NCBI GenBank assembly: GCA_947501635.1
Contig: CANMWT010000005.1
Coordinates: 332,360 to 396,359 of the forward strand
Origin: an uncultured Roseobacter sp.
GTDB taxonomy: Bacteria; Pseudomonadota; Alphaproteobacteria; Rhodobacterales; Rhodobacteraceae
Length of the DNA stretch: 64,000 nucleotides
Reading direction: 5' to 3'
In this document: positions 1 through 64,000 of the stretch, piece after piece
Numbering within the stretch: the stretch's first letter is position 1
Layout: each line of letters opens with the position of its first letter
Translations under genes and position numbers: made by a program
The notes under the pieces: model-generated
The model's input: the letters and a program-made list of their open reading frames with translations, nothing else
The model's database searches: none
What the model was told of the DNA's origin: nothing

Positions 1-4
1 GCGC

Positions 5-661
5 ATGATGGATGCGCCAGGCGAATACAGCCCCAGATTTCTTGCAACAAGCCAGAGTGATCTGAACGGTGAGATGGAGGCTGGCAACGTCCGCAAAGAC
101 CTTTACTACAGGCTGAGCGGCGCGACCTTGACTGTACCGGCATTACGCGAACGGGTGGATGATATCCCGCTTCTGGCAGAGCACTTTCTGGCGCGGGGTG
201 AAGCAGGCGGCGGCGCTGCGCGCAATCTGTCCGCAGAAGCGACGGAAATCTTTCGGAACTACAGCTGGCCCGGCAATGTGCGCCAGCTCGAGAACGCGAT
301 CCGCCGCCTCGGCCTAACCAGCCGCGCGGCTGAAATCACAGCCTCTGAAGTGGAACAGGTTCTGGGTGCCCAGCCCGATCTCGAACCGATGCGTGCCGCA
401 GGAAACACCGAAAAGCTAGGCGCGTCGGTCGAGCGTCATCTGCGGCGCTACTTCGACCTGCACGGCAATATGCTGCCGCCCGCGGGTCTCTATGCGCGAC
501 TTTTACGCGAAGTCGAAGCACCTTTGATCGAAATCACGCTCGAAGCGACTGGTGGCAATCAGGCCAAATGTGCTGATTTACTTGGAATAAACCGCAATAC
601 CCTCAGAAAAAAGATCACAGACTTGGATATTGAGGTGACACGACGCCGCAAATTGATGTAA
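5..661 (+). CDS. ntrC: Nitrogen regulation response regulator NtrC, C-terminal part (truncated by window edge)
   Basis: Sigma54 AAA+ C-terminal segment ([48 protein letters not shown]) plus Fis-type HTH ([22 protein letters not shown]); directly upstream of ntrYX. Confidence 0.9.
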
Positions 662-761
662 AACCGCAACACAAACCGTGGCCATTGGGGGACACTCCTT
701 TCAGGACCACAAAATAGAGCGGTAGGCGCCAAGCGCGCTACATCATATGTGAGGACGTCGA

Positions 762-3008
762 GTGAGCTCCCGAGCGGATCGGTCACTTTGGATGAAAGTC
801 GGGCGTTTGCGCCGCATCAGGCGTGTCCGAAATGCCGCGACGCTGGGTCTTGTTGTTCTGGGGCCGGTGCTTGCACTGACAACCTATCTGATCCTCGGGC
901 CGCTGGGCCAGGCGGGCAATACCCTTGGCCTGCGACTGATCCTGCTTGCCGATCTTGTGTATATTCTCGTAGTTGCGGCGCTGGTCTTGGCGCAAGTCGC
1001 ACGGCTGATCGCAGCACGGCGGGCAAAATCCGCCGGTTCGCGGTTGCACCTGCGGCTGACAGGAGTGTTCGCGCTCCTTGCCCTGATCCCGACGGTAACT
1101 GTCGCGGTCTTTGCCGGTCTGACCGTGAATGTCGGGCTCGAAGGTTGGTTTTCAGACCGTGTACGGCAGGTGGTTGGCAATTCTCTCGCGGCGGCGCAAG
1201 CCTATGAGGCCGAACAGAGGCTCGATCTTGCAGAAGACGCGCGGGCGTTGGCCAACGCAATTGATCAGGCCAACCGTGCCGGCGTCATCATCTCTGACAG
1301 CGAATTGCTGAGCGATGGTCAACGGCAAATTCAACGCGGTCTGCGCGAAGCCTATCTGATCGACGGCACAGCCGAAATTCGCGCGCGCGGCGACCGGTCA
1401 TACCTTTTCGATTACGAACCGCCCTCCGAGGCCAAACTGCTTGAGGCCAGCGGTGGCGATGTTGTTATCATCGAAGACTGGCAAAACAACGAGTTCCGCG
1501 CGCTGGTGCGGCTCTCTGCCTTTGTTGACCGCTTCCTCTATGTCAGCCGCGATGTGGATGGTGAATTGCTCTCTTTGCTGGATGAAACCCAAGAAACAGT
1601 GCGGCTTTATCAGCAATTGGAAAGTGAACGGGGCAGGTTGCTCTTTGAGTTCGGCCTTCTCTATCTGGCTTTCGCAATGATCCTGATACTTGCCGCCATC
1701 TGGCTGGGGCTGTGGTTTGCCGAACGTCTCTCAGGACCGGTGGGACGGCTGACCGGTGCAGCGCAACAGGTCGGCGCGGGTGATTTGAACGTGCAGGTGC
1801 GCGAAGAAGACGGTGACGATGAAATCGCCATGCTCAGTCGGTATTTCAACCAGATGACCAAACAGCTTAAAGCGCAACGCGATACATTGATCGACAACAC
1901 ACAGCAGATCGAAAGACGCCGACGCCTGTTTGACTCTGTGCTAAGTTCGGTAACCTCGGGCGTTGTCGGACTTGATCCTGAGGGGCGAGTGCGGTTCGTT
2001 AACCGCTCGGCCGAACGGTTGCTCGATTGGGATGATGACCGCCAGTCCCTTGCCATCTCGGACGCTATTCCAGAGTTCGCGGATCTGTTTGAAGCCATCA
2101 AGAAGTCGCCTTCCAACACCGTTCAAAGCGAAGTGAAAGTGACCCGTCAGGGCCGTCTGGAAAACCTGCTGGTCCGCATGGCGACGCGTCGTGCGGAAGA
2201 CGGCAGTCTTGAAGGGTATGTTGTCGCCTTTGACGACGTGACGGATCTGGTGAGCGCCCAGAGAATGGCCGCGTGGGGTGATGTGGCCCGGCGCATCGCA
2301 CATGAGATCAAGAATCCGCTCACCCCGATCCAGCTTTCGGCTGAACGGATCAAACGCAAGTTTTCACCGCGCCTTGGGGAAGACAGTGAACTTTTGGATC
2401 AGATGACCGGTGTGATTGTCCGCCAAACGGGCGATCTGCGGCGCATTGTTGACGAGTTTTCCAAATTCGCGCGGATGCCAGAACCTGAACGCAAGACTGT
2501 CAATCTGACACAGATCGTCAAAGACGCGGTGTTGTTGCAACAGACTGGCCAGCCAGAGGTTACGTTCAGTTCAGCCTTTCCTGACCATGATATTGAGTGC
2601 AGCCTCGATGCCACCATGATCAATCAGGCACTGACAAACCTGATGAAGAACGCAGGCGAAGCCATTGAAACCCTGGCTGAAAAAGGCGCGCCCGAGGGAC
2701 ATGTCCCGATGATCCACGTGGCACTGTCGGACAGCAACGGCACCGCCCGCATCACCATTGCCGACAATGGCATCGGATTGCCCGAAGACCGCGCCCGACT
2801 GTTTGAGCCTTATGTGACAAACCGCAGTGAAGGCACCGGGCTGGGCTTGCCTATCGTAAAAAAGATTATCGAAGAGCATGGCGGCACCCTGTCTTTGGAT
2901 GACGCGCCGCTGTTTGAAGGCCAGAGCAAGGTCGGGGCCATGGCTGTCATAGGCCTGCCCACAATACCCAAAAATATCGAACGGACACCCGCGAAGAAGG
3001 AGAGTTGA
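762..3008 (+). CDS. ntrY: Nitrogen regulation sensor histidine kinase NtrY
   Basis: N-terminal TM segments, HAMP, PAS, HisKA (RRIAHEIKNPLTPIQLSAERIKRK), HATPase (GTGLGLPIVKKIIEEHGG); adjacent to ntrX. Confidence 0.93.
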   Translation: MSSRADRSLWMKVGRLRRIRRVRNAATLGLVVLGPVLALTTYLILGPLGQAGNTLGLRLILLADLVYILVVAALVLAQVARLIAARRAKSAGSRLHLRLTGVFALLALIPTVTVAVFAGLTVNVGLEGWFSDRVRQVVGNSLAAAQAYEAEQRLDLAEDARALANAIDQANRAGVIISDSELLSDGQRQIQRGLREAYLIDGTAEIRARGDRSYLFDYEPPSEAKLLEASGGDVVIIEDWQNNEFRALVRLSAFVDRFLYVSRDVDGELLSLLDETQETVRLYQQLESERGRLLFEFGLLYLAFAMILILAAIWLGLWFAERLSGPVGRLTGAAQQVGAGDLNVQVREEDGDDEIAMLSRYFNQMTKQLKAQRDTLIDNTQQIERRRRLFDSVLSSVTSGVVGLDPEGRVRFVNRSAERLLDWDDDRQSLAISDAIPEFADLFEAIKKSPSNTVQSEVKVTRQGRLENLLVRMATRRAEDGSLEGYVVAFDDVTDLVSAQRMAAWGDVARRIAHEIKNPLTPIQLSAERIKRKFSPRLGEDSELLDQMTGVIVRQTGDLRRIVDEFSKFARMPEPERKTVNLTQIVKDAVLLQQTGQPEVTFSSAFPDHDIECSLDATMINQALTNLMKNAGEAIETLAEKGAPEGHVPMIHVALSDSNGTARITIADNGIGLPEDRARLFEPYVTNRSEGTGLGLPIVKKIIEEHGGTLSLDDAPLFEGQSKVGAMAVIGLPTIPKNIERTPAKKES

Positions 3009-3011
3009 GCT

Positions 3012-4424
3012 ATGAGTGACATACTGATCGTCGATGACGAACGCGATATTCGAGAACTTATCTCAGACATTTTGATCGATGAGGGGTTTGCCACCCGGCT
3101 TGCCGGCAATTCGGACGATGCCATGGCCGCGATCAATGCCGATGCGCCCGCGCTTATCATCCTGGACATCTGGCTGAAGGACAGCCGCATGGACGGGATC
3201 GATATCCTAAAGACGGTCAAGCGCGACAATCCTGACGTGCCCGTTGTTATCATTTCCGGACACGGAAACATTGAAATTGCCGTCGCGGCCATCAAGCAGG
3301 GGGCTTACGACTTTATCGAGAAGCCTTTCAACATCGACCAGCTTCTTGTGGTGATCCGGCGCGCGATGGAAACATCCCGCCTGCGCCGTGAAAACCAAAG
3401 CCTGCGCCGCCGAGATGTCACACAGGCTGAAATGATAGGCTCTTCCGGCGCGTTCCGGACCCTCGTGGGGCAACTCGACAAGGTGACCAAATCCAACGGG
3501 CGTGTGATGCTGACGGGCCCTGCCGGCTGCGGCAAGGAGGTTGCCGCGCGCTACATCCATGCCCATTCCAACCGCGCGTCAGGTCCGTTTGTTACAGTAA
3601 ACTGTGCTGGCGTTGCACCTGACCGGATGGAAGAGGTGCTTTTCGGACGCGAAACACCCGAGCGTGGCGTAGAACCGGGTTTGCTTGAGGAAGCACATGG
3701 TGGGATCATCTATTTTGACGAAGTCGCCGACATGCCCGAAGGCACGCAGTCAAAAATACTGCGCGTTCTGGTCGACCAGCAGTTTCAAAGGGTCGGCGGG
3801 AATGACAAGGTGCGGGTCGATCTGCGCGTTATCTCCTCGACCAACCGCGATCTGGATCAGGCCATTGCTGCAGGTACATTCCGCGAAGAACTTTACCATC
3901 GACTGAATGTCGTGCCTATTCCGGTGCCGTCCCTCGAAGAGCGCCGCGAGGACATTCCAGAGCTTGCAGAGCATTTCATCGCCGAGATGAATGCGTCTCA
4001 AGGCTTGCCGCTGCGTCCACTTTCCGAAGATGCGGTGGCGCTGATGCAAACCATGCAATGGCCGGGCAACGTGCGTCAGCTTAAGAACCTGATCGAACGC
4101 ATTCTGATCCTGGGTGACAGCAACGGGGCCATTGAGACACGCGAATTGCCCGGCGCTGGCGAGACCGGCGACAACGAAAGCCGCGTGGTGTTGTCTGGTG
4201 CTCTCGCGACGTTGGCGCTCAGAGAGGCGCGTGAAGCCTTCGAGAGGGAATACCTGCTGACGCAAATCAACCGGTTTGGCGGCAACATCTCGAAGACGGC
4301 TAATTTCGTGGGAATGGAGCGCAGCGCCTTGCACCGCAAACTAAAGTCGCTTGGCGTTGTTACATCTGCAAAATCGGGCACGCGAGTGGCCCATATCGAC
4401 GAAGAGGCCGAGGCCGTCGGCTAG
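3012..4424 (+). CDS. ntrX: Sigma54-dependent response regulator NtrX
   Basis: Receiver domain (ILIVDDERDIRELI), AAA+ domain, Fis-type HTH; follows ntrY. Confidence 0.93.
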   Translation: MSDILIVDDERDIRELISDILIDEGFATRLAGNSDDAMAAINADAPALIILDIWLKDSRMDGIDILKTVKRDNPDVPVVIISGHGNIEIAVAAIKQGAYDFIEKPFNIDQLLVVIRRAMETSRLRRENQSLRRRDVTQAEMIGSSGAFRTLVGQLDKVTKSNGRVMLTGPAGCGKEVAARYIHAHSNRASGPFVTVNCAGVAPDRMEEVLFGRETPERGVEPGLLEEAHGGIIYFDEVADMPEGTQSKILRVLVDQQFQRVGGNDKVRVDLRVISSTNRDLDQAIAAGTFREELYHRLNVVPIPVPSLEERREDIPELAEHFIAEMNASQGLPLRPLSEDAVALMQTMQWPGNVRQLKNLIERILILGDSNGAIETRELPGAGETGDNESRVVLSGALATLALREAREAFEREYLLTQINRFGGNISKTANFVGMERSALHRKLKSLGVVTSAKSGTRVAHIDEEAEAVG

Positions 4425-5458
4425 CGCAAGGACATATCCGACAGGATATCGACGCCCTGCATCTTGAGAAAATGCAGCATGTCGATGAAAATCCAGTTTT
4501 CGACCAGTTTGTCGCCCTCACGGCGGTAGACGTCGACCACGCGCATATCGGCTCGGGTGTCATTTCCGGCAACGCCCATGAACCCGTTCTTGTTGGTCAG
4601 CGTCAGGTTCGGCCAGCCGAAAAAACCACCATAGTGGCCTTCGGCCATGCGGCACAGATGCCCGTTGAACGTACGGTTTTCCATGGCTCTGCGAAAGGGT
4701 CCCTGGTGTTGTTCGATGTATCGGTCGATCGTGTAGGTCGCGCCAATGCCTGTAGGCCCCCACCAGATCATGTCATCTTGCCAGTCGATCGCCAACTCAT
4801 CCTGCGGCGCGAGCGGCTTGTCTGCCGCATTGGCATGATCGATTGATCCGATCATGTTGTTAATGCGTGCAAGCGTTTTTTTGCCTTCTTGCGGGTCTTG
4901 CGGTGACAGAATGAGACCGTCATGCGTGCGCGGCCCGGGCTGCACCAGTTGCGCGCCCGTCTGCGGTGCATTCAGCGGGTTCAGGCCGGCTTGGGCCATC
5001 AGGTGCAGAATATCTATGAAAAGCGCGCTTTGTGTTATTCGACCGTCTGCAATCTTGTGAAACTCGGCGTAGCGCAGCATAGCGATCTTGCGCGTCGGCG
5101 GGATATTCAGGAAACGCGCATCGAAAAGTCCCATAAAATGCCCCATCGACAGGGTCCAGACACTGCCAAAGCCATCGATTTCATTATGTCCGGCAAAAAA
5201 GATGTCTTCGCGGCGTTGCATATGGCTGAACGCGTTTAACAACGGCACCCAGAACACATCGGCTATCGCATCCGGACCGGTTTGTTCGTTGAAGGGGTGA
5301 ACCCCCCGCCAGTCGCAGTCCGGCGCAAGGTGCTGTGCCAGAACTGAGCTTGCCGATGCGGGGGTGGCCTGCTCAAGTGCGGCAGCATAGGCACGCGTGA
5401 CTGATTTGGCGCGTTGAAGCTCTGCGGTGTTTGGGGGAATCGTTTCTGTCATATGCAA
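4421..5458 (-). CDS. SnoaL/NTF2-like (polyketide cyclase-like) domain protein
   Basis: 345-aa ORF with two SnoaL-like segments (YRREGDKLVENWIFIDMLHFLKMQGVD); convergent with ntrX. Confidence 0.6.
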   Translation of the reverse strand: MHMTETIPPNTAELQRAKSVTRAYAAALEQATPASASSVLAQHLAPDCDWRGVHPFNEQTGPDAIADVFWVPLLNAFSHMQRREDIFFAGHNEIDGFGSVWTLSMGHFMGLFDARFLNIPPTRKIAMLRYAEFHKIADGRITQSALFIDILHLMAQAGLNPLNAPQTGAQLVQPGPRTHDGLILSPQDPQEGKKTLARINNMIGSIDHANAADKPLAPQDELAIDWQDDMIWWGPTGIGATYTIDRYIEQHQGPFRRAMENRTFNGHLCRMAEGHYGGFFGWPNLTLTNKNGFMGVAGNDTRADMRVVDVYRREGDKLVENWIFIDMLHFLKMQGVDILSDMSLR

Positions 5459-5505
5459 AGAAGTAAGCCAGCCAGAGCGGACAGGCAGTCAAAAAACGAC
5501 AGAGA

Positions 5506-5979
5506 TTACCCGGCCGCGTCGATTATCCGGTTTTGTCCCCCTTCACCCTCAAAAAGACAGCTGTTTGGCGACAACGGGGGCATGGCATCGGTCAGATCGG
5601 TCGACAGGGCAGGCGCCGTGCCCGTGCGGCAACGGGGCAATTCGACGGGGCTGAATCCCCGTGCGGCCATACAACGGTTCAAAAGATCGCGGCGCAGCCC
5701 GGCATTCACATCGACGGAGTAAACGTCGCCGGGATAAAAGTAACCGCCCGAGCGATAGCATCGCCCTTTGCCGTCACAATGCCGGTATCCCGGCACATAG
5801 CGCGGCGGACCACGCCTGAGTTGCGTAGAGACTGGCGCATCCGCAAGCGCTGCTACCTTACAGTCCAGCAGGTCGTTTTCCATTTTCGCCATACTGGCGC
5901 CTTCCCTGTAGTACACCGACGCGGGAGCACAGGCCGAAAGGATCAGCAGAGCGCTAAAAACATGCCAAAATCGTCTCAT
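5506..5979 (-). CDS. Putative lipoprotein, function unknown
   Basis: Signal/lipobox-like N-terminus (FSALLILSACAPA). Confidence 0.6.
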   Translation of the reverse strand: MRRFWHVFSALLILSACAPASVYYREGASMAKMENDLLDCKVAALADAPVSTQLRRGPPRYVPGYRHCDGKGRCYRSGGYFYPGDVYSVDVNAGLRRDLLNRCMAARGFSPVELPRCRTGTAPALSTDLTDAMPPLSPNSCLFEGEGGQNRIIDAAG

Positions 5980-6082
5980 ACCACCAACTTGCCCCGATCA
6001 CCTGCGCAAGACAATTGAATTGACCACCAGAATGCCTTCTGCCATTCAGAAAGTCCGACAAACGGCCTGAAGGACGTAAAAC

Positions 6083-7459
6083 ATGAAGGTCATCATTTGC
6101 GGCGCGGGTCAGGTCGGCTGGCAAATCGCCCGTCATCTGTCGGGGGAGCGCAACGACGTCACTGTTGTCGACAGCAACCCCGATCTTGTGCGGCGCGCGA
6201 CGGATTCGCTGGACGTTCAGGGCATTGCGGGCTTTGCAAGCTATCCAGACGTGTTGGCACGGGCCGGCGCGGAGCACGCGGAAATGGTGATTGCGGCCAC
6301 CTATTCCGATGAGGTCAACATGGTGACCTGTCAAGTCGCGCACTCGGTCTTTGGCGTGAACCGCAAGATCGCGCGCTTGCGCAGCCAGTCCTACCTCGAG
6401 GCCATATACTCCGACCTTTACCGACGCGACCACATGCCGATTGACGTGGTCATCAGTCCCGAGCGTGAAGTGGCCGCCGCCGCGCTGCAAAGGCTTTCCG
6501 CTCCGGCGGCTTTCGATACTGAAGTCTTTATGGACGGCAAGGCGCATCTACTGGGCATCAGCATCGAAGAAGAATGCCCGGTGGTAAATACGCCGCTGCG
6601 ACAGCTGACTGACTTGTTTTCGACACTGCGCGCAACCGTTGTAGGAGTGCGCCGCGAAGGGACGTTGTTTGCCCCCGAGGCCAAAGACCAGATTTTCGTG
6701 GGCGATGATTGTTATGTTTTCTGTCATGTCGACGACATTCCCCGCACCATGGAAATCTTCGGCAAGACTCAGTCCAAGCAGGAAAGGGTCGTTCTGGTGG
6801 GCGGCGGCAACGTGGGCCTTGCCGTCGCGCAGGAGCTGGAAAAACGCACAAAACGCATCCGCACCAAGGTGATCGAAAAGAACCGCCATTGTGCCGAACT
6901 GGCTGCCGAAGCACTTGAACGCACGATTGTCCTGAACGGGGACGGGCTGGACGCAGGCCTCCTGGCCGAGGCGGGCATCTCGCGAGCTGACGCCATGCTT
7001 TCAATAACGGATGATGACAAAACCAACATGTTGGCCTGCGTGCGTGCCAAGGCCGAAGGCTGCCCCTATGTGATTGCGCTGATAAACGATCCGACACTGG
7101 TACCGCTGATGGGTCCGCTGGGGATCGACGCCTATATCAACCCGCGCGCGACAACAGTCAGCTCGATCCTGCGGCACATCCGCCACGGGCGCGTGCGTGC
7201 CGTCTATTCCATCGGCGATGCCGAAGCCGAAGTCATCGAAGCCGAGGTGCTGTCTACTTCGCCTCTGGCAGGTAGCCGCATTGCCGATGTCGAATTCCCG
7301 GAAGGTGTGCTGGTGGGCGCTGTTCGCAAGGGGGACGACGTGATACGGCCGATGGGCAGCACGCGCATCGATGAAGGCGATGTGGTGGCAATTTTTGCAC
7401 TGGCAGAAGACGTGCCGGAGGTGGAGCGCCTTATGCAGGTTTCCATCGATTTCTTCTAG
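6083..7459 (+). CDS. trkA: Trk system potassium transporter TrkA
   Basis: Two NAD-binding RCK domains (MKVIICGAGQVGWQIARHL; VVLVGGGNVGLAVAQEL). Confidence 0.93.
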   Translation: MKVIICGAGQVGWQIARHLSGERNDVTVVDSNPDLVRRATDSLDVQGIAGFASYPDVLARAGAEHAEMVIAATYSDEVNMVTCQVAHSVFGVNRKIARLRSQSYLEAIYSDLYRRDHMPIDVVISPEREVAAAALQRLSAPAAFDTEVFMDGKAHLLGISIEEECPVVNTPLRQLTDLFSTLRATVVGVRREGTLFAPEAKDQIFVGDDCYVFCHVDDIPRTMEIFGKTQSKQERVVLVGGGNVGLAVAQELEKRTKRIRTKVIEKNRHCAELAAEALERTIVLNGDGLDAGLLAEAGISRADAMLSITDDDKTNMLACVRAKAEGCPYVIALINDPTLVPLMGPLGIDAYINPRATTVSSILRHIRHGRVRAVYSIGDAEAEVIEAEVLSTSPLAGSRIADVEFPEGVLVGAVRKGDDVIRPMGSTRIDEGDVVAIFALAEDVPEVERLMQVSIDFF

Positions 7460-7462
7460 CTG

Positions 7463-9016
7463 ATGGCCCGCAGCGCCTCTGCCCGCCGCAACAAGACGGT
7501 GCTGGCCACTCTGATGGATCAGCAGCTTTTCGTGCTGATCTTCGGCGTCGCTGCACTGTCTATGATCATCCCCGCGCTCCATGGCGGGGCAAGCCGGTCG
7601 CTGGAAACTGCACGGGCATTTTTATACACGGGCATCTTCGGCGTGGTGATTTTTGCCATGATTGTCATCGCTCAGGCCGGTCGCAGGCCGCGGCACGGGG
7701 CCGTGGGCAACCTGATGTCGATCTTCGCGACCTTTGTTTTCTTGCCTGCATTTCTTGCGCTTCCACTCTACGAAAGTCTCAAGACCACGACTTTTTTGAA
7801 TGCCTATGTGGAGATGGTAAGTGCGCTGACCACCACGGGGGCCACGCTGTTCGATGACCCTTCCAGACTGAACAACACCTTGCACCTTTGGCGTGCTCAG
7901 GTCGGCTGGATGGGGGGGCTGACCATGTGGATCGCGGCATCCGCCATACTTGCGCCCATGAACCTCGGTGGTTTCGAGGTGACGGCACAGGCAGAACCGG
8001 GCCAGCGCGAAGGGCGGTTCAGCGCGATTGACCGGGCAGACCCGCGCGCCAGACTGATGCGCGTCGTGGGAACGCTGGTGCCAATATACGTGGGTCTCAC
8101 GCTGCTTTTGTGGGTATTGCTGATGATCAGTGGCGATAGATCACTTGTAGCGCTCAGCCATGCCATGTCGATCATGTCCACGTCGGGTATATCACCAACC
8201 GGCGGACTGGACAGCAGCGGGTCCGGCGTAACCGGCGAAGCGCTGATGATACTCTTCATGCTGTTTGCTCTTTCTCGGCTGACCTTTTCCTCTGACACGG
8301 TCACAGCCACGCAAGGTGGTATGCGCAACGATCCCGAGTTTGCGTTGGGTTTGCTCATCATTCTGGGGTTACCACTGGTGCTGTTCCTGCGGCACTGGAT
8401 CGGCGCGTTCGATGTGGCCGCCGAAGACGATTTGGAAAGCGCCGCACGTGCCCTTTGGGGCAGCTTTTTTACCGTTATGTCCTTTTTGACGACAACGGGC
8501 TTTACAAGCGCCGACTGGGCCGAAGCGCAGGCTTGGTCGGGGTTGAACACGTCAGGGCTCATCTTGCTGGGTCTTGCGTTGATCGGAGGAGGGGTTGCGA
8601 CCACCGCAGGCGGAGTGAAACTGTTGCGTGTTTTTGCGCTGTATCTCAACGGAAAACGCGAGCTTGAAAGGCTGGTACACCCGTCTTCTGTCAGCCGCAT
8701 GGGAAAGGAAAGCCGGCGATTGCAAAGCAACGGGGCCTTTATTGCATGGATTTTCTTCATGCTTTTTGCCCTCACACTGGCCGTTCTGACCATGCTCTTC
8801 GCGCTAAGCGGCGTGGCTTTCGAAGATGCGCTGGTTCTAAGCATTGCAGGACTGTCAACAACGGGCCCGTTGCTGACCGTAGCGACGGACACCCCCATTG
8901 AACTGGCTGTCTTGGGACCCTTCGCCAAAAGCGTTTTTTGCGCCGCGATGGTCTTGGGAAGACTCGAAACCCTTGCAATTATAGCGCTTTTCACGCCAGA
9001 TTTGTGGCGCAGCTGA
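7463..9016 (+). CDS. trkH: Trk/Ktr family potassium uptake membrane protein TrkH
   Basis: Polytopic ORF with repeated TTTGA/STTG-type selectivity motifs (ALTTTGATLF, MSTSGISPTGG, FLTTTGFTSADW, LSTTGP); downstream of trkA. Confidence 0.88.
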   Translation: MARSASARRNKTVLATLMDQQLFVLIFGVAALSMIIPALHGGASRSLETARAFLYTGIFGVVIFAMIVIAQAGRRPRHGAVGNLMSIFATFVFLPAFLALPLYESLKTTTFLNAYVEMVSALTTTGATLFDDPSRLNNTLHLWRAQVGWMGGLTMWIAASAILAPMNLGGFEVTAQAEPGQREGRFSAIDRADPRARLMRVVGTLVPIYVGLTLLLWVLLMISGDRSLVALSHAMSIMSTSGISPTGGLDSSGSGVTGEALMILFMLFALSRLTFSSDTVTATQGGMRNDPEFALGLLIILGLPLVLFLRHWIGAFDVAAEDDLESAARALWGSFFTVMSFLTTTGFTSADWAEAQAWSGLNTSGLILLGLALIGGGVATTAGGVKLLRVFALYLNGKRELERLVHPSSVSRMGKESRRLQSNGAFIAWIFFMLFALTLAVLTMLFALSGVAFEDALVLSIAGLSTTGPLLTVATDTPIELAVLGPFAKSVFCAAMVLGRLETLAIIALFTPDLWRS

Positions 9017-9144
9017 GTGGAACGGCGCTTAGGTCCGTAACGGACTGTTTTTAGGGGTGGAAACTCCTAGCACAGCGCTCCATACTGATAGAGAGGGACG
9101 GGTTCGGCACGCGAGCCCTTACAAGAAAAAAGGCGAGAACCAGA

Positions 9145-9384
9145 ATGGCGTCGGACAGACAGAACCTACAGGATGCGTTCCTGAACCATGTGCGCAAGAC
9201 CAAAGTTCCTGTGACAATCTTTCTTATCAACGGTGTAAAGCTGCAGGGTGTTATCACTTGGTTTGATAACTTCTGTGTACTTCTGCGTCGCGATGGACAA
9301 TCACAGCTTGTCTACAAACATGCGATATCAACCATAATGCCAAGCCAGCCTATCAGTCTTTACGAGGGCGAAGACGCTTCTTGA
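9145..9384 (+). CDS. hfq: RNA chaperone Hfq
   Basis: Canonical Hfq sequence ([66 protein letters not shown]). Confidence 0.97.
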
Positions 9385-10679
9385 GCCGTCCGCCATTCCA
9401 GATAAACGAGACCAATACACCATCGGTCACGCGCGCATGGGTTGTGCATCCGGAGATCAAAACAGACGCTGACAGGCGCATGGCTGAACATGCGCTGCAA
9501 GAGGCTGTGGCGCTGGCCCGCGCGCTGCCCGAACTAGAGGTGGTGGGCGCCGAAATAGTGCCCCTCAAGACAGTACGCGCCGGCATGCTGTTCGGGTCGG
9601 GCAAAATCGAAGAAATCAAAACTTCTCTGAAAGCGAATGACGTTGAGTTGGTGCTGGTCGATGGACCTGTCAGCCCAGTACAGCAGCGCAATCTGGAAAA
9701 AGCATGGGGCGTCAAGCTTCTGGACCGCACCGGATTGATTCTTGAAATCTTCAGCGACCGGGCCGCCACACGCGAGGGCGTTCTGCAGGTCGAAATGGCG
9801 GCGTTGAGCTATCAGCGCACAAGGTTGGTCCGGGCCTGGACACACCTTGAAAGGCAGCGTGGCGGATTGGGCTTTGTTGGCGGTCCGGGCGAAACACAGA
9901 TCGAAGCGGACCGACGCGCGATTGACGAGCAACTCACCCGGTTGCGCCGTCAGTTGGACAAAGTGGTGAAAACACGCGCGCTGCACCGTGCGGCACGCGC
10001 GAAGATACCCTATCCGATCGTGGCGCTGGTCGGGTATACGAACGCCGGGAAGTCTACGTTGTTCAACCGTCTGACGGGCGCAGAGGTGATGGCAAAAGAC
10101 ATGCTCTTTGCCACGCTGGACCCGACCATGCGGCGGCTGCAGTTGCCTGACGGCCCCGAAGTGATCCTGTCCGATACCGTGGGGTTTATCTCTGATCTGC
10201 CGACGGAATTGGTGGCGGCTTTCCGAGCGACGCTCGAAGAGGTTCTGGCGGCTGATGTTATCTGCCATGTACGGGATATTTCGCATCCGGAAACCGAAGA
10301 GCAGGCACAGGACGTTGCGCAGATCATGACCTCACTGGGCGTGGAAGACGACCGGCCCACCTTTGAGGTATGGAACAAACTGGATGCGCTGGACGCCTCG
10401 GAAGCGGATGCATTGCGTGCCCGCGCGGCGCGAAACGATCATGTGTTTGCAACCTCTGCCCTGACCGGGGATGGCATCGAAGCGCTGCTTGCAGCGATCG
10501 CTGAGACACTGCAAGGCACGAAACGTTCAGCCACCGTACACTTGGGCTTTGCGGACGGCAAAAAACGCGCCTGGCTCTATGCGCAAGACCTTGTGGACGG
10601 CGAGGATCAAACCGACGAAGGCTTTGCACTTTCGGTGCGTTGGACCGTCGAGCAGGAAGCGCAGTTCGAACGTCTTTAG
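9381..10679 (+). CDS. hflX: GTPase HflX (TTG start overlapping the hfq stop)
   Basis: GTPase motifs ([31 protein letters not shown]) and HflX N-domain; hfq-hflX synteny. Confidence 0.95.
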
Positions 10680-11239
10680 CGCCCGCTGTCGCTAGCATAC
10701 CGCCATGCTCCAGGCTGCAGGCCGTTCAACGACCACGCCCCGATACGCATGCGCACCAGACGCAGGCAGGGCAGGCCCACATGCGCTGTCATGCGCCGCA
10801 CCTGACGGTTGCGCCCTTCGGTGATTGTCAACTCAAGCCAAGCGTCCGGAACTGTTTTACGAAACCGGACAGGCGGGACGCGTGGCCACAGGTTTTCAGG
10901 GGGCGCCACCTGCTGAACCTTGGCCGGGCGCGTCGGGCCATCTTTGAGTGTAACACCACCGGCCAAAGCGTCGATCTGCGCCACCGTCGGGGTGCCTTCC
11001 ACCTGTATAAGGTAAGTTTTCGCCGTTTTGTGTTTGGGGTTTGAAATCCGTGCCTGAACCTTGCCGTCATCCGTCAGCACCATCAGCCCTTCGCTGTCGC
11101 GATCAAGCCTGCCGGCGGGATAGTACCCGGGCATATCGATATAGGCCGACAGCGTAGGCCGCGCAGACCCTTCCGTGCCCTTGTCAGTGAACTGTGACAG
11201 CACACCGAACGGTTTGTTGAACAGGATCAATCGCGCCAT
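10676..11239 (-). CDS. 23S/16S rRNA pseudouridine synthase, RsuA/RluE family
   Basis: LILFNKPFGVLSQF, AGRLDRDSEGLMVLTDDG, EGRNRQVRRMTAHVGLPCLRLVR motifs. Confidence 0.88.
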   Translation of the reverse strand: MARLILFNKPFGVLSQFTDKGTEGSARPTLSAYIDMPGYYPAGRLDRDSEGLMVLTDDGKVQARISNPKHKTAKTYLIQVEGTPTVAQIDALAGGVTLKDGPTRPAKVQQVAPPENLWPRVPPVRFRKTVPDAWLELTITEGRNRQVRRMTAHVGLPCLRLVRMRIGAWSLNGLQPGAWRYASDSGR

Positions 11240-13705
11240 TTAGCGGACGGGTCGCAAGATCGTGACACCCACTGCACCCGCGCGGGCAAGGTCTTCGTCC
11301 AGCGACATGGGAATATACTCACCCCGTCGCCAAAGCTGTGCCATGTCATCATAGTGGCGTGACAGGAAATGGCCGGACTGACCGGTCGAGATCACAAAAA
11401 CAGAGCTGTCGGGGTCGGCAAAATCATAGACCCCCCGGTAGCCTGCGCCATGGACATTTTCAAATGGGTTAGGGCCAGTGCCGCGGGTCAAACCGCGCTG
11501 CAACGTATTATCGCCGCCGTTGGTCGATTGGCGAATGTTCACAAAGTAGCGTAACACCGGCACTTCGCCCAGTACCGGATGGTCATGCGTAGCCTGATGC
11601 GCATCCCCCCAGCGCAGGCTCTCCAAGGCAGGGCCCCAGGTTTCTCCGATCCAGACCAGTGCGTCGTCCAGCGCCAGACGGGCCATATCCGCACAGGTTT
11701 CCACGGGTGTTGACTGGATCACATCACACCAGACCGATGCACCGTCGACGTCGCGGAAAACCCGCTCGATCAGCAGAGGCTCCACATGTGTCAATTCTTT
11801 TGCCAGGGGCCCAAGCTCGTCTTGCACAATTCTGGCCTGAAGCATTTGCAGCCATGCGGCAAAGATCAGAGGCTCGGGCATATGCTCGTTCATTTCACCC
11901 GACCAGTCGCCCAGCAACGACAACGCCCGTTGCCGCTGCCGGAGTGGGGTGCCTTCAGGTGCGGCTTCACCGGTGAACCACAGCTCAGCCGCGATCAGGG
12001 GCAGCAGCGATTTGGCGGTGAAGCTGACGGAATCAAGCTGCGCTTCGATAAAACTGTCGCGGGTGTGAACCTGCCGCGCCTGCATCAGCGTCTCCCAACG
12101 TTTAACGCGCTGCGTGTCCCCCCAGTCGAACGACACATGGTTTGGAAAGGGGCGCTCCACAGTCTTGTTATTGGTGTTGCCCAGAATGCCACCCGCAGGC
12201 GCCACGAACTCAGGGTTGGCCGCGTAGGGTAGTCTGCCTTGCCACCGGTTGGTCTCAATCCATCCCGGGCTGGGCAGACGCCCCTTGCTTTGATGGCGCG
12301 CGTCACGCCGTGGCATGGCGCCGATCATCTTCATGCCGATGTTTTCGCGGTCCACAAGCATCAGGTTTTGGGAGGGTGCTACATAGTCTTCGATTGCTTT
12401 GAAACCATCTTCGACGGATTTCGCTTCCATCAGGCGCAGTGCCGCCGCCATCGACGTATCGCGCGGGGAAAGTGCAGTCCACGACAGTGCCGCCACATGA
12501 CCCGGGGGCGTAATGCTGGACAGATTGTAATGCGTGCCGGGAAGAACCGGGCCGTTGTCCGTCCAGCGCAATGTAACCGTTACCGGCGCTTCGTCTTTGA
12601 TGTTGATGATTGACTTGCGCGTCACGAAAGCCTTGAAGCCGTCGGGCGTGCGGTATTGCTCTGGATTGTCGGGATTTACTTCTTCGATAAAGACATCCTG
12701 ATCGTCCATTTTGGCCGAAGTGATCCCCCAACCCAGATCGTTACTGCGCCCTGTCAGAATAACTGGCATGCCCGGAATCGTGCCGCCGATCACACCGCCA
12801 GACTGCAGTTCCAGCCGTGCCAGATACCAGATCGCGGGAGCGGAAAAGCCAAGGTGCGGGTCATTGGCCAGCAGTGTCCCGCCCGACGCCGACCGGTTTG
12901 GCGCTGCGGCCCAGACGTTAGAAGCACCGGCAAGAGTTTTTCGTGCAAAGGGCTGCAACGGGCCCAGATCCGGCATCGTGCTGATGGCATAGCGCGGCAC
13001 CGTCGGAAAAAGTTCTGCATATTCCGGCAGGGCCGCAACCCCGCTTCCCGGCGCGTCAGGCAGAATATCGCGCAACCGCGCCGGATCAGGTATGGCCAGA
13101 GACATTCGTGCGCGCAGCACTTCGGAGTCCAGATGACCGGCCAACCGAAGCGCCATGAGTTTTATGATGGCCAGCGAATCTGCCGGGCGCCAGGGGGCGA
13201 CAGGCGGGTTAAACAGGAACATCTCCGGCGCGCCGCGGCCCAATGCCTGCTGGTTCACCTGATCGAGGCGCGCATTCACACCGGTCGCGTAAGCCTGCAA
13301 TATGCGCATCGTCCGCGCGTCCTGCACCTCGAGCGACGCCACCGAAAGCGGATAGATATCCAATCGGCGCACCAGTTTGTCGATCTCCAGCGTGCGGGCC
13401 CCAAAAACTTCGGACAAGCGGCCCTGAGCGGTGCGCCGCAGCATCGTCATCTGCCACAGGCGGTCCTGCGCGTGCGCATAGCCAAGCGCATAAAAGGCAT
13501 CCTCATCCGCCTGAGCGAAAATATGCGGCACATTGGCATTATCGCGCACGATCTCAACCGGTGCGGTCAGATACGGCACCCCAAGATCCGTGTCATAGTC
13601 GGGCAGGGAACGCGAGCCGAGATAGTAGACAAGCGCGACACCCGCGACGATCAGCAGGATCATCATGCCTGTCAGACGCAGCAACCATGTAAAGACAGTT
13701 CCCAT
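11240..13705 (-). CDS. Penicillin acylase family protein (Ntn hydrolase)
   Basis: 821 aa; N-terminal TM, SNVWAAAPNRSASGGTLLANDPHLGFSAPAIWY (SNxW autocatalytic region). Confidence 0.88.
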   Translation of the reverse strand: MGTVFTWLLRLTGMMILLIVAGVALVYYLGSRSLPDYDTDLGVPYLTAPVEIVRDNANVPHIFAQADEDAFYALGYAHAQDRLWQMTMLRRTAQGRLSEVFGARTLEIDKLVRRLDIYPLSVASLEVQDARTMRILQAYATGVNARLDQVNQQALGRGAPEMFLFNPPVAPWRPADSLAIIKLMALRLAGHLDSEVLRARMSLAIPDPARLRDILPDAPGSGVAALPEYAELFPTVPRYAISTMPDLGPLQPFARKTLAGASNVWAAAPNRSASGGTLLANDPHLGFSAPAIWYLARLELQSGGVIGGTIPGMPVILTGRSNDLGWGITSAKMDDQDVFIEEVNPDNPEQYRTPDGFKAFVTRKSIINIKDEAPVTVTLRWTDNGPVLPGTHYNLSSITPPGHVAALSWTALSPRDTSMAAALRLMEAKSVEDGFKAIEDYVAPSQNLMLVDRENIGMKMIGAMPRRDARHQSKGRLPSPGWIETNRWQGRLPYAANPEFVAPAGGILGNTNNKTVERPFPNHVSFDWGDTQRVKRWETLMQARQVHTRDSFIEAQLDSVSFTAKSLLPLIAAELWFTGEAAPEGTPLRQRQRALSLLGDWSGEMNEHMPEPLIFAAWLQMLQARIVQDELGPLAKELTHVEPLLIERVFRDVDGASVWCDVIQSTPVETCADMARLALDDALVWIGETWGPALESLRWGDAHQATHDHPVLGEVPVLRYFVNIRQSTNGGDNTLQRGLTRGTGPNPFENVHGAGYRGVYDFADPDSSVFVISTGQSGHFLSRHYDDMAQLWRRGEYIPMSLDEDLARAGAVGVTILRPVR

Positions 13706-13805
13706 TTGTCCCCTAGTGTGGAAAATCGCACGATTGAATTGACCCTCGCCATTTGACTGTTAGGTAGGACAGCTAGACAAGGCAACACCCAAAAGGGGGG
13801 ACAAA

Positions 13806-14678
13806 ATGGCCAAACTGGCATTTCTGGGACTGGGCGTGATGGGCGCACCGATGGCGGGGCACCTGCAAAAGGCGGGACATGACGTGACCGTCTACAACCG
13901 AACAGCGGCAAAAGCCGAAGACTGGGTTGCTACCTACGGTGGCGCGATGGCAAAAACGCCGGCATTGGCGGCCCAGGGCGCTGATTTTGTGATGGCCTGT
14001 GTAGGCAATGACGACGATCTGCGCAGCGTCTGTCTGGGCGCAGATGGCGCCTTTGCCACGATGTCCGCCGGTTCGGTTTTTGTAGATCACACGACCGTAT
14101 CCGCAGCCGTCACGCGAGAGCTTTATGCCGCAGCCAACGACAAGCAGATCAGCTTTGTCGACGCCCCCATATCCGGTGGGCAGGCAGGCGCAGAAAACGC
14201 AGTGCTATCCATCATGTGCGGCGGCGATCAGGGGGCTTATGACCGCGCCCAGCCGGTGATGGAGATTTATTCCAAGATTTGCCGGCGCATCGGGGACAGC
14301 GGCGCGGGGCAGATGACCAAAATGTGCAACCAGATCGCCATTGCCGGCCTGGTGCAGGGGCTGAGCGAAGCGCTGCATTTTGCTGATAAGGCAGGCCTCG
14401 ACGGGCGTGCAGTTGTGGAGGTTATCAGTCAGGGTGCCGCCGGCAGCTGGCAGATGTCAAACCGGTACGAAACAATGCTCGACGATCATTTCGAACATGG
14501 TTTCGCAACTGATTGGATGCGCAAGGATTTGGGCATCTGCCTGTCAACGGCTGATGAAACGGGCGCAAGCCTGCCGGTAACCGCGCTCGTCGACCAGTTC
14601 TACAAAGATGTCCAGAAAATGGGCGGCGGCCGCTGGGACACATCCAGCCTTTTCAAACGCCTGCAGGCGTCCGGGTAA
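13806..14678 (+). CDS. NAD(P)-dependent 3-hydroxyisobutyrate dehydrogenase-family oxidoreductase
   Basis: LAFLGLGVMGAPMAGHLQKAGHDVTVYNRT and FVDAPISGGQAGAENAVLSIMCGG motifs. Confidence 0.88.
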   Translation: MAKLAFLGLGVMGAPMAGHLQKAGHDVTVYNRTAAKAEDWVATYGGAMAKTPALAAQGADFVMACVGNDDDLRSVCLGADGAFATMSAGSVFVDHTTVSAAVTRELYAAANDKQISFVDAPISGGQAGAENAVLSIMCGGDQGAYDRAQPVMEIYSKICRRIGDSGAGQMTKMCNQIAIAGLVQGLSEALHFADKAGLDGRAVVEVISQGAAGSWQMSNRYETMLDDHFEHGFATDWMRKDLGICLSTADETGASLPVTALVDQFYKDVQKMGGGRWDTSSLFKRLQASG

Positions 14679-14686
14679 TATCTTAA

Positions 14687-14713
14687 AATGGCGCGCGATC
14701 CCATCGCGCGCCA
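14687..14713. terminator. Perfect inverted repeat between convergent genes, likely bidirectional terminator
   Basis: TGGCGCGCGAT-CCC-ATCGCGCGCCA between stops of convergent ORFs 13806-14678 and 14726-15292. Confidence 0.6.
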
Positions 14714-14725
14714 CATTCATCCCCA

Positions 14726-15292
14726 TCAGGGAATGATACGTGTGTATTTGTTGCCTTCCAAGGACACGCCGGCAAAGAGCCCCGCGCGGTTGAACACGGC
14801 TGCAAGCACGGGAGAGAGCGCCGTTGTCGTGCTCGCTGCCGCACCGTCGCCCTGATCTGAAATTACGTATTCGATGTCGCCGCCAACCGCCCAGCCGGGC
14901 CCGGTGCGGAAACTGTTCAGCGCGTCCTCGGTCATGAAGAACAGTACATGTGAGTACTGCTGGCCACCAATCTGGAACCCCGCCGACGCTTCCGTCATCG
15001 AGTAGTAGTCAACCGTGCTGCCGCCGATGCGCAACGCGCCGCGCCCGTAGGCCCCGCCGAGCCACAGGCCCGCCTCTGTCACCAAAGGCATTACCAGAAT
15101 GCCATTGGCCTTCGCCGCCAGATCCTGCGTGTTAGGGTATTGCCGGTACATGTCCGCGAGAACCTGATCCGACCGCGCATCGATTTCGCTGGCTCCGGTC
15201 GATCCGACACCGTTTCCGCATGCCGCCGTAACGCCAAGTCCGGCCAATGCACCAAGGGTAAATACCCGCCGTGAGTATTCTAAACGTTTCAT
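14726..15292 (-). CDS. SYLF/YSC84 domain lipid-binding-like protein
   Basis: Signal peptide plus SYLF-like features (AKANGILVMPLVTEAGLWLGGAYGRGALRIGG). Confidence 0.75.
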   Translation of the reverse strand: MKRLEYSRRVFTLGALAGLGVTAACGNGVGSTGASEIDARSDQVLADMYRQYPNTQDLAAKANGILVMPLVTEAGLWLGGAYGRGALRIGGSTVDYYSMTEASAGFQIGGQQYSHVLFFMTEDALNSFRTGPGWAVGGDIEYVISDQGDGAAASTTTALSPVLAAVFNRAGLFAGVSLEGNKYTRIIP

Positions 15293-15404
15293 ATGATTTG
15301 CCTGTGTTTTTGTTGCTCTTTTGTCGGTTGATCCGACTTGTGCGCGACATTACGCCGATCCGCGGGGAAAGTCACGTTAAAGAGCAGCAATCGGCGCTAA
15401 ATTG

Positions 15405-16418
15405 CTACCCACGCAGCAAACGGGCGGCGGCAGGCGCGAAATAGGTCAGGATACCATCACAGCCGGCCCGTTTGAACGCCATCAGGCTCTCCATCATAAC
15501 CTTTTCACCGTCAATCCAACCCTGCGCCGCAGCGGCTTGAATCATCGCGTATTCGCCAGACACCTGATAGGCATATGTCGGCGCACCAAAGGTTTCTTTC
15601 ACGCGCCTGCAGATATCAAGATAGGGCAGGCCCGGCTTGACCATGACCATATCCGCGCCTTCCGTCAGATCGCGATCGATCAGGCGCAGAGCCTCATCCG
15701 AGTTCCCCGGATCCATTTGATAGGTCTTTTTGTCCCCCGTCAGGGCGCCGGAAGCACCAACAGCATCGCGGAAGGGACCATAAAACGCAGAGGCATATTT
15801 GGCCGAATAGCTCAGGATCATCACACGTTGGTGACCCACCGTCTCCAGCGCTGACCGCATTGCCGCGATACGTCCGTCCATCATGTCAGAAGGTCCGATG
15901 ATATCCGCGCCCGCATCAGCCTGAGCAAGTGTCATTTTGACCAAGGCCTCGACCGTGCGGTCGTTCACGATCTCGCCATTTTCAACAAAACCGTCGTGTC
16001 CGTTGATGTTATAGGTATCCAGTGCCACATCCGTCATGACCGCAAGCTCGGGCACCGCCGCCTTGATCGCGCGGATGGCGCGGTTCGCATGATTTTCAGG
16101 ATCCCACGCACCGGCGCAATCCTCTGTGCGTTCTTCGATGCCGGTATAGGGAAAAATGCATATCGCCGGGATGCCGAGGTCTGCCGCCTCTTTTGCCGCT
16201 TCAACGATTTCGTCGACCGAGCGCCGGAAAACACCGGGCATCGACGGGATCGGCTCTTTGATGCCTTCGCCCGAGCGCACAAAAACAGGCCAGATAAAAT
16301 CGTCGACCGAGACCGTGTTCTGGCGGGTCAGCGCCCGTATGGCAGGGCTTTGACGCAAGCGGCGCAGGCGTGTTGCGGGATAGGGGGCTTGTGTCGGGCG
16401 CATCTGATATCTGTCCAT
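15405..16418 (-). CDS. hemB: Porphobilinogen synthase (delta-aminolevulinic acid dehydratase)
   Basis: RLRRLRQSPAIRALTRQNTVSVDDFIWPVFV; MILSYSAKYASAFYGPFRDAVGA; DMVMVKPGLPYLDI. Confidence 0.96.
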   Translation of the reverse strand: MDRYQMRPTQAPYPATRLRRLRQSPAIRALTRQNTVSVDDFIWPVFVRSGEGIKEPIPSMPGVFRRSVDEIVEAAKEAADLGIPAICIFPYTGIEERTEDCAGAWDPENHANRAIRAIKAAVPELAVMTDVALDTYNINGHDGFVENGEIVNDRTVEALVKMTLAQADAGADIIGPSDMMDGRIAAMRSALETVGHQRVMILSYSAKYASAFYGPFRDAVGASGALTGDKKTYQMDPGNSDEALRLIDRDLTEGADMVMVKPGLPYLDICRRVKETFGAPTYAYQVSGEYAMIQAAAAQGWIDGEKVMMESLMAFKRAGCDGILTYFAPAAARLLRG

Positions 16419-16528
16419 TTTGTGTTACACAGCATGATTGGCATGTATTTTTCCGCAAGCCAAGGCTAGGAATTGCCGCATTCCACCGCTAAGACAACGC
16501 GAATAAACGAAATCAAAAAGCGCGCCTC

Positions 16529-17056
16529 GTGGATATCTACAGCAGTATTTTCGAACTTATAGACATGCGGTCCTTCTCCAACCTCTGGTATTGGATCGCG
16601 CTTGCCGTCATGTGGTCAACATCAAGCCATTGGGTGCTTGGTGTTCCCTTCGACATGGTACAACGCGCGCGCCGCGTTGGCGGGCAGGCGGAAATCGACC
16701 TTGAGGACCTGGTACGCATCAATACAAACCGGTTGCTTTATATCGCGCGGATGTCCGGCATCTGGTTGCTGGCCTTCAGTTGCTTTGTGCTGTCAACTCT
16801 GGCCATCACCGGTTTCTATTACGAGTTGGAAATCGCGCAGGCGGTGTTTTTGCTGGGCTTTCCGATGACCGTTGTCGGTGTCTTGTCGTTGTCGACTGCA
16901 CGCCTGATCCAACAGGAAAACGCCACAGGCGCATTGCTGCGCAAGCGGTTGGGACGGCACCGGCTCTACACCCAGTTGGTGGGCGTGGTGTCCATCTTTG
17001 TGACGGCGATGTGGGGAATGTACCAAAACATGTCGATCGGCGTTTTGGGCGGTTGA
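16529..17056 (+). CDS. Conserved alphaproteobacterial membrane protein (homologs recalled as annotated 'component of SufBCD complex')
   Basis: 175-aa ORF, several TM segments; family recalled from Rhodobacteraceae, exact function uncertain. Confidence 0.6.
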   Translation: MDIYSSIFELIDMRSFSNLWYWIALAVMWSTSSHWVLGVPFDMVQRARRVGGQAEIDLEDLVRINTNRLLYIARMSGIWLLAFSCFVLSTLAITGFYYELEIAQAVFLLGFPMTVVGVLSLSTARLIQQENATGALLRKRLGRHRLYTQLVGVVSIFVTAMWGMYQNMSIGVLGG

Positions 17057-17077
17057 CACTGCAGCGCTTAGCGCCAA

Positions 17078-20000
17078 TTGACACAAGCCATGAGCCAGCA
17101 ACCAAAGCATATCACCGTCTCCGGCGTGCCGGAAGGGTACGACGCGCGCATTCTGCTTGACGAAGTGAGCAAAAAGGATGGCGCGGTCCTGCATATCGCA
17201 CGCGATGACAAGCGCCTTGCCGCCCTGCGTGCGGCCTTGCGCTTTTTTGCGCCCCAAATGCCCGTTGTTGTGTTTCCCGGCTGGGATTGCCTGCCCTATG
17301 ATCGCGTGTCGCCCAATGCGGATATCTCGGCGCAGCGTATGGCCACGCTTGCAGCGCTGACCCATGGCATGCCAGACCAGTTTATTTTGTTGACGACGCT
17401 GAATGCGGCGAGCCAGAAAATTCCCGCCCGCGCGCTGCTGGCGAATGCCGCATTTCAGGCGAAGGTGGGCAACCGCATAGATGAAAAGGCACTACGGGAT
17501 TTTCTGGTTCGGATGGGGTTTGTCCAAAGCCCGACAGTCACCGAACCCGGTGACTACGCAGTGCGCGGCGGGATAATCGACATCTATCCACCCGGTGATC
17601 TGGGGCCTGTCAGGCTTGATCTGTTTGGCGATGTTCTGGATGGCGCGCGCAGGTTTGACCCTGCCACGCAACGCACCACCGAAAAGCTCGAGGCGATCGA
17701 ACTGGCCCCTGTGTCTGAGATTGTTCTCGATGACGCCGCCATCACGCGTTTTCGCCAGAACTACCGAATTGAATTTGGCGCGGCGGGCACAGATGACCCG
17801 CTGTATGAGGCGGTCAGTGCCGGGCGCAAACATCAAGGTGCGGAACACTGGCTGCCCTTTTTTCACGAGACATTGGAAACCCTGTTCGACTATCTGCCCG
17901 ATGCCACTGTCACGCTCGACGATCAACTGGACGCGGCGCGTACTGCGCGTTGGGACGGGATCGTCGACCAGTATGAGACGCGTAAGCTTGCAATGTCGAA
18001 CCGGTCCAAAATGGACAGTGTTTACAAGCCATGCCCACCAGATGCGCTCTACCTGAACGACGTGGGCTGGACGCAACGGCTGATCGGGCGACGGGTTTTG
18101 CAACTGGCGCCACTGCCGCAGCCCACTGGCTTGGGCGTGACAAATGCCGGCGCCCGGGTCGGTCGCAACTTCGCCCCGGAGCGCCAGCAGGAATCCCTTA
18201 GCCTTTTCGGTGCCTTGGCCAGCCATGTTAAAGCAAAGCTGCAAGAAGGTCCGGTCGTCATCGCGAGCTATTCGGAAGGTGCCCGCGAAAGGCTCATGGG
18301 CTTGATCGAAGACGAAGGTCTGGCCGAAGCGGTGCCGATCCCCGATGCAGGCCGTATTGGCAAACGGGGCCTTTACCTGTCGGTCTGGGCGCTGGAGCAT
18401 GGATTTGAAGCGCCTGGACTGACGGTGATCTCAGAGCAAGACGTATTGGGCGACCGCCTGATCCGCAGCGCACGCAAGAAACGCCGCGCTGAAAACTTCC
18501 TGACCGAGACGCAGTCGCTCAGTCCCGGCGACCTTATTGTGCACGTCGATCATGGGATTGGCCGCTACAAAGGGCTTGAGGTTGCGACCGCTGCGGGCGC
18601 TGCGCATGAATGCATCTTGCTGGAGTATGCAGAAGGCTCAAAACTTTATCTGCCGGTCGAGAACATCGAACTGCTGTCAAAATACGGCCACGAAGAAGGC
18701 CTTTTGGATCGTTTGGGCGGTGGTGCTTGGCAGGCAAAGAAAGCGCGGCTCAAAGAACGCATTCGCGAGATCGCCGACAAGCTTATTCGCGTCGCGGCAG
18801 AACGCGCGCTGCGCAAGGCACCGGTGCTGGAGCCGCCGACCGGTATGTGGGACGCCTTTAGTGCGCGTTTTCCCTACACCGAAACTGACGACCAGTTGCG
18901 CGCCATCGAAGATGTCGTAGCTGATTTGACCTCGGGCAACCCGATGGACAGACTGGTGTGCGGCGATGTGGGTTTTGGGAAGACCGAAGTTGCGATGCGG
19001 GCAGCCTTTGTAGCGGCGATGTCAGGTGTTCAGGTTGCCGTCATTGCCCCTACAACACTGCTGGCACGACAGCACTACAAAAGCTTTGCCGAACGGTTTC
19101 GCGGGTTTCCGATCAATGTGCGCCAACTCAGCCGGTTTGTGTCGACCAAAGACGCCAATGACACGCGCGATGGTATGGCGCGTGGCACCGTGGACATCGT
19201 GATCGGGACGCATGCGCTATTGGCCAAGGGAATACGGTTTCAGAACCTTGGACTTCTGGTGATCGACGAAGAGCAGCATTTCGGGGTCACCCACAAAGAG
19301 CGGCTCAAGCAGATGCGCACAGACATCCACGTGCTGACCCTGACCGCAACACCCATCCCGCGCACTCTCCAGCTAAGCCTGACCGGCGTGCGCGATCTGA
19401 GTATCATCGGAACACCGCCCGTCGATCGATTGGCGATCCGGACCTATGTCAGCGAATTCGATACGGTAACCCTCAGAGAAGCGCTCCTGCGAGAACACTA
19501 TCGGGGGGGGCAATCGTTCTACGTCGTGCCACGGATCTCTGATCTGCCGGAAATCGAAGAATTCCTGAAAGAGCAGCTGCCGGAGCTGACGTATGTTGTC
19601 GCTCATGGCCAGATGGCGGCGGGTGAACTCGATGACCGGATGAATGCCTTTTATGATGGAAAATTCGACATTTTGCTGGCCACAACAATTGTGGAATCGG
19701 GTCTCGATATTCCGACGGCCAATACAATGATCGTGCATCGTGCAGATATGTTCGGACTTGCGCAGCTTTACCAGATACGCGGGCGCGTGGGACGATCCAA
19801 AACCCGGGCCTATGCCTATCTGACTACCAAACCGCGCACCCGCCTGACACCAACGGCAGAGAAGCGTCTGCGCGTTCTGTCCAGCCTTGATACTCTGGGC
19901 GCGGGTTTTACGCTTGCCAGTCAAGACCTTGACATACGCGGGGCTGGCAATCTTCTGGGCGAAGAACAGTCAGGGCAGATGCGCGATGTGGGCTTCGAAC

Positions 20001-20557
20001 TGTACCAGTCCATGCTCGAAGAGGCGATCGCGAAAATCCGCGCCGGCGAGATGGAAGGGCTTAGCGATGCCGATGATCAATGGGCGCCACAGATCAACCT
20101 TGGCGTTCCGGTTCTGATCCCCGAAGATTACGTACCGGATCTCGACGTGCGTCTGGGCCTTTACCGTCGGCTCAGCAGCCTGACCAGCAAGGTCGAGTTG
20201 GAAGGCTTTGCGGCTGAGTTGATCGACCGTTTCGGCAAACTGCCTCGAGAGGTAAATACACTGCTGTTGGTCGTGCGCATCAAGGCGATGTGCAAGAAAG
20301 CCGGCATCGCAAAACTGGACGGCGGTCCGAAAGGTGCCACGATCCAGTTTCACAATGACAAATTCGCCTCCCCGCAGGGCTTGGTGGAATTCATTCAGGA
20401 CCAGCGCGGACTGGCCAAGGTCAAGGATAACAAAATCGTTGTGCGGCGCGACTGGAAGGCGGATGCCGACAAAATCAAAGGGGCATTTGCTATTGCAAGA
20501 GACCTTGCTGAAAAGGTTGTTGCGGCAAAGAAAAAGGCCAAGACAAAGGCCGGCTAG
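17078..20557 (+). CDS. mfd: Transcription-repair coupling factor Mfd
   Basis: 1159 aa; CarD-like RID region, helicase motifs (LVCGDVGFGKTEVAMRAAFVA, VIDEEQHFGVTHKERLK), TRCF C-terminal domain. Confidence 0.97.
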   Translation: MTQAMSQQPKHITVSGVPEGYDARILLDEVSKKDGAVLHIARDDKRLAALRAALRFFAPQMPVVVFPGWDCLPYDRVSPNADISAQRMATLAALTHGMPDQFILLTTLNAASQKIPARALLANAAFQAKVGNRIDEKALRDFLVRMGFVQSPTVTEPGDYAVRGGIIDIYPPGDLGPVRLDLFGDVLDGARRFDPATQRTTEKLEAIELAPVSEIVLDDAAITRFRQNYRIEFGAAGTDDPLYEAVSAGRKHQGAEHWLPFFHETLETLFDYLPDATVTLDDQLDAARTARWDGIVDQYETRKLAMSNRSKMDSVYKPCPPDALYLNDVGWTQRLIGRRVLQLAPLPQPTGLGVTNAGARVGRNFAPERQQESLSLFGALASHVKAKLQEGPVVIASYSEGARERLMGLIEDEGLAEAVPIPDAGRIGKRGLYLSVWALEHGFEAPGLTVISEQDVLGDRLIRSARKKRRAENFLTETQSLSPGDLIVHVDHGIGRYKGLEVATAAGAAHECILLEYAEGSKLYLPVENIELLSKYGHEEGLLDRLGGGAWQAKKARLKERIREIADKLIRVAAERALRKAPVLEPPTGMWDAFSARFPYTETDDQLRAIEDVVADLTSGNPMDRLVCGDVGFGKTEVAMRAAFVAAMSGVQVAVIAPTTLLARQHYKSFAERFRGFPINVRQLSRFVSTKDANDTRDGMARGTVDIVIGTHALLAKGIRFQNLGLLVIDEEQHFGVTHKERLKQMRTDIHVLTLTATPIPRTLQLSLTGVRDLSIIGTPPVDRLAIRTYVSEFDTVTLREALLREHYRGGQSFYVVPRISDLPEIEEFLKEQLPELTYVVAHGQMAAGELDDRMNAFYDGKFDILLATTIVESGLDIPTANTMIVHRADMFGLAQLYQIRGRVGRSKTRAYAYLTTKPRTRLTPTAEKRLRVLSSLDTLGAGFTLASQDLDIRGAGNLLGEEQSGQMRDVGFELYQSMLEEAIAKIRAGEMEGLSDADDQWAPQINLGVPVLIPEDYVPDLDVRLGLYRRLSSLTSKVELEGFAAELIDRFGKLPREVNTLLLVVRIKAMCKKAGIAKLDGGPKGATIQFHNDKFASPQGLVEFIQDQRGLAKVKDNKIVVRRDWKADADKIKGAFAIARDLAEKVVAAKKKAKTKAG

Positions 20558-21780
20558 AGGTTTGGCGCGGTCAGCCTGCTATCAATGCGTGTCATAAGAC
20601 GCATCAGCGCAAACGCGGCGCAGGCCAGCACGAAAATCGTCCCAACCAGTGGCCTAATCGTTCCGTCAAACATCAACCCCGTCGGCGATGCGATGACCGC
20701 CGCGAGAATGGTCGAGATAGCGCCGATAACGCTTGCTGCCATGCCTGCGATATGCCCCATTGGTTCCATCGCAATCGCGTTGAGGTTGCCGATGGTCAGC
20801 CCGGCCTGAAAGAACACAAAGCCTTGCCAGATCGCGAACATGGCAAATCCTGCAGGCGTACTGCCCTGATCAAAAAGCAAAAGCGTAGCTGACAAAACGA
20901 TCTGCACGCCCAGGGCGACGGTCACAAGTCGCTGCATACCCAACCGGACGACAAGCAGGGCATTCAGAACGCTTGACGTCGCCGAGACCAGAGCAATCGC
21001 GCCGAACCAGAAGGGGAAACTATCCAGCTTGTCGAAGACAAACTGATAGGTTGGCTGGATCAGCACCAGCAAGCTAAAGAGGATGGCCATCGACAAGGTT
21101 TGTACCACGATCGCGATGCGCACTACCGGTTGGCGGAACATTTCCCGCACCGCATCGATCATCAGCGGCAGTTTCAACGGGCGCCGGTTTTCGTCGGCGA
21201 GTGTCTCGGGCAGGCGGAAGGCCAGCCATAATGCCGAGATCAGCGAAAAGACCATGAAGGCAATAAAAATACTGCGCCAACCGGCAAAGGCTATAATCAC
21301 GACGCCCAAAGCAGGTGCGAACGCGGGCACAAGCGTAAAGATGACCATGACAATGGACAGAATCCGCGCCATCTCGCGCCCTTTGAACAAATCACGGATA
21401 ATCGCGATGCACACAACACGCGGGCCCGATGCGCCGATCCCCTGCAGTATCCGCGCTGCCAGCATCATTTCGAGCGACTGGCTGCTCCACGCGACCGCAG
21501 CGGCTGATATGTAAAGACCGGCACCCCAAAACATCACGCGGCGACGCCCGTAGGCGTCCGACAACGGGCCGGAAAAAAATGTTCCAATCCCCATGCCCAG
21601 CACAAAGGAAGTCAGTATCAGGGACGCGCGTGTCGGCATATCCGGGCTGAGGTCTGACGCGATGCTGGGCAAGGCGGGCAACATCGCATCAATGGAAAAC
21701 GCAATTGTCGCGAACATCATCGCCATCAGGGCAATAAACTCTGACCGTGACATCGCAATATCGCGCATTTGTGAGGTCAC
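20554..21780 (-). CDS. MFS transporter, Bcr/CflA drug-efflux type
   Basis: 12-TM MFS signature (GPLSDAYGRRRVMFWG; RILQGIGASGPRVVCIAIIRDLF). Confidence 0.85.
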   Translation of the reverse strand: MTSQMRDIAMSRSEFIALMAMMFATIAFSIDAMLPALPSIASDLSPDMPTRASLILTSFVLGMGIGTFFSGPLSDAYGRRRVMFWGAGLYISAAAVAWSSQSLEMMLAARILQGIGASGPRVVCIAIIRDLFKGREMARILSIVMVIFTLVPAFAPALGVVIIAFAGWRSIFIAFMVFSLISALWLAFRLPETLADENRRPLKLPLMIDAVREMFRQPVVRIAIVVQTLSMAILFSLLVLIQPTYQFVFDKLDSFPFWFGAIALVSATSSVLNALLVVRLGMQRLVTVALGVQIVLSATLLLFDQGSTPAGFAMFAIWQGFVFFQAGLTIGNLNAIAMEPMGHIAGMAASVIGAISTILAAVIASPTGLMFDGTIRPLVGTIFVLACAAFALMRLMTRIDSRLTAPNL

Positions 21781-21855
21781 ACTCTAAACCTTATACCGTT
21801 CGGCTGAGTTTCCTGCGCCTGAGCAAACAGCCTCTGCCTGATACGCGCCATTCTG

Positions 21856-22497
21856 CTACGCCGCGGCGCTGAATTCCTCGATCACCTTCAGCCACAAGTC
21901 CGGCGGTTGTGCACCGGGAACAGCATGTTGGCTTGCCACGATGAATGTCGGCACAGAGTTGACGCCCATTTTCCGGCTATGCGCATCGCGCGCCTTGATC
22001 TCCGCGACATCCGCATCGGATTTCAGAAGCTTGGAGATCAACGCGGCATCCAAACCGACGCCATCGGCAATATCGGCCAGAACCTCGGCATCTCCTATGT
22101 CTCGCGCCTCGACGAAATAGGCCTCAAAAAGCGCGGACACAGCGGCGATCTGGCGCCCCTCAATGCCAGCCCAGTGGATAAGCCGGTGCGCGTCAATTGT
22201 GTTGGGGGTGCGCTTCATGGCTTCGAAGTTGATCTGCAGACCTGCGGCCTCTGCGTGTTCGACAACCGGCGCGTAGGCACGCACAGCCCCTTCTTTGCCG
22301 CCGAATTTTCCTTCCAGATAGGCGCGTCGATCCATACCCTCTGCAGGCATGTCGGGGTTCAACTGAAAAGGATGCCATTCAATCAAGAAAGGATGGTCCG
22401 GCTTTTCGGCCAACGCGCGGTCGAGATATGTTTTCCCGATATAGCACCACGGGCAGATTGGGTCAGACAGTATGTCCAGCTTGACGGTGTCGGTCAT
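21856..22497 (-). CDS. DsbA family oxidoreductase (FrnE-like)
   Basis: LDILSDPICPWCYIGKTYLDRAL CxxC motif; GVNSVPTFIVASQHAVPGAQPP. Confidence 0.88.
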   Translation of the reverse strand: MTDTVKLDILSDPICPWCYIGKTYLDRALAEKPDHPFLIEWHPFQLNPDMPAEGMDRRAYLEGKFGGKEGAVRAYAPVVEHAEAAGLQINFEAMKRTPNTIDAHRLIHWAGIEGRQIAAVSALFEAYFVEARDIGDAEVLADIADGVGLDAALISKLLKSDADVAEIKARDAHSRKMGVNSVPTFIVASQHAVPGAQPPDLWLKVIEEFSAAA

Positions 22498-24008
22498 TGG
22501 GTCCTCTTGAACCGCGCGCGCAAGCTGCGGCGCAGTATTTTGCCATTCGCCCCAAGCGGGAGTTCGGGCACATGAATAAAAAGCCGCGGTTGCTTGTAAC
22601 GCGCGAGCCTCGTCGACACATATGCGCGCAGCAGCGCCTCGTCCAGTGCCTGGGGTGCGGCATAGAAGGCAGCAATAACGGTTGCATCGGCCTTGATCTC
22701 GATCTCACAAGCCGCAACGGCGGTAATCCCCTCCACCTCGGAGAGCACCGTTTCCACCTCGATCGGCGACACGCGAAAGCCGCCGGCGTTCATCATATCG
22801 TCATCACGTCCCATGTAGGTCATGTCACCCGAAGGCAGCATGACGGCCTGATCTCCGGTTAAGAACCAGTCGCCTGACATGCGTAATGCAGTTTCTTCAG
22901 GCTGGCCGAGATACCCCAGCATCAAACCCGGATCATCGCGATGCACCGCGATGGTCCCCTCGACGCCGCGCGGCACCGGCTCCCCGTCTTTGAGCAGGGC
23001 GATCCGCCGCCCGCGCTGTGGGCGCCCCATCGTGCCCTTCGGGGCGGGATCAGGCGGTGGTTGCGAGATGAAGGTCGAGCATTCGGACATACCATAAGCC
23101 TCAAAGACCTCGCATCCTGTTGCCGTCCGCCAGTGCTGCGCAGTCGCTTCCGGCATTTTTTCACCCGCACTTAGCCCGTGGCGCAGATATGGCAGGTGAA
23201 ACCGCTCTTCCGTTTTGAGTAACTGGCGGTAAACGCCTGGCGCGGCTGCAAAAATGCTTGCATTATGATCGGCGAGCAGCCTCGGCAGATGGTCCGCCGG
23301 GGTTCCCGGCGCGGGGATCAGCGCGGTCGCTCCTTTGGTCCACGGATCCATAAGTCCCGTTCCCAGAGTATAGGTCCAGTTGAATGCGCCCGCGTGCAGC
23401 ACACGGTCGTCGGATGTAAGACCATACCAGTCGTGAAACATCATCTGCCGCGCCCAGATGGCCCGATGAGCGTGTGCTACCGCGCGCGGTTGACCCGATG
23501 TTCCGGAAGTGAAAATCACATAGCCCAGTCGGTTCGGGTCCCCCATATGCACCGACGCAGGCGGCATGTCACGCCACGCTGCCAGTGCATCCAGCCCAAA
23601 GCAACGCGGATGCTCCACACAAGGGACCGCTGGATCCCTCAGCACGCCCTTTGGCCTGAGCATATCCACCAATGTGCTGGTCTCGCGTTCGGTCAATGCA
23701 GCGGACGTGGGCACAGGAACAATGCCAGCGGTGATCGCCCCAAGATAGGCGATTGGAAAATCCACCGTATTTCCCAGCCGCAGCATAATCAGATCACCCG
23801 CGTCAAACCCACTGCGCAAAAGGCCCGTGGCTGTGCCTAGAACCGCGCGGTGTATGTCCGCGTAGGTCCAGACGTCTACAGTTTTGTCTCCGAGCACCAG
23901 AAGCGCTTCTTTATCGAACGCATCCTGAGCGGACCGCAGCACGTAGGCGGCCATATTGAAAGGATCGGGGCAGGGCGCAAACGGCCCATTGTCGAAGACG
24001 GATAACAT
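22494..24008 (-). CDS. AMP-binding acyl-CoA synthetase, benzoate-CoA-ligase-like (start probably at 24008; ORF extends to 24062)
   Basis: AMP-binding motif YVIFTSGTSGQPRAVAHAHRA; GRDDDMMNAGGFRVSPIEVE; C-terminal GKILRRSLR. Confidence 0.85.
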   Translation of the reverse strand: MLSVFDNGPFAPCPDPFNMAAYVLRSAQDAFDKEALLVLGDKTVDVWTYADIHRAVLGTATGLLRSGFDAGDLIMLRLGNTVDFPIAYLGAITAGIVPVPTSAALTERETSTLVDMLRPKGVLRDPAVPCVEHPRCFGLDALAAWRDMPPASVHMGDPNRLGYVIFTSGTSGQPRAVAHAHRAIWARQMMFHDWYGLTSDDRVLHAGAFNWTYTLGTGLMDPWTKGATALIPAPGTPADHLPRLLADHNASIFAAAPGVYRQLLKTEERFHLPYLRHGLSAGEKMPEATAQHWRTATGCEVFEAYGMSECSTFISQPPPDPAPKGTMGRPQRGRRIALLKDGEPVPRGVEGTIAVHRDDPGLMLGYLGQPEETALRMSGDWFLTGDQAVMLPSGDMTYMGRDDDMMNAGGFRVSPIEVETVLSEVEGITAVAACEIEIKADATVIAAFYAAPQALDEALLRAYVSTRLARYKQPRLFIHVPELPLGANGKILRRSLRARFKRTQ

Positions 24009-24037
24009 GGGGTTGCTGCTAGCCTGCCGCGCAAGTC

Positions 24038-24054
24038 GTTGCAAGCTCTGCAAC
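24038..24054. promoter_or_regulatory. Candidate operator: inverted repeat GTTGCA-N5-TGCAAC in divergent promoter region
   Basis: GTTGCAAGCTCTGCAAC between the acyl-CoA synthetase and XRE-cupin regulator starts. Confidence 0.4.
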
Positions 24055-24074
24055 TTCTGCATAAAACTCAGGCC

Positions 24075-24698
24075 ATGGATGCAAAAGACCCCAAAAACCT
24101 GATCCGCATTGCCCGCCAGAACGGAGATGCCGCCGACGGCACACCGCTTGATCTTGGGGAACGTGTCCGCGCATTGCGCAAAGCACGCGATTGGACGCTG
24201 GAGCAGGCGGCCCGTCAGGCGGGACTGGCGCGCTCGACCCTGAGCAAGATCGAAAACGGTCAGATGTCCCCGACTTATGACGCATTGAAAAAACTCGCCG
24301 TCGGGCTTGAGATTTCAGTGCCCCAGTTGTTCACCCCGCCGCAGGCCGAAAAGGTCAACGGCCGCCTGTCGATTACGAAATCAGGGCAGGGCTCGGCACA
24401 GGCGACAGTAACCTATGAGCACGAGTTGCTGGCCGAAACGCTTACCAAAAAACAGATGCTGCCGTATCGCGCGCGGGTCCGCGCCCGCGACATGTCTGAG
24501 TTTGAAGGCTGGGTGCGGCATGACGGAGAAGAGTTTCTATACGTGCTGACTGGCGTGATCCGGCTTTACACAGAGTTTTACGAACCCATCGAAATGCGCC
24601 GCGGAGACAGCGCCTACTACGATGCGACCATGGGGCATAATGTGGTTTCGGTCAGCGCCGAAGACGCCAACATCCTCTGGGTCACCTCTTTGACGTGA
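24075..24698 (+). CDS. XRE-family transcriptional regulator with C-terminal cupin domain (ORF extends upstream to 24039)
   Basis: HTH (TLEQAARQAGLARSTLSKIENGQMSPTYDALKKLA) and cupin (GEEFLYVLTGVIRLYTE...RGDSAYYDATMGHNVVS). Confidence 0.88.
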   Translation: MDAKDPKNLIRIARQNGDAADGTPLDLGERVRALRKARDWTLEQAARQAGLARSTLSKIENGQMSPTYDALKKLAVGLEISVPQLFTPPQAEKVNGRLSITKSGQGSAQATVTYEHELLAETLTKKQMLPYRARVRARDMSEFEGWVRHDGEEFLYVLTGVIRLYTEFYEPIEMRRGDSAYYDATMGHNVVSVSAEDANILWVTSLT

Positions 24699-24723
24699 GC
24701 CTCTTTTGCCGTCCTGATGCGCG

Positions 24724-26541
24724 TCAGGACGGGTCGTACCACCACACCTCAGGCATGAAATTCGGACCATCGCCATAGATGGGCAAACGGTCGGGGAACT
24801 TCATCCTGGCATCATGTGCAATGCGTCCGGTCGTATACTGCCAGAACGGGATCACGTAGCGACCCGCCGTCAAAAGCCGGTCAAGCGCGCGCACGGCATG
24901 CACGAACTCCTGCTGACTGCGCGCGGTCAGCATCGCGTCGATCATTGCATCCACGGCGGGCGAGGCTGCCCCCATAAGGTTGCGCGATCCTTGTTGTGCC
25001 GCGGCTTCTGAGCCCCAGTAAAACCTTTGCTCATTGCCCGGGGACAGGGACAATGCGCGCCGAAAGGTCGTCATGTCGAAATCAAACGCGTTCGTGCGTT
25101 CAACAAACTGCGCACTGTCCGTGGTTTCGATCGTTGCTTCTATCCCGAGGCGGGCAAGTGCGCTGACATAAAGATCAGCTATTGCTTTGTTCTCACTGCT
25201 GTCTTGCGTCAGCAGGATTGCAAAGGTGAGTGCGGTGCCGTTTTCATCACGCATCACACCGTCCGATGCAACCCATCCGGCCTCTTCCAGCAGCGCCATC
25301 GCCTTGCGGATGCCTTTCCTGTTGCGCAGCGATCCATCGGTTTGCGGAAAGCTGTAGCCTTCCAGAGTGCCGGGGATCAGATCACCCGCGAAAGGGGCCA
25401 GAAGCTGTGCTACGGGCGTGGGCGCGGGCCCGGGTTCAAAGGCAAGTGCTGAATTCGAAAAATAGGAGGTGATGCGCGGCTGCGCACCGCCTGTCAGGGT
25501 GTCGTTGATGTATTCAAAATTGAAGGCTTGAATCATCGCTTCACGCACCCGCCAGTCGTCAAAGGGGGCTTTGCGGGTATTCATCACAAAGCCTGTCATG
25601 CCAGATGGTTTGCCGTGGGGAATTTCAGATTTGACCACATCGCCACGGTCAACCGCCGGAAAGTCATACTGGCGGTCCCATTTCTGCGCATTGAACTCGC
25701 GTACCGCGGATATGTTGCCCGCCTTGAACGCTTCAAAGAGCACGGACGCGTCGCCATAGAAATCCAGTTTGATTGTATCAAAATTGTTGGTGCCGCGGCG
25801 AAAGGGAATATCCGCGCCCCAATAGTTCGGGTTACGCGACAAGGTGACAAAGCGGCCCGCTTCAAAGTCACTTACCACATAAGGTCCCGATCCGATTGGA
25901 CTGTCGGACAAAGGCGCGTTCGCAAAATCCTTGCCCGCCCATTGTGCTTTGCTGAGGATCGGGCGCAACCCCGCCAGCAATGCCAGTTCGCGGTTTTGCG
26001 TATTGAAGGTGATGCGCAAACGATCCGGCCCGGTCTGCACGATGCTGTCAATTTGATTGTGAAGGCTCAGGTAGCGCGGATGCCCTTCGGTCCCCAAAAG
26101 CTCATAGGAGAAGATCACATCGTCGACGGTGACCGGGGTGCCATCGGAGAATCGCGCCTCCGGTCTGAGGGTGAATTCGACCCAAGCGCGGTCTTCCGGC
26201 ACCTCAATCGATTCGGCCAGTACGCCGTAAAGCGTGAATGGTTCGTCCCAGGAACGCCCCATGAGGGCTTCATGTGTGAAAAAGCGAAGCTGCCAGGGAA
26301 CCGTACCTTTGCGCACAAACGGGTTGAGACTGTTGAACCCCCCGGTGTTGCCTAGCGTGATGCTGCCGCCTTTGGGCGCATCCGCACGGACATAGGGTAG
26401 GGACACAAAATCCGGTGGAAGCGCGGGTGCTCCATACATAGATATCCCGTGCTGCGTGTCAGACGCCGCAGATTGCGCAAAGAGAATCGCGGCGAAAACC
26501 GCCACAAATCGCCGAAGCACGCGGAAATAAACAATACTCAT
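24724..26541 (-). CDS. Extracellular solute-binding protein, family 5 (peptide/YejA-like ABC transporter SBP)
   Basis: Signal peptide; SBP_bac_5 features (EFTLRPEARFSDGTPVTVDDVIFSYELL). Confidence 0.88.
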   Translation of the reverse strand: MSIVYFRVLRRFVAVFAAILFAQSAASDTQHGISMYGAPALPPDFVSLPYVRADAPKGGSITLGNTGGFNSLNPFVRKGTVPWQLRFFTHEALMGRSWDEPFTLYGVLAESIEVPEDRAWVEFTLRPEARFSDGTPVTVDDVIFSYELLGTEGHPRYLSLHNQIDSIVQTGPDRLRITFNTQNRELALLAGLRPILSKAQWAGKDFANAPLSDSPIGSGPYVVSDFEAGRFVTLSRNPNYWGADIPFRRGTNNFDTIKLDFYGDASVLFEAFKAGNISAVREFNAQKWDRQYDFPAVDRGDVVKSEIPHGKPSGMTGFVMNTRKAPFDDWRVREAMIQAFNFEYINDTLTGGAQPRITSYFSNSALAFEPGPAPTPVAQLLAPFAGDLIPGTLEGYSFPQTDGSLRNRKGIRKAMALLEEAGWVASDGVMRDENGTALTFAILLTQDSSENKAIADLYVSALARLGIEATIETTDSAQFVERTNAFDFDMTTFRRALSLSPGNEQRFYWGSEAAAQQGSRNLMGAASPAVDAMIDAMLTARSQQEFVHAVRALDRLLTAGRYVIPFWQYTTGRIAHDARMKFPDRLPIYGDGPNFMPEVWWYDPS

Positions 26542-26620
26542 TTTGGAGACAATCCCCTGCTGCCCTTGTTTTATTGCGCCTTAACGTATCGGGGTATTTC
26601 CATCTTATCAAACTTTTAGC

Positions 26621-26649
26621 TTGGACAGACGCGTCAGATTGCTTATAAA
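26621..26649 (+). promoter_or_regulatory. Predicted sigma70-type promoter for the downstream sRNA candidate
   Basis: TTGGAC (26621-26626), 17-nt spacer, TATAAA (26644-26649). Confidence 0.5.
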
Positions 26650-26655
26650 GGGACC

Positions 26656-26731
26656 ACTGCTCGATAGGTTTCTTGCCTGTATGAAACCTGCCTCAATAAC
26701 TTAACGCCTGCCTTGTGCAGGCGTTTTTTTT
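26656..26731 (+). ncRNA. Candidate orphan small RNA with two hairpins and intrinsic terminator
   Basis: Promoter-like element upstream; hairpin AGGTTTC-N10-GAAACCT (26666-26689); terminator AACGCCTGC-CTTGT-GCAGGCGTT followed by T-run (26703-26731); intergenic. Confidence 0.55.
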
Positions 26732-26866
26732 GTCCGCTGACATCCCGGTTTTTGTCCAATCCCTTCAGCGCGGCCGCGGCGGGCGCTTTAGCGGTTTTCT
26801 TTGCGCCCGCAGCACGACATGATGTGCGTAGTGCAGCATACCGCGCAATCGACAAAGGAGTGGGCC

Positions 26867-27652
26867 ATGAGCTTCGAGATATCACTAGCAGGAAAAACAG
26901 CCGTCATTACTGGATCGAACTCTGGGATTGGACTTGGCATTGCCTGGGAGCTGGCCCGTGCCGGTGCCGACCTTGTGCTGAATTCCTTTACCGATGCCGA
27001 AGAGGACCATGCGCTGGCGGCGAAGATTGCCAAGGAAACCGGCGTGAAGGCACGCTACATTCAGGCAGACATGTCCAAGGCGGATCAGTGCCGCAAGCTG
27101 ATTGATGAGGCAGGCGTCTGCGATATTCTGGTCAACAACGCGGGTATTCAGCATGTTGCCGGTATCCCCGAATTTCCTGTCGATAAATGGGACGCCATTA
27201 TTGCGATTAACCTCAGCTCTGCTTTTCACACAACTGCCGTGGCGCTGCCGATGATGCGATCGGCCGGCTGGGGGCGGGTTGTCAACATTGCCTCGGCGCA
27301 TGGACTGACGGCATCGCCCTATAAATCTGCCTATATCGCCGCGAAACATGGCATTGTCGGTCTGACCAAAACCACTGCACTTGAGACGGCCAAAGAGCCG
27401 ATCACGGCCAATGCCATTTGCCCCGGATACGTCCTGACGCCGATTGTTGAAAAGCAGATACCGGACACGATGAAGGAATATGACATGACCCGCGAAGAGG
27501 TGATTGAAAATGTGATGTTGACCCGGCAGCCTTCAAAGGAGTTCGCTACCGTTGAACAAATGGGCGGTACCGCGACCTTTCTGTGCTCTGATGCCGCGGC
27601 ACAGATCACGGGGACAACCATCAGTGTGGATGGCGGCTGGACGGCGCTTTAA
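26867..27652 (+). CDS. bdhA: 3-hydroxybutyrate dehydrogenase (SDR family)
   Basis: MSFEISLAGKTAVITGSNSGIGLGIAWELARAGADLVLN; SAYIAAKHGIVGLTKTTALE; TISVDGGWTAL; RBS AAAGGAG upstream of ATG at 26867. Confidence 0.9.
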   Translation: MSFEISLAGKTAVITGSNSGIGLGIAWELARAGADLVLNSFTDAEEDHALAAKIAKETGVKARYIQADMSKADQCRKLIDEAGVCDILVNNAGIQHVAGIPEFPVDKWDAIIAINLSSAFHTTAVALPMMRSAGWGRVVNIASAHGLTASPYKSAYIAAKHGIVGLTKTTALETAKEPITANAICPGYVLTPIVEKQIPDTMKEYDMTREEVIENVMLTRQPSKEFATVEQMGGTATFLCSDAAAQITGTTISVDGGWTAL

Positions 27653-27655
27653 AGA

Positions 27656-27694
27656 TTTGGTGCCTCCGGCGGGGATATTTGAAGACCAAAGAAG
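27656..27694. repeat. Intergenic motif resembling a repeat common at gene ends in Rhodobacteraceae
   Basis: TTTGGTGCCTCCGGCGGGGATATTTGAAGACCAAAGAAG directly after bdhA stop; family recognition from memory, single copy seen in window. Confidence 0.4.
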
Positions 27695-27733
27695 CCGGAC
27701 AGCTGTGCGGCCTGCAGAGAGGCGATTGAGCTG

Positions 27734-28774
27734 ATGGCGAAGAAAAAACGTGTCAATCTGGCTTTGCAGGGCGGTGGCGCGCATGGCGCTTTTACCTGGG
27801 GTGTGCTTGACCGGCTGCTCGGGGACGAAGATCTGGAAGTGTCAGCAATCTCGGGGACGAGTGCCGGTGCGCTGAACGGTGCTGCCTTCAAGGCCGGCAT
27901 GATCGAGGGAGGCCGGGAAGGGGCGCGGGCGCGGCTGGACTGGTTGTGGAAAGAAGTTGGCGCAAGACCGGATTTGCGTATTCCCGAGTGGATGACGCCT
28001 TATTCCTTGTCGTCGGTGGCCAAAGCCATGGAGTTATCAGTGCCTTTCATGGCGTCCGATGTGTTTTCGCGGGTTGTGTCGCCCTATGCCTATGGCGCGC
28101 TTTACAAAAATCCATTGGAGCCAATTGTCGCGCAGTTCAATTACGATGAGGTATGTGCCGAGACGAGTGACGGCCCGTGTCTGTTTGTTTGTGCCACCAA
28201 GGTGCGCAGCGGCAAGGTGCGTGTTTTTAAAGACAGTGAGATCAGCACTGACGCCATTTTGGCATCAGCCTGTTTGCCGACCGTCTTTCAGGCGGTGTCG
28301 GTCACGGATCCTTCTACAGGTGTCATGGAAGACTACTGGGATGGGGGTTACACCGGAAACCCTGCACTTTTCCCGTTGTTCCACGAGGATCTGCCGGAAG
28401 ATATAATCGTTGTGAACATCAATCCGCTGGACCGCTATGAGACGCCACGCAGTGCCCAGGATATCCAGAACAGGATTAATGAGATCAGCTTTAACTCGTC
28501 TTTGCTGCGTGAACTTCGGGCGATCGATTTTGTGCAGCGTCTGATCCGTCAGGGCAAGGTGGCGGACGGCGAAATGAAGCGCGTGTTGATCCACATGATT
28601 GCGGATGACGCTCTGATGAACGAATTGTCAGTGGCCACCAAGCTGATCCCGACGCCTTACACATTGGCGCGTCTGAAAGAAGCAGGTCAGCGGGCTGCAG
28701 ATGATTTTCTGGCAACGCATCGCGGCGCGTTGAACAACCGCAGCTCTGTCGATCTGGTCGAGATGTTTCAGTAG
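27734..28774 (+). CDS. Patatin-like phospholipase family protein
   Basis: NLALQGGGAHGAFTWGVLDRLL...ISGTSAGALNG (GxSxG) and DGGYTGNP (DGG). Confidence 0.92.
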   Translation: MAKKKRVNLALQGGGAHGAFTWGVLDRLLGDEDLEVSAISGTSAGALNGAAFKAGMIEGGREGARARLDWLWKEVGARPDLRIPEWMTPYSLSSVAKAMELSVPFMASDVFSRVVSPYAYGALYKNPLEPIVAQFNYDEVCAETSDGPCLFVCATKVRSGKVRVFKDSEISTDAILASACLPTVFQAVSVTDPSTGVMEDYWDGGYTGNPALFPLFHEDLPEDIIVVNINPLDRYETPRSAQDIQNRINEISFNSSLLRELRAIDFVQRLIRQGKVADGEMKRVLIHMIADDALMNELSVATKLIPTPYTLARLKEAGQRAADDFLATHRGALNNRSSVDLVEMFQ

Positions 28775-28787
28775 TACCGGGCGAGGA

Positions 28788-29489
28788 TTATTCCGGTTCG
28801 GGTTTGCCGTTCGGATAGACGAGCCCCGCCGAGATCACCAGTTTCGCCGCCTCTTCGACGGACATATCCAGAATCGTCACGTCTTTTTCAGGCACAAAGA
28901 GCAGAAAGCCCGATGTGGGGTTGGGCGTTGTCGGCAGGAAGACACTGAGCATCGGTTCGCCCTCATTGCCGCGGTCCGCGATCTCACCCTTTGTGTTCGT
29001 CGATATAAAGCCGATGGCCCAGATGCCCTGACGCGGATACTGGATAACGCAGGCTTTTTCGAAAGACCGTTCCGACTGTGCAAAGACAGTTTCGGATATC
29101 TGTTTGATGCCGGAGTAGATCGAGCGCACGACTGGCGTGCGTTCGACAAGGCCTTCGGCAAAGGAAATGAAGGAGCGACCGATCAGCCCCTTGGCCATCC
29201 AGCCCACAATCACGGTGAAAATCAGGAAGATTACAACGCCGATGCCACGCACGTTGATCTGCACCGACGGGTCAAGCCCAAGCAGGTCCTGCAGCATCCG
29301 GTCCGGCTGGTACTTATCTGGCACCAGTGGCAGAACAAACCCGTCAATCCAGCCGACGACAGACCAGATCAGCCAGATCGTCAGTCCGACCGGCGCGATA
29401 ACCACAAGGCCGGTCAGAAAATTTGCGCGCAGCCGCGCGAGAAGACCGCGTCGCGGCGGGTGGACGTCAGGGTCGAAGGGCGTGTTCAT
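28788..29489 (-). CDS. DUF502 family membrane protein
   Basis: Two TM segments, IYSGIKQISETVF, FVPEKDVTILDMSVEEAAKLVISAGLV. Confidence 0.88.
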   Translation of the reverse strand: MNTPFDPDVHPPRRGLLARLRANFLTGLVVIAPVGLTIWLIWSVVGWIDGFVLPLVPDKYQPDRMLQDLLGLDPSVQINVRGIGVVIFLIFTVIVGWMAKGLIGRSFISFAEGLVERTPVVRSIYSGIKQISETVFAQSERSFEKACVIQYPRQGIWAIGFISTNTKGEIADRGNEGEPMLSVFLPTTPNPTSGFLLFVPEKDVTILDMSVEEAAKLVISAGLVYPNGKPEPE

Positions 29490-29580
29490 TGCGTGTCCGA
29501 GCTCTTTGGCACGAGGTTAGTTAGGCGGTTTGATACGCAACTGCAATGGCTTGCACCACGTGACATGATGGCATGGTCAA

Positions 29581-30501
29581 TTAACGGCTTTTTTCGCTCA
29601 AGGCTTGGGCAATTTCCCCGGCCAGACGCGCATTGTTGCGGACAAGGGCAATATTGGCCGTGAGCGACCTGCCATCAGTTAACTCGAAAATGCGCTGCAG
29701 CAGGTAAGGGGTAACGGCCTTGCCGCTGATGCCATGCGCCAACGCGTCGCGATGTGCCGTGGCGATGATCGGAGCCAGGTGCTGAGCGGCGATTTCATCC
29801 TGTTGCGGAATGGGGTTTGCGACAAGTTGGCCACCCGGCAATCCAATACGCTGCCTGAGCAGATGTGCCTCGGCAATCGTTTCTGCTTCGTCCATACGCA
29901 GGGGGGCTTTGTGTTCGGACTGCGCGCTCCAGAATGCGGGGAAACTGTCTTGTCCGACGCTGATAACCGGTACACCGTGCGTTTCAAGAACTTCAAGCGT
30001 TTTGGCCACGTCAAGGATGGCTTTGGCACCGGCCGCGACAACCGTGACCGCCGTCTGTGCCAGCTCCAGAAGATCGGCAGAAACGTCAAAGCTCTCTTCT
30101 GCGCCGCGGTGCACGCCACCGATGCCACCGGTGGCAAACACCTCAATGCCAGCCAGCCGTGCGGCGATCATCGTCGCGGCGACGGTTGTGGCTCCGGTGC
30201 CTTTGGTGGCCAGACAGGCGGCAAGATCTGCCCGCGACAATTTTGAAACGGCCCTGGCTTGCGCCAGCGCTTCTAGGGTTTCGTCTTCCAGCCCGATGTG
30301 CAGCACACCGTCGATCACCGCGATCGTCGCGGGGGTGACGCCCATGGCGCGCAAATCGTCTTCGACCTGACGCGCGACTGTCAGGTTCTGCGGATAGGGC
30401 ATCCCGTGGGTGATGATTGTGCTTTCCAGTGCGACAACGGGGCGCCCGCTGCTTTGTGCGGCAGCAACTTCGGACGAGCGGATCATGGGTAGATCATTCA
30501 C
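29581..30501 (-). CDS. psuG: Pseudouridine-5'-phosphate glycosidase
   Basis: VALESTIITHGMPYPQN; FATGGIGGVHRGAEESFDVSADL. Confidence 0.94.
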   Translation of the reverse strand: MNDLPMIRSSEVAAAQSSGRPVVALESTIITHGMPYPQNLTVARQVEDDLRAMGVTPATIAVIDGVLHIGLEDETLEALAQARAVSKLSRADLAACLATKGTGATTVAATMIAARLAGIEVFATGGIGGVHRGAEESFDVSADLLELAQTAVTVVAAGAKAILDVAKTLEVLETHGVPVISVGQDSFPAFWSAQSEHKAPLRMDEAETIAEAHLLRQRIGLPGGQLVANPIPQQDEIAAQHLAPIIATAHRDALAHGISGKAVTPYLLQRIFELTDGRSLTANIALVRNNARLAGEIAQALSEKSR

Positions 30502-31391
30502 AGGGGGGTGTCTCCGGATACATAAGTCGCAGCGGCCTTTAGCGCCTGGTCCAATGCCGCATCGGGCGGCAGTCCACGCGCTTCAGCGGCGATATGGGCT
30601 GCCATGAAAGTATCGCCGGCCCCCGTCACGCGCGTCACGAGAACCTGTGGCGGGGTTTGCGTGATAAGACGGTCTGCCAAACCGGCGCTGGCGGCTTGTC
30701 CGCCGTCGGTCACCAGCACGCGGACGGCCCCTTTGTCCAGCAGAGCCCGGGCGGCCGCGGTCGAGGTGTCAAAGGTTTCGTGGCACAGCACTCCCGCTTC
30801 TTCAAGGTTGACATAAAGCGTGCCGCGGCTGTTTTTGATGAAGGGCATCAGCCGTTCAGCTTTTCCCGGCGAGGCGGGGGCCACGCGCAGATCGGCGGAG
30901 GCAAGCAGCGGGCTTGATGCGATTTCATCCAGCAGTTCAAGCGTCAGATTGCCATCAAGCGCAGCTAGACCCGTGTAAGGCGTATCGGCCCCTGCAATCC
31001 GGCCGTCGGACAGCGGCGCGAGGATCTTGGCACCGGCCGCTTCCAGCGAATGGGCATCCGCAATGGCCGCCACCAACCCATTGGCGCCTTCGACGGCCAT
31101 GTAACGATCAGTCGGCAAATCCTCGGATCGGTAGATGGTCTGCGTATACATCCCGCGCGCAGCACAGGCCGCAACCAATTCGTCGCCCTCCGCATCGCGT
31201 CCGACGGCTGTCAACAACGCCGGTGTCATACCAAAGCGCGCAAGCGTCATTGCGATGTTCAGCGCCACGCCGCCCGGCAGCCGGGTGATCCGCCCCGGCA
31301 CGTCGGATCCTGTACGCATGACGCTCGCGGACCGTCCGATCACGTCCCACAGGACAGAGCCGATGCAAATGATGTCAGGGCGTGGTGTCAT
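30498..31391 (-). CDS. psuK: PfkB-family carbohydrate kinase, probable pseudouridine kinase
   Basis: PfkB motifs (GGVALNIAMTLARFG; RVTGAGDTFMAAHI); 4-nt overlap with psuG. Confidence 0.83.
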   Translation of the reverse strand: MTPRPDIICIGSVLWDVIGRSASVMRTGSDVPGRITRLPGGVALNIAMTLARFGMTPALLTAVGRDAEGDELVAACAARGMYTQTIYRSEDLPTDRYMAVEGANGLVAAIADAHSLEAAGAKILAPLSDGRIAGADTPYTGLAALDGNLTLELLDEIASSPLLASADLRVAPASPGKAERLMPFIKNSRGTLYVNLEEAGVLCHETFDTSTAAARALLDKGAVRVLVTDGGQAASAGLADRLITQTPPQVLVTRVTGAGDTFMAAHIAAEARGLPPDAALDQALKAAATYVSGDTPL

Positions 31392-31427
31392 GCGCAACTT
31401 CTGCGCACAAACTGCGGCAAGTGCAAG

Positions 31428-32243
31428 TCACTGACCTGCGGGAACAGCAAAAGTCAGAGCAGCCCACAACGTTTCCCAGACCGGTGCGTTCTCTTCCGTC
31501 CCGGCCTGTGAGCTTGGGCGCAGAACAACCGCGTCAAACAGGTAGCTGTGACCGGGGGTTACTGCAATACGAGCGCGGCCCTCGGCGTCAGTGCGGTGCA
31601 ACGTGACCTCGACAGCGCCGTCCGGATCACGGTCAAACACCTCTACCTGTGCATTGATACGCGGTTCCTGCTGATAGGTGACTTCAACCGTCATCACACC
31701 ATCAAATGCCGGATCGTAAGGGTTCGACAGCGCAACAAACTCAGTCTCAAGCCCCAGCGCACGATCCGCACCCTTGCCATGCCCGACCGCAATAAGCGCT
31801 TTGGCATGGCGTGTGTAGGATTCACGAAAGAGTTCCCGGGACCAGCCGTTCGCCTCATGCACTGCAATGGCGTGCTCGAAATCCTTGTGCTTAACGAACT
31901 TGAGGAATTTTTCCCATTCACGATAGGTAACCGTTGATGCTGTCGTTTCATGGGCGACGACAAGCAATCCCTCCTGTGGCGCGACAGACTGCAAAGCGGG
32001 CGTGTCGCCCATGCGGCCATCCACAGGCTGCATCCCTTGCGCCGTGACAAGATCAAACCGCGTAAAACGCTGCTCAAACCACGCCAGCGATATCCCTTTG
32101 AAATTTTCGCCGTTTTTAAGGTCGGCAACTAGTGGCATTCCGCTTTCAACTTGATATTCCTGAGGCTCGATCCAGAATTCATGGCTGACTGCCGGAACAG
32201 ACCACAGCAGTGTCAAAACCAAAGAGAGGCGCGCGAGACCCAT
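31428..32243 (-). CDS. DUF4198-like periplasmic protein
   Basis: Signal peptide then SHEFWIEPQEYQVESGMPLVADLKNGENFKG; SD AAAAGG 7 nt before ATG. Confidence 0.8.
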   Translation of the reverse strand: MGLARLSLVLTLLWSVPAVSHEFWIEPQEYQVESGMPLVADLKNGENFKGISLAWFEQRFTRFDLVTAQGMQPVDGRMGDTPALQSVAPQEGLLVVAHETTASTVTYREWEKFLKFVKHKDFEHAIAVHEANGWSRELFRESYTRHAKALIAVGHGKGADRALGLETEFVALSNPYDPAFDGVMTVEVTYQQEPRINAQVEVFDRDPDGAVEVTLHRTDAEGRARIAVTPGHSYLFDAVVLRPSSQAGTEENAPVWETLWAALTFAVPAGQ

Positions 32244-33435
32244 GTCGAAACCTTTTCACTATTCAGCGCTAAAGCTCATGTTTTTAGGTTTGATGTCAAC
32301 GATGATCTTGCTGTTGCCGGCCCCAAGGAGCGCCGCGCATGAGGTGGTTCCGACGATCGTGGATATGACGGTGGCCGAAGATGGTGCTTTAGCCTTCGAT
32401 TTCAGGATCAATATCGAGGCGTTTCTGGCCGGCATTGATCTTGATTCCGTTGAAGACACCGACGCGGATGCCGCCGCGGCCGATTACGATGCATTGCGCG
32501 CGCTGCCTGCCGCCGATATCGCAGCACGGGTCGAAGAGATCATCAACGCGTGGAACGCACACCCTTTGGTGTCAGCCGGCGCACCGGTTGAATTGAGCGT
32601 GCGCTCGCTCATTATTCCCGAAGATGTGGATTTCGAACTGCCCCGCGTGACAGAACTGCGCCTCGCTGGTGTGCTGCCGGAAGGCACCGGCAGCGTGACG
32701 TTGAACTGGCCACAAGGGGCAGGGGCGCTCGTGGTGCGCCAGCAGGGGGTAGAAGCGCCTTATACGGGCTATCTTGACGGTGGCACCTCAAGCCCCGAGA
32801 TATCGCTTTCAGGAGGTGACGCGCAAAGCTCGACAGAGGCTTTTGTCAGCTACATTCCGGTGGGTTTCGACCATATTCTGCCCAAAGGGCTCGACCACAT
32901 CCTGTTTGTTCTGGGGCTCTTTTTCCTCAGCACCCGCTGGGGGCCGCTGCTGTGGCAGGTCAGTGCATTCACGTTGGCACATACCGTGACGCTTGCACTT
33001 GGCGCGATGGGATGGGTGAATATCCCCGGCAGCATCGTGGAGCCGTTGATTGCCGCATCTATTGTCTATGTAGCGGTCGAAAACCTATTTCAGCGCGGCC
33101 TGACAAAATGGCGGCCCTTTATCATCTTCGGTTTCGGGTTGTTGCACGGCTTGGGCTTTGCATCGGTGCTTGCCGAATTCGGCCTGCCGGACGACCAGTT
33201 CATTCCCGCGCTCATAGGCTTTAACGTCGGTGTGGAAATCGGGCAGCTGACGGTTATCGCGATCGCGGCCCTGCTTTTGCTGGGCTGTGTGAAACTGGCA
33301 AAGCGCTCGGACCTTACAGAGGTCGAGCAACCGGTTGCCAGCTATCCGGTGATGTTCCGCGCAGTGTCGATCCCCGCATCGCTTCTGATCGCGCTTGTCG
33401 GCGCTTACTGGTGTGTCGAGCGGGTCTTTTTCTGA
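32242..33435 (+). CDS. HupE/UreJ family membrane protein
   Basis: VGFDHILPKGLDHILFVLGLFFL...FTLAHTVTLALGAMGWVNIPGSIVEPLIAASI. Confidence 0.85.
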   Translation: MSKPFHYSALKLMFLGLMSTMILLLPAPRSAAHEVVPTIVDMTVAEDGALAFDFRINIEAFLAGIDLDSVEDTDADAAAADYDALRALPAADIAARVEEIINAWNAHPLVSAGAPVELSVRSLIIPEDVDFELPRVTELRLAGVLPEGTGSVTLNWPQGAGALVVRQQGVEAPYTGYLDGGTSSPEISLSGGDAQSSTEAFVSYIPVGFDHILPKGLDHILFVLGLFFLSTRWGPLLWQVSAFTLAHTVTLALGAMGWVNIPGSIVEPLIAASIVYVAVENLFQRGLTKWRPFIIFGFGLLHGLGFASVLAEFGLPDDQFIPALIGFNVGVEIGQLTVIAIAALLLLGCVKLAKRSDLTEVEQPVASYPVMFRAVSIPASLLIALVGAYWCVERVFF

Positions 33436-33439
33436 CCGC

Positions 33440-34060
33440 TCAGCCCATCGCCTCGACCAACTCGCCCAACCGCTGCGCCGGATCATCCGAGCGCCATATC
33501 TCATCGCCGAAAGCAAAGAAATCCGTATAGGGGGTCAACTGGGCAATGCGCGCCGCATCCAGCCCCCCTTCGGCGACGACAGGAACTTCGATCATCTCCG
33601 ACCACCACTGAAAGATATCCTGCGCAGCATAGCTGCCATCCCCAAGCGCCGAGGCGGTCACCGGCCCAAAGCAGACGTAATCCGCACCTGCCTCACCGGC
33701 GGACATCCCGTCGTGACGCGATGTGCCGCAAAAGCTACCGACAATAGCATCTTCGCCCAACGCCTTGCGTGCCTCGCGCACCGAGCGCGCGGCGTCCAGC
33801 AAATGCACCCCATCCAGACCAAGCCGCTCTGCCAGCAGTTGATGCTCGCTGAGCACCAGCGCGATATCGCGCGCATGTGTGACTTCGCGCAGGGCATCTG
33901 CAGCGCGTGACAGCTTGTCCTCATCGCGGGTTGCCATCTGCAGCCGCACACATGCCACTTTTTGCGCATCCAGCACACCCGCCAGCAAATCGGGAAAGGT
34001 ACTCAATTCAAACTCCGACGGGGTAATAAGATAGAGTTGCGGCCGTTCTGGCATGTCCAT
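33440..34060 (-). CDS. Thiamine phosphate synthase family protein
   Basis: TIM-barrel TMP synthase features (GVHLLDAARSVREARKALG; DYVCFGPVTAS; VPVVAEGGLDAARIAQL). Confidence 0.82.
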   Translation of the reverse strand: MDMPERPQLYLITPSEFELSTFPDLLAGVLDAQKVACVRLQMATRDEDKLSRAADALREVTHARDIALVLSEHQLLAERLGLDGVHLLDAARSVREARKALGEDAIVGSFCGTSRHDGMSAGEAGADYVCFGPVTASALGDGSYAAQDIFQWWSEMIEVPVVAEGGLDAARIAQLTPYTDFFAFGDEIWRSDDPAQRLGELVEAMG

Positions 34061-34194
34061 GGGTCTGCGGTCCTTTGGTCTTCTGCGAACAGCAGTAGCC
34101 CAAGTGGCTGGAAATGAAAACGTATTTGCCAAACCGATGTGTTACGCGCCGAAAACGCGTTGCACCCCGCCTGGTGTCCGCATATGAGGCGCGC

Positions 34195-34962
34195 ATGTCT
34201 GTTGCAGTGGAAAATCCGCAAACCCCCGCTTTTGTACTGGTGCGTCCGCAGATGGGCGAAAACATCGGTGCCTCGGCGCGCGCTATGTGGAATTTCGGCC
34301 TCGACCGGATGCGGGTGGTGGCACCGCGGGATGGCTGGCCAAATCAGGCTGCGGTCGCTTTGGCAAGCGGGGCGGGCCGGCTTTTGGATGAGGCGCAGAT
34401 CAGCGCGGACCTTGCCGGCAGCCTGGCTGATTGCACATTTGTATTCGCAACGACAGCAAGGCCACGCGACCTGACAAAACCGGTGTTCAGCCCCGAAGAG
34501 GCAATGCGCGAAACCCGGCGCATGATTGGCGAAGGCCAGCGGGTGGCAGTGCTGTTCGGCCCAGAGCGCGCGGGGTTGGAAAACGACGATATCGCGCGGG
34601 CAAATGCGATTATCTCAGTGCCGGTAAATCCTGATTTTCCCTCGCTTAATCTGGCGCAATGCGTGCTTCTTGTGGGCTATGAATGGATGCGTGCCAGCAC
34701 GGATGTACAGCACAAGACCACGGAAATGGCGGGCACAGTCTGGGCTGATCACAACGAAATCGAACACCTTGCCGGCCATTACGAGGAGCGTCTTGAGGAG
34801 ATGGGCTTTTTCTTTCCGGCGCATAAATCTGACTCAATGCGCCTGAACCTGCGGAACTTCTGGAGCCGCATGCCCTTGACTCGCGCCGACGTACAGATGA
34901 TGCACGGCATCTTGCGGCAGGTCGCACGCTGGGCGCGGCGGAAAGACGGCGACGGCTCATAG
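34195..34962 (+). CDS. tRNA/rRNA methyltransferase, TrmJ-like (SPOUT family)
   Basis: PAFVLVRPQMGENIGASARAMWNFGLDRMRVVAPRDGWPN; AVLFGPERAGLENDDIARANAIISVPVNPDFPSLNLAQCVLLVGYE. Confidence 0.9.
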   Translation: MSVAVENPQTPAFVLVRPQMGENIGASARAMWNFGLDRMRVVAPRDGWPNQAAVALASGAGRLLDEAQISADLAGSLADCTFVFATTARPRDLTKPVFSPEEAMRETRRMIGEGQRVAVLFGPERAGLENDDIARANAIISVPVNPDFPSLNLAQCVLLVGYEWMRASTDVQHKTTEMAGTVWADHNEIEHLAGHYEERLEEMGFFFPAHKSDSMRLNLRNFWSRMPLTRADVQMMHGILRQVARWARRKDGDGS

Positions 34963-35066
34963 CAACTGGAATGAGATGCGGCAAAGCGCGTCGCGGCGTC
35001 TGGTCGCGCTGGACCTTCACCCGGCCACGGCATAGGGTCGCGGAGCTTGGAAATTGAGGATTTCTG

Positions 35067-36221
35067 ATGAGCAGCAAACGTAAATTGTTCGAAGAAGTAA
35101 GCAGTGGCGAAGCAGTCAAACCCGCCGCGCAACCGGGCCTTATCGACAAGGGCCGGACCGGCGCGCGTGGCGCGATACGCGTATGGTTGAAAATCCTGTT
35201 TGCGCTGGTCTTTATCATGATCGCCGTTGGCGGCCTCACACGTCTGACCGACAGTGGGTTGAGCATTACCGAGTGGCGGCCGCTGACCGGTGCTTTGCCC
35301 CCGATGACCGAAGCGGAATGGCAATCTGAATTCGACAAGTACAAACAAATCGACGAATGGCGCATCCAGAATCAGTGGATGGAGATGTCGGATTTCAAAG
35401 TGATCTACTGGTGGGAATGGGGGCACCGCCAACTGGGCCGCGTGATCGGCGTTGTCTGGGCCTTGGGCTTTGGGTATTTTGCCCTGCGCCGCCAAATTCC
35501 CACCGGGTGGAACGGAAAACTGCTGTTTCTTGGACTATTGGGTGGTGCTCAGGGGGCGATTGGCTGGTGGATGGTCGCGTCGGGCGTCACCCAAGGGGAA
35601 GGGATGACAGATGTTGCCAGCTACCGTCTGGCGACGCATCTCGGTCTGGCCTTCGTCATCCTGGGCTTTATTGCGTGGTACATCATGCAACTGGGGCGCA
35701 GCGCCTCCGACCTGATGCAAGCGCGCCGTGCCAGAGAGAACAAACAATGGGGCATGGCCACGGGTCTGCTGCATTTCACATTTCTGCAAATTCTGATTGG
35801 CGCGCTGGTGGCCGGCATCGACGCGGGCCGCAGCTATACCGATTGGCCTATGATGGGCGGTCAGTGGTTCCCCGCCACGGCATTGGCACTGGAGCCCATG
35901 TGGCGCAATTTTTTCGAAAGCCCTGGCCTTGTGCAATTTATCCACCGCGTCACAGGCTATGTACTGTTCCTTTTTGCAGTCATCGTGTGGATACGCGGCC
36001 GCAAATCCTCACACCCCAACACGCGCTTTGCCTTCAATGCAGTTCTTGCCGCAATGACCTTGCAGATCGTTCTTGGCATCGTCACCGTGCTTTACGGCGC
36101 ACCGGCGTATATTGCGATTTTCCATCAGGGGCTTGCAGTCGTCCTTTGGGTCCTGATCCTGCGCGCGCGGTTCCTGAGCGGATATCCAATTGCCACTTCC
36201 GTAAGGGGGGCGCTGCGATGA
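35067..36221 (+). CDS. ctaA: Heme A synthase (COX15/CtaA)
   Basis: VGGLTRLTDSGLSITEWRPLTGALPPM...WWEWGHRQLGRVIG. Confidence 0.95.
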   Translation: MSSKRKLFEEVSSGEAVKPAAQPGLIDKGRTGARGAIRVWLKILFALVFIMIAVGGLTRLTDSGLSITEWRPLTGALPPMTEAEWQSEFDKYKQIDEWRIQNQWMEMSDFKVIYWWEWGHRQLGRVIGVVWALGFGYFALRRQIPTGWNGKLLFLGLLGGAQGAIGWWMVASGVTQGEGMTDVASYRLATHLGLAFVILGFIAWYIMQLGRSASDLMQARRARENKQWGMATGLLHFTFLQILIGALVAGIDAGRSYTDWPMMGGQWFPATALALEPMWRNFFESPGLVQFIHRVTGYVLFLFAVIVWIRGRKSSHPNTRFAFNAVLAAMTLQIVLGIVTVLYGAPAYIAIFHQGLAVVLWVLILRARFLSGYPIATSVRGALR

Positions 36222-37696
36222 CCAGAGCCTATGACGACCTCTTGGCCTATGTGCAGGAGACACAGGCGCTGGCGTCTGTTGCAGGCCGGCTTCAGTGGGA
36301 TCAGGAGACCATGATGCCCAAGGGCGCCGCGCCCCAGCGCGCTCAGGAAACCGCTGCCCTAGAAACAGTTTTGCACGCGCGACGCACCGATCCACGCGTC
36401 GCAGACTGGCTGGACAAGGCTAATGACGCAAAGTGCGACGAGGTCGCCGTCGCACAACTGCGTCACATTCGCCGCGACTATGAACGGGCATCGAAAGTAC
36501 CTGCACGCCTCGCCACCGAAATCGCGCGCGCAACATCGACAGCGCAGGGCGTCTGGGCAGACGCACGCACCGCAGATGACTTTTCCGCCTTTGCGCCAAC
36601 GCTAGAACACGTCATCGCGCTCAAACGCGAAGAGGGGCAAGCACTAGCAGCGGGCGGGGACGTCTATGATGCGATGCTGCAAGACTATGAACCCGGCACA
36701 ACGAGCACTGATCTCGACGCAATGTTCGGAGTACTGCGCCCCGAACTTAGCGCGCTGCGGGCAGCTGTTCTTGACGCGCCGCCTCCCGACAGACTGGCAG
36801 GCGACTTCGATGAGGCCGCGCAGATGAAACTGACCCGTAAGCTTGCAAAGACCTTTGGGTATGACATGCAGCACGGGCGCGTGGACAAGGCTGTTCACCC
36901 TTTCAGTTCCGGCTCCGGCCTCGATGTACGCATCACCACGCGCACCAGCGCACAAGAGCCTTTCGACTGTTTTTACTCGACCATTCACGAGGTTGGTCAC
37001 GCCGCCTATGAGCAGAACATCAGTCGCGACTACCTGTTGACCCCCCTTGGCCGCGGCGTGTCGATGGGTGTTCACGAGAGCCAAAGCCGGCTTTATGAGA
37101 ACCAGATCGGGCGCAGCCGTGCCTTTACCGGCTGGCTCTATCACGAAATGAAAGACGCCTTCGGAGATTTCGGCATCCCGGATGAAGAGGCCTTCTATGC
37201 ATGCGTCAATCGCGTGTCCAATGGCTATATCCGCACTGAATCCGATGAGTTGCAGTATAATCTTCATGTGCTACTACGCTTCGATCTCGAACGCGCATTG
37301 GTGTCGGGCGACCTGCAGGTTGCCGATCTTGAGGCCGCGTGGAATGACCGCTTTCTGGCCGACTTCGGATTTGCCGTCGATAAACCGTCCAACGGCGTGC
37401 TGCAGGATGTTCACTGGTCCGTCGGATTGTTCGGGTATTTCCCGACCTACAGTCTTGGCAATGTCTACGCGGGCTGCCTGCATGAAGCGATGCGCGCCGC
37501 TTTGCCAGATCTGGACAGTCAATTGTCACAAGGTGATACGGCGGCGGCAACAGACTGGCTGCGACAGAACGTGCAGCGCCACGGTGGGCTGTACGAACCA
37601 CGCGACCTGATCGCACGCGCGCGTGGCGCAGACCCGTCAGAAGCGCCACTGCTGGCCTATCTGAAGGAGAAATTTACCCGGCTTTACGGTCTGTAG
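36218..37696 (+). CDS. Carboxypeptidase M32 (thermostable carboxypeptidase Taq-type)
   Basis: MTRAYDDLLAYVQETQALASVAGRLQWDQETMMPKGA; HEVGHA zinc motif; start at ATG 36218 overlapping the ctaA stop. Confidence 0.93.
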   Translation: MTRAYDDLLAYVQETQALASVAGRLQWDQETMMPKGAAPQRAQETAALETVLHARRTDPRVADWLDKANDAKCDEVAVAQLRHIRRDYERASKVPARLATEIARATSTAQGVWADARTADDFSAFAPTLEHVIALKREEGQALAAGGDVYDAMLQDYEPGTTSTDLDAMFGVLRPELSALRAAVLDAPPPDRLAGDFDEAAQMKLTRKLAKTFGYDMQHGRVDKAVHPFSSGSGLDVRITTRTSAQEPFDCFYSTIHEVGHAAYEQNISRDYLLTPLGRGVSMGVHESQSRLYENQIGRSRAFTGWLYHEMKDAFGDFGIPDEEAFYACVNRVSNGYIRTESDELQYNLHVLLRFDLERALVSGDLQVADLEAAWNDRFLADFGFAVDKPSNGVLQDVHWSVGLFGYFPTYSLGNVYAGCLHEAMRAALPDLDSQLSQGDTAAATDWLRQNVQRHGGLYEPRDLIARARGADPSEAPLLAYLKEKFTRLYGL

Positions 37697-37710
37697 CGCT
37701 GCACCTGGTT

Positions 37711-37738
37711 GGTCGGGCACTTCCTGAAACGCCCGACC
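37711..37738. terminator. Inverted repeat between convergent genes, probable terminator
   Basis: GGTCGGGC-N12-GCCCGACC between carboxypeptidase and EF-hand genes. Confidence 0.5.
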
Positions 37739-37747
37739 GCCGGTGCT

Positions 37748-38095
37748 TTAGTTCAGCTGGCCGTCGCCGTCTTTGTCGGCCTGCTTGAAGTTCTCTTCCA
37801 TGCGCGCCTTGAACTCGGCCTGCGTTACGGTCCCGTTGCCATCTGCGTCTGCGCGGCCAAAAGCCTCTTCATCAGCATGGGCATCCACCTCGCTTTTACT
37901 AAGCGAGCCGTTTTTATCCGTGTCCATCTGCTCAAACGCGAAATCGGAAAACACGCCGAATTCTTCCATTGAAATCGACGCGTCGCCATCCGCATCAAGC
38001 GCGCGCAGATGCGTTTCATTGAGCCCGTTTTCCTGCGCCAAAGCACCTGTTGCGATAAACAGGGCTGCCGGAATACCGATAAGCATCTTTGTCAT
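37748..38095 (-). CDS. EF-hand domain protein, secreted
   Basis: Signal peptide plus DADGDASISMEEF, DTDKNGSLSKSEV, DADGNGTVTQAEF, DKDGDGQLN. Confidence 0.85.
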   Translation of the reverse strand: MTKMLIGIPAALFIATGALAQENGLNETHLRALDADGDASISMEEFGVFSDFAFEQMDTDKNGSLSKSEVDAHADEEAFGRADADGNGTVTQAEFKARMEENFKQADKDGDGQLN

Positions 38096-38109
38096 ATGAT
38101 TTCTCCCCT

Positions 38110-38355
38110 TCAGCATGCGTAGCGGCTGCCGGAAACCGCACCGGCTGCAGCGCCACCCGCTGTCAGAATATCGCGACCGCTGCCGCCCCCGAACTGGTTT
38201 CCGATGGCGCCGCCAATCAGGGCCCCACCAATAGCGCCTGACATGCAGGCAATTTCATGTTGACGCTGTTGCTGCTGTTGCGGTGTCGCCGCCGGCGCAC
38301 AAGCCTGCAGCACCACCGCACCGGCCAAAAGTACAATTGGTAGAAAGTTTTTCAT
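38110..38355 (-). CDS. Glycine-zipper-type small lipoprotein
   Basis: LAGAVVLQACAPAATPQQ lipobox; SGAIGGALIGGAIGNQFGGGSGRD. Confidence 0.7.
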   Translation of the reverse strand: MKNFLPIVLLAGAVVLQACAPAATPQQQQQRQHEIACMSGAIGGALIGGAIGNQFGGGSGRDILTAGGAAAGAVSGSRYAC

Positions 38356-38430
38356 CGATACTTGTCTCCTGTTTTCGCCTCCGCCGTCCGCGACGGAAGG
38401 TGGTCTAAGATAATTCAATCAGCGTCCGGG

Positions 38431-41184
38431 CTATTCTTCACCACCGACATCCGGGGCTTCATCGCCTTGATCCGCAATCCATGCGACACTTACGACGACC
38501 TCGCCCTTGCCGGTGTCAAAGACCTTCACCCCGCCTGCCGAACGAGAGCGGAACGAAATCCCCTCGACAGGTACCCGGATGGATTGTCCCTTGGACGTGG
38601 CCAACATGATCTGGTCATCCATCTCAACCGGGAAGGATGCCACCACGGGACCGCCCCGCATTGCCTTGTCCATCGCCTGAACACCCATACCACCGCGTCC
38701 GCGCACTGGGTAGTCCTGACTGGAGCTGAGCTTGCCTGACCCGCTGGCCGTGATCGTGAGGATAAGGTTTTCAGCCGCCGACATCTCTGCATAGCGCTCT
38801 TGGCTGATGGTGGCGTTCGCGTCGGTTTCCTCGTCATCGGTGGGCGCGTCCGCATCATCGGCCAGCCCCGCCATCGCACGGCGCATCTTGAGATAGGCCG
38901 CACGTTCATCCGACGTTGCATCAAAATGGCGAATAACTGACATAGACACCACCTTGTCGTCACCGCTGAGTTTCACACCGCGCACACCGACAGAAGAGCG
39001 CGAATTGAACACGCGGACATCGGTCGACGGGAACCGGATGGCCCGACCCGATGCGGTCACCAGCATCACATCATCTTCAGGAGACGCAATGCGCGCATTT
39101 ATCAGCGTGGTCTCTGCATGGTCATCTTCAAACTTCATAGCGATCTTGCCGTTGGACTTCACATTGGTGAAATCCGACAAAGCGTTGCGCCGCACCGTAC
39201 CAGCCGAGGTGGCAAACACGATCTGCAACTGGTCCCATTCGTTTTCGTCCCGGTCGATCGGCAAAATGGCCGCCACGGAAACACCCTGCGGGATCGGGAG
39301 AATGTTGACGATCGCCTTGCCCTTCGACGTCCGCCCACCCTGCGGCAGTCGCCATGTCTTCAGCTTGTAGGCCATACCGTCGGTCGTAAAGAACAAAAGC
39401 TGGGTATGTGTATTGGCCACAAAGAGGGTGGTCACCACATCCTCTTCCTTGGTCTGCATACCCGCCAGTCCCTTGCCGCCGCGTCGCTGGCTGCGGAAGT
39501 CCGCCAAGGGCGTGCGCTTGATATAGCCGCCAGAGGTGACCGTCACGACCATATCCTCGCGCGCGATCAGGTCTTCATCTTCCATGTCGCCAGACCAGTC
39601 GACAATCTCAGTGCGGCGGGGCACGGCGAAAAGCTCTCGCACTTCGCGCAGCTCATCCGCAATGATGCCCATGATCCGCTCGCGCGAGCCCAGAATTTCA
39701 AGGTATTCCTTGATCTTGCCCGCCAGTTCTTCCAGCTCGTCTGTCACCTCTTTGACACCGATCTGGGTCAAACGCTGCAGACGCAACTCGAGAATGGCGC
39801 GCGCCTGCGTCTCCGACAAATTGTATGTGCCGTCGTCATTGGCCGTATGGGTCGGATCGTCGATCAGCGCGATGTAGTCAAGGATCTGCTCAGCCGGCCA
39901 GCGCCGGGTCATAAGCTTCGCGCGCGCCTCGGCCGCATCTGCCGAGGCCCGGATGGTAGCCACGATCTCATCGATGTTTGTGACCGCAACCGCCAGACCG
40001 CACAGGATGTGGCTGCGTTCACGCGCCTTGCGCAACAGATAGGCTGTACGCCGCGCCACCACGTCTTCGCGGAAATCAATGAAATACGTCAGGAACTTGC
40101 GCAGGGTCAGTTGTTCGGGCCGGCCGCCATTCAGCGCGAGCATATTGCAGCCGAAATAGGTCTGCATTGGCGTAAAACGGTAAAGCTGGTTCATCACCAC
40201 TTCGGCCGTGGCATCGCGCTTCAACTCAATCACGACCCGCACGCCATTGCGGTCGGACTCGTCCTGTACATGGGCAATACCCTCGATCTTCTTTTCGCGC
40301 ACCTGTTCGGCGATTTTCTCGATCATCGAGGCCTTGTTCACCTGATAGGGGATTTCATCAATGATGATCGCCCAGCGGTCTTTGCGAATCTCCTCCACCC
40401 GCGTTTTCGCCCGCACAATGACCGACCCGCGACCTTCCAGATAGGCTTTGCGCGCACCGGACCGACCCAGCATGATGCCTCCGGTCGGAAAATCGGGGCC
40501 GGGAACATATTCGATCAGCTGCTCAGAGGTAAGATCGGGCTCTTCAATCAGCGCCAGCGTAGCGTCGACCACCTCGCCAAGGTTGTGAGGCGGAATATTG
40601 GTTGCCATGCCCACAGCAATACCGCCCGCGCCATTGACCAACATATTCGGAAAGCGCGCCGGCAGAACCGTCGGTTCTTGTTGCTTGCCGTCATAGTTGT
40701 CCTGAAAATCAACGGTTTCCTTGTCGATATCCGCCAATAGATAGGCGGCAGGCTTGTCCATGCGCACTTCGGTGTAGCGCATCGCAGCCGGATTGTCGCC
40801 GTCCATCGACCCGAAGTTGCCTTGCCCGTCCAGCAGCGGCAGCGACATTGAAAAATCCTGCGCCATACGCACCAAGGCATCATAAATCGCACTGTCACCA
40901 TGCGGGTGGTACTGACCCATCACATCGCCAACGGGCCGGGCGGATTTTCGGTAGCTTTTGTCGTGCGTGTTGCCCGTTTCATGCATCGCAAACAGAATGC
41001 GGCGGTGCACGGGTTTCAGCCCGTCGCGCAGGTCAGGAATCGCACGGCTGACGATGACAGACATGGCATAGTCCAGATAGGACGTGCGCATCTCATGCTC
41101 AATACTGACGGTCGGCCCATCATACTCCGGCGCAGGCGGCGCCATTTCATCATCATTTTCAGGTGGTTGTGGTGTATCGCTCAC
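38431..41184 (-). CDS. gyrA: DNA gyrase subunit A
   Basis: [67 protein letters not shown]. Confidence 0.98.
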
Positions 41185-41374
41185 GTGGTCTGCCCAATTT
41201 TTCCGCAGGGTCTATATATTGTGTTCAGACCATAACAGAGTGAGCATATGAGGTGCAATCACTGAGTTCCAGTACGCTTGGCAGCCACAGCGACACTCTG
41301 CTAACATGCTGTTTTTATTGAAAAGTAAATTTTTCATGCCATGCTGCATTTATGAAAGCAGCAAAGAGGTGAAA

Positions 41375-41644
41375 ATGCCCCAATCTGAAATGGAAATGAT
41401 GTTGAAAGGATACGGCCTCACAACAGCCGAGTTTTTCTACCATATGCCGGATTACACACATGTTCTGAACACCTATATCTGGCAGGACTACGACATCGCC
41501 CCGGATCATCCGAAACTTTTTAAATTTGTAGAATTCTGGCAGTCAAAATTGGATGGCCCGCTGCATTCAGTGCGTTTTACCCACCGCAAAATGATAAGCC
41601 CCGGCGAATGGCGCAATGTGACCGGTGAATTCACCCTGCATTAA
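41375..41644 (+). CDS. Usg-family protein
   Basis: LTTAEFFYHMPDYTHVLNTYIWQDYDIAPDHPKLFKFVEFWQ; SD GAGGTG upstream of ATG 41375. Confidence 0.8.
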   Translation: MPQSEMEMMLKGYGLTTAEFFYHMPDYTHVLNTYIWQDYDIAPDHPKLFKFVEFWQSKLDGPLHSVRFTHRKMISPGEWRNVTGEFTLH

Positions 41645-41656
41645 ACCCGCCAAAGC

Positions 41657-42604
41657 TCAGGCAGAACAGCTGGCCCCGCCAAGCACGCAAAACTTTGCGC
41701 AATGCGGATGGTTGAGGGCCACGTCTTTTTCCGCCTCTTTCAGTGTCGCTCCTAGTTCGAACTCGGGCGCATAGGGCAAAAGCGTACAGGCCAGAACTGA
41801 CGGCGCATCAGCCCCTTTGCGCTTCACGACCATCCGTGAGGAAGCGCACATCAGACTATCGGGCGATTTTCCCAGTATGCCCCAGCAAGACGTGGTGATT
41901 TCTGGCACTTCCACCTTCATATCCATTTCCGGAAACAGCACCGTGCTTGTCGGATCCTGCGCGTCGATGTCAAAACCGTGTTTGGTGTAAAAAGCGGCAA
42001 ATCCCGCGCGGCTTTCAGCATCATTGTCAGCCATGATGGAGCGCCCCGCAACCGTCATCCTGATCCCGTTGTCGCGCAGCCATTTCATGCCCTTAAGGGT
42101 TTTTTCAAACGCACCCACACCGCGCTCGGCATCATGCAAGGACGCATCGTAATGATCTACTGAAATGCGCAGCGTCATCTTGCCGGGAAAGGCCGTGTTC
42201 AAAGCCACAAGGCCGTCCTGAACCTTTTTGCGCATCATCGGGCGCATCGCATTTGTCAGGATCAAAACCTCATACCCGCGGTCCAGTGCGGCCCGCGCCA
42301 TGCCGATCATGGCAGGGTTCATGAAAGGCTCGCCCCCGGTAAAGGCAATCTCTGTGATCGGCCAGGCGCGCGCATCAATCTGGTCCAGATAGCCCACGAC
42401 GTCTTCGACAGAGATATAGACCAGCGCATCATTGGTGGGGCTGCTTTCAATGTAGCAGTTGGTACATTCTATATTGCACAAGGTGCCCGTATTGAACCAA
42501 AGCGTTTTCGGCTGTGTCAGCGCCACGCGCGCGCGCGGCTCTCCTTTGGCCGTAACGGCCGGATCCTTGAACTTTCCGATATTCGCGTCGAACTGGTCTT
42601 TCAT
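41657..42604 (-). CDS. Radical SAM protein with C-terminal Cys-rich (SPASM-like) region
   Basis: TLCNIECTNCYIESSP (CX3CX2C), FTGGEPFMNP, C-terminal HPHCAKFCVLGGASCSA. Confidence 0.88.
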   Translation of the reverse strand: MKDQFDANIGKFKDPAVTAKGEPRARVALTQPKTLWFNTGTLCNIECTNCYIESSPTNDALVYISVEDVVGYLDQIDARAWPITEIAFTGGEPFMNPAMIGMARAALDRGYEVLILTNAMRPMMRKKVQDGLVALNTAFPGKMTLRISVDHYDASLHDAERGVGAFEKTLKGMKWLRDNGIRMTVAGRSIMADNDAESRAGFAAFYTKHGFDIDAQDPTSTVLFPEMDMKVEVPEITTSCWGILGKSPDSLMCASSRMVVKRKGADAPSVLACTLLPYAPEFELGATLKEAEKDVALNHPHCAKFCVLGGASCSA

Positions 42605-42787
42605 GGGGCATCTTTTCTTTTTTCGTTTCTGCCTTTTTGTGCGTCACCGCCTATGGGAAGGCAAGATTTGAGGGTATGAATGCTGTGCACAGTGTCGTGA
42701 GTGCTTTACGTGACGGGTATGTTTGCGCTAACAGTCGGGCAAAAGTCGCAAGACCGCGAATCTGGTTCAACCCGAGAGGTGCCAAAA

Positions 42788-44251
42788 ATGGTTTCACGCG
42801 TAATCCCCGTTGATCCCTTCGATCTGGTGATATTCGGCGGCACGGGCGACCTTGCCCGCCGCAAGGTGTTGCCAGCGCTGTTCCGACGATTCTGTGCCGG
42901 GCAAATGCAACAGGCGTCCCGTATCATCGGCGCTGCGCGCACGGACATGGACGAAACAGCCTACCGGCGGGTGGTCTCGGAGGCGATCCACGAATTCAGC
43001 CCAAGCACCGCGTGCGAAGACGGCACGCTTGAGCAGTTTCTGCAATGCATCCACTACGTGACTGTTGATGCAATGGGGGAACAGGGTTGGGCGGAACTGA
43101 CTGAAAAGGTCACATCGGTTGATCGTGTAGAAGCGTATTATTTCTCCGTCGCCCCGTCACTTTTTGGCCCGCTGGCCGAACGGCTGCAAGGTCACGGGCT
43201 GGCAGACCGACGCGCGCGCATCGTTGTGGAAAAGCCGTTCGGCAGGGATCTGGCAACAGCCCGAGAACTGAACGGGACACTCGCGCGCTACTTTGACGAA
43301 GGCCAGATTTATCGCATAGACCACTATCTGGGCAAGGAAACGGTACAGAACCTGATGGCGGTCCGTTTCGGCAATATGCTCTTTGAACCGCTTTGGAACA
43401 GTCAGTTCGTGGATCATATCCAGATTACTGTGGCCGAAACAGTAGGTGTCGGCGGACGTGGCGAATACTATGACCGTGCCGGTGCGATGCGCGACATGGT
43501 GCAAAACCACCTGATGCAGCTTTTGTGCCTGATCGCAATGGAACCGCCGTCGCGCTTTGACCCCGATGCCGTGCGCGATGAAAAACTCAAGGTGATCCGT
43601 GCCCTCGAACCGGTAGAGCCGCATCACATCGCACGAGGCCAGTATGAGGCCGACCCCGATGATCCGGAGACGCACCCAGACTACCGGACTGCCGTGGACA
43701 ATCCACGCTCGAAAACCGAGAGCTTTGTGGCCCTCAAGACCCATATCGCGAACTGGCGTTGGGCCGGCACACCGTTTTACCTGCGCACGGGTAAAAGGAT
43801 GCGACAGCGCTCGAGCGAGATTTCGATCGTCTTCAAGGAAACGCCCCATTCGATCTTTGGTGAAGAGGCGGGGCGTCACAGGAATGTTCTGTCGATCCGC
43901 CTGCAACCGAATGAGGGCATCACGCTGGGTGTTACCATCAAAGAACCCGGACCGGGCGGTATGCGGCTGATTGATGTCCCGCTCGATATGACCTTTGCCG
44001 ATGCTTTGGGGGCAGATGGCGGTGAAAGCGTCGATGCTTACGAACGGCTCATCATGGATGTGATCCGCGGCAACCAGACATTGTTCATGCGCGGCGACGA
44101 GGTCGAGGCTGCCTGGGCGTGGACCGATCCGATTATCGAAGGTTGGCAAAACCGCGGGGAAGTGCCCAAACCCTATGCAAGTCTGGGCAGTGGGCCCGAC
44201 GATGCCAATAACCTGATGCGCCGCGACCACCGCGAATGGAGAAAGATCTGA
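42788..44251 (+). CDS. zwf: Glucose-6-phosphate 1-dehydrogenase
   Basis: FDLVIFGGTGDLARRKVLPALF; RIDHYLGKETVQNL. Confidence 0.96.
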   Translation: MVSRVIPVDPFDLVIFGGTGDLARRKVLPALFRRFCAGQMQQASRIIGAARTDMDETAYRRVVSEAIHEFSPSTACEDGTLEQFLQCIHYVTVDAMGEQGWAELTEKVTSVDRVEAYYFSVAPSLFGPLAERLQGHGLADRRARIVVEKPFGRDLATARELNGTLARYFDEGQIYRIDHYLGKETVQNLMAVRFGNMLFEPLWNSQFVDHIQITVAETVGVGGRGEYYDRAGAMRDMVQNHLMQLLCLIAMEPPSRFDPDAVRDEKLKVIRALEPVEPHHIARGQYEADPDDPETHPDYRTAVDNPRSKTESFVALKTHIANWRWAGTPFYLRTGKRMRQRSSEISIVFKETPHSIFGEEAGRHRNVLSIRLQPNEGITLGVTIKEPGPGGMRLIDVPLDMTFADALGADGGESVDAYERLIMDVIRGNQTLFMRGDEVEAAWAWTDPIIEGWQNRGEVPKPYASLGSGPDDANNLMRRDHREWRKI

Positions 44252-44254
44252 GCA

Positions 44255-44926
44255 ATGGAGTTTAAGGAGTATCCGGACCGCGAGCTTGCCATCATGAGCC
44301 TTGCGGACAAACTCGCAAGTGATCTACGCAAACTGTTGTCGAATTCTGAACATGTGAGCATCGCAGTCCCCGGTGGCACGACGCCGGGTCCGATATTTGA
44401 CGCGCTCAGCGCAGCCGAACTGGACTGGTCGCGCGTGACTGTCATGCTGACCGACGAAAGATGGGTGCCGGATGACAACCCGCGTTCAAACGCAGGGCTT
44501 GTGCGCGCCCGCCTTTTGCAAGGGCCCGCGGCGGCGGCAACCTTTGTTCCGTTTTACCGGCAGGGCCTAAGCGCGGATGCAGCGGCAACTGTCTTGTCGC
44601 AAGAGCTTTCGGGTCAGTTTCCCTTGTCGCTGGTGCTCTTGGGCATGGGCGCCGATATGCACACAGCTTCACTGTTCCCCGGCGCACCGGAACTGGATGC
44701 CGCTCTGGCACGCCAAGCCCCCGCGTTTTGCGTGGTCACACCGGACAGCCAGCCCGAGAAGCGGATCACGCTCAGCGCACGGGTGCTGGACGATGCGCTT
44801 GAAAAACACGTGGTGATCTTTGGCGCGGACAAACGCGTGGCGCTGGAAAAAGCGCAGGGGCTTGATCCATCCCAAGCGCCAATAAACGCCGTTCTGCAAG
44901 GGAGCATAGTACATTGGGCCAATTGA
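44255..44926 (+). CDS. pgl: 6-phosphogluconolactonase
   Basis: [54 protein letters not shown]. Confidence 0.95.
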
Positions 44927-46515
44927 ATTCAGAATGGGATGCGTTGCGCGCCCGTCACGCAGCGACCAAAGACCGTACGATCCTGTCACTTTTTGATGCC
45001 TCGGACAGGGCAGGGGCCTTCACCGCCAGCACCGGCGACATGATGCTGGATTACTCAAAAACCAATATCGACGCTGAAACACGCGAACGGCTGGGGGAAC
45101 TGTTCACCGCAGCGCAGGTGCCCGCGAAACGCACGGCAATGTTCAGCGGACACCCCATCAACGACACCGAGGGGCGTGCCGTTCTCCACACGGCCCTGCG
45201 CAACCTTGATGGCGGCCCTGTCAAAGTCGGGGGCAAGGACGTGATGCCCGCTGTGCTCGACACATTGGCGCGCATGCGCGCCTATGCGACCGAGGTGCGC
45301 GACAGCGCCATCACCGATGTGGTGAATATTGGCATCGGGGGCTCTGATCTTGGCCCCGCGATGGCCGTGGAAGCGTTAGCGCCTTACCATGACGGACCGC
45401 GGTGCCATTTCGTATCGAACGTGGACGGCGCGCATATCGCTGATACGCTACGCGGGCTTGATGCCAGCACCACGCTCGTGATTGTCGCGTCCAAGACCTT
45501 TACCACCATCGAGACCATGACAAATGCCCGTACCGCTCGGGCGTGGATGCAAGAGCACGGCGGCGACCCGACAAAGCAGTTTGCAGCGCTTTCGACAGCG
45601 GATGACCTCACGGCGAACTTCGGCATTCCGGCAGAACGGGTCTTTGGTTTCGAAGACTGGGTCGGCGGGCGCTACTCCATGTGGGGACCCATTGGACTGT
45701 CCTTGATGATTGCCATTGGCCCCAAGGCCTTTGACGCCTTTTTAAGGGGCGGACAGGCGATGGACCGGCATTTTCAGGCCGCGGACTGGCACGAAAACCT
45801 TCCTGTACTGCTGGCGCTGGTGGGCATTTGGCACGCGCAGGTGTGCGGCTACGCCAGCCGGGCGGTTTTGCCCTACGACCAACGCCTCAAACGGCTGCCC
45901 GATTACTTCCAGCAGCTTGAAATGGAATCAAATGGCAAGAGCGTGCGGATGGACGGCACCGCCGTCGAGGTGGAAACTGGTCCGATCGTCTGGGGGGCTG
46001 CCGGCACAAACGGCCAGCACGCCTTTTATCAGCTGTTGCACCAGGGCACCCGTGTGATCCCCTGCGAATTCATGGTCGCCGCTGTCGGGCACGAAGCTGA
46101 TCTGGCGCATCACCACAAACTGCTCGTTGCAAACTGTCTGGCCCAGTCCGAAGCCTTGATGCGCGGGCGCAGTCTTGAAGAAGCGCGCGCGAAGATGGTC
46201 AAAGCGGGCTTTACCGGTGCCGAACTGGAACGCCAGGCGCGCCACCGTGTGTTTGCGGGCAACCGGCCGTCGGTGACATTGGTCTACCCAACACTCGACC
46301 CGTTCACGCTCGGGCAGATCATTGCGCTTTATGAACATCGTGTATTTGTGGAAGGCGTGATACTGGGCATCAACTCTTTCGATCAATGGGGCGTGGAGCT
46401 TGGCAAGGAGCTTGCAACCTCCCTGCAACCGGTGGTCGAGGGCACGGCCCCCGCCAGCGGAAAAGACGGCTCGACCGCGCAGCTGGTCGACTACATCCTG
46501 CGCCACGCCGGCTAA
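44914..46515 (+). CDS. pgi: Glucose-6-phosphate isomerase
   Basis: [57 protein letters not shown]. Confidence 0.97.
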
Positions 46516-46994
46516 CCTTCGAAGGTTGCACCGTCATGGGTCAGAAAATGGGTGCGCAGGCCTTCGGGGATCGGGTAGCGGCCCGACCCGTCGGGGTTCA
46601 GCAGAACCAGAACGCAATCCAGCGTTGCTCGTTCAGTGCCGCCTGACCAAAGTTTCTGATGCATCGAAAACGATGTGTGGCGGAAAGCTGTGCAGGTGCA
46701 AGTAACCACATAATCCTCATCCATCAGCATTTCCTGCTTGTAATGGATGGCGGCCGACCGGATCACGATGCGCGGGCCCGCGCCGTTTTCGGCATAGCGT
46801 TTGAGACCAAAAACCTGCGTGTATTTCACCCGCACCCGCTCGAACCATTGCATATAGACCGCGTTATTGACGTGGTTCAGCACATCGAGCTCGCCAAAGC
46901 GCACCTGATCGGCAATGGCCAACGCAGCAGGCGGCGCGATGCCAATCGCGCGCTGTTCGTCTTTCGACAGAGGTGTCAGATACTTGAGCGCCAT
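46512..46994 (-). CDS. Acyl-CoA thioesterase, hotdog fold
   Basis: [27 protein letters not shown]. Confidence 0.82.
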
Positions 46995-47117
46995 GCACCG
47001 GAGGTAATACGCGGCGCGGCAATTGCCAAGCCCGCAGTACTGCAGCCCGTCGTAAACCCGTGTTAATCAATTGTCGGTAGAGTTTCCAAGCGATGGTTTC
47101 GGTCATTTGGGAAGGTC

Positions 47118-47573
47118 TTGATGAAACGGCGACTGGTGTCTTGTTTTTTGGCGGTCTGGCTGTCTGGCCCGAGCATTGCCCTTGCCGGCCCGGACAGGCT
47201 GTCGGTTCTGCTCGGGTCTGAACATGTGAATGCAACGCGCAGCTTTCAGGAGTTCAATCCCGGGGTTTTCCTGACTTGGGAACGCGGACTGAACTACAGC
47301 GCCGGCCTCTACTACAACAGTTACAAAAAAGTCTCACCGCTCGTCTCCGTCGGATATGATTGGGAGGTGGCGCAAGACTTCGATCTGGGCGCTTTCTTTG
47401 CCGTGGCCGTCTACCCCGGCGATGGGGACGAATTCAGCCATGCCATGGGCGATGTCGTTCCCTTCGTGGGTCTTCAGGCGCGCTACAAGAACGTTTTTGT
47501 GCAGCTCATTCCAGCAGACGGCGATTCGCTGGACGCTCTGTTCACCTTCGGCCTGTCTTTCGAGTTGGAATAG
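47118..47573 (+). CDS. Secreted/outer-membrane-like conserved protein
   Basis: Signal peptide and alternating beta-rich pattern (NPGVFLTWERGLNYSAGLYYNSYKKVSPLVSVGYDWEV). Confidence 0.55.
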   Translation: MMKRRLVSCFLAVWLSGPSIALAGPDRLSVLLGSEHVNATRSFQEFNPGVFLTWERGLNYSAGLYYNSYKKVSPLVSVGYDWEVAQDFDLGAFFAVAVYPGDGDEFSHAMGDVVPFVGLQARYKNVFVQLIPADGDSLDALFTFGLSFELE

Positions 47574-47768
47574 CGCCTCAAGGCTGTCCGCAGACAACGA
47601 GGGGCATGGAATGGAGCGGGTAACGCGCATCCAATTACTATATCTTGATGCATCAGTATGTTTCAGAAACGCCTAATTATTCAATAAATCTTTAATTTTT
47701 GTGTTTCAGCTCGTTCCATATTAACCCATTATATCCTATATGTTGAAGGGGACTGTGAAGGGGACCTT

Positions 47769-48956
47769 TTGGCACGGACGCTAAACAAGTTGAACAACGC
47801 AACCGTCAAAGCGGCGGGCGCAGGTAAATACTCAGACGGCGGTGGCCTCTGGATTTACAAGAATGCCAATGGCGGCGCGAAGTGGGTGCTACGGTATTCG
47901 CTTTACGGTCGACGTCACGAGATGGGTTTGGGTGGATACCCTGAGGTCTCATTAAAAGAAGCCCGTGAAAGCGCAGAAGAGTGGCGGTTGGTTGTGCGGA
48001 AGGGCAAGGATGCCATTAAGGAACGCGAACGCCAGCGCCGTGAAGCTGAGCGAAACATGCACATTCTGAATGATGTTGCTATTGACGCCTTCGAGAGCCG
48101 CAAGGCGGAGTTGAAGGATGAAGGAAAAGCAGGCAATTGGTTCTCACCGCTTGAATTACATGTTCTGCCAAAACTAGGCAAAATGCCGATTACTCAGATC
48201 GACCAGCGCGACATACGCGACACGCTGGCTCCTATTTGGCACACCAAGGCAAGCACCGCGCAGAAGGCAATCGATAGGCTAGGGGTGTGTATCAAGCACG
48301 CCGCAGCGTTAGGCCTGAACGTAGACATGCAAGCTACGCAGAAAGCTAAGGCCCTTTTGGGCAAACAACGCCACACGGTTAAGCATATACCTGCAATGGC
48401 ATGGCAGGACGTGCCGCAATTCTATCAAAGCTTGAATGGCGGCGGTGTTGGTGAACTTGCGTTACAATTGCTCATCCTCACGGCGGCGCGGTCTGCCAAT
48501 GTGCGAAATCTCCACGAATACCACATCGACGGCGATGTGTGGACCATCCCCGCTGACGCCATGAAAGGCCGTATGGGTGCGACAACTGACTTTCGTGTTC
48601 CTTTGTCAGAGGAAGCACTGCGCGTCATTGAAGAGGCCCGCAAGATTTCGCGGGATGGCTTCTTGTTTCCTGGGGTAAGGCGGGGCGTACTCTCCGACAT
48701 GACACTGAGCGCATATATGAAACGCCGAGGCATTGAGGCGCGCCCCCACGGCTTCCGGTCTTCTTTCCGCGACTGGTGCGCTGAAACCACCAATACACCA
48801 CGTGAGGTCGCAGAAACGGCACTAGGGCATGTCAGTGGTAGCAGCGTTGAGCGGTCATACCGGCGAACAGATTATCTTGAGCAGCGGCGAACGCTGATGG
48901 AGCGGTGGGCTAAACATCTTCTAAAACCGAGGGCTGATGTGGCGCAAATCGCATGA
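47769..48956 (+). CDS. Tyrosine-type integrase with N-terminal DUF4102 arm-binding domain (TTG start)
   Basis: KYSDGGGLWIYKNANGGAKWVLRYSLYGRRHEMGLGGYPEVSLKEAR; R-H-R-Y catalytic pattern incl. HGFRSSFRDW, ALGHVSGSSVERSYRR. Confidence 0.94.
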   Translation: MARTLNKLNNATVKAAGAGKYSDGGGLWIYKNANGGAKWVLRYSLYGRRHEMGLGGYPEVSLKEARESAEEWRLVVRKGKDAIKERERQRREAERNMHILNDVAIDAFESRKAELKDEGKAGNWFSPLELHVLPKLGKMPITQIDQRDIRDTLAPIWHTKASTAQKAIDRLGVCIKHAAALGLNVDMQATQKAKALLGKQRHTVKHIPAMAWQDVPQFYQSLNGGGVGELALQLLILTAARSANVRNLHEYHIDGDVWTIPADAMKGRMGATTDFRVPLSEEALRVIEEARKISRDGFLFPGVRRGVLSDMTLSAYMKRRGIEARPHGFRSSFRDWCAETTNTPREVAETALGHVSGSSVERSYRRTDYLEQRRTLMERWAKHLLKPRADVAQIA

Positions 48957-49546
48957 CTGAACCGTTTTCCTTGGAGCGCCTGAAATCAGAATGGCCAAAA
49001 CTCCTAGAGTTGGAGGAGGCGGCTTTCCAACGGAATTGCGAACTAGATTCACATGGAGAGCACGTTTCGCAAGAAAAAAAAGATGCAGTTAGAGAATGGT
49101 GGCGATTGGTAAACGGTATTCTTTGGATGTTTGTAAGGACGCGGGCGCAACACAATCATGAGTTGCAGCCATTCCCTGCCTACACTCTGGGCAGGCTCGC
49201 AAATATTGCGGAAGAAATTTCAAATGGAAATGTGCCTTCTTTAATCTCTGATGCCCGAAAAGGTGGCAGGGCACTTTGGCGGGCAGAGCGACATCATATT
49301 GCATACGGCATTGCTTACATTGAAGCCGTGCGTGAAGGCAAAATCATCGACAAATCGCCAAACAAGACGGTAAGGCAGGCTTACAACGTCACTGCGAAAG
49401 CTGTTCAAAACTGGATGAAAAGACGGGATGAGTTTTGTGTTGGTGTCCCTTTCAAGCACCTGACCCCGAGCCAGCTCCAAGAAAAAATGGTCGAATGTGC
49501 AGAAGTATATGCAAGAATTGGGAGAGGCGCACCCTCCGATAACTAG
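48953..49546 (+). CDS. Unknown protein, possible HTH segment; coupled to integrase
   Basis: ATG overlaps integrase TGA (ATGA at 48953-48956); segment TVRQAYNVTAKAVQNWMKR is HTH-like by eye. Confidence 0.6.
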   Translation: MTEPFSLERLKSEWPKLLELEEAAFQRNCELDSHGEHVSQEKKDAVREWWRLVNGILWMFVRTRAQHNHELQPFPAYTLGRLANIAEEISNGNVPSLISDARKGGRALWRAERHHIAYGIAYIEAVREGKIIDKSPNKTVRQAYNVTAKAVQNWMKRRDEFCVGVPFKHLTPSQLQEKMVECAEVYARIGRGAPSDN

Positions 49547-49657
49547 GTGCGAATGCAAACCCGTACCTGCGTTCGCTATCGCAGTACAAAGGTCAGTCCC
49601 ATTCTGTTCACCATGAAGCAGCGACACACATGCCGTTGCCTATTGGAGCAGAAGAAC

Positions 49658-49828
49658 ATGAACTACATATCGTTTAGCCAACTACAGGCAAAACTGGGCA
49701 ACCGTAGCAGAAGCTCAGTATACCGCGACCTTGAAGCGGGGCGTTTGCCACCGCCGGTCAAACTCGGGGCCAGACTTTATTGGCCTGAAGACGCAATCGA
49801 TGCTGCGATAGCAGACTTATCCAAATAA
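49658..49828 (+). CDS. AlpA/MerR-like excisionase-type DNA-binding protein
   Basis: MNYISFSQLQAKLGNRSRSSVYRDLEAGRLPPPVKLGARLYWPEDAIDAAIADLSK, typical AlpA pattern; ATG at 49658. Confidence 0.8.
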   Translation: MNYISFSQLQAKLGNRSRSSVYRDLEAGRLPPPVKLGARLYWPEDAIDAAIADLSK

Positions 49829-49830
49829 AA

Positions 49831-49942
49831 GCGACCCCCGCCCTGGGTTTAACCTTGGCGCAGGGGTCGCGGTATCCATTGCAGCGGATGCTCCAGACAT
49901 AACCCCTGCGCCTTTCCTAAACAACTGTTTTCGAAAGGAAAG
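49831..49942 (+). promoter_or_regulatory. Structured leader with mutually exclusive hairpins and a sequestered Shine-Dalgarno
   Basis: GCGACCCCCGCC...GGCGCAGGGGTCGC (49831-49870); GGCGCAGGGGT (49857-49867) also perfectly complementary to ACCCCTGCGCC (49902-49912); CTTTCCT (49912-49918) complementary to AGGAAAG SD (49936-49942). Confidence 0.55.
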
Positions 49943-49945
49943 CAT

Positions 49946-50122
49946 ATGAAGAACAGCAAAAATCCGATGTTGTCTGCTAATCCTGTTGTCAGTCCGACAG
50001 CCGAGATGATGGCGGAAAGACACAAAAACCACTTCCAGATCATGTACCTGCGCCGCCTGCACGGGCTTACAGAGGCCCAGGCACAAATGATGGCCATTCT
50101 GATTTGGGGAGGCCTGCAATGA
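49946..50122 (+). CDS. 58-aa unknown protein upstream of the replication gene (below ORF-track cutoff)
   Basis: MKNSKNPMLSANPVVSPTAEMMAERHKNHFQIMYLRRLHGLTEAQAQMMAILIWGGLQ; SD AAAGGAAAG; stop overlaps next ATG (ATGA at 50119-50122). Confidence 0.65.
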   Translation: MKNSKNPMLSANPVVSPTAEMMAERHKNHFQIMYLRRLHGLTEAQAQMMAILIWGGLQ

Positions 50123-52740
50123 AAGCGCAATTCGCACTGGAACACCCTTCAACGCCGCCGGTATTCTGCACCGGCTTCGGTCAGAATGATACACATGCCG
50201 TCACGCTGAGCGATGGTCGCACCAATCCACACCCGTCTGCAGGACATCCCTATGATACGATCACCGGCCCGGAAATCGTAGCGCTTGTGGAGCACCCGCC
50301 GAGCGTTGCGAAAGAACGTGCGCAATGGTTTATCCCGTCTGCCTATGCGCAGTCCGACGGGCGGAGTCACGAAGTCCAACAGGCGCATGGCGCGTTTTTC
50401 TGGCTGGCGCTCGATGTGGACCAAAACAACCTTTCCCTGAGCGAGGTCAGAGAGGCTCTGAACCTTGTTCTGGGTCCCTGCAGCATGGTGATCTATGCAA
50501 CCCGGTCGGCAACTCCAGATGCCCGCAAATGGCGCGCTCTTGTGCGCCTGAGGGAACCTCTGGCGGGGGCTGACTACAGCGATACGGTGGCGGCCTTCTA
50601 CGATCTTCTGGAAGAACAGACAGAAGGTGTGCTGATCTGTGACCGGGCGCTGGAGCGCACTGGTCAGCTGGTCTATCTGCCAAATCGGGGCGACTTCTAT
50701 GAATACCATGTTGAACGCGCCACACCGCTGGCTCTGACGCCTGACCACGCGGTCATCCAGCGCCGGGAAACAAACCGGGCCAGACGCTTACAGGCCGAAG
50801 TTGAAGCGCGGGCCGCGCGCGCCAGAAAAGCCGCACAGAGGCTGGAACGTGGCACATCGGACGACACCGATCCCGTGGTCCGCTTCAACGAAACGCACAG
50901 CATAGCCGATCTTCTGGAACGTTACGGATATACCCGCGGCGGCCATGGTAATGACTGGCGCAGCCCCATGCAGCAGTCCGGGAGCTTTGCGACGCGGGAC
51001 TATGGTGACCACTGGATCAGTCTCAGCGGTTCAGATGATGCTGCAGAAATCGGCGCGGCCTCGAAAAGCGGTCACCGGTTCGGAGACGCGTTCGATCTCT
51101 ATGTTTACTTCGAGCATGGGGGCGATCTGTCCGATGCCGTGCGCAGCTACGCGCAGGAAGCGGGGCTGGACGATCGCGTCGGGGCGTTCGCTTGGAAGCC
51201 TGAGCAACCCGCTTCTACGCCCGCAAGGGCGAACACGTCGGAAAAAAACAGCGGGCATGGCATTCTGCCATCCTCTGACTGGCCTGCGCCGTCTCCGGCA
51301 TTGTTGCGCCCCAGCCTGCCAGAACCGCCCGTGCTGCCCTTGATAGACATTCTGGGGCCGCGCGCGGCGGAATGGGTCAGTGCGACAGCTGAGGCAGCAG
51401 GCGCGCCTGCGGATTATGTGCTGAGCGCTCTCTTTGCCGCCGTCGGTGGTGTTATGGGCAACGCCAGATGGGTCAGCCCCTGGAAAGGCTGGACCGAGCC
51501 TCCGGTGATCTGGTCTATGTGTGTTGGTCTGCCCAGTGCGGGCAAGTCACCCGCGATAGATGCAGTTTTGTCCGGTGTCCGGCGCGCGGAAAAGCCCATG
51601 CGGACGCGCTCGAGTGCCGAGCATGAAGCTTGGGTAGAGCAACAAAAACTGGCGAAGATTGCCGAGCGGGCATGGGAAGCCAAATGCCGCAAAGCCATGG
51701 CCAAGGGGGCTGAACCACCGTCTCTGCCAGCAGAGGCGGAGGTGGGCCCGGAGCCGCATGTCCCGCGCCTCATTGTCAATGACGGCACAGTAGAGCGGAT
51801 CGGGGTCATTGCCGAGGCGCAGCCCAAAGGGGTCCTGCAGGTCCGTGACGAGTTGTCCGGCTGGTTGCTGACAATGGAAGCGCGCAACGGTGGATCTGAC
51901 CGAGCCTTCTGGCTGGAGGCCTATGGGGGGCGGTCGTTTACGGTGGAACGTATGGGGCGCAAGCCTCTAACCATCGACCGGCTGACAATCGGTGTGCTGG
52001 GCGGTATCCAGCCCGACAAGCTGAATGACCTTCTGATCAAGGCGTCAGACGACGGGTTGGTTGCACGCTTCATGCCGACATGGCCGGCACCGGCACCTGT
52101 GCGACGTCCTACGCGCTATGCAGATGATGCCGTCGCTGATGATGCCTGGGCGCGACTGGTGGCGCTGGACATGCCCGTTAATGAGGATGGCGAACCGCGC
52201 CCGTGGTTTGCAGGCTTTGACGATGGTGCAGCCGCGTTGATGGATGGATGGCGGCAGCAGTGCAGCGACTGGGAAACGGAGGCTGGAGGGCTACTGATGT
52301 CTCACATCGGCAAGTTCCCGGGGCTGGCCGCACGTCTGTCTTTGGTGCTGGCGGCAATCGACCACGCCTTTGACGGGGCACCACAGCCCAATACAATAAC
52401 GGTGTCCGAGTTCGGACGGGCCTGCCACTACATCGAGGCCTACGCGCTTCCCATGGCGCGCCGATGCTATGCAGGGGCTTCCGTTCCCGCCAGCGAGGCC
52501 GCGGCGCGGCGGTTGTTGGCGGTCATCCGGGAAGAAGGATGGCAGAGATTTACGACACGGCAGGTTATGCGTCAGGAGAGAGCTGCTCTGGGCACCAAGA
52601 ACAAGCTCGATCCAGCTTTGGCCGTTTTGCTTGAGGGAGACGTCATACGCCCCGCGGGCACCGCGAAAGACGAGCCCAAGGGCGGTCGGGCTGTGAAGGC
52701 CTATGAGGTCAATCCGGGGGTTCTGGGGGGGCGCAAATGA
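50119..52740 (+). CDS. Element replication protein: primase-like N-terminus plus DUF3987 ATPase/helicase-like domain
   Basis: N-terminal FFWLALDVDQNNLS...MVIYATRSATPDARKWRALVRLREPL (AEP-primase-like); DUF3987-like SMCVGLPSAGKSPAIDAVLSGVRR and LQVRDELSGWLLTMEA. Confidence 0.78.
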   Translation: MKAQFALEHPSTPPVFCTGFGQNDTHAVTLSDGRTNPHPSAGHPYDTITGPEIVALVEHPPSVAKERAQWFIPSAYAQSDGRSHEVQQAHGAFFWLALDVDQNNLSLSEVREALNLVLGPCSMVIYATRSATPDARKWRALVRLREPLAGADYSDTVAAFYDLLEEQTEGVLICDRALERTGQLVYLPNRGDFYEYHVERATPLALTPDHAVIQRRETNRARRLQAEVEARAARARKAAQRLERGTSDDTDPVVRFNETHSIADLLERYGYTRGGHGNDWRSPMQQSGSFATRDYGDHWISLSGSDDAAEIGAASKSGHRFGDAFDLYVYFEHGGDLSDAVRSYAQEAGLDDRVGAFAWKPEQPASTPARANTSEKNSGHGILPSSDWPAPSPALLRPSLPEPPVLPLIDILGPRAAEWVSATAEAAGAPADYVLSALFAAVGGVMGNARWVSPWKGWTEPPVIWSMCVGLPSAGKSPAIDAVLSGVRRAEKPMRTRSSAEHEAWVEQQKLAKIAERAWEAKCRKAMAKGAEPPSLPAEAEVGPEPHVPRLIVNDGTVERIGVIAEAQPKGVLQVRDELSGWLLTMEARNGGSDRAFWLEAYGGRSFTVERMGRKPLTIDRLTIGVLGGIQPDKLNDLLIKASDDGLVARFMPTWPAPAPVRRPTRYADDAVADDAWARLVALDMPVNEDGEPRPWFAGFDDGAAALMDGWRQQCSDWETEAGGLLMSHIGKFPGLAARLSLVLAAIDHAFDGAPQPNTITVSEFGRACHYIEAYALPMARRCYAGASVPASEAAARRLLAVIREEGWQRFTTRQVMRQERAALGTKNKLDPALAVLLEGDVIRPAGTAKDEPKGGRAVKAYEVNPGVLGGRK

Positions 52741-53069
52741 CAAGATGGCTTAAAGCAGCCCAGCAGGTCAGGACACGGGACAAATGGGACAAAACGGACG
52801 AAACCCCGCCTGAAAGCCCCGAAACGGAGGTTTTGTCCCAAAAGTCCCATTTGTCCCGTGTCCCATGCGGTGAAATACGTACTTTTGAGCCGAGGTCGCG
52901 TGACGATGATGTCAGTCCTTACGGACAAGCTATCGGCGGTCTGCAGCGCACCTGGACAGGCAAGGTGGTCAGCCTGTCAGACTGGCACAATCTGTCGGAG
53001 TGGGAGCGCCACGGCAGCACCGGCAAATTGTGGAACGGCATCACCCGCAAATGGGAACCGGACGAATGA
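52737..53069 (+). CDS. 110-aa protein downstream of replication gene; N-terminal part overlaps the iteron palindrome
   Basis: ATGA overlap with previous ORF; C-terminal TWTGKVVSLSDWHNLSEWERHGSTGKLWNGITRKWE looks like real protein. Confidence 0.6.
   Translation: MTRWLKAAQQVRTRDKWDKTDETPPESPETEVLSQKSHLSRVPCGEIRTFEPRSRDDDVSPYGQAIGGLQRTWTGKVVSLSDWHNLSEWERHGSTGKLWNGITRKWEPDE
52771..52863. repeat. Iteron-like palindrome: 20-bp perfect inverted repeat, 53-bp spacer (candidate replication origin)
   Basis: GGACACGGGACAAATGGGAC (52771-52790) and GTCCCATTTGTCCCGTGTCC (52844-52863); tandem GGGACAAAT/GGGACAAAA/CGGACGAAA at 52777-52803. Confidence 0.75.
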
Positions 53070-53526
53070 TGCCCGAAAAGAACCCATGCAACGACTGCTT
53101 TTACCAGAAACGGACGTTCGTTGCACTGTGGACGAGTGTCTCAGTTGCGGACGAAGCTGCCTGATGCTGACGCAGCAAAATGCGTCGCCGCGGGGCGGTC
53201 ACGTTGTTGAGCTTGTCGCCGGTTTCAGCCTGATTTCCGCAGAACTGCCATTTAAAAAACAGACAGTTTGCGTGTTAATTTACGATGCCGACAATGCTAT
53301 TAAGCTCGGTGCGGTTCAAGGCAGCTTGTAGTTTTATCAATAGCTGATCTTTCTCTTGCGAGGTTAGTCTTGTGCGTTAGGGCGGGACCAACTGCAACGC
53401 TCTTGAGAAACCTGAAAATACTGCTAATCTGTAATGACGAGTTTCGAGGATGTCGCGCACAGCTATGGGCGCAATCGTCTTTGTGAGGCTTTAAAACAGT
53501 TGAACATCTTTTTAGGAGGAAAACGG

Positions 53527-53631
53527 ATGGCTTGGAAGAAACCTACAGCGATAGAGATTTCGTGTGGCATGGAAATCAACATGTACGGCCCTGGCGAAGA
53601 CGACGAGCGTAGCGGTGACGACCTGTTCTGA
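53527..53631 (+). CDS. pqqA: PQQ precursor peptide PqqA (34 aa)
   Basis: MAWKKPTAIEISCGMEINMYGPGEDDERSGDDLF with conserved Glu-x3-Tyr (EINMY); SD AGGAGG; upstream of pqqBCDE. Confidence 0.92.
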   Translation: MAWKKPTAIEISCGMEINMYGPGEDDERSGDDLF

Positions 53632-53714
53632 AGAACGACTCAACTAAAAGCCTTTGAGCGTGACATTTTCAAATTGTCGAGTCTGTTCAAACGGCAATCT
53701 GAATTTGAACCAGT

Positions 53715-53744
53715 AAAACGACCGCATTTTGCGGTCGTTTTTTT
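53715..53744 (+). terminator. Intrinsic terminator between pqqA and pqqB
   Basis: AAAACGACCGCA-TTT-TGCGGTCGTTTTTTT. Confidence 0.85.
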
Positions 53745-54180
53745 GAAGTGTTCTTCAGTACCCTTTGTGGTCAATTAGGCTAGCACGCACTGGCCGCTCG
53801 AAAAGTGGTTATTGGGTTGACCAACCGCCGTCTTATCCAGTGTTTTTGGCAAGCAAATTGTTTAGAGCCCTCGATGCTCTAGGAAACCACATCACAGAAT
53901 GTATTGAAAAATGCTGCGAAGCTTTGACTTCAGCCGGACATACAAGCCAAGCTTTCGAGATAAAGGCAGCGCGTTAAACTGGGCTTGCTTCGGTACTGAC
54001 ACCTCGCAGTGGAAAGATTTAGTAAACAGCTTTACGATGGAAGAAGGCGTCAATCAGAGGCGCAATAGAAAATATTGATGACTTTGTGAAATCTGACATT
54101 CTAATTGTTTTGGCGCTGAACTTGAACAGAAATTACGAATATATTACAATGGATTACAAAGTTTTTGGAGGTGCTGCGAA

Positions 54181-55071
54181 ATGAAACTGGCTATACTTGG
54201 CGCAGGCGCAGGTGGCGGCTTGCCGCAATGGAATTGCGGGTGCGCAAATTGTCTCGATGCGCGCGCAGGTAAAATTGCCTCAATGACGCAATCTTCTGTT
54301 GCAGTGTCCGCCGACGGGGAACGGTGGGTTGTATTGAACGCGTCTCCGGACATTGCAGCACAGTTACAACGCACAAATGCCCTGTGGCCAAAATCTCTGC
54401 GCGGCACGCCCATTGCAGCCGTTGTTCTGACCAACGGCGACATTGACCATATCGCAGGCCTTTTAACGCTGCGCGAAAAGACTCCGTTTACGGTTTTTGC
54501 AACCCAAAGCGGCTTGGATATCCTAACGACAAACTCCGTCTTTAATGTCTTGGATTCTGAACTGGTTGAACGCAGTTTGATATCGGTTGATGAAACTTTT
54601 GAACCACTCTCGGATGTTAAGATCACGCCGTTCTCAGTGCCCGGTAAGGTCGCGTTGTTCCTTGAAGACGAGGAAGCTCTTGATCTGGAAGCTGTCGGAG
54701 ACCAAACAATCGGGCTTTTACTCGAAGTAAACGGGAAACGCGCGGCGTATGTCCCAGGGTGCGCGGCGTTACCAGATTGGTTGCTAACGCGACTTGAAGC
54801 AGTGGACTTGTTGCTGTTTGACGGTACTGTTTGGGAAAACGATGACATGGCAAAGACGGGTACTGGCCAGAAAACGGGTGCGCGCATGGGGCATATTCAA
54901 CTTAGTGGACATGACGGTAGCCTAGAACGGCTTGCTGCGGTTTCTGCTCGTAAAGTCTTTGTCCATATTAATAATACGAACCCGATTCTTCAGCCCGAAA
55001 GTGGTGAGCGCGCGCAGGTAGAAAGTGCTGGCTGGGAAATTGCTTATGACGGGATGGAGATAGAGCTGTGA
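54181..55071 (+). CDS. pqqB: Pyrroloquinoline quinone biosynthesis protein PqqB
   Basis: MKLAILGAGAGGGLPQWNCGCANCLDARAG; metallo-beta-lactamase-like fold motifs. Confidence 0.96.
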   Translation: MKLAILGAGAGGGLPQWNCGCANCLDARAGKIASMTQSSVAVSADGERWVVLNASPDIAAQLQRTNALWPKSLRGTPIAAVVLTNGDIDHIAGLLTLREKTPFTVFATQSGLDILTTNSVFNVLDSELVERSLISVDETFEPLSDVKITPFSVPGKVALFLEDEEALDLEAVGDQTIGLLLEVNGKRAAYVPGCAALPDWLLTRLEAVDLLLFDGTVWENDDMAKTGTGQKTGARMGHIQLSGHDGSLERLAAVSARKVFVHINNTNPILQPESGERAQVESAGWEIAYDGMEIEL

Positions 55072-55814
55072 ATCAGATGACATCGGACCGAGAAACCTTC
55101 GAGGCCCGTCTGCACAAGATCGGTGACGAACGGTACCATGATAAACACCCGTTTCATCATCTGTTACACTCTGGCGGTTGTACGCCTGACCAAGTACGCG
55201 CATGGGTGATCAACAGGTATTATTATCAGTCACGCATTCCGATGAAGGATGCGGCATTTCTTTCGCGCGTGACCGACCCTGCGCTGCGTCGGAGCTGGCG
55301 GCGCCGCATTGAAGACCATGATGGCACTGAGGAAGGCACGGGCGGAATTCATCGCTGGCTCAAACTCGCGGAGGGCGTCGGTCTTGACCCGGACTACGTG
55401 TCATCGGCGCGCGGTGTGTTGCCGGCAACCCGTTTTGCAGTGGATGCGTATGTTCGTTTTGTGCGTGACGAGCCGATGCTTCCCGCTGTCGCGTCTTCCC
55501 TCACAGAGCTCTTTGCGCCCAAAATCCACAAAGACCGGATCGCAGGCCTTCTACAACACTATGACTTCGCCAACCCTGATACAATTTCCTACTTTCAGCA
55601 TCGTCTGTCAGAGGCGCCAAAGGACGTGGCCTTCGGGTTGGGGTGGGTTCTTGAACATGCTGTAACCAAAGCGGATCAGGATGCGGCAGCTAACGCGCTG
55701 ATATTCAAGACTGAGGTTCTTTGGGCGCAGTTGGATGCACTCTACGCGGCCTACGTATCTCCTGCGCGTATCCCGCCCGGTGCGTGGCAGCCTGGGGAGG
55801 GACTTTTGCAATGA
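55068..55814 (+). CDS. pqqC: Pyrroloquinoline-quinone synthase PqqC
   Basis: YHDKHPFHHLLHSGGCTPDQVRAWVINRYYYQSRIPMKDAAFLSR. Confidence 0.97.
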   Translation: MNQMTSDRETFEARLHKIGDERYHDKHPFHHLLHSGGCTPDQVRAWVINRYYYQSRIPMKDAAFLSRVTDPALRRSWRRRIEDHDGTEEGTGGIHRWLKLAEGVGLDPDYVSSARGVLPATRFAVDAYVRFVRDEPMLPAVASSLTELFAPKIHKDRIAGLLQHYDFANPDTISYFQHRLSEAPKDVAFGLGWVLEHAVTKADQDAAANALIFKTEVLWAQLDALYAAYVSPARIPPGAWQPGEGLLQ

Positions 55815-56089
55815 ACGACTTGAGTGTACCGGTTTTACCGCGTGGCGTTCGCAGGCATTTCGACAAGGTGCGTGGTGTTCCCGTTTTACTGGGGCCAGAA
55901 CGTGTTTTGATGTTGGATGAAATCGGATGCGCTATTCTAGATCATGTTGACGGCGTTTCCACCATTGATGAAATTTCAACAAAGCTTGCTGATATCTACG
56001 CGGCTCCAAAAGAAGATGTATCAACGGATGTCTCGGACTTTCTGACAGACCTTGGCAACAAGAAGTTACTGGACGCGACCCATGGTTAA
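55811..56089 (+). CDS. pqqD: PQQ biosynthesis peptide chaperone PqqD
   Basis: PVLPRGVRRHFDKVRGVPVLLGPERVLMLDEIGCAILDHVDGVSTIDEI; 4-nt overlap with pqqC. Confidence 0.95.
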   Translation: MNDLSVPVLPRGVRRHFDKVRGVPVLLGPERVLMLDEIGCAILDHVDGVSTIDEISTKLADIYAAPKEDVSTDVSDFLTDLGNKKLLDATHG

Positions 56090-57161
56090 TCCACCGTTGG
56101 CGATGCTTGCCGAACTCACGCACCGTTGTCCACTATCTTGTCCTTATTGTTCGAACCCACAGGAACTGACCCAGAAAGACCGCGAACTGACGACGGCGGA
56201 GTGGACAGATATCTTTGCGCAGGCGGCAGATTTGGGTGTTTTGCAACTCCATTTGTCAGGTGGTGAACCTGCATCCCGCACGGATATTGTTGAACTTACT
56301 TCAGCCGCGCAGAAAGCTGGCCTCTACACCAATCTAATCACGTCCGGTATTGGATTGACGCGCCGCAGGCTTGAAGCCTTACAAGATGTGGGCCTTGACC
56401 ACATTCAACTTTCTGTTCAAGGGGTTACTGCGCAAATTGCAGACCGCATCGGCGGCTACAAAGGCGGTTTTGAGCGCAAGATGCATGTCGCAGATCACAT
56501 CGCCGAAATGGGTTTTCCATTGACGTTAAACGCTGTGATGCATCGGGAGAACCTCGATGATCTGCCTGCGACGATTGAAATGGCGCTGCGTCTTGGCGCG
56601 CGCCGTATTGAGGTCGCTTGTGTCCAATTTCAAGGCTGGGCACTTCAAAATAGGTCCGCTTTGCAGCCATCGCGGGATCAGGTCATTGCTGCGAAAAAAA
56701 CTGTGCGGGATGCGCGTATGCGCTTTGAGGGAGAAATGGTGATCGACTTTGTACCGCCCGACTACTACTCGGATTTTCCCAAGGCATGTATGAACGGTTG
56801 GGGCTCAACAGGCGTTAATATTACGCCAGACGGTACAGTATTGCCGTGTCACGCGGCAGAGACGATCCCAGGGCTCCATTTTGAGAGGGTAACGGATAAA
56901 CCTCTAAAAGAGATTTGGTATGATGGCGAGGCATTCAACGCCTACCGCGGCACAGACTGGATGCCCGAACTCTGCCAGTCCTGCGAGCGCCGTGACATAG
57001 ATTTTGGTGGATGCCGTTGCCAAGCTATGGCGGTGCTGAACAACGCTTCGGCAACCGATCCAGTGTGCACTAAATCTCCGGGTCGCGCCGTGCTTGATGC
57101 CTTGCTGGAACAAGAGGTGCAGCCCGAAATTATGCCGGAACTGGTCTACCGAAAGTTGTGA
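56082..57161 (+). CDS. pqqE: PQQ biosynthesis radical SAM enzyme PqqE
   Basis: LAELTHRCPLSCPYCSNPQEL (CX3CX2C) and SPASM Cys motifs (CHAAE...CQSCERRDIDFGGCRC); overlaps pqqD. Confidence 0.97.
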   Translation: MVNPPLAMLAELTHRCPLSCPYCSNPQELTQKDRELTTAEWTDIFAQAADLGVLQLHLSGGEPASRTDIVELTSAAQKAGLYTNLITSGIGLTRRRLEALQDVGLDHIQLSVQGVTAQIADRIGGYKGGFERKMHVADHIAEMGFPLTLNAVMHRENLDDLPATIEMALRLGARRIEVACVQFQGWALQNRSALQPSRDQVIAAKKTVRDARMRFEGEMVIDFVPPDYYSDFPKACMNGWGSTGVNITPDGTVLPCHAAETIPGLHFERVTDKPLKEIWYDGEAFNAYRGTDWMPELCQSCERRDIDFGGCRCQAMAVLNNASATDPVCTKSPGRAVLDALLEQEVQPEIMPELVYRKL

Positions 57162-57306
57162 TCGGCGTGTGATAGCTGCACCGGCGCGGCCTTCGGCCTG
57201 AGCTGTCACTGGCAATCAATTATGGTGCCTTAGTCATAGATCCAAAGCGAACCCGCGCGCGAAGTTTCGCAGACGCCTTCTGGAAAACTAAAAGGCATCT
57301 GTACTG

Positions 57307-57885
57307 CTACTGAACCGGCTTGATCTCAAGCTCTATTTGAGCGAACCAATCGGCTACAGCACGTATCTGTTCATCTGTCATATCAGCAGCGATTTCAGAC
57401 ATAATTTCGTGGTTACGTTTACCAATACGGTACGCTTTCAGTTGTGTGTCAATGTAGATATTCACCTCGCCTGCAAGGTTTGGAGCGTCCAGCAAAACGG
57501 AAATCCCATTCGCACCGTGACACGACACGCAGGTTTGGGGCGCATCATCTTCGGTAACGCCCTCTGGAAGCGTCGCCGTTACGGTGTGTGCAGCGTACCA
57601 CGATGACACATCAGAAATCTGCTGGGCCGACAAACTAGCCGTCACCACGGACATCATTTCATGTTCACGTGCGCCTGTCTTGAAGGCCATCAACTGGTTT
57701 TCAAGGTACTCTTTAGGTTCGCCACCAATATGCGGTGCAATCGGGATTTGAGCGTATCCATCAATTCCGTGACATGTCCGGCACATGTTAGCGATCTTAC
57801 GACCGGCTTCAGCGTCATCCGCAAACACAGGCGGTGTCCCGGCGAGCATAAGCCCGCCGAGAAACGTTATTGCTACTTTCCGCAT
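57307..57885 (-). CDS. Di-heme c-type cytochrome (c4-like), periplasmic
   Basis: Signal peptide; CRTCHG and CVSCHG heme motifs. Confidence 0.92.
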   Translation of the reverse strand: MRKVAITFLGGLMLAGTPPVFADDAEAGRKIANMCRTCHGIDGYAQIPIAPHIGGEPKEYLENQLMAFKTGAREHEMMSVVTASLSAQQISDVSSWYAAHTVTATLPEGVTEDDAPQTCVSCHGANGISVLLDAPNLAGEVNIYIDTQLKAYRIGKRNHEIMSEIAADMTDEQIRAVADWFAQIELEIKPVQ

Positions 57886-59150
57886 TATTCAGCGGGTTTC
57901 GGGTTATACGCGATGCGCCAAATTGCTCCCGCGAAATCGTCAGAAACGAGCATTGATCCATCTTTCAGGAACGCAATGTCCATCGGACGCCCACGGTACT
58001 CGCCGGTTTCCTCGTTCAACCAACCGTCAGCAAAGACCTGTGCGCCGATGGCGTCACCTGTTTCAGGGTCAAGCGCTGTATACATAACCCGAGCGCCCAC
58101 TGGCGTGGTCCGGTTCCAAGAACCGTGCTGCGCCCAGAAGATCCCGCCTTGGTACTCATCGGGAAAGCTTGACCCTTTGTAGAAGCTCATTCCCAAGTCA
58201 GCTGCGTGCGCAGTCAACTCAAGCTGGGGCTCAGTGAAGACAACGCCTTCAGGACGCGGGAAATCACTCTCAGAGACGATCTCTACTCTGGAGTTTGTCC
58301 ATGGGAAACCAAAATGCTCTCCTGCGACAGTCTGCCGGTTCAGCTCTCCTGGTGGGATGTCATCCCCCATGCCGTCAACTTGGTTGTCTGTCCACCAAAG
58401 CTCACCAGTTGCCGGGTTGAAATCCTGACCAACCGAGTTGCGTACACCGCGAGTGTAGACTTCACGACCCGATCCGTCAGTGTTCATGCGGATGATGCCG
58501 CCGATACCGATTTTGTCGTACATTTCGATCTTGTCAAGCGGCTGCACATTGTGGGGCTGACCTAGCGAGATATAAATCTTGCCGTCAGGGCCAATGTCGC
58601 AAACGCGGGCGGTATGGTTAAAGCTTTCTTCCTCTGGCGGTACCAACTCACCTTGAGGCACGACAATCGCGACCGCAGGGTCTGGTCCCTCAAAGAAAAA
58701 TTCCGCCGCAGGGAAGTTCAACACGCGATTGCGTTCCGCGATGAACAGAAAACCGTCGGGCGAGAAGCAAGGACCATTCGGAATGTCGAAAGTAATCGAT
58801 GGCGCAAAATCCTTTACTTCATCGGCGACGCGGTTGCGGTCACGATCGACGATCGACCAGACTTTATCCTTACGCGTGCCTGCAAATACGACAGTACCTT
58901 GCGGTGCCACGGCCATGGAACGTGCGTCAGGCACAACCGCGTACAGGCTAACCTCGAAACCATCAGGTACATTGATGTTCGGAATGATCGCATTAAGCGC
59001 TTCGGCCCGTTCCCCTCCCTGATCAATGAACGTGAAGGTTGCGTCCGTTTTCTGCATGTTGCCGAGTTTATCCATGTTGTCCTGAGCCACCGCAGAAGTA
59101 GCCAAAACAGTGCTCGCGAGGAGCCCCGCATACAATCGTCCGTTAATCAT
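57885..59150 (-). CDS. PQQ-dependent sugar dehydrogenase / sorbosone dehydrogenase family beta-propeller protein
   Basis: Signal peptide; VPDGFEVSLYAVVPDARSMAVAPQGTVVFAGTR; AERNRVLNFP; pairs with adjacent cytochrome. Confidence 0.85.
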   Translation of the reverse strand: MINGRLYAGLLASTVLATSAVAQDNMDKLGNMQKTDATFTFIDQGGERAEALNAIIPNINVPDGFEVSLYAVVPDARSMAVAPQGTVVFAGTRKDKVWSIVDRDRNRVADEVKDFAPSITFDIPNGPCFSPDGFLFIAERNRVLNFPAAEFFFEGPDPAVAIVVPQGELVPPEEESFNHTARVCDIGPDGKIYISLGQPHNVQPLDKIEMYDKIGIGGIIRMNTDGSGREVYTRGVRNSVGQDFNPATGELWWTDNQVDGMGDDIPPGELNRQTVAGEHFGFPWTNSRVEIVSESDFPRPEGVVFTEPQLELTAHAADLGMSFYKGSSFPDEYQGGIFWAQHGSWNRTTPVGARVMYTALDPETGDAIGAQVFADGWLNEETGEYRGRPMDIAFLKDGSMLVSDDFAGAIWRIAYNPKPAE

Positions 59151-59665
59151 TTTTTCCTCCCAGTTGATTTAGTAAACAGGTGCAGGCCGCGCGGCCCATA
59201 CATGTTCGCCAAGACACACAGTACGCTTTAAACACATGAAGTTGTCAATGTTATTGGATGATGAATTTGCGACCAAACCTGTTAGGCAATTTTTGGATGG
59301 GCCGTTTTCCAAACTCAACCGATGCCTTATCGACCTTCATTTTAACACAATTCCAGCCAGGCTCACATGCGCTCTAATTTTGCTATGCAAAAAATGATGG
59401 ATGACAAATATTCAGAAATGTTCGGGGCGCATAGTCTGAAGCTTCACTTGATTCCGATGGCCAGTGATCATTTTGCCCTGCCTATTCCGGCATGCATCTC
59501 TGCTTTGCACTGTATGCTTACTCTTGGAGTTGCTGCAGCTTCGTACATTGGCGCAAACAAAAAAACATGCGATAACGTATGGTCAAAAAAGAATCCGCTT
59601 TGAAGAAAATCAAAAGTGCGCGATGGTGCGTGTGGTGTAATTTCTAAAGATTTAAGGAGCTCGTA

Positions 59666-59980
59666 TTGCACAGACTTTCCAGTGCCGCAGTATTTTTTGT
59701 CGCGTTAATCGTACCCGTGTATGGGTTCGGCGCCGACAAGGAATTAGGTGAAACCAGATATTACGAGTCTTGCGTAAACTGTCACGGACAAGCCGGGAAA
59801 GGAGCGTCCAGTTATCCAAAAATAGCTGGCAATGAATCGTCGTACACGATCGAAAAACTAAGAGCGTACAGAGAAGGCATTAAACAAGGCCCAAATTCGT
59901 CTCTTATGTTCATGTTCGCCAAGCCGTTATCAGATGAGGAAATCGCTAACCTAGCCGCGTATCTGGAGGACGCAATTTAG
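59666..59980 (+). CDS. Mono-heme class I c-type cytochrome, periplasmic (TTG start)
   Basis: Signal peptide; YYESCVNCHGQAGKGASSYPKIAG; SD AAGGAG. Confidence 0.9.
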   Translation: MHRLSSAAVFFVALIVPVYGFGADKELGETRYYESCVNCHGQAGKGASSYPKIAGNESSYTIEKLRAYREGIKQGPNSSLMFMFAKPLSDEEIANLAAYLEDAI

Positions 59981-60011
59981 AAATAGCATCAATCTGCTAA
60001 GGGAGGAAAAA

Positions 60012-61334
60012 ATGAAAACACTCAATCGTAAAGTCTACACCGGGGTTACAATAGGTGCCTTGGTTCTGGGACTACCGCTTGCTGCTCAGGCGGATGGCCA
60101 CCAGGGCATGGACGTACCGAAGATCACACCGACTAAAGTCTTGGAAGGTCTTGAGAATCCTTGGGACATGGCGTTTTTGCCAGATGGTACAATGTTCTAC
60201 ACCGAAAAATGCAAAGGTCTGTCAGTAAGAACCACCGATGGCACCGTAAATGCATTGTACGGAATGAAGGACAGTTCGGGCTACGCAGACAGTGCCGACG
60301 ACCTGTTTTGCGAGGGTCAAGCCGGCATGCTTGGCGTGGTCGCGGACCGGAACTTTGCAGAGAACAGAACGATCGCTGTCTATTCGTCATCAAGCAAGTA
60401 TTTCGGCGATGGCTGTGAAACGAACTTCGGAAAATGCGATGGCAACATCGTGATGACTTTCACTGTCAGCGATGACCTTTCCAGCGTTTCCGATCGAACC
60501 GATATCGTAACGGACATCCAATACAAGCCGCTGGCATCAGATCAGCCGTTTGGCGGACCTGGTGCACACAACGGTGGTCGCATCCGGATTGGGCCCGGAG
60601 GCTACCTGTGGGTCGCAGGTGGTGACCGCCACCGCGGCATCTGCCCTCAGGACGGTACATTGCTGTGCGGAAAAGTTCTGCGGATCGATATGGACGGGAA
60701 TGCCCATCCGGAAAACAATCCACCCGAGGGCTTTGACAAGCGGATTTACACTTACGGACACAGAAACGTCCAAGGAATCGATTTCCGCCCCAGCGATGGC
60801 AAAGCGTTCACAGCAGAACATGGCCCCTGGCACAACGATGAGATAACCGCTCTCGTGAATGGTGGCAATGCCGGTTGGGACCCTGCGCAGAATACCGCGG
60901 GACGAGGCGAATGCCCGGATGAGTACTGTGGTTACGAGCCAAACCAGATGGATGGAATGGATCCTGCTGTCCGTGCTGCATACACCCCGATGAGCGACAC
61001 GCGCTTCGCTGATTTGATGCCGCCAAGCTGGAACAACAACGGTTTCTCGCAAGGCACCGGTTCTGCCGCTTTCCTGAAAGGAAGCAACTGGGGCATCTAC
61101 GAAGGCCGTTTGGCGGTTGGCATCATGGGTATCGGTTTTGGTGACACGCCAGCCGGTTCCAGGATAGACATGATTAGCCTGACGCCGGATGGTCTGGGTA
61201 TCAACGGGATCACGCGCATGCCGCTTGGGTTTTCGACGCGGTTCCGTGGCTTGGTCATGGGGCCTGATAACGCGCTTTACGTTGCGACGGATGATGGTGA
61301 CATATACCAGGTCACAGCGGAAAGCATGCAGTAA
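60012..61334 (+). CDS. PQQ-dependent sugar dehydrogenase (GSDH/aldose dehydrogenase-like)
   Basis: Signal peptide; LENPWDMAFLPDGTMFYTEK; GPGAHNGGRIRIGPGGYLWVAGGDRHRG. Confidence 0.88.
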   Translation: MKTLNRKVYTGVTIGALVLGLPLAAQADGHQGMDVPKITPTKVLEGLENPWDMAFLPDGTMFYTEKCKGLSVRTTDGTVNALYGMKDSSGYADSADDLFCEGQAGMLGVVADRNFAENRTIAVYSSSSKYFGDGCETNFGKCDGNIVMTFTVSDDLSSVSDRTDIVTDIQYKPLASDQPFGGPGAHNGGRIRIGPGGYLWVAGGDRHRGICPQDGTLLCGKVLRIDMDGNAHPENNPPEGFDKRIYTYGHRNVQGIDFRPSDGKAFTAEHGPWHNDEITALVNGGNAGWDPAQNTAGRGECPDEYCGYEPNQMDGMDPAVRAAYTPMSDTRFADLMPPSWNNNGFSQGTGSAAFLKGSNWGIYEGRLAVGIMGIGFGDTPAGSRIDMISLTPDGLGINGITRMPLGFSTRFRGLVMGPDNALYVATDDGDIYQVTAESMQ

Positions 61335-61363
61335 GATCAAACGCTCGAGATAACTCTCGAAGG

Positions 61364-61397
61364 AAGCCCCCGCGCTACGCCAGTACCGCGGGGGCTT
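61364..61397 (+). terminator. Strong stem-loop after PQQ-dependent dehydrogenase (possibly bidirectional)
   Basis: AAGCCCCCGCG-N12-CGCGGGGGCTT between convergent genes. Confidence 0.75.
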
Positions 61398-61450
61398 TAA
61401 TGTTCAAACAATCAAAGTTCTTCACCCCGAACCGTCGCTGATCAAAGGTT

Positions 61451-61861
61451 TTATTGATTACACAAAATACCGGCCAGCTGTTCGACCGTGGAACCCGCCT
61501 CAATCCGGCGCGTCGCGGATTTTGAAGTATCAGTCTTCATCGCAGCGTTTTCCCAGTTTTTGTCCGAAAAGAATGTACTTTGCAGTGTTGTTTCTGTCCT
61601 GTTGGAGCAGTTGATCTCCAAAAGGTTCGCGAAACTGAAGGCACCCATGAGGGACGTTTTATACCGGATACCGTTCCAGACATGACGCAATGTGTCAGTC
61701 TTTTCTACACGCGACGTATCGTAGAAATAGACGTCGCCGTTCGCTGCCTCAGTGTACATTACCCATTCGCTTGTTTCTGCATCGGCAGCCGATGCATTGC
61801 TCGTTGCGACAGTCGACGATGCAAAAACAATCAATACCGCTGTTAATTTGGTTCGGTTCAT
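61451..61861 (-). CDS. Secreted protein resembling surface-adhesin E domain family
   Basis: Signal peptide; WVMYTEAANGDVYFYDTSRVEKTDTLRHVWNGIRYKTS. Confidence 0.6.
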   Translation of the reverse strand: MNRTKLTAVLIVFASSTVATSNASAADAETSEWVMYTEAANGDVYFYDTSRVEKTDTLRHVWNGIRYKTSLMGAFSFANLLEINCSNRTETTLQSTFFSDKNWENAAMKTDTSKSATRRIEAGSTVEQLAGILCNQ

Positions 61862-61940
61862 AAGGGACAGTCTTCGACAAAATCCTTAGTCTGGCCAGCA
61901 AAAAATGCGGGTGCCCGCACTTAACCCAGCCACAGTTGGG

Positions 61941-62447
61941 TCATTCCGCTTCGATGAAAACGAGAACGAACTCTGCGCCAAAGCCAGCCAAAACAGGCAG
62001 CAGAAGGCAGGACAGGTTGCGCAAGATTGCAAAACGCCACCCCATTATGGGCGCCTCATAGGTGAGCAGGCGATTCAAGGCGAAAATGGACCAGCCGGAA
62101 ATCAGGGCGACCAGTTGCGGCCACCCAGCGCCTGACTGCTGCAACACGACCGCAATCGGAAATGTGACCATGGGCCCGCCGGGAAGAAACCCACCCGCTG
62201 CGGCCGCGATGGCGATACCACGCATGCCTGTGTCTCTTCCTAACACGCCGGAGACTGCGTCCACTGGAACAAAATGGACTAGAAAGGAGGCGGCCAGCAG
62301 GGCGCAAGGCAGTCGGATCGCCAAGGCTTTGAAGGTGTTGAGCGCGTCTTTGCCGGCGGCTCTGAGCCCCGGCGTGCCGGATTGTCTGTAGACAAAAACC
62401 GACAGCACAACCGCGGTAAGCCCCAGTGTCCCAAGCGCCAGACTCAT
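61941..62447 (-). CDS. Half-size permease-like membrane protein (B)
   Basis: GMRGIAIAAAAGGFLPGGPMVTFPIAVVLQQSGAG; ATG at 62447 overlaps stop of upstream ORF (62444). Confidence 0.75.
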   Translation of the reverse strand: MSLALGTLGLTAVVLSVFVYRQSGTPGLRAAGKDALNTFKALAIRLPCALLAASFLVHFVPVDAVSGVLGRDTGMRGIAIAAAAGGFLPGGPMVTFPIAVVLQQSGAGWPQLVALISGWSIFALNRLLTYEAPIMGWRFAILRNLSCLLLPVLAGFGAEFVLVFIEAE

Positions 62448-62977
62448 GAGCCAGGGTGATCCTTCATCTGAAACGCGCGCATCCGCGCGAGGCGGCGCGC
62501 CAGCACACCTGCCACGATTGGTAAGGGCAGGCTCACGAGAAATCGGATCCAAGCGAACTCAAATCCCATCAGGGGCAATTCCCAGACAACCAGTTTGACG
62601 AAGCCCAACAGCGCCCAAGCGGTGACGTAGGCGACCAGAGCTCCGGCTTCGGCACCCGCGGTCCATAATGCGAAAACAATGGGAAAGGACATGAATGGTC
62701 CACCTGGCGTGAGACTGCCCGCAGTGGTGGCAATGAAAAGGCCGCGCATTCCGGAATTGGCACCGAGAAGTGCCGTGATCTTGTCCTTGCTAATCAGCTG
62801 TTTTATGAGCCCGCCGATGAGCAGCCCACCTGCCAGCTGAGGCAGAATGGCCAAAAGTAGAGACATAGTTTGTACCAGCGCCTCACGCAGTGCGACGGCG
62901 CCTGTCGTAGCGTAGCAGAGCGCCCCAAGGCAGATGGCGAAGCCAATGAAAATGAAATCGGTTCCGTCAAACTTCAT
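62444..62977 (-). CDS. Half-size permease-like membrane protein (A)
   Basis: GMRGLFIATTAGSLTPGGPFMSFPIVFALWTAGAEAGALVAYVTAWALLG. Confidence 0.75.
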   Translation of the reverse strand: MKFDGTDFIFIGFAICLGALCYATTGAVALREALVQTMSLLLAILPQLAGGLLIGGLIKQLISKDKITALLGANSGMRGLFIATTAGSLTPGGPFMSFPIVFALWTAGAEAGALVAYVTAWALLGFVKLVVWELPLMGFEFAWIRFLVSLPLPIVAGVLARRLARMRAFQMKDHPGS

Positions 62978-63204
62978 CTGTGGCCGTTTGGCATGTTTCG
63001 ATCCATCGCACTATCATAAAGCCGAAATGCAATCGCAGTGAACCGATAATGGGCGTTTCAGTTACAAGATTCTCGTACGCTGTACAGCGACCACGGGCCT
63101 GATATACTAGAAAGACGCCTTAAGAGCCCAGAGGCATCAGCGAAGCACGCGCAATGAACTTGCGGTCTTGGGGTTCATCCGCTCGGGGCACATTGGAGAG
63201 CATG

Positions 63205-63645
63205 ATGAGATCAAATTGGATTGCAGGTTTTCTGTTCGTTGTGCTGGGTTCGGCAGGCGCGCCGACGCTTGCGCAGCCTTCGGGCGGGCCGCCGAAGGAC
63301 GTTTTCGTCGAGGCGCGGCTCTCTGCCAATGGAATAGCGCTGTCGCCTGCAGAGATTCAGTTGGACCGCGGCGCGTATTACCGTCTGAACTTGGTTTGCC
63401 ACGCCTCGGATCAGGGTGATCCGAACTTTACGTTCGAAACCGACCCACTTGTGCGCAATGCGCATCTACGTGTTCTGACGGTGGAAAACATAGAGGTCTA
63501 TGTTCAGGGTTTGTCGTTCAGAGCCTTGCAATGTGAAGGCGAGGGAGCGGTCAAATTCAGCTTCTACCCGCTGCGATCCGGCACTTATGAAATCAATGTC
63601 TCGAACGACGAGGAGAGCAGCAGCTTTTCCTTGATTGTCGAATAA
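63205..63645 (+). CDS. Secreted protein, possibly cupredoxin-like fold, function unknown
   Basis: Signal peptide MRSNWIAGFLFVVLGSAGAPTLAQ; GAYYRLNLVCHASDQGDPNFTFETDPLVRNAHLRVLTVENIEVYVQG. Confidence 0.6.
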   Translation: MRSNWIAGFLFVVLGSAGAPTLAQPSGGPPKDVFVEARLSANGIALSPAEIQLDRGAYYRLNLVCHASDQGDPNFTFETDPLVRNAHLRVLTVENIEVYVQGLSFRALQCEGEGAVKFSFYPLRSGTYEINVSNDEESSSFSLIVE

Positions 63646-64000
63646 TCTCTGTGGGCATGTACCTATCAAGACGCTTCGACTTTCACTCAAATTTTTTTCC
63701 GTCGGACCCGCAAAGCTGAAAAAGTACACTCATGATGATAACCGCGGAACTGACGTTCTGTTTAACGTCAGCAGTGGGCTCGACGCGGTCATCTGAGTGT
63801 TTTGGTCAGGTGACTGCTAAGCGTTGTTGAGCAGTCATTCGGCACGAAGAATGCGGACTTTCGGCCTCTTATGGCAGCTTCGCACGATAGCGGACACTGA
63901 CCAAAAATCTGGCTATGACCGAGTTGCGGACTTTGCCGCCATTTACTTTGTATCTACGACGTGGGTCAGCCCCGCACCGTGAATGGCGAGGAATGAACAA

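Follow-up and report, generated by a model that had tools for sequence, protein, structure and literature searches.

A probable antisense-controlled switch in the leader RNA that separates AlpA-like and primase genes in Rhodobacteraceae

The window, the whole stretch of 64,000 nucleotides from an uncultured Roseobacter sp. that was analysed, contains a small integrative element in which a 117-nt leader lies between an AlpA-like gene and a 58-aa ORF, the first gene of the replication operon. The question raised by this locus is what the leader does for that operon and which RNA acts on it. A preliminary description of the sequence had read it as a leader of the satellite phage P4 type. The data below are best explained by a switch in the leader, controlled by an antisense RNA and acting on the replication operon, to which we assign a probability of about 0.68.

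The element and its leader

The gene order is integrase, a 197-aa ORF, the AlpA-like gene, the leader, the 58-aa ORF, the primase/DUF3987 gene and a 110-aa ORF, followed by pqqA. The position of the leader between the AlpA-like and the primase gene, as first described, is borne out and is the same as in the synteny of P4. The features are listed here in order of position.

47769-48956, plus strand: tyrosine integrase (Pfam Arm-DNA-bind_3, Phage_integrase)
49658-49828, plus strand: AlpA-like excisionase/regulator of 56 aa, from profile matches
49823-49889, minus strand: predicted antisense RNA of about 67 nt, composed of P2', P1' and the U-run TTTTATTT (49830-49823)
49831-49842, plus strand: segment A, GCGACCCCCGCC
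49831-49870: P1 hairpin, A with the B arm 49857-49870, from folds and covariation; its minus-strand counterpart would form the 3' hairpin of the antisense RNA
49857-49867, plus strand: segment B, GGCGCAGGGGT, partner of A or C
49871-49892: P2 hairpin, from folds and covariation; 5' hairpin of the predicted antisense RNA
49896-49901, minus strand: predicted -10 box TATGTC, with a 17-nt spacer from the -35 box
49902-49912, plus strand: segment C, ACCCCTGCGCC, complementary to B at 11/11 positions and also within the spacer of the minus-strand promoter
49911-49942, plus strand: P3 hairpin, predicted to sequester the Shine-Dalgarno of the 58-aa ORF
49912-49918 and 49936-49942: CTTTCCT and AGGAAAG, arms of the third hairpin of the preliminary description
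49919-49924, minus strand: predicted -35 box TTGTTT of the antisense promoter
49946-50122, plus strand: 58-aa ORF, first gene of the operon downstream of the leader
50119-52740, plus strand: primase/helicase-like protein with DUF3987 (PF13148, 1.1e-59; PHROG 2373 DNA helicase)

The AlpA-like protein matches Pfam HTH_17 (1.5e-4), Phage_AlpA (3.8e-4, 20.7 bits against a cut-off of 21) and the PHROG 66 excisionase (3.4e-4). The stop codon of the 58-aa ORF overlaps the start of the primase gene (ATGA), which suggests that the two are translationally coupled. The 58-aa protein of the window has no Pfam, NCBIfam or PHROG match; its small-protein family, recognised by the motif RRLHGLTEAQA..IWG, has matches at E <= 0.01 in 28 of the 395 genomes searched in the order, frequently next to matches for AlpA and integrase, and is widespread directly before primase genes (window 49946-50122, L051-L079). 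Immediately downstream of the element come pqqA and further pqq-type genes (window 53434-55814). No flanking direct repeats of at least 14 nt, as att sites, were found around the element, and a scan of viral contigs with the primase found nothing. In many relatives a TGGAGCAC-like sequence is conserved just before alpA (TGGAGCA in 18/57), which is perhaps a ribosome-binding or operator site of alpA.

Folding and conservation of the leader RNA

The segments A, B, C, CTTTCCT and AGGAAAG had all been placed correctly in the preliminary description, and its claim that B is complementary to both A and C holds. Folded as 120 nt, the free leader RNA of the window has a minimum-energy structure of P1 (A:B, a single hairpin), P2 and P3, with P2, a small hairpin, being absent from the preliminary description. 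With A removed, the 11/11 helix B:C forms around P2. The third hairpin proposed over the Shine-Dalgarno is likewise predicted, in a slightly different register (49911-49916 with 49933-49938). The energy of -48.1 kcal/mol is 4.4-4.5 SD under that of dinucleotide shuffles, and the folding check called for at the outset puts the A:B/B:C complementarity far above chance (z = -4.4 to -4.5).

A search of 85,488 species genomes with an AlpA alignment recovered 80 loci, almost all in records titled Rhodobacteraceae. When the leaders are read from the alpA stop codon, at least 45 loci show the order P1, P2, C box, P3 and start codon. In most leaders the gap between this stop codon and P1 is 0-5 nt, and in the window segment A starts 2 nt after the stop. 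Across the family the free RNA is bistable, P1 being dominant in 36 of 57 leaders and B:C present in 23. Masking of the first 14 nt was used as a stand-in for a ribosome terminating at alpA: with A masked in this way, B:C is predicted in 57/57 leaders and the median predicted accessibility of the Shine-Dalgarno rises from 0.10 to 0.43, a partial opening which reaches 0.5 in 25/57, while masking of other stretches does not raise it. Masking the part covered by the antisense RNA gives a median of 0.00. The predicted values for the window are 0.01 for the free RNA, 0.73 with A masked and 0.01 with the antisense-covered part masked. The folds indicate that the leader RNA can switch between P1 (A:B) with P2 and P3 on one side and B:C enclosing P2 on the other, and from the masking results we infer that the antisense RNA would close, and B:C open, translation of the operon.

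Conservation of the A/B/C complementarity in related elements had been named as the test on which the proposal could fail; P1, P2 and B:C are conserved and covary, the two hairpins strongly. A covariance model was trained on 25 leaders with the window left out, and limited to the GACCC group, because a joint MAFFT alignment of the GACCC and CTTC groups misregistered the P1 stem. With this model the leader of the window scores 26.5 bits (E = 1.4e-4 over 563 kb). The model recovers 43 AlpA-linked leaders, almost all of which come from Rhodobacteraceae; within the 4.2-Mb host genome it matches three places only, all directly after an alpA gene, and in 296 genomes of the order it has eight matches, all of them alpA-linked loci already known. 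Additional downstream matches in L174 and L180 were discarded, as they lie in coding sequence and look like chance. Among the 43 sequences two-sided changes occur at all 19 pairs of P1, P2 and P3, including all 13 of P1 and P2. The covariation score of the whole structure is 0.459 versus 0.193 +/- 0.013 in shuffled alignments; slid partners give at most 0.151, a control which is biased because the covariance-model alignment was fitted to the structure. In the unfitted MAFFT alignment A3 the score is 0.269 versus 0.160 +/- 0.012. P3 is poorly aligned, being paired in 52% of cells of the covariance-model alignment.

The B:C pairing stands outside the covariance model. Its mean energy is -23.7 kcal/mol with a leader's own C, -22.6 with swapped and -16.5 with shuffled C, and 7 of 20000 permutations were as good as the own pairing, with relatedness uncorrected. 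The duplex of the window (-26.1 kcal/mol) is the best of all leaders and beats its B with 47 other C segments, its C with 47 other B segments and 2000 shuffles of C. Three positions of the window's C depart from the common C box, and the three compensating changes are present in the B of the window. In nine leaders of a second subtype, with other B/C sequences, the own C is preferred over each other's (p = 3e-4). By these comparisons compensatory change maintains B:C, the window being the clearest case; the specificity beyond the common C box rests on a minority of diverged leaders.

The host genome itself carries related copies. Searching the DNA of the genus turned up a second element there, whose alpA is 85-86% identical and whose leader differs in sequence and has the same layout. 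Besides that of the window, this genome holds two family leaders in all (G000:C4:419226-419341, L082, and G000:C21:37881-37996, L114), which each follow an alpA gene and have diverged A, B and C. The B of the window pairs at -26.1 with its own C versus -15.5 and -15.8 with the co-resident C segments. For the B of the contig C4 copy, by contrast, the C of the copy on C21 is an even better partner.

The opposite strand and the alternatives

On the plus strand of the leaders, conserved TCAA and CATA lie exactly one promoter spacer apart, and read on the minus strand they form a -35/-10 pair. The minus-strand pattern TTG-N20-TA, with a 17-nt spacer, occurs at a single fixed place in 53/57 leaders, where shuffles would give 4.2 and the plus strand gives 0/57; other TTG/TA spacings are found in 1-12 leaders of 57. 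The background is 10/57 in the regions upstream of alpA at the same loci and 4/38 in other AlpA leaders. This candidate sigma70-type promoter overlaps C and P3. In the window its two boxes agree with the consensus at 6 of 12 bases only, and a stricter scan found neither promoter nor terminator. Taking the start from the -10 box and the end from the U-run, the predicted antisense RNA has a fold of -33.0 kcal/mol (z = -3.7). Behind P1' the window has a strong U-run and many relatives a weak one, with at least 4 T of 9 in 40/57 leaders versus 39/57 on the plus side.

A-C on the plus strand corresponds to G-U on the minus strand. Clustered at 75%, the mismatches of P1 and P2 on the plus strand are 31 A-C versus 10 G-U, where column shuffles would give about 62 to 48; this excess of A-C moderately favours the minus strand as the source of the structured RNA. 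Choosing the strand by folding energy was abandoned: the minus strand is more stable, but composition explains the difference (z -3.3 vs -3.1). As the conserved promoter points the opposite way to the operon, an antisense RNA from the minus strand is the most likely candidate for the diffusible RNA.

In this antisense-controlled switch, the minus-strand promoter would produce an RNA of about 67 nt complementary to A, B and P2 and ending at P1. It would bind A and B of the leader, so that B could not pair with C; C and P3 would then stay closed on the Shine-Dalgarno, leaving the 58-aa ORF and the overlapping primase gene untranslated. Were the antisense RNA in short supply, or A covered by a ribosome at the end of alpA, B would pair with C, P3 would be weakened and the operon translated. 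The outcome would be copy control and superinfection immunity, as with the repABC ctRNA on plasmids.

Two other explanations are unlikely to about the same degree. One is immunity of the P4 type, in which a stable RNA is processed from the sense leader and its B pairs in trans with nascent A and C, terminating transcription, the minus-strand promoter being incidental. In P4 the CI RNA arises by processing of the sense leader and has seqA and seqC as its pairing partners (PMC4825925), and the complementarity of B to A and C, like the shared synteny, agrees with this; yet B is here locked in a hairpin with the adjacent A, no C4 or c4-a1b1 match is found, and the promoter at fixed spacing in 53/57 leaders and the wobble bias are left unexplained. 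A processed sense-strand seqB RNA, the effector first envisaged, is accordingly disfavoured: the promoter conserved in the leader faces the opposite direction, and A adjoins B instead of lying about 150 nt upstream. A sense-only version of the P4 CI system was dropped when the C4 model failed and the minus-strand promoter was found. No conserved sense promoter upstream of alpA was found across the family.

The other improbable explanation is an attenuator acting in cis only, in which the choice between A:B and B:C depends on whether alpA is translated, so that alpA and the downstream operon are coupled with no RNA in trans. It would account for P1 lying so close to the alpA stop in most leaders and for the turn to B:C in all 57 upon masking of A, and leaves the conserved opposite-strand promoter unexplained. 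An attenuator with translational control had also been offered in the preliminary description as an alternative, and its translational part fits better than a processed RNA of the P4 type. As to B:C as an intrinsic terminator, the plus-strand T-runs after C, judged by eye, are long in some relatives (e.g. the contig C4 copy) and absent in others; P1 as terminator of alpA was rejected, since no U-run stands consistently on that side. Somewhat less probable still is a role of the inverted repeats at the DNA level (operator or origin hairpins), or as simple terminators where transcripts converge, a reading which suits the almost strictly Watson-Crick P1 and P2, with little G-U on either strand, and the terminator-like P1' with its U-run in the window, but which does not require the B:C complementarity, the pairing of the Shine-Dalgarno in P3 or the fixed promoter spacing.

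The antisense-controlled switch may be taken a step further. Tentatively, and with rather less than even confidence, we suggest that two inputs are joined in the leader of an undescribed antisense-RNA family of AlpA-linked integrative elements: the antisense RNA would report copy number or co-resident relatives, and the ribosome terminating at alpA would open the switch, turning on excision and replication together, while diverged A, B and C in co-resident elements would define separate immunity groups. A literature search found no report of this leader RNA, most subscription papers being outside its reach.

Other AlpA elements, whose leaders are here called type II (e.g. L091, L116, L129, L078), have a strong hairpin, AAACCCCGG..CCGGGG, which lies within the next ORF or ahead of it and is followed by TTTT on the minus strand. 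In 13/23 the minus strand also has a -10-like box, 86-89 nt beyond the alpA stop. They are possibly a second type of antisense RNA.

Relation to known systems

P4, used as positive control, has a synteny like that of the window: the AlpA-family ORF88, c4-a1b1/isrK, the C4 (CI) RNA and the primase. As in P4 CI/C4 (RF01695, RF03163), one segment is complementary to segments of the leader upstream and downstream of it; in P4 the upstream target is about 150 nt away, whereas A of the window is next to B in one hairpin. The C4 model RF01695, which scores P4 itself at 74.9 bits, has no match in the window region at E <= 10, nor any in 16 relatives. P4-like satellites are marked by psu, sid and delta beside integrase, alpA, epsilon and alpha (PMC8628076); no matches to psu, sid or delta were found in the element, whose genes match integrase, excisionase and helicase families only. 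Of the P4-like leader first proposed, the mutually exclusive A:B and B:C and the hairpin over the Shine-Dalgarno are supported, and the identity with P4 CI/C4 is not, as no Rfam C4 match is obtained.

The nearest match in logic is, by analogy, the ctRNA of repABC plasmids (RF00489, ctRNA_p42d), an antisense RNA of Alphaproteobacteria encoded in the repB-repC gap; without it the leader forms a large stem-loop with the Shine-Dalgarno free, and with it another hairpin, which blocks expression (PMC3155836). The window and its relatives share a candidate antisense promoter in the leader of replication genes (53/57) and a predicted alternation of B:C versus P3 (in silico accessibility 0.43 vs 0.00). 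They differ in that the leader lies between alpA and the primase operon of a chromosomal integrative element, the predicted RNA has two hairpins, and the blocking hairpin looks translational, not like a terminator. RF00489 has no match at the locus, and no Rfam family reaches its gathering score in the window or the relatives searched.

In plasmids of the IncI-alpha/IncB type, the fold which frees the start site of the replication gene depends on an antisense RNA together with a ribosome standing at a stop codon upstream, and involves a leader peptide and a loop pseudoknot. The likeness to the window, compared by description only, lies in the antisense RNA and the ribosome at the upstream stop; the window differs in having an excisionase-like gene and a linear B:C helix.

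Given the lack of RF00489 and C4 matches and of psu, sid and delta, the leader is assigned to neither the repABC ctRNA nor the P4 family. Our best reading is that it works like the former and sits like the immunity leader of the latter, being a member of neither by the tests run.

If the antisense-controlled switch is true, satellite-like chromosomal elements of marine Rhodobacteraceae would use an antisense RNA of the plasmid type for their replication genes, with control by neither a protein repressor nor a processed CI RNA. By the predicted RNA an integrated element may silence its own replication genes, as low-copy plasmids do. The three diverged copies in one host genome would then represent an immunity code and, as a hypothesis, excision through AlpA would be linked to replication. 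The RNA family is absent from Rfam 15 and would mark such integrative elements.

Follow-up and report, generated by a model that had tools for sequence, protein, structure and literature searches.

A head-to-head iteron array lies directly behind the gene for a DUF3987 replication protein in the window, the whole 64,000-nucleotide stretch of uncultured Roseobacter sp. DNA analysed here, and this palindrome is very probably the origin from which a small integrative element replicates, and at which the protein would bind. The Pfam family DUF3987 has no known function and is predicted to be a helicase of mobile elements. An earlier note had proposed a candidate origin at this site from the sequence alone, and the comparison with DUF3987 relatives described below strongly supports it. 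Locating the origin of a DUF3987 element makes replication of PICMI-like satellites accessible to testing, for which nature provides pairs of proteins with different specificities.

The array is composed of two arms of 35 nt each, which are 83% complementary in a repeat search of the window and together hold eight 9-nt iterons with an invariant GAC core, the units of the right arm being spaced by 9, 9 and 7 nt (Table 1). The 20-bp perfect inverted repeat with a 53-bp spacer reported previously corresponds to the outer 20 bp of these arms, which are perfect; the 64-kb window has no other perfect inverted repeat that reaches 14 bp at spacings up to 140, and chance alone would give about 8e-6 such perfect 20-mers. 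In the 4.2-Mb genome the exact double unit GGGACAAANGGGACAAA is present a single time. The proximity to the replication gene was likewise confirmed, the array starting 30 bp after the stop codon (52738-52740), and both the open reading frame and the minus-strand reading FVRFVPFVP were recovered at the array. No AT-rich melting region was detected in the spacer or flanks of the window array or in the arrays of close relatives, and an AT-rich spacer is visible in the arrays of some distant relatives. The iteron repeat was not found in the open-access literature that was searched.

Table 1. Positions of the array, the replication protein determinants and the neighbouring genes in the window.
Feature	Position	Strand	Remarks
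Tyrosine integrase of the element	47769..48956	+	Pfam, phrog_1
ORF overlapping int by ATGA (48953-48956)	48953..49546	+	Position of iolg in PICMI; no family match
AlpA-like small HTH protein (excisionase/regulator)	49658..49828	+	HTH_17 below cut-off; phrog_66 E 3e-4
Small ORF ahead of the replication gene	49946..50122	+	No family match; partial similarity in 4 loci
Replication protein, 873 aa	50119..52740	+	PF13148 (DUF3987, putative helicase) E 1.1e-59; PHROG DNA helicase
N-terminal region, primase-polymerase-like motifs	50119..51171	+	hhhDhD motif (LALDVD), KWR; weak Prim-PolC structural matches
Predicted C-terminal winged helix	52489..52710	+	Residues about 791-864; pLDDT 86 over residues 744-873
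Codon Arg814 (start of helix 2)	52558..52560	+	Covaries with third read-out base, C of GAC
Codon Arg818	52570..52572	+	Covaries with first read-out base, G of GAC
Small gene spanning the array	52737..53069	+	Array in variable linker; ends recur in relatives
Left iteron arm	52771..52805	+	Four GAC units at 52772, 52779, 52788, 52797, spacing 7, 9, 9; GGACAC GGGACAAAT GGGACAAAA CGGACGAAACC
Inter-arm spacer	52806..52828	.	23 nt, no AT-richness, no obvious melting element
Right iteron arm, inverted	52829..52863	-	Four units, + strand GTC at 52835, 52844, 52853, 52860
pqqA	53434-53631		Adjoins the right side of the element, pqq genes downstream

The element carries, in order, the integrase gene, the ORF overlapping it, the AlpA-like gene, the small ORF and the DUF3987 gene, followed by pqqA. 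The product of the replication gene reached 202.9 bits with the DUF3987 profile (PF13148), against a curated cut-off of 27. Its N-terminal region, for which the structure model is of low confidence and no Pfam match was obtained, may tentatively be regarded as a primase of the archaeo-eukaryotic (PrimPol) type. An integrase homologue was located 2.4-5.5 kb upstream of the DUF3987 gene in 41 of 57 relatives, and relatives of the AlpA-like protein in 16 of 75 loci. A search for att repeats found none. The two flanks of the element are separated from each other in genomes of the same genus, in one of them with 1.5 Mb between the pqq flank and the left flank; since relatives thus offer no empty site, the ends of the element are only bracketed, at 47.57-47.77 kb on the left and 53.07-53.40 kb on the right. 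Near the right end, the short segment 53100-53181 resembles copies that this genome carries on three further contigs, and similar sequence occurs downstream of the array of locus L130; the segment is possibly a dispersed repeat. When viral contigs were searched with the full-length replication protein (873 aa), no match was obtained.

To follow the array through the family, genomes were scanned with the DUF3987 half of the protein, which yielded 80 loci, mostly from Rhodobacterales, 74 of them with enough sequence. A scan for a palindrome after the stop codon, of the kind suggested in the earlier note, gave a score of at least 12 in 60 of the 74 relatives versus 9 of 335 other genes at the same loci; palindromes with an internal 9-nt period were present in 41/74 relatives and behind none of the 335 control genes. 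The inverted repeat after the stop exceeded the 99th percentile of shuffled sequences at 62 of 74 loci, compared with 0 of 72 at a position 1 kb downstream, and arm identity was 61% at lag 9 and 22-38% at other lags. The common core among relatives is [CT]GACANAAC; other lineages use CGGC, CCATC, GAA, GCA or CCCGA, always with both arms matching, and distant DUF3987 genes add GCTA, GCGAC and CGC cores. When DUF3987 loci were sampled phylum-wide, the automatic scan detected no significant palindrome within 260 nt after the stop in 15 of 30, some of which carry a repeat upstream of the DUF3987 gene or further downstream. In four distant loci (L477, L478, L481 and L485) a GCTA-type repeat immediately precedes the DUF3987 start, replacing or accompanying one downstream. 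In the clade L426-L441 the units are spaced by 7-8 and then 10 nt rather than by 9 and 9, so that about 18 nt per two steps is kept.

An inverted repeat at the end of a gene might also act at the RNA level, as a terminator or attenuator hairpin at the 3' end of the replication gene, and two weak terminator-like matches do occur on the minus strand. Such sites are however no commoner than in shuffled sequences, Rfam gave no match within the array, direct repetition every 9 nt within the arms is unexpected for a hairpin, and the array is translated through in most relatives. We regard a hairpin as highly improbable. Translation through the array raises in turn the question of the encoded peptide, as the repeats could have been selected as a repetitive peptide (DKTDTTD / LSVxSVLS) of the small ORF. 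A small ORF crosses 54 of the 61 arrays, and its ends are conserved (N-terminus MTRWLxAA, C-terminus TWTGKVVSLxxWxxLSxWERHG; 19 of 75 relatives by tblastn); ORF 52737-53069 represents a real gene family whose linker tolerates the array. The left-arm GAC unit is nevertheless translated in frame 0 (DKTDTTD) in some relatives and in frame 2 (TKPTELT) in others, and seven of the 61 arrays are located outside any ORF. Because the frame is unconserved and some arrays are non-coding, selection acts on the array at the DNA level and not on the peptide. Moreover, the two arms covary with each other as DNA, and the core covaries with a different protein. Selection for the peptide therefore has hardly any credit with us. 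The pattern that had been named as fatal to an origin, a repeat drifting freely at the DNA level under a conserved peptide, is the opposite of what was observed, namely a palindromic array kept in the 60 relatives and a peptide that differs among them.

The same arrangement was encountered on extrachromosomal replicons. In pSR11, an 11.5-kb circular plasmid of Salinibacter ruber, and in RHOAph of Rhodovastum (10.7 kb; locus L489) an array directly follows the DUF3987 stop, as do repeats in Priestia p3. No second replication family was found by Pfam among the annotated genes of the three replicons, an unlisted Rep being conceivable because the PLSDB gene tables are incomplete. RHOAph also encodes a capsid fusion protein and ParA beside DUF3987, and has the appearance of a satellite or a phage-plasmid whose replicon is of the DUF3987 type. 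These replicons bear on two further explanations. The array could be an operator through which the replication protein or another winged-helix protein autoregulates the rep operon or the small gene behind the array; its location at a gene start and the four distant loci with a repeat just upstream of DUF3987 speak for this. In most relatives, however, the array lies 3' of the rep gene, no sigma-70-like promoter was detected in 52500-53700, arrays persist where the downstream gene differs or is missing, and the extrachromosomal replicons have the array in the same position. An operator in place of an origin is thus unlikely, although the two roles can coexist. Integrative satellites also require packaging or recombination signals (pac/cos, integrase or excisionase arm sites), and the element has both an integrase and AlpA. 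Yet the location of the array follows the rep stop and not the element ends, plasmids carry it, and its core tracks residues of the replication protein, in a scan limited to this protein; we judge such a signal very unlikely.

Recognition of the iterons by the replication protein is supported by its predicted C-terminal winged helix and by covariation between residues and bases. The last 130 residues are predicted to adopt a winged-helix fold and gave matches to winged-helix structures, none of them significant by E-value; a solved structure of a DUF3987 relative was not found. Writing the unit as T-xyz-ANAAC, we compared residue 814 with base z and residue 818 with base x in 69 triplets, nine of which were assigned by hand; the unit phase is ambiguous for some arrays (GCGAC type). 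Arg814 accompanied C in 59 of 59 cases, and wherever base z was A, T or G the residue was Ser or Thr (10/10). Residue 818 was Arg or His in the 61 cases with G, Asn in four and Ser in one with A, and Asp in three with C, the residues that go with C also being summarised as Asp/Glu. In an unguided scan of all alignment columns, 814 ranked first for base 3 (normalised MI 0.92, runner-up 0.37) and 818 first for base 1 (0.82, runner-up 0.49). The clearest natural pair sets L440 (Arg814, GAC) against the closely related L384, L387 and L400 (Ser814, GAA), and a second switch is seen in L412/L415. In 25 further loci residue 814 again told cores with C (Arg, 17 loci) from those without (Ser/Thr/Lys/Asn, 8 loci), which backs the rule but does not prove it, since the unit phase was judged by eye in several; residue 818 was less clean there, Gln and Val each occurring with more than one base. 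The tree holds four independent switches for 814 and five for 818, and with so few a phylogeny-corrected p <0.05 was not reached.

On balance we lean towards a two-residue code in DUF3987 proteins, in which residue 814 would specify base 3 and residue 818 base 1 of the iteron. As these residues would set the iteron bases, the origin of a DUF3987 element should be predictable from its protein, and elements in one genome would stay compatible through a joint switch of residues and iterons. The genome of the window contains three DUF3987 elements, each of which has an iteron of its own, namely GGGACAAAN, TGCTATTNN and TGCGACAAN; the latter two follow the stops of the further DUF3987 genes L464 (G000:C4) and L510 (G000:C27), respectively, and both loci obey the residue-814 rule. 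If the covariation reflects direct contacts, it would be one of the rare rules that link the sequence of a replication initiator to its specificity, and would explain how several DUF3987 elements share one genome.

The earlier note had linked such iterons with DUF3987 elements. GGGACA as a hallmark of DUF3987 had to be abandoned, because the core differs from one DUF3987 lineage to the next and most GGGACA arrays among the matches listed lie beside other helicase classes. Among the IMG/VR matches listed, in sets that include near-duplicates, GGGACA arrays with 9-nt steps were located close to where a large ORF stops in 62 of 120 cases versus 12 of 118 for the reversed pattern, and arrays with both orientations in 33 of 45; with the spacing left free, coding repeats were numerous among the matches listed and the association was weaker (33/105). 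The adjoining ORFs, again among the matches listed, encode primase-helicases of several classes, mostly VapE and DUF5906 but also AAA_25. Profile comparison revealed no shared C-terminal domain behind the GGGACA arrays, the C-termini being non-alignable across helicase classes. In L006-L125 (matches listed) the same 9-nt GGGACA iterons adjoin unrelated helicase classes. As GGGACA arrays adjoin several such classes, the layout of an array after the gene is general to primase-helicases. Alternating purine-pyrimidine runs of at least 14 nt, which are Z-DNA-prone, were present in 42% of the 45 two-orientation GGGACA arrays (matches listed), in loci that include L006, L008, L010, L088 and L098 and some near-duplicates, versus 0.5% of control segments; shorter CGCGCGC tracts occur in the DUF3987 loci L140, L143 and L489. 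Such runs could possibly serve as a melting element that is not AT-rich.

We propose that the integrase would excise the element as a circle and that the C-terminal winged helix of the DUF3987 protein would bind the 9-bp iterons, each unit taking up one domain. At or near the start of helix 2, residues 814 and 818 would read core bases 3 and 1, Arg814 pairing with C and Arg818 with G in the GAC of the window. The opposite orientation of the winged-helix domains on the two arms could then load two oppositely facing helicase assemblies, which would open the DNA, with priming by the N-terminal primase-like domain or by host factors. The DNA of the array would be the selected part, and the small ORF across it would merely tolerate it.

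Several known systems resemble this arrangement. The P4 alpha protein with ori/crr, which the earlier note had taken as the model, shares a primase-helicase, a C-terminal winged helix and iterons with the window but has a Toprim primase, another helicase and other repeats (PMC6092414, PMC4234260); the nearest described origin is instead that of PICI/SaPI (pri-rep-ori), immediately 3' of rep. In SCCmec, the initiator helicase Cch2 binds iterons just downstream of its own gene through its C-terminal domain (PMC7581432), as proposed here, but it belongs to another helicase family and its iterons are AAGTG. The pRN1 protein combines primase-polymerase, helicase and winged helix, and an essential element lies just downstream of its gene; this element is however a 100-nt stem-loop without iterons (PMC4234260). 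Primase proteins with interchangeable helicases, DUF3987 included, and C-terminal winged helices have been predicted to recognise origins (PMC5862659). In the PICMI satellites of Vibrionaceae the prim gene is needed for replication, and 21 of 35 subfamilies have an iolg-type ORF whose overlap with int amounts to a few nt (PMC10803314); that paper describes no origin, and the word iteron does not appear in its text. The window element shares their small size and gene order (int, ORF overlapping by ATGA, alpA, small ORF, DUF3987 prim): it unites int, AlpA and a DUF3987/DUF5906 primase in one small element, the AlpA match being weak, and its ORF overlapping int was likened to iolg by position. 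PICMI insert at fis, whereas the window element lies next to pqqA, has no known helper phage and encodes a DUF3987 protein with a fused primase-like N-terminus; because its insertion is not at fis, we term it only PICMI-like. In PICI origins, which support plasmid replication, an AT-rich region 3' of rep is flanked by two sets of iterons (PMC6092414), an organisation stated to occur in no other known bacterial replicon (PMC6092414, PMC7581432). Two iteron groups immediately 3' of the replication gene, four units per arm in the window, a C-terminal DNA-binding domain, predicted in the window protein and recognising iterons in SaPI Rep, and the integrase and AlpA of Gram-negative PICIs are shared. 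The window differs in its DUF3987 helicase, in arms only 23 bp apart and in an array inside the downstream coding gene, and was not filed as a PICI origin because the AT-rich region between the iteron sets is missing. The kind of origin is therefore already known, and the DUF3987 array is a variant of it, distinguished by the helicase, the tight head-to-head arms, the spacer that is not AT-rich, the location in a coding gene and the apparent two-residue code. In the literature searched we found no earlier extension to DUF3987 elements, PICMI-like satellites included, and no two-residue recognition code; the present data extend the PICI-type organisation beyond the replicons in which the literature had placed it.
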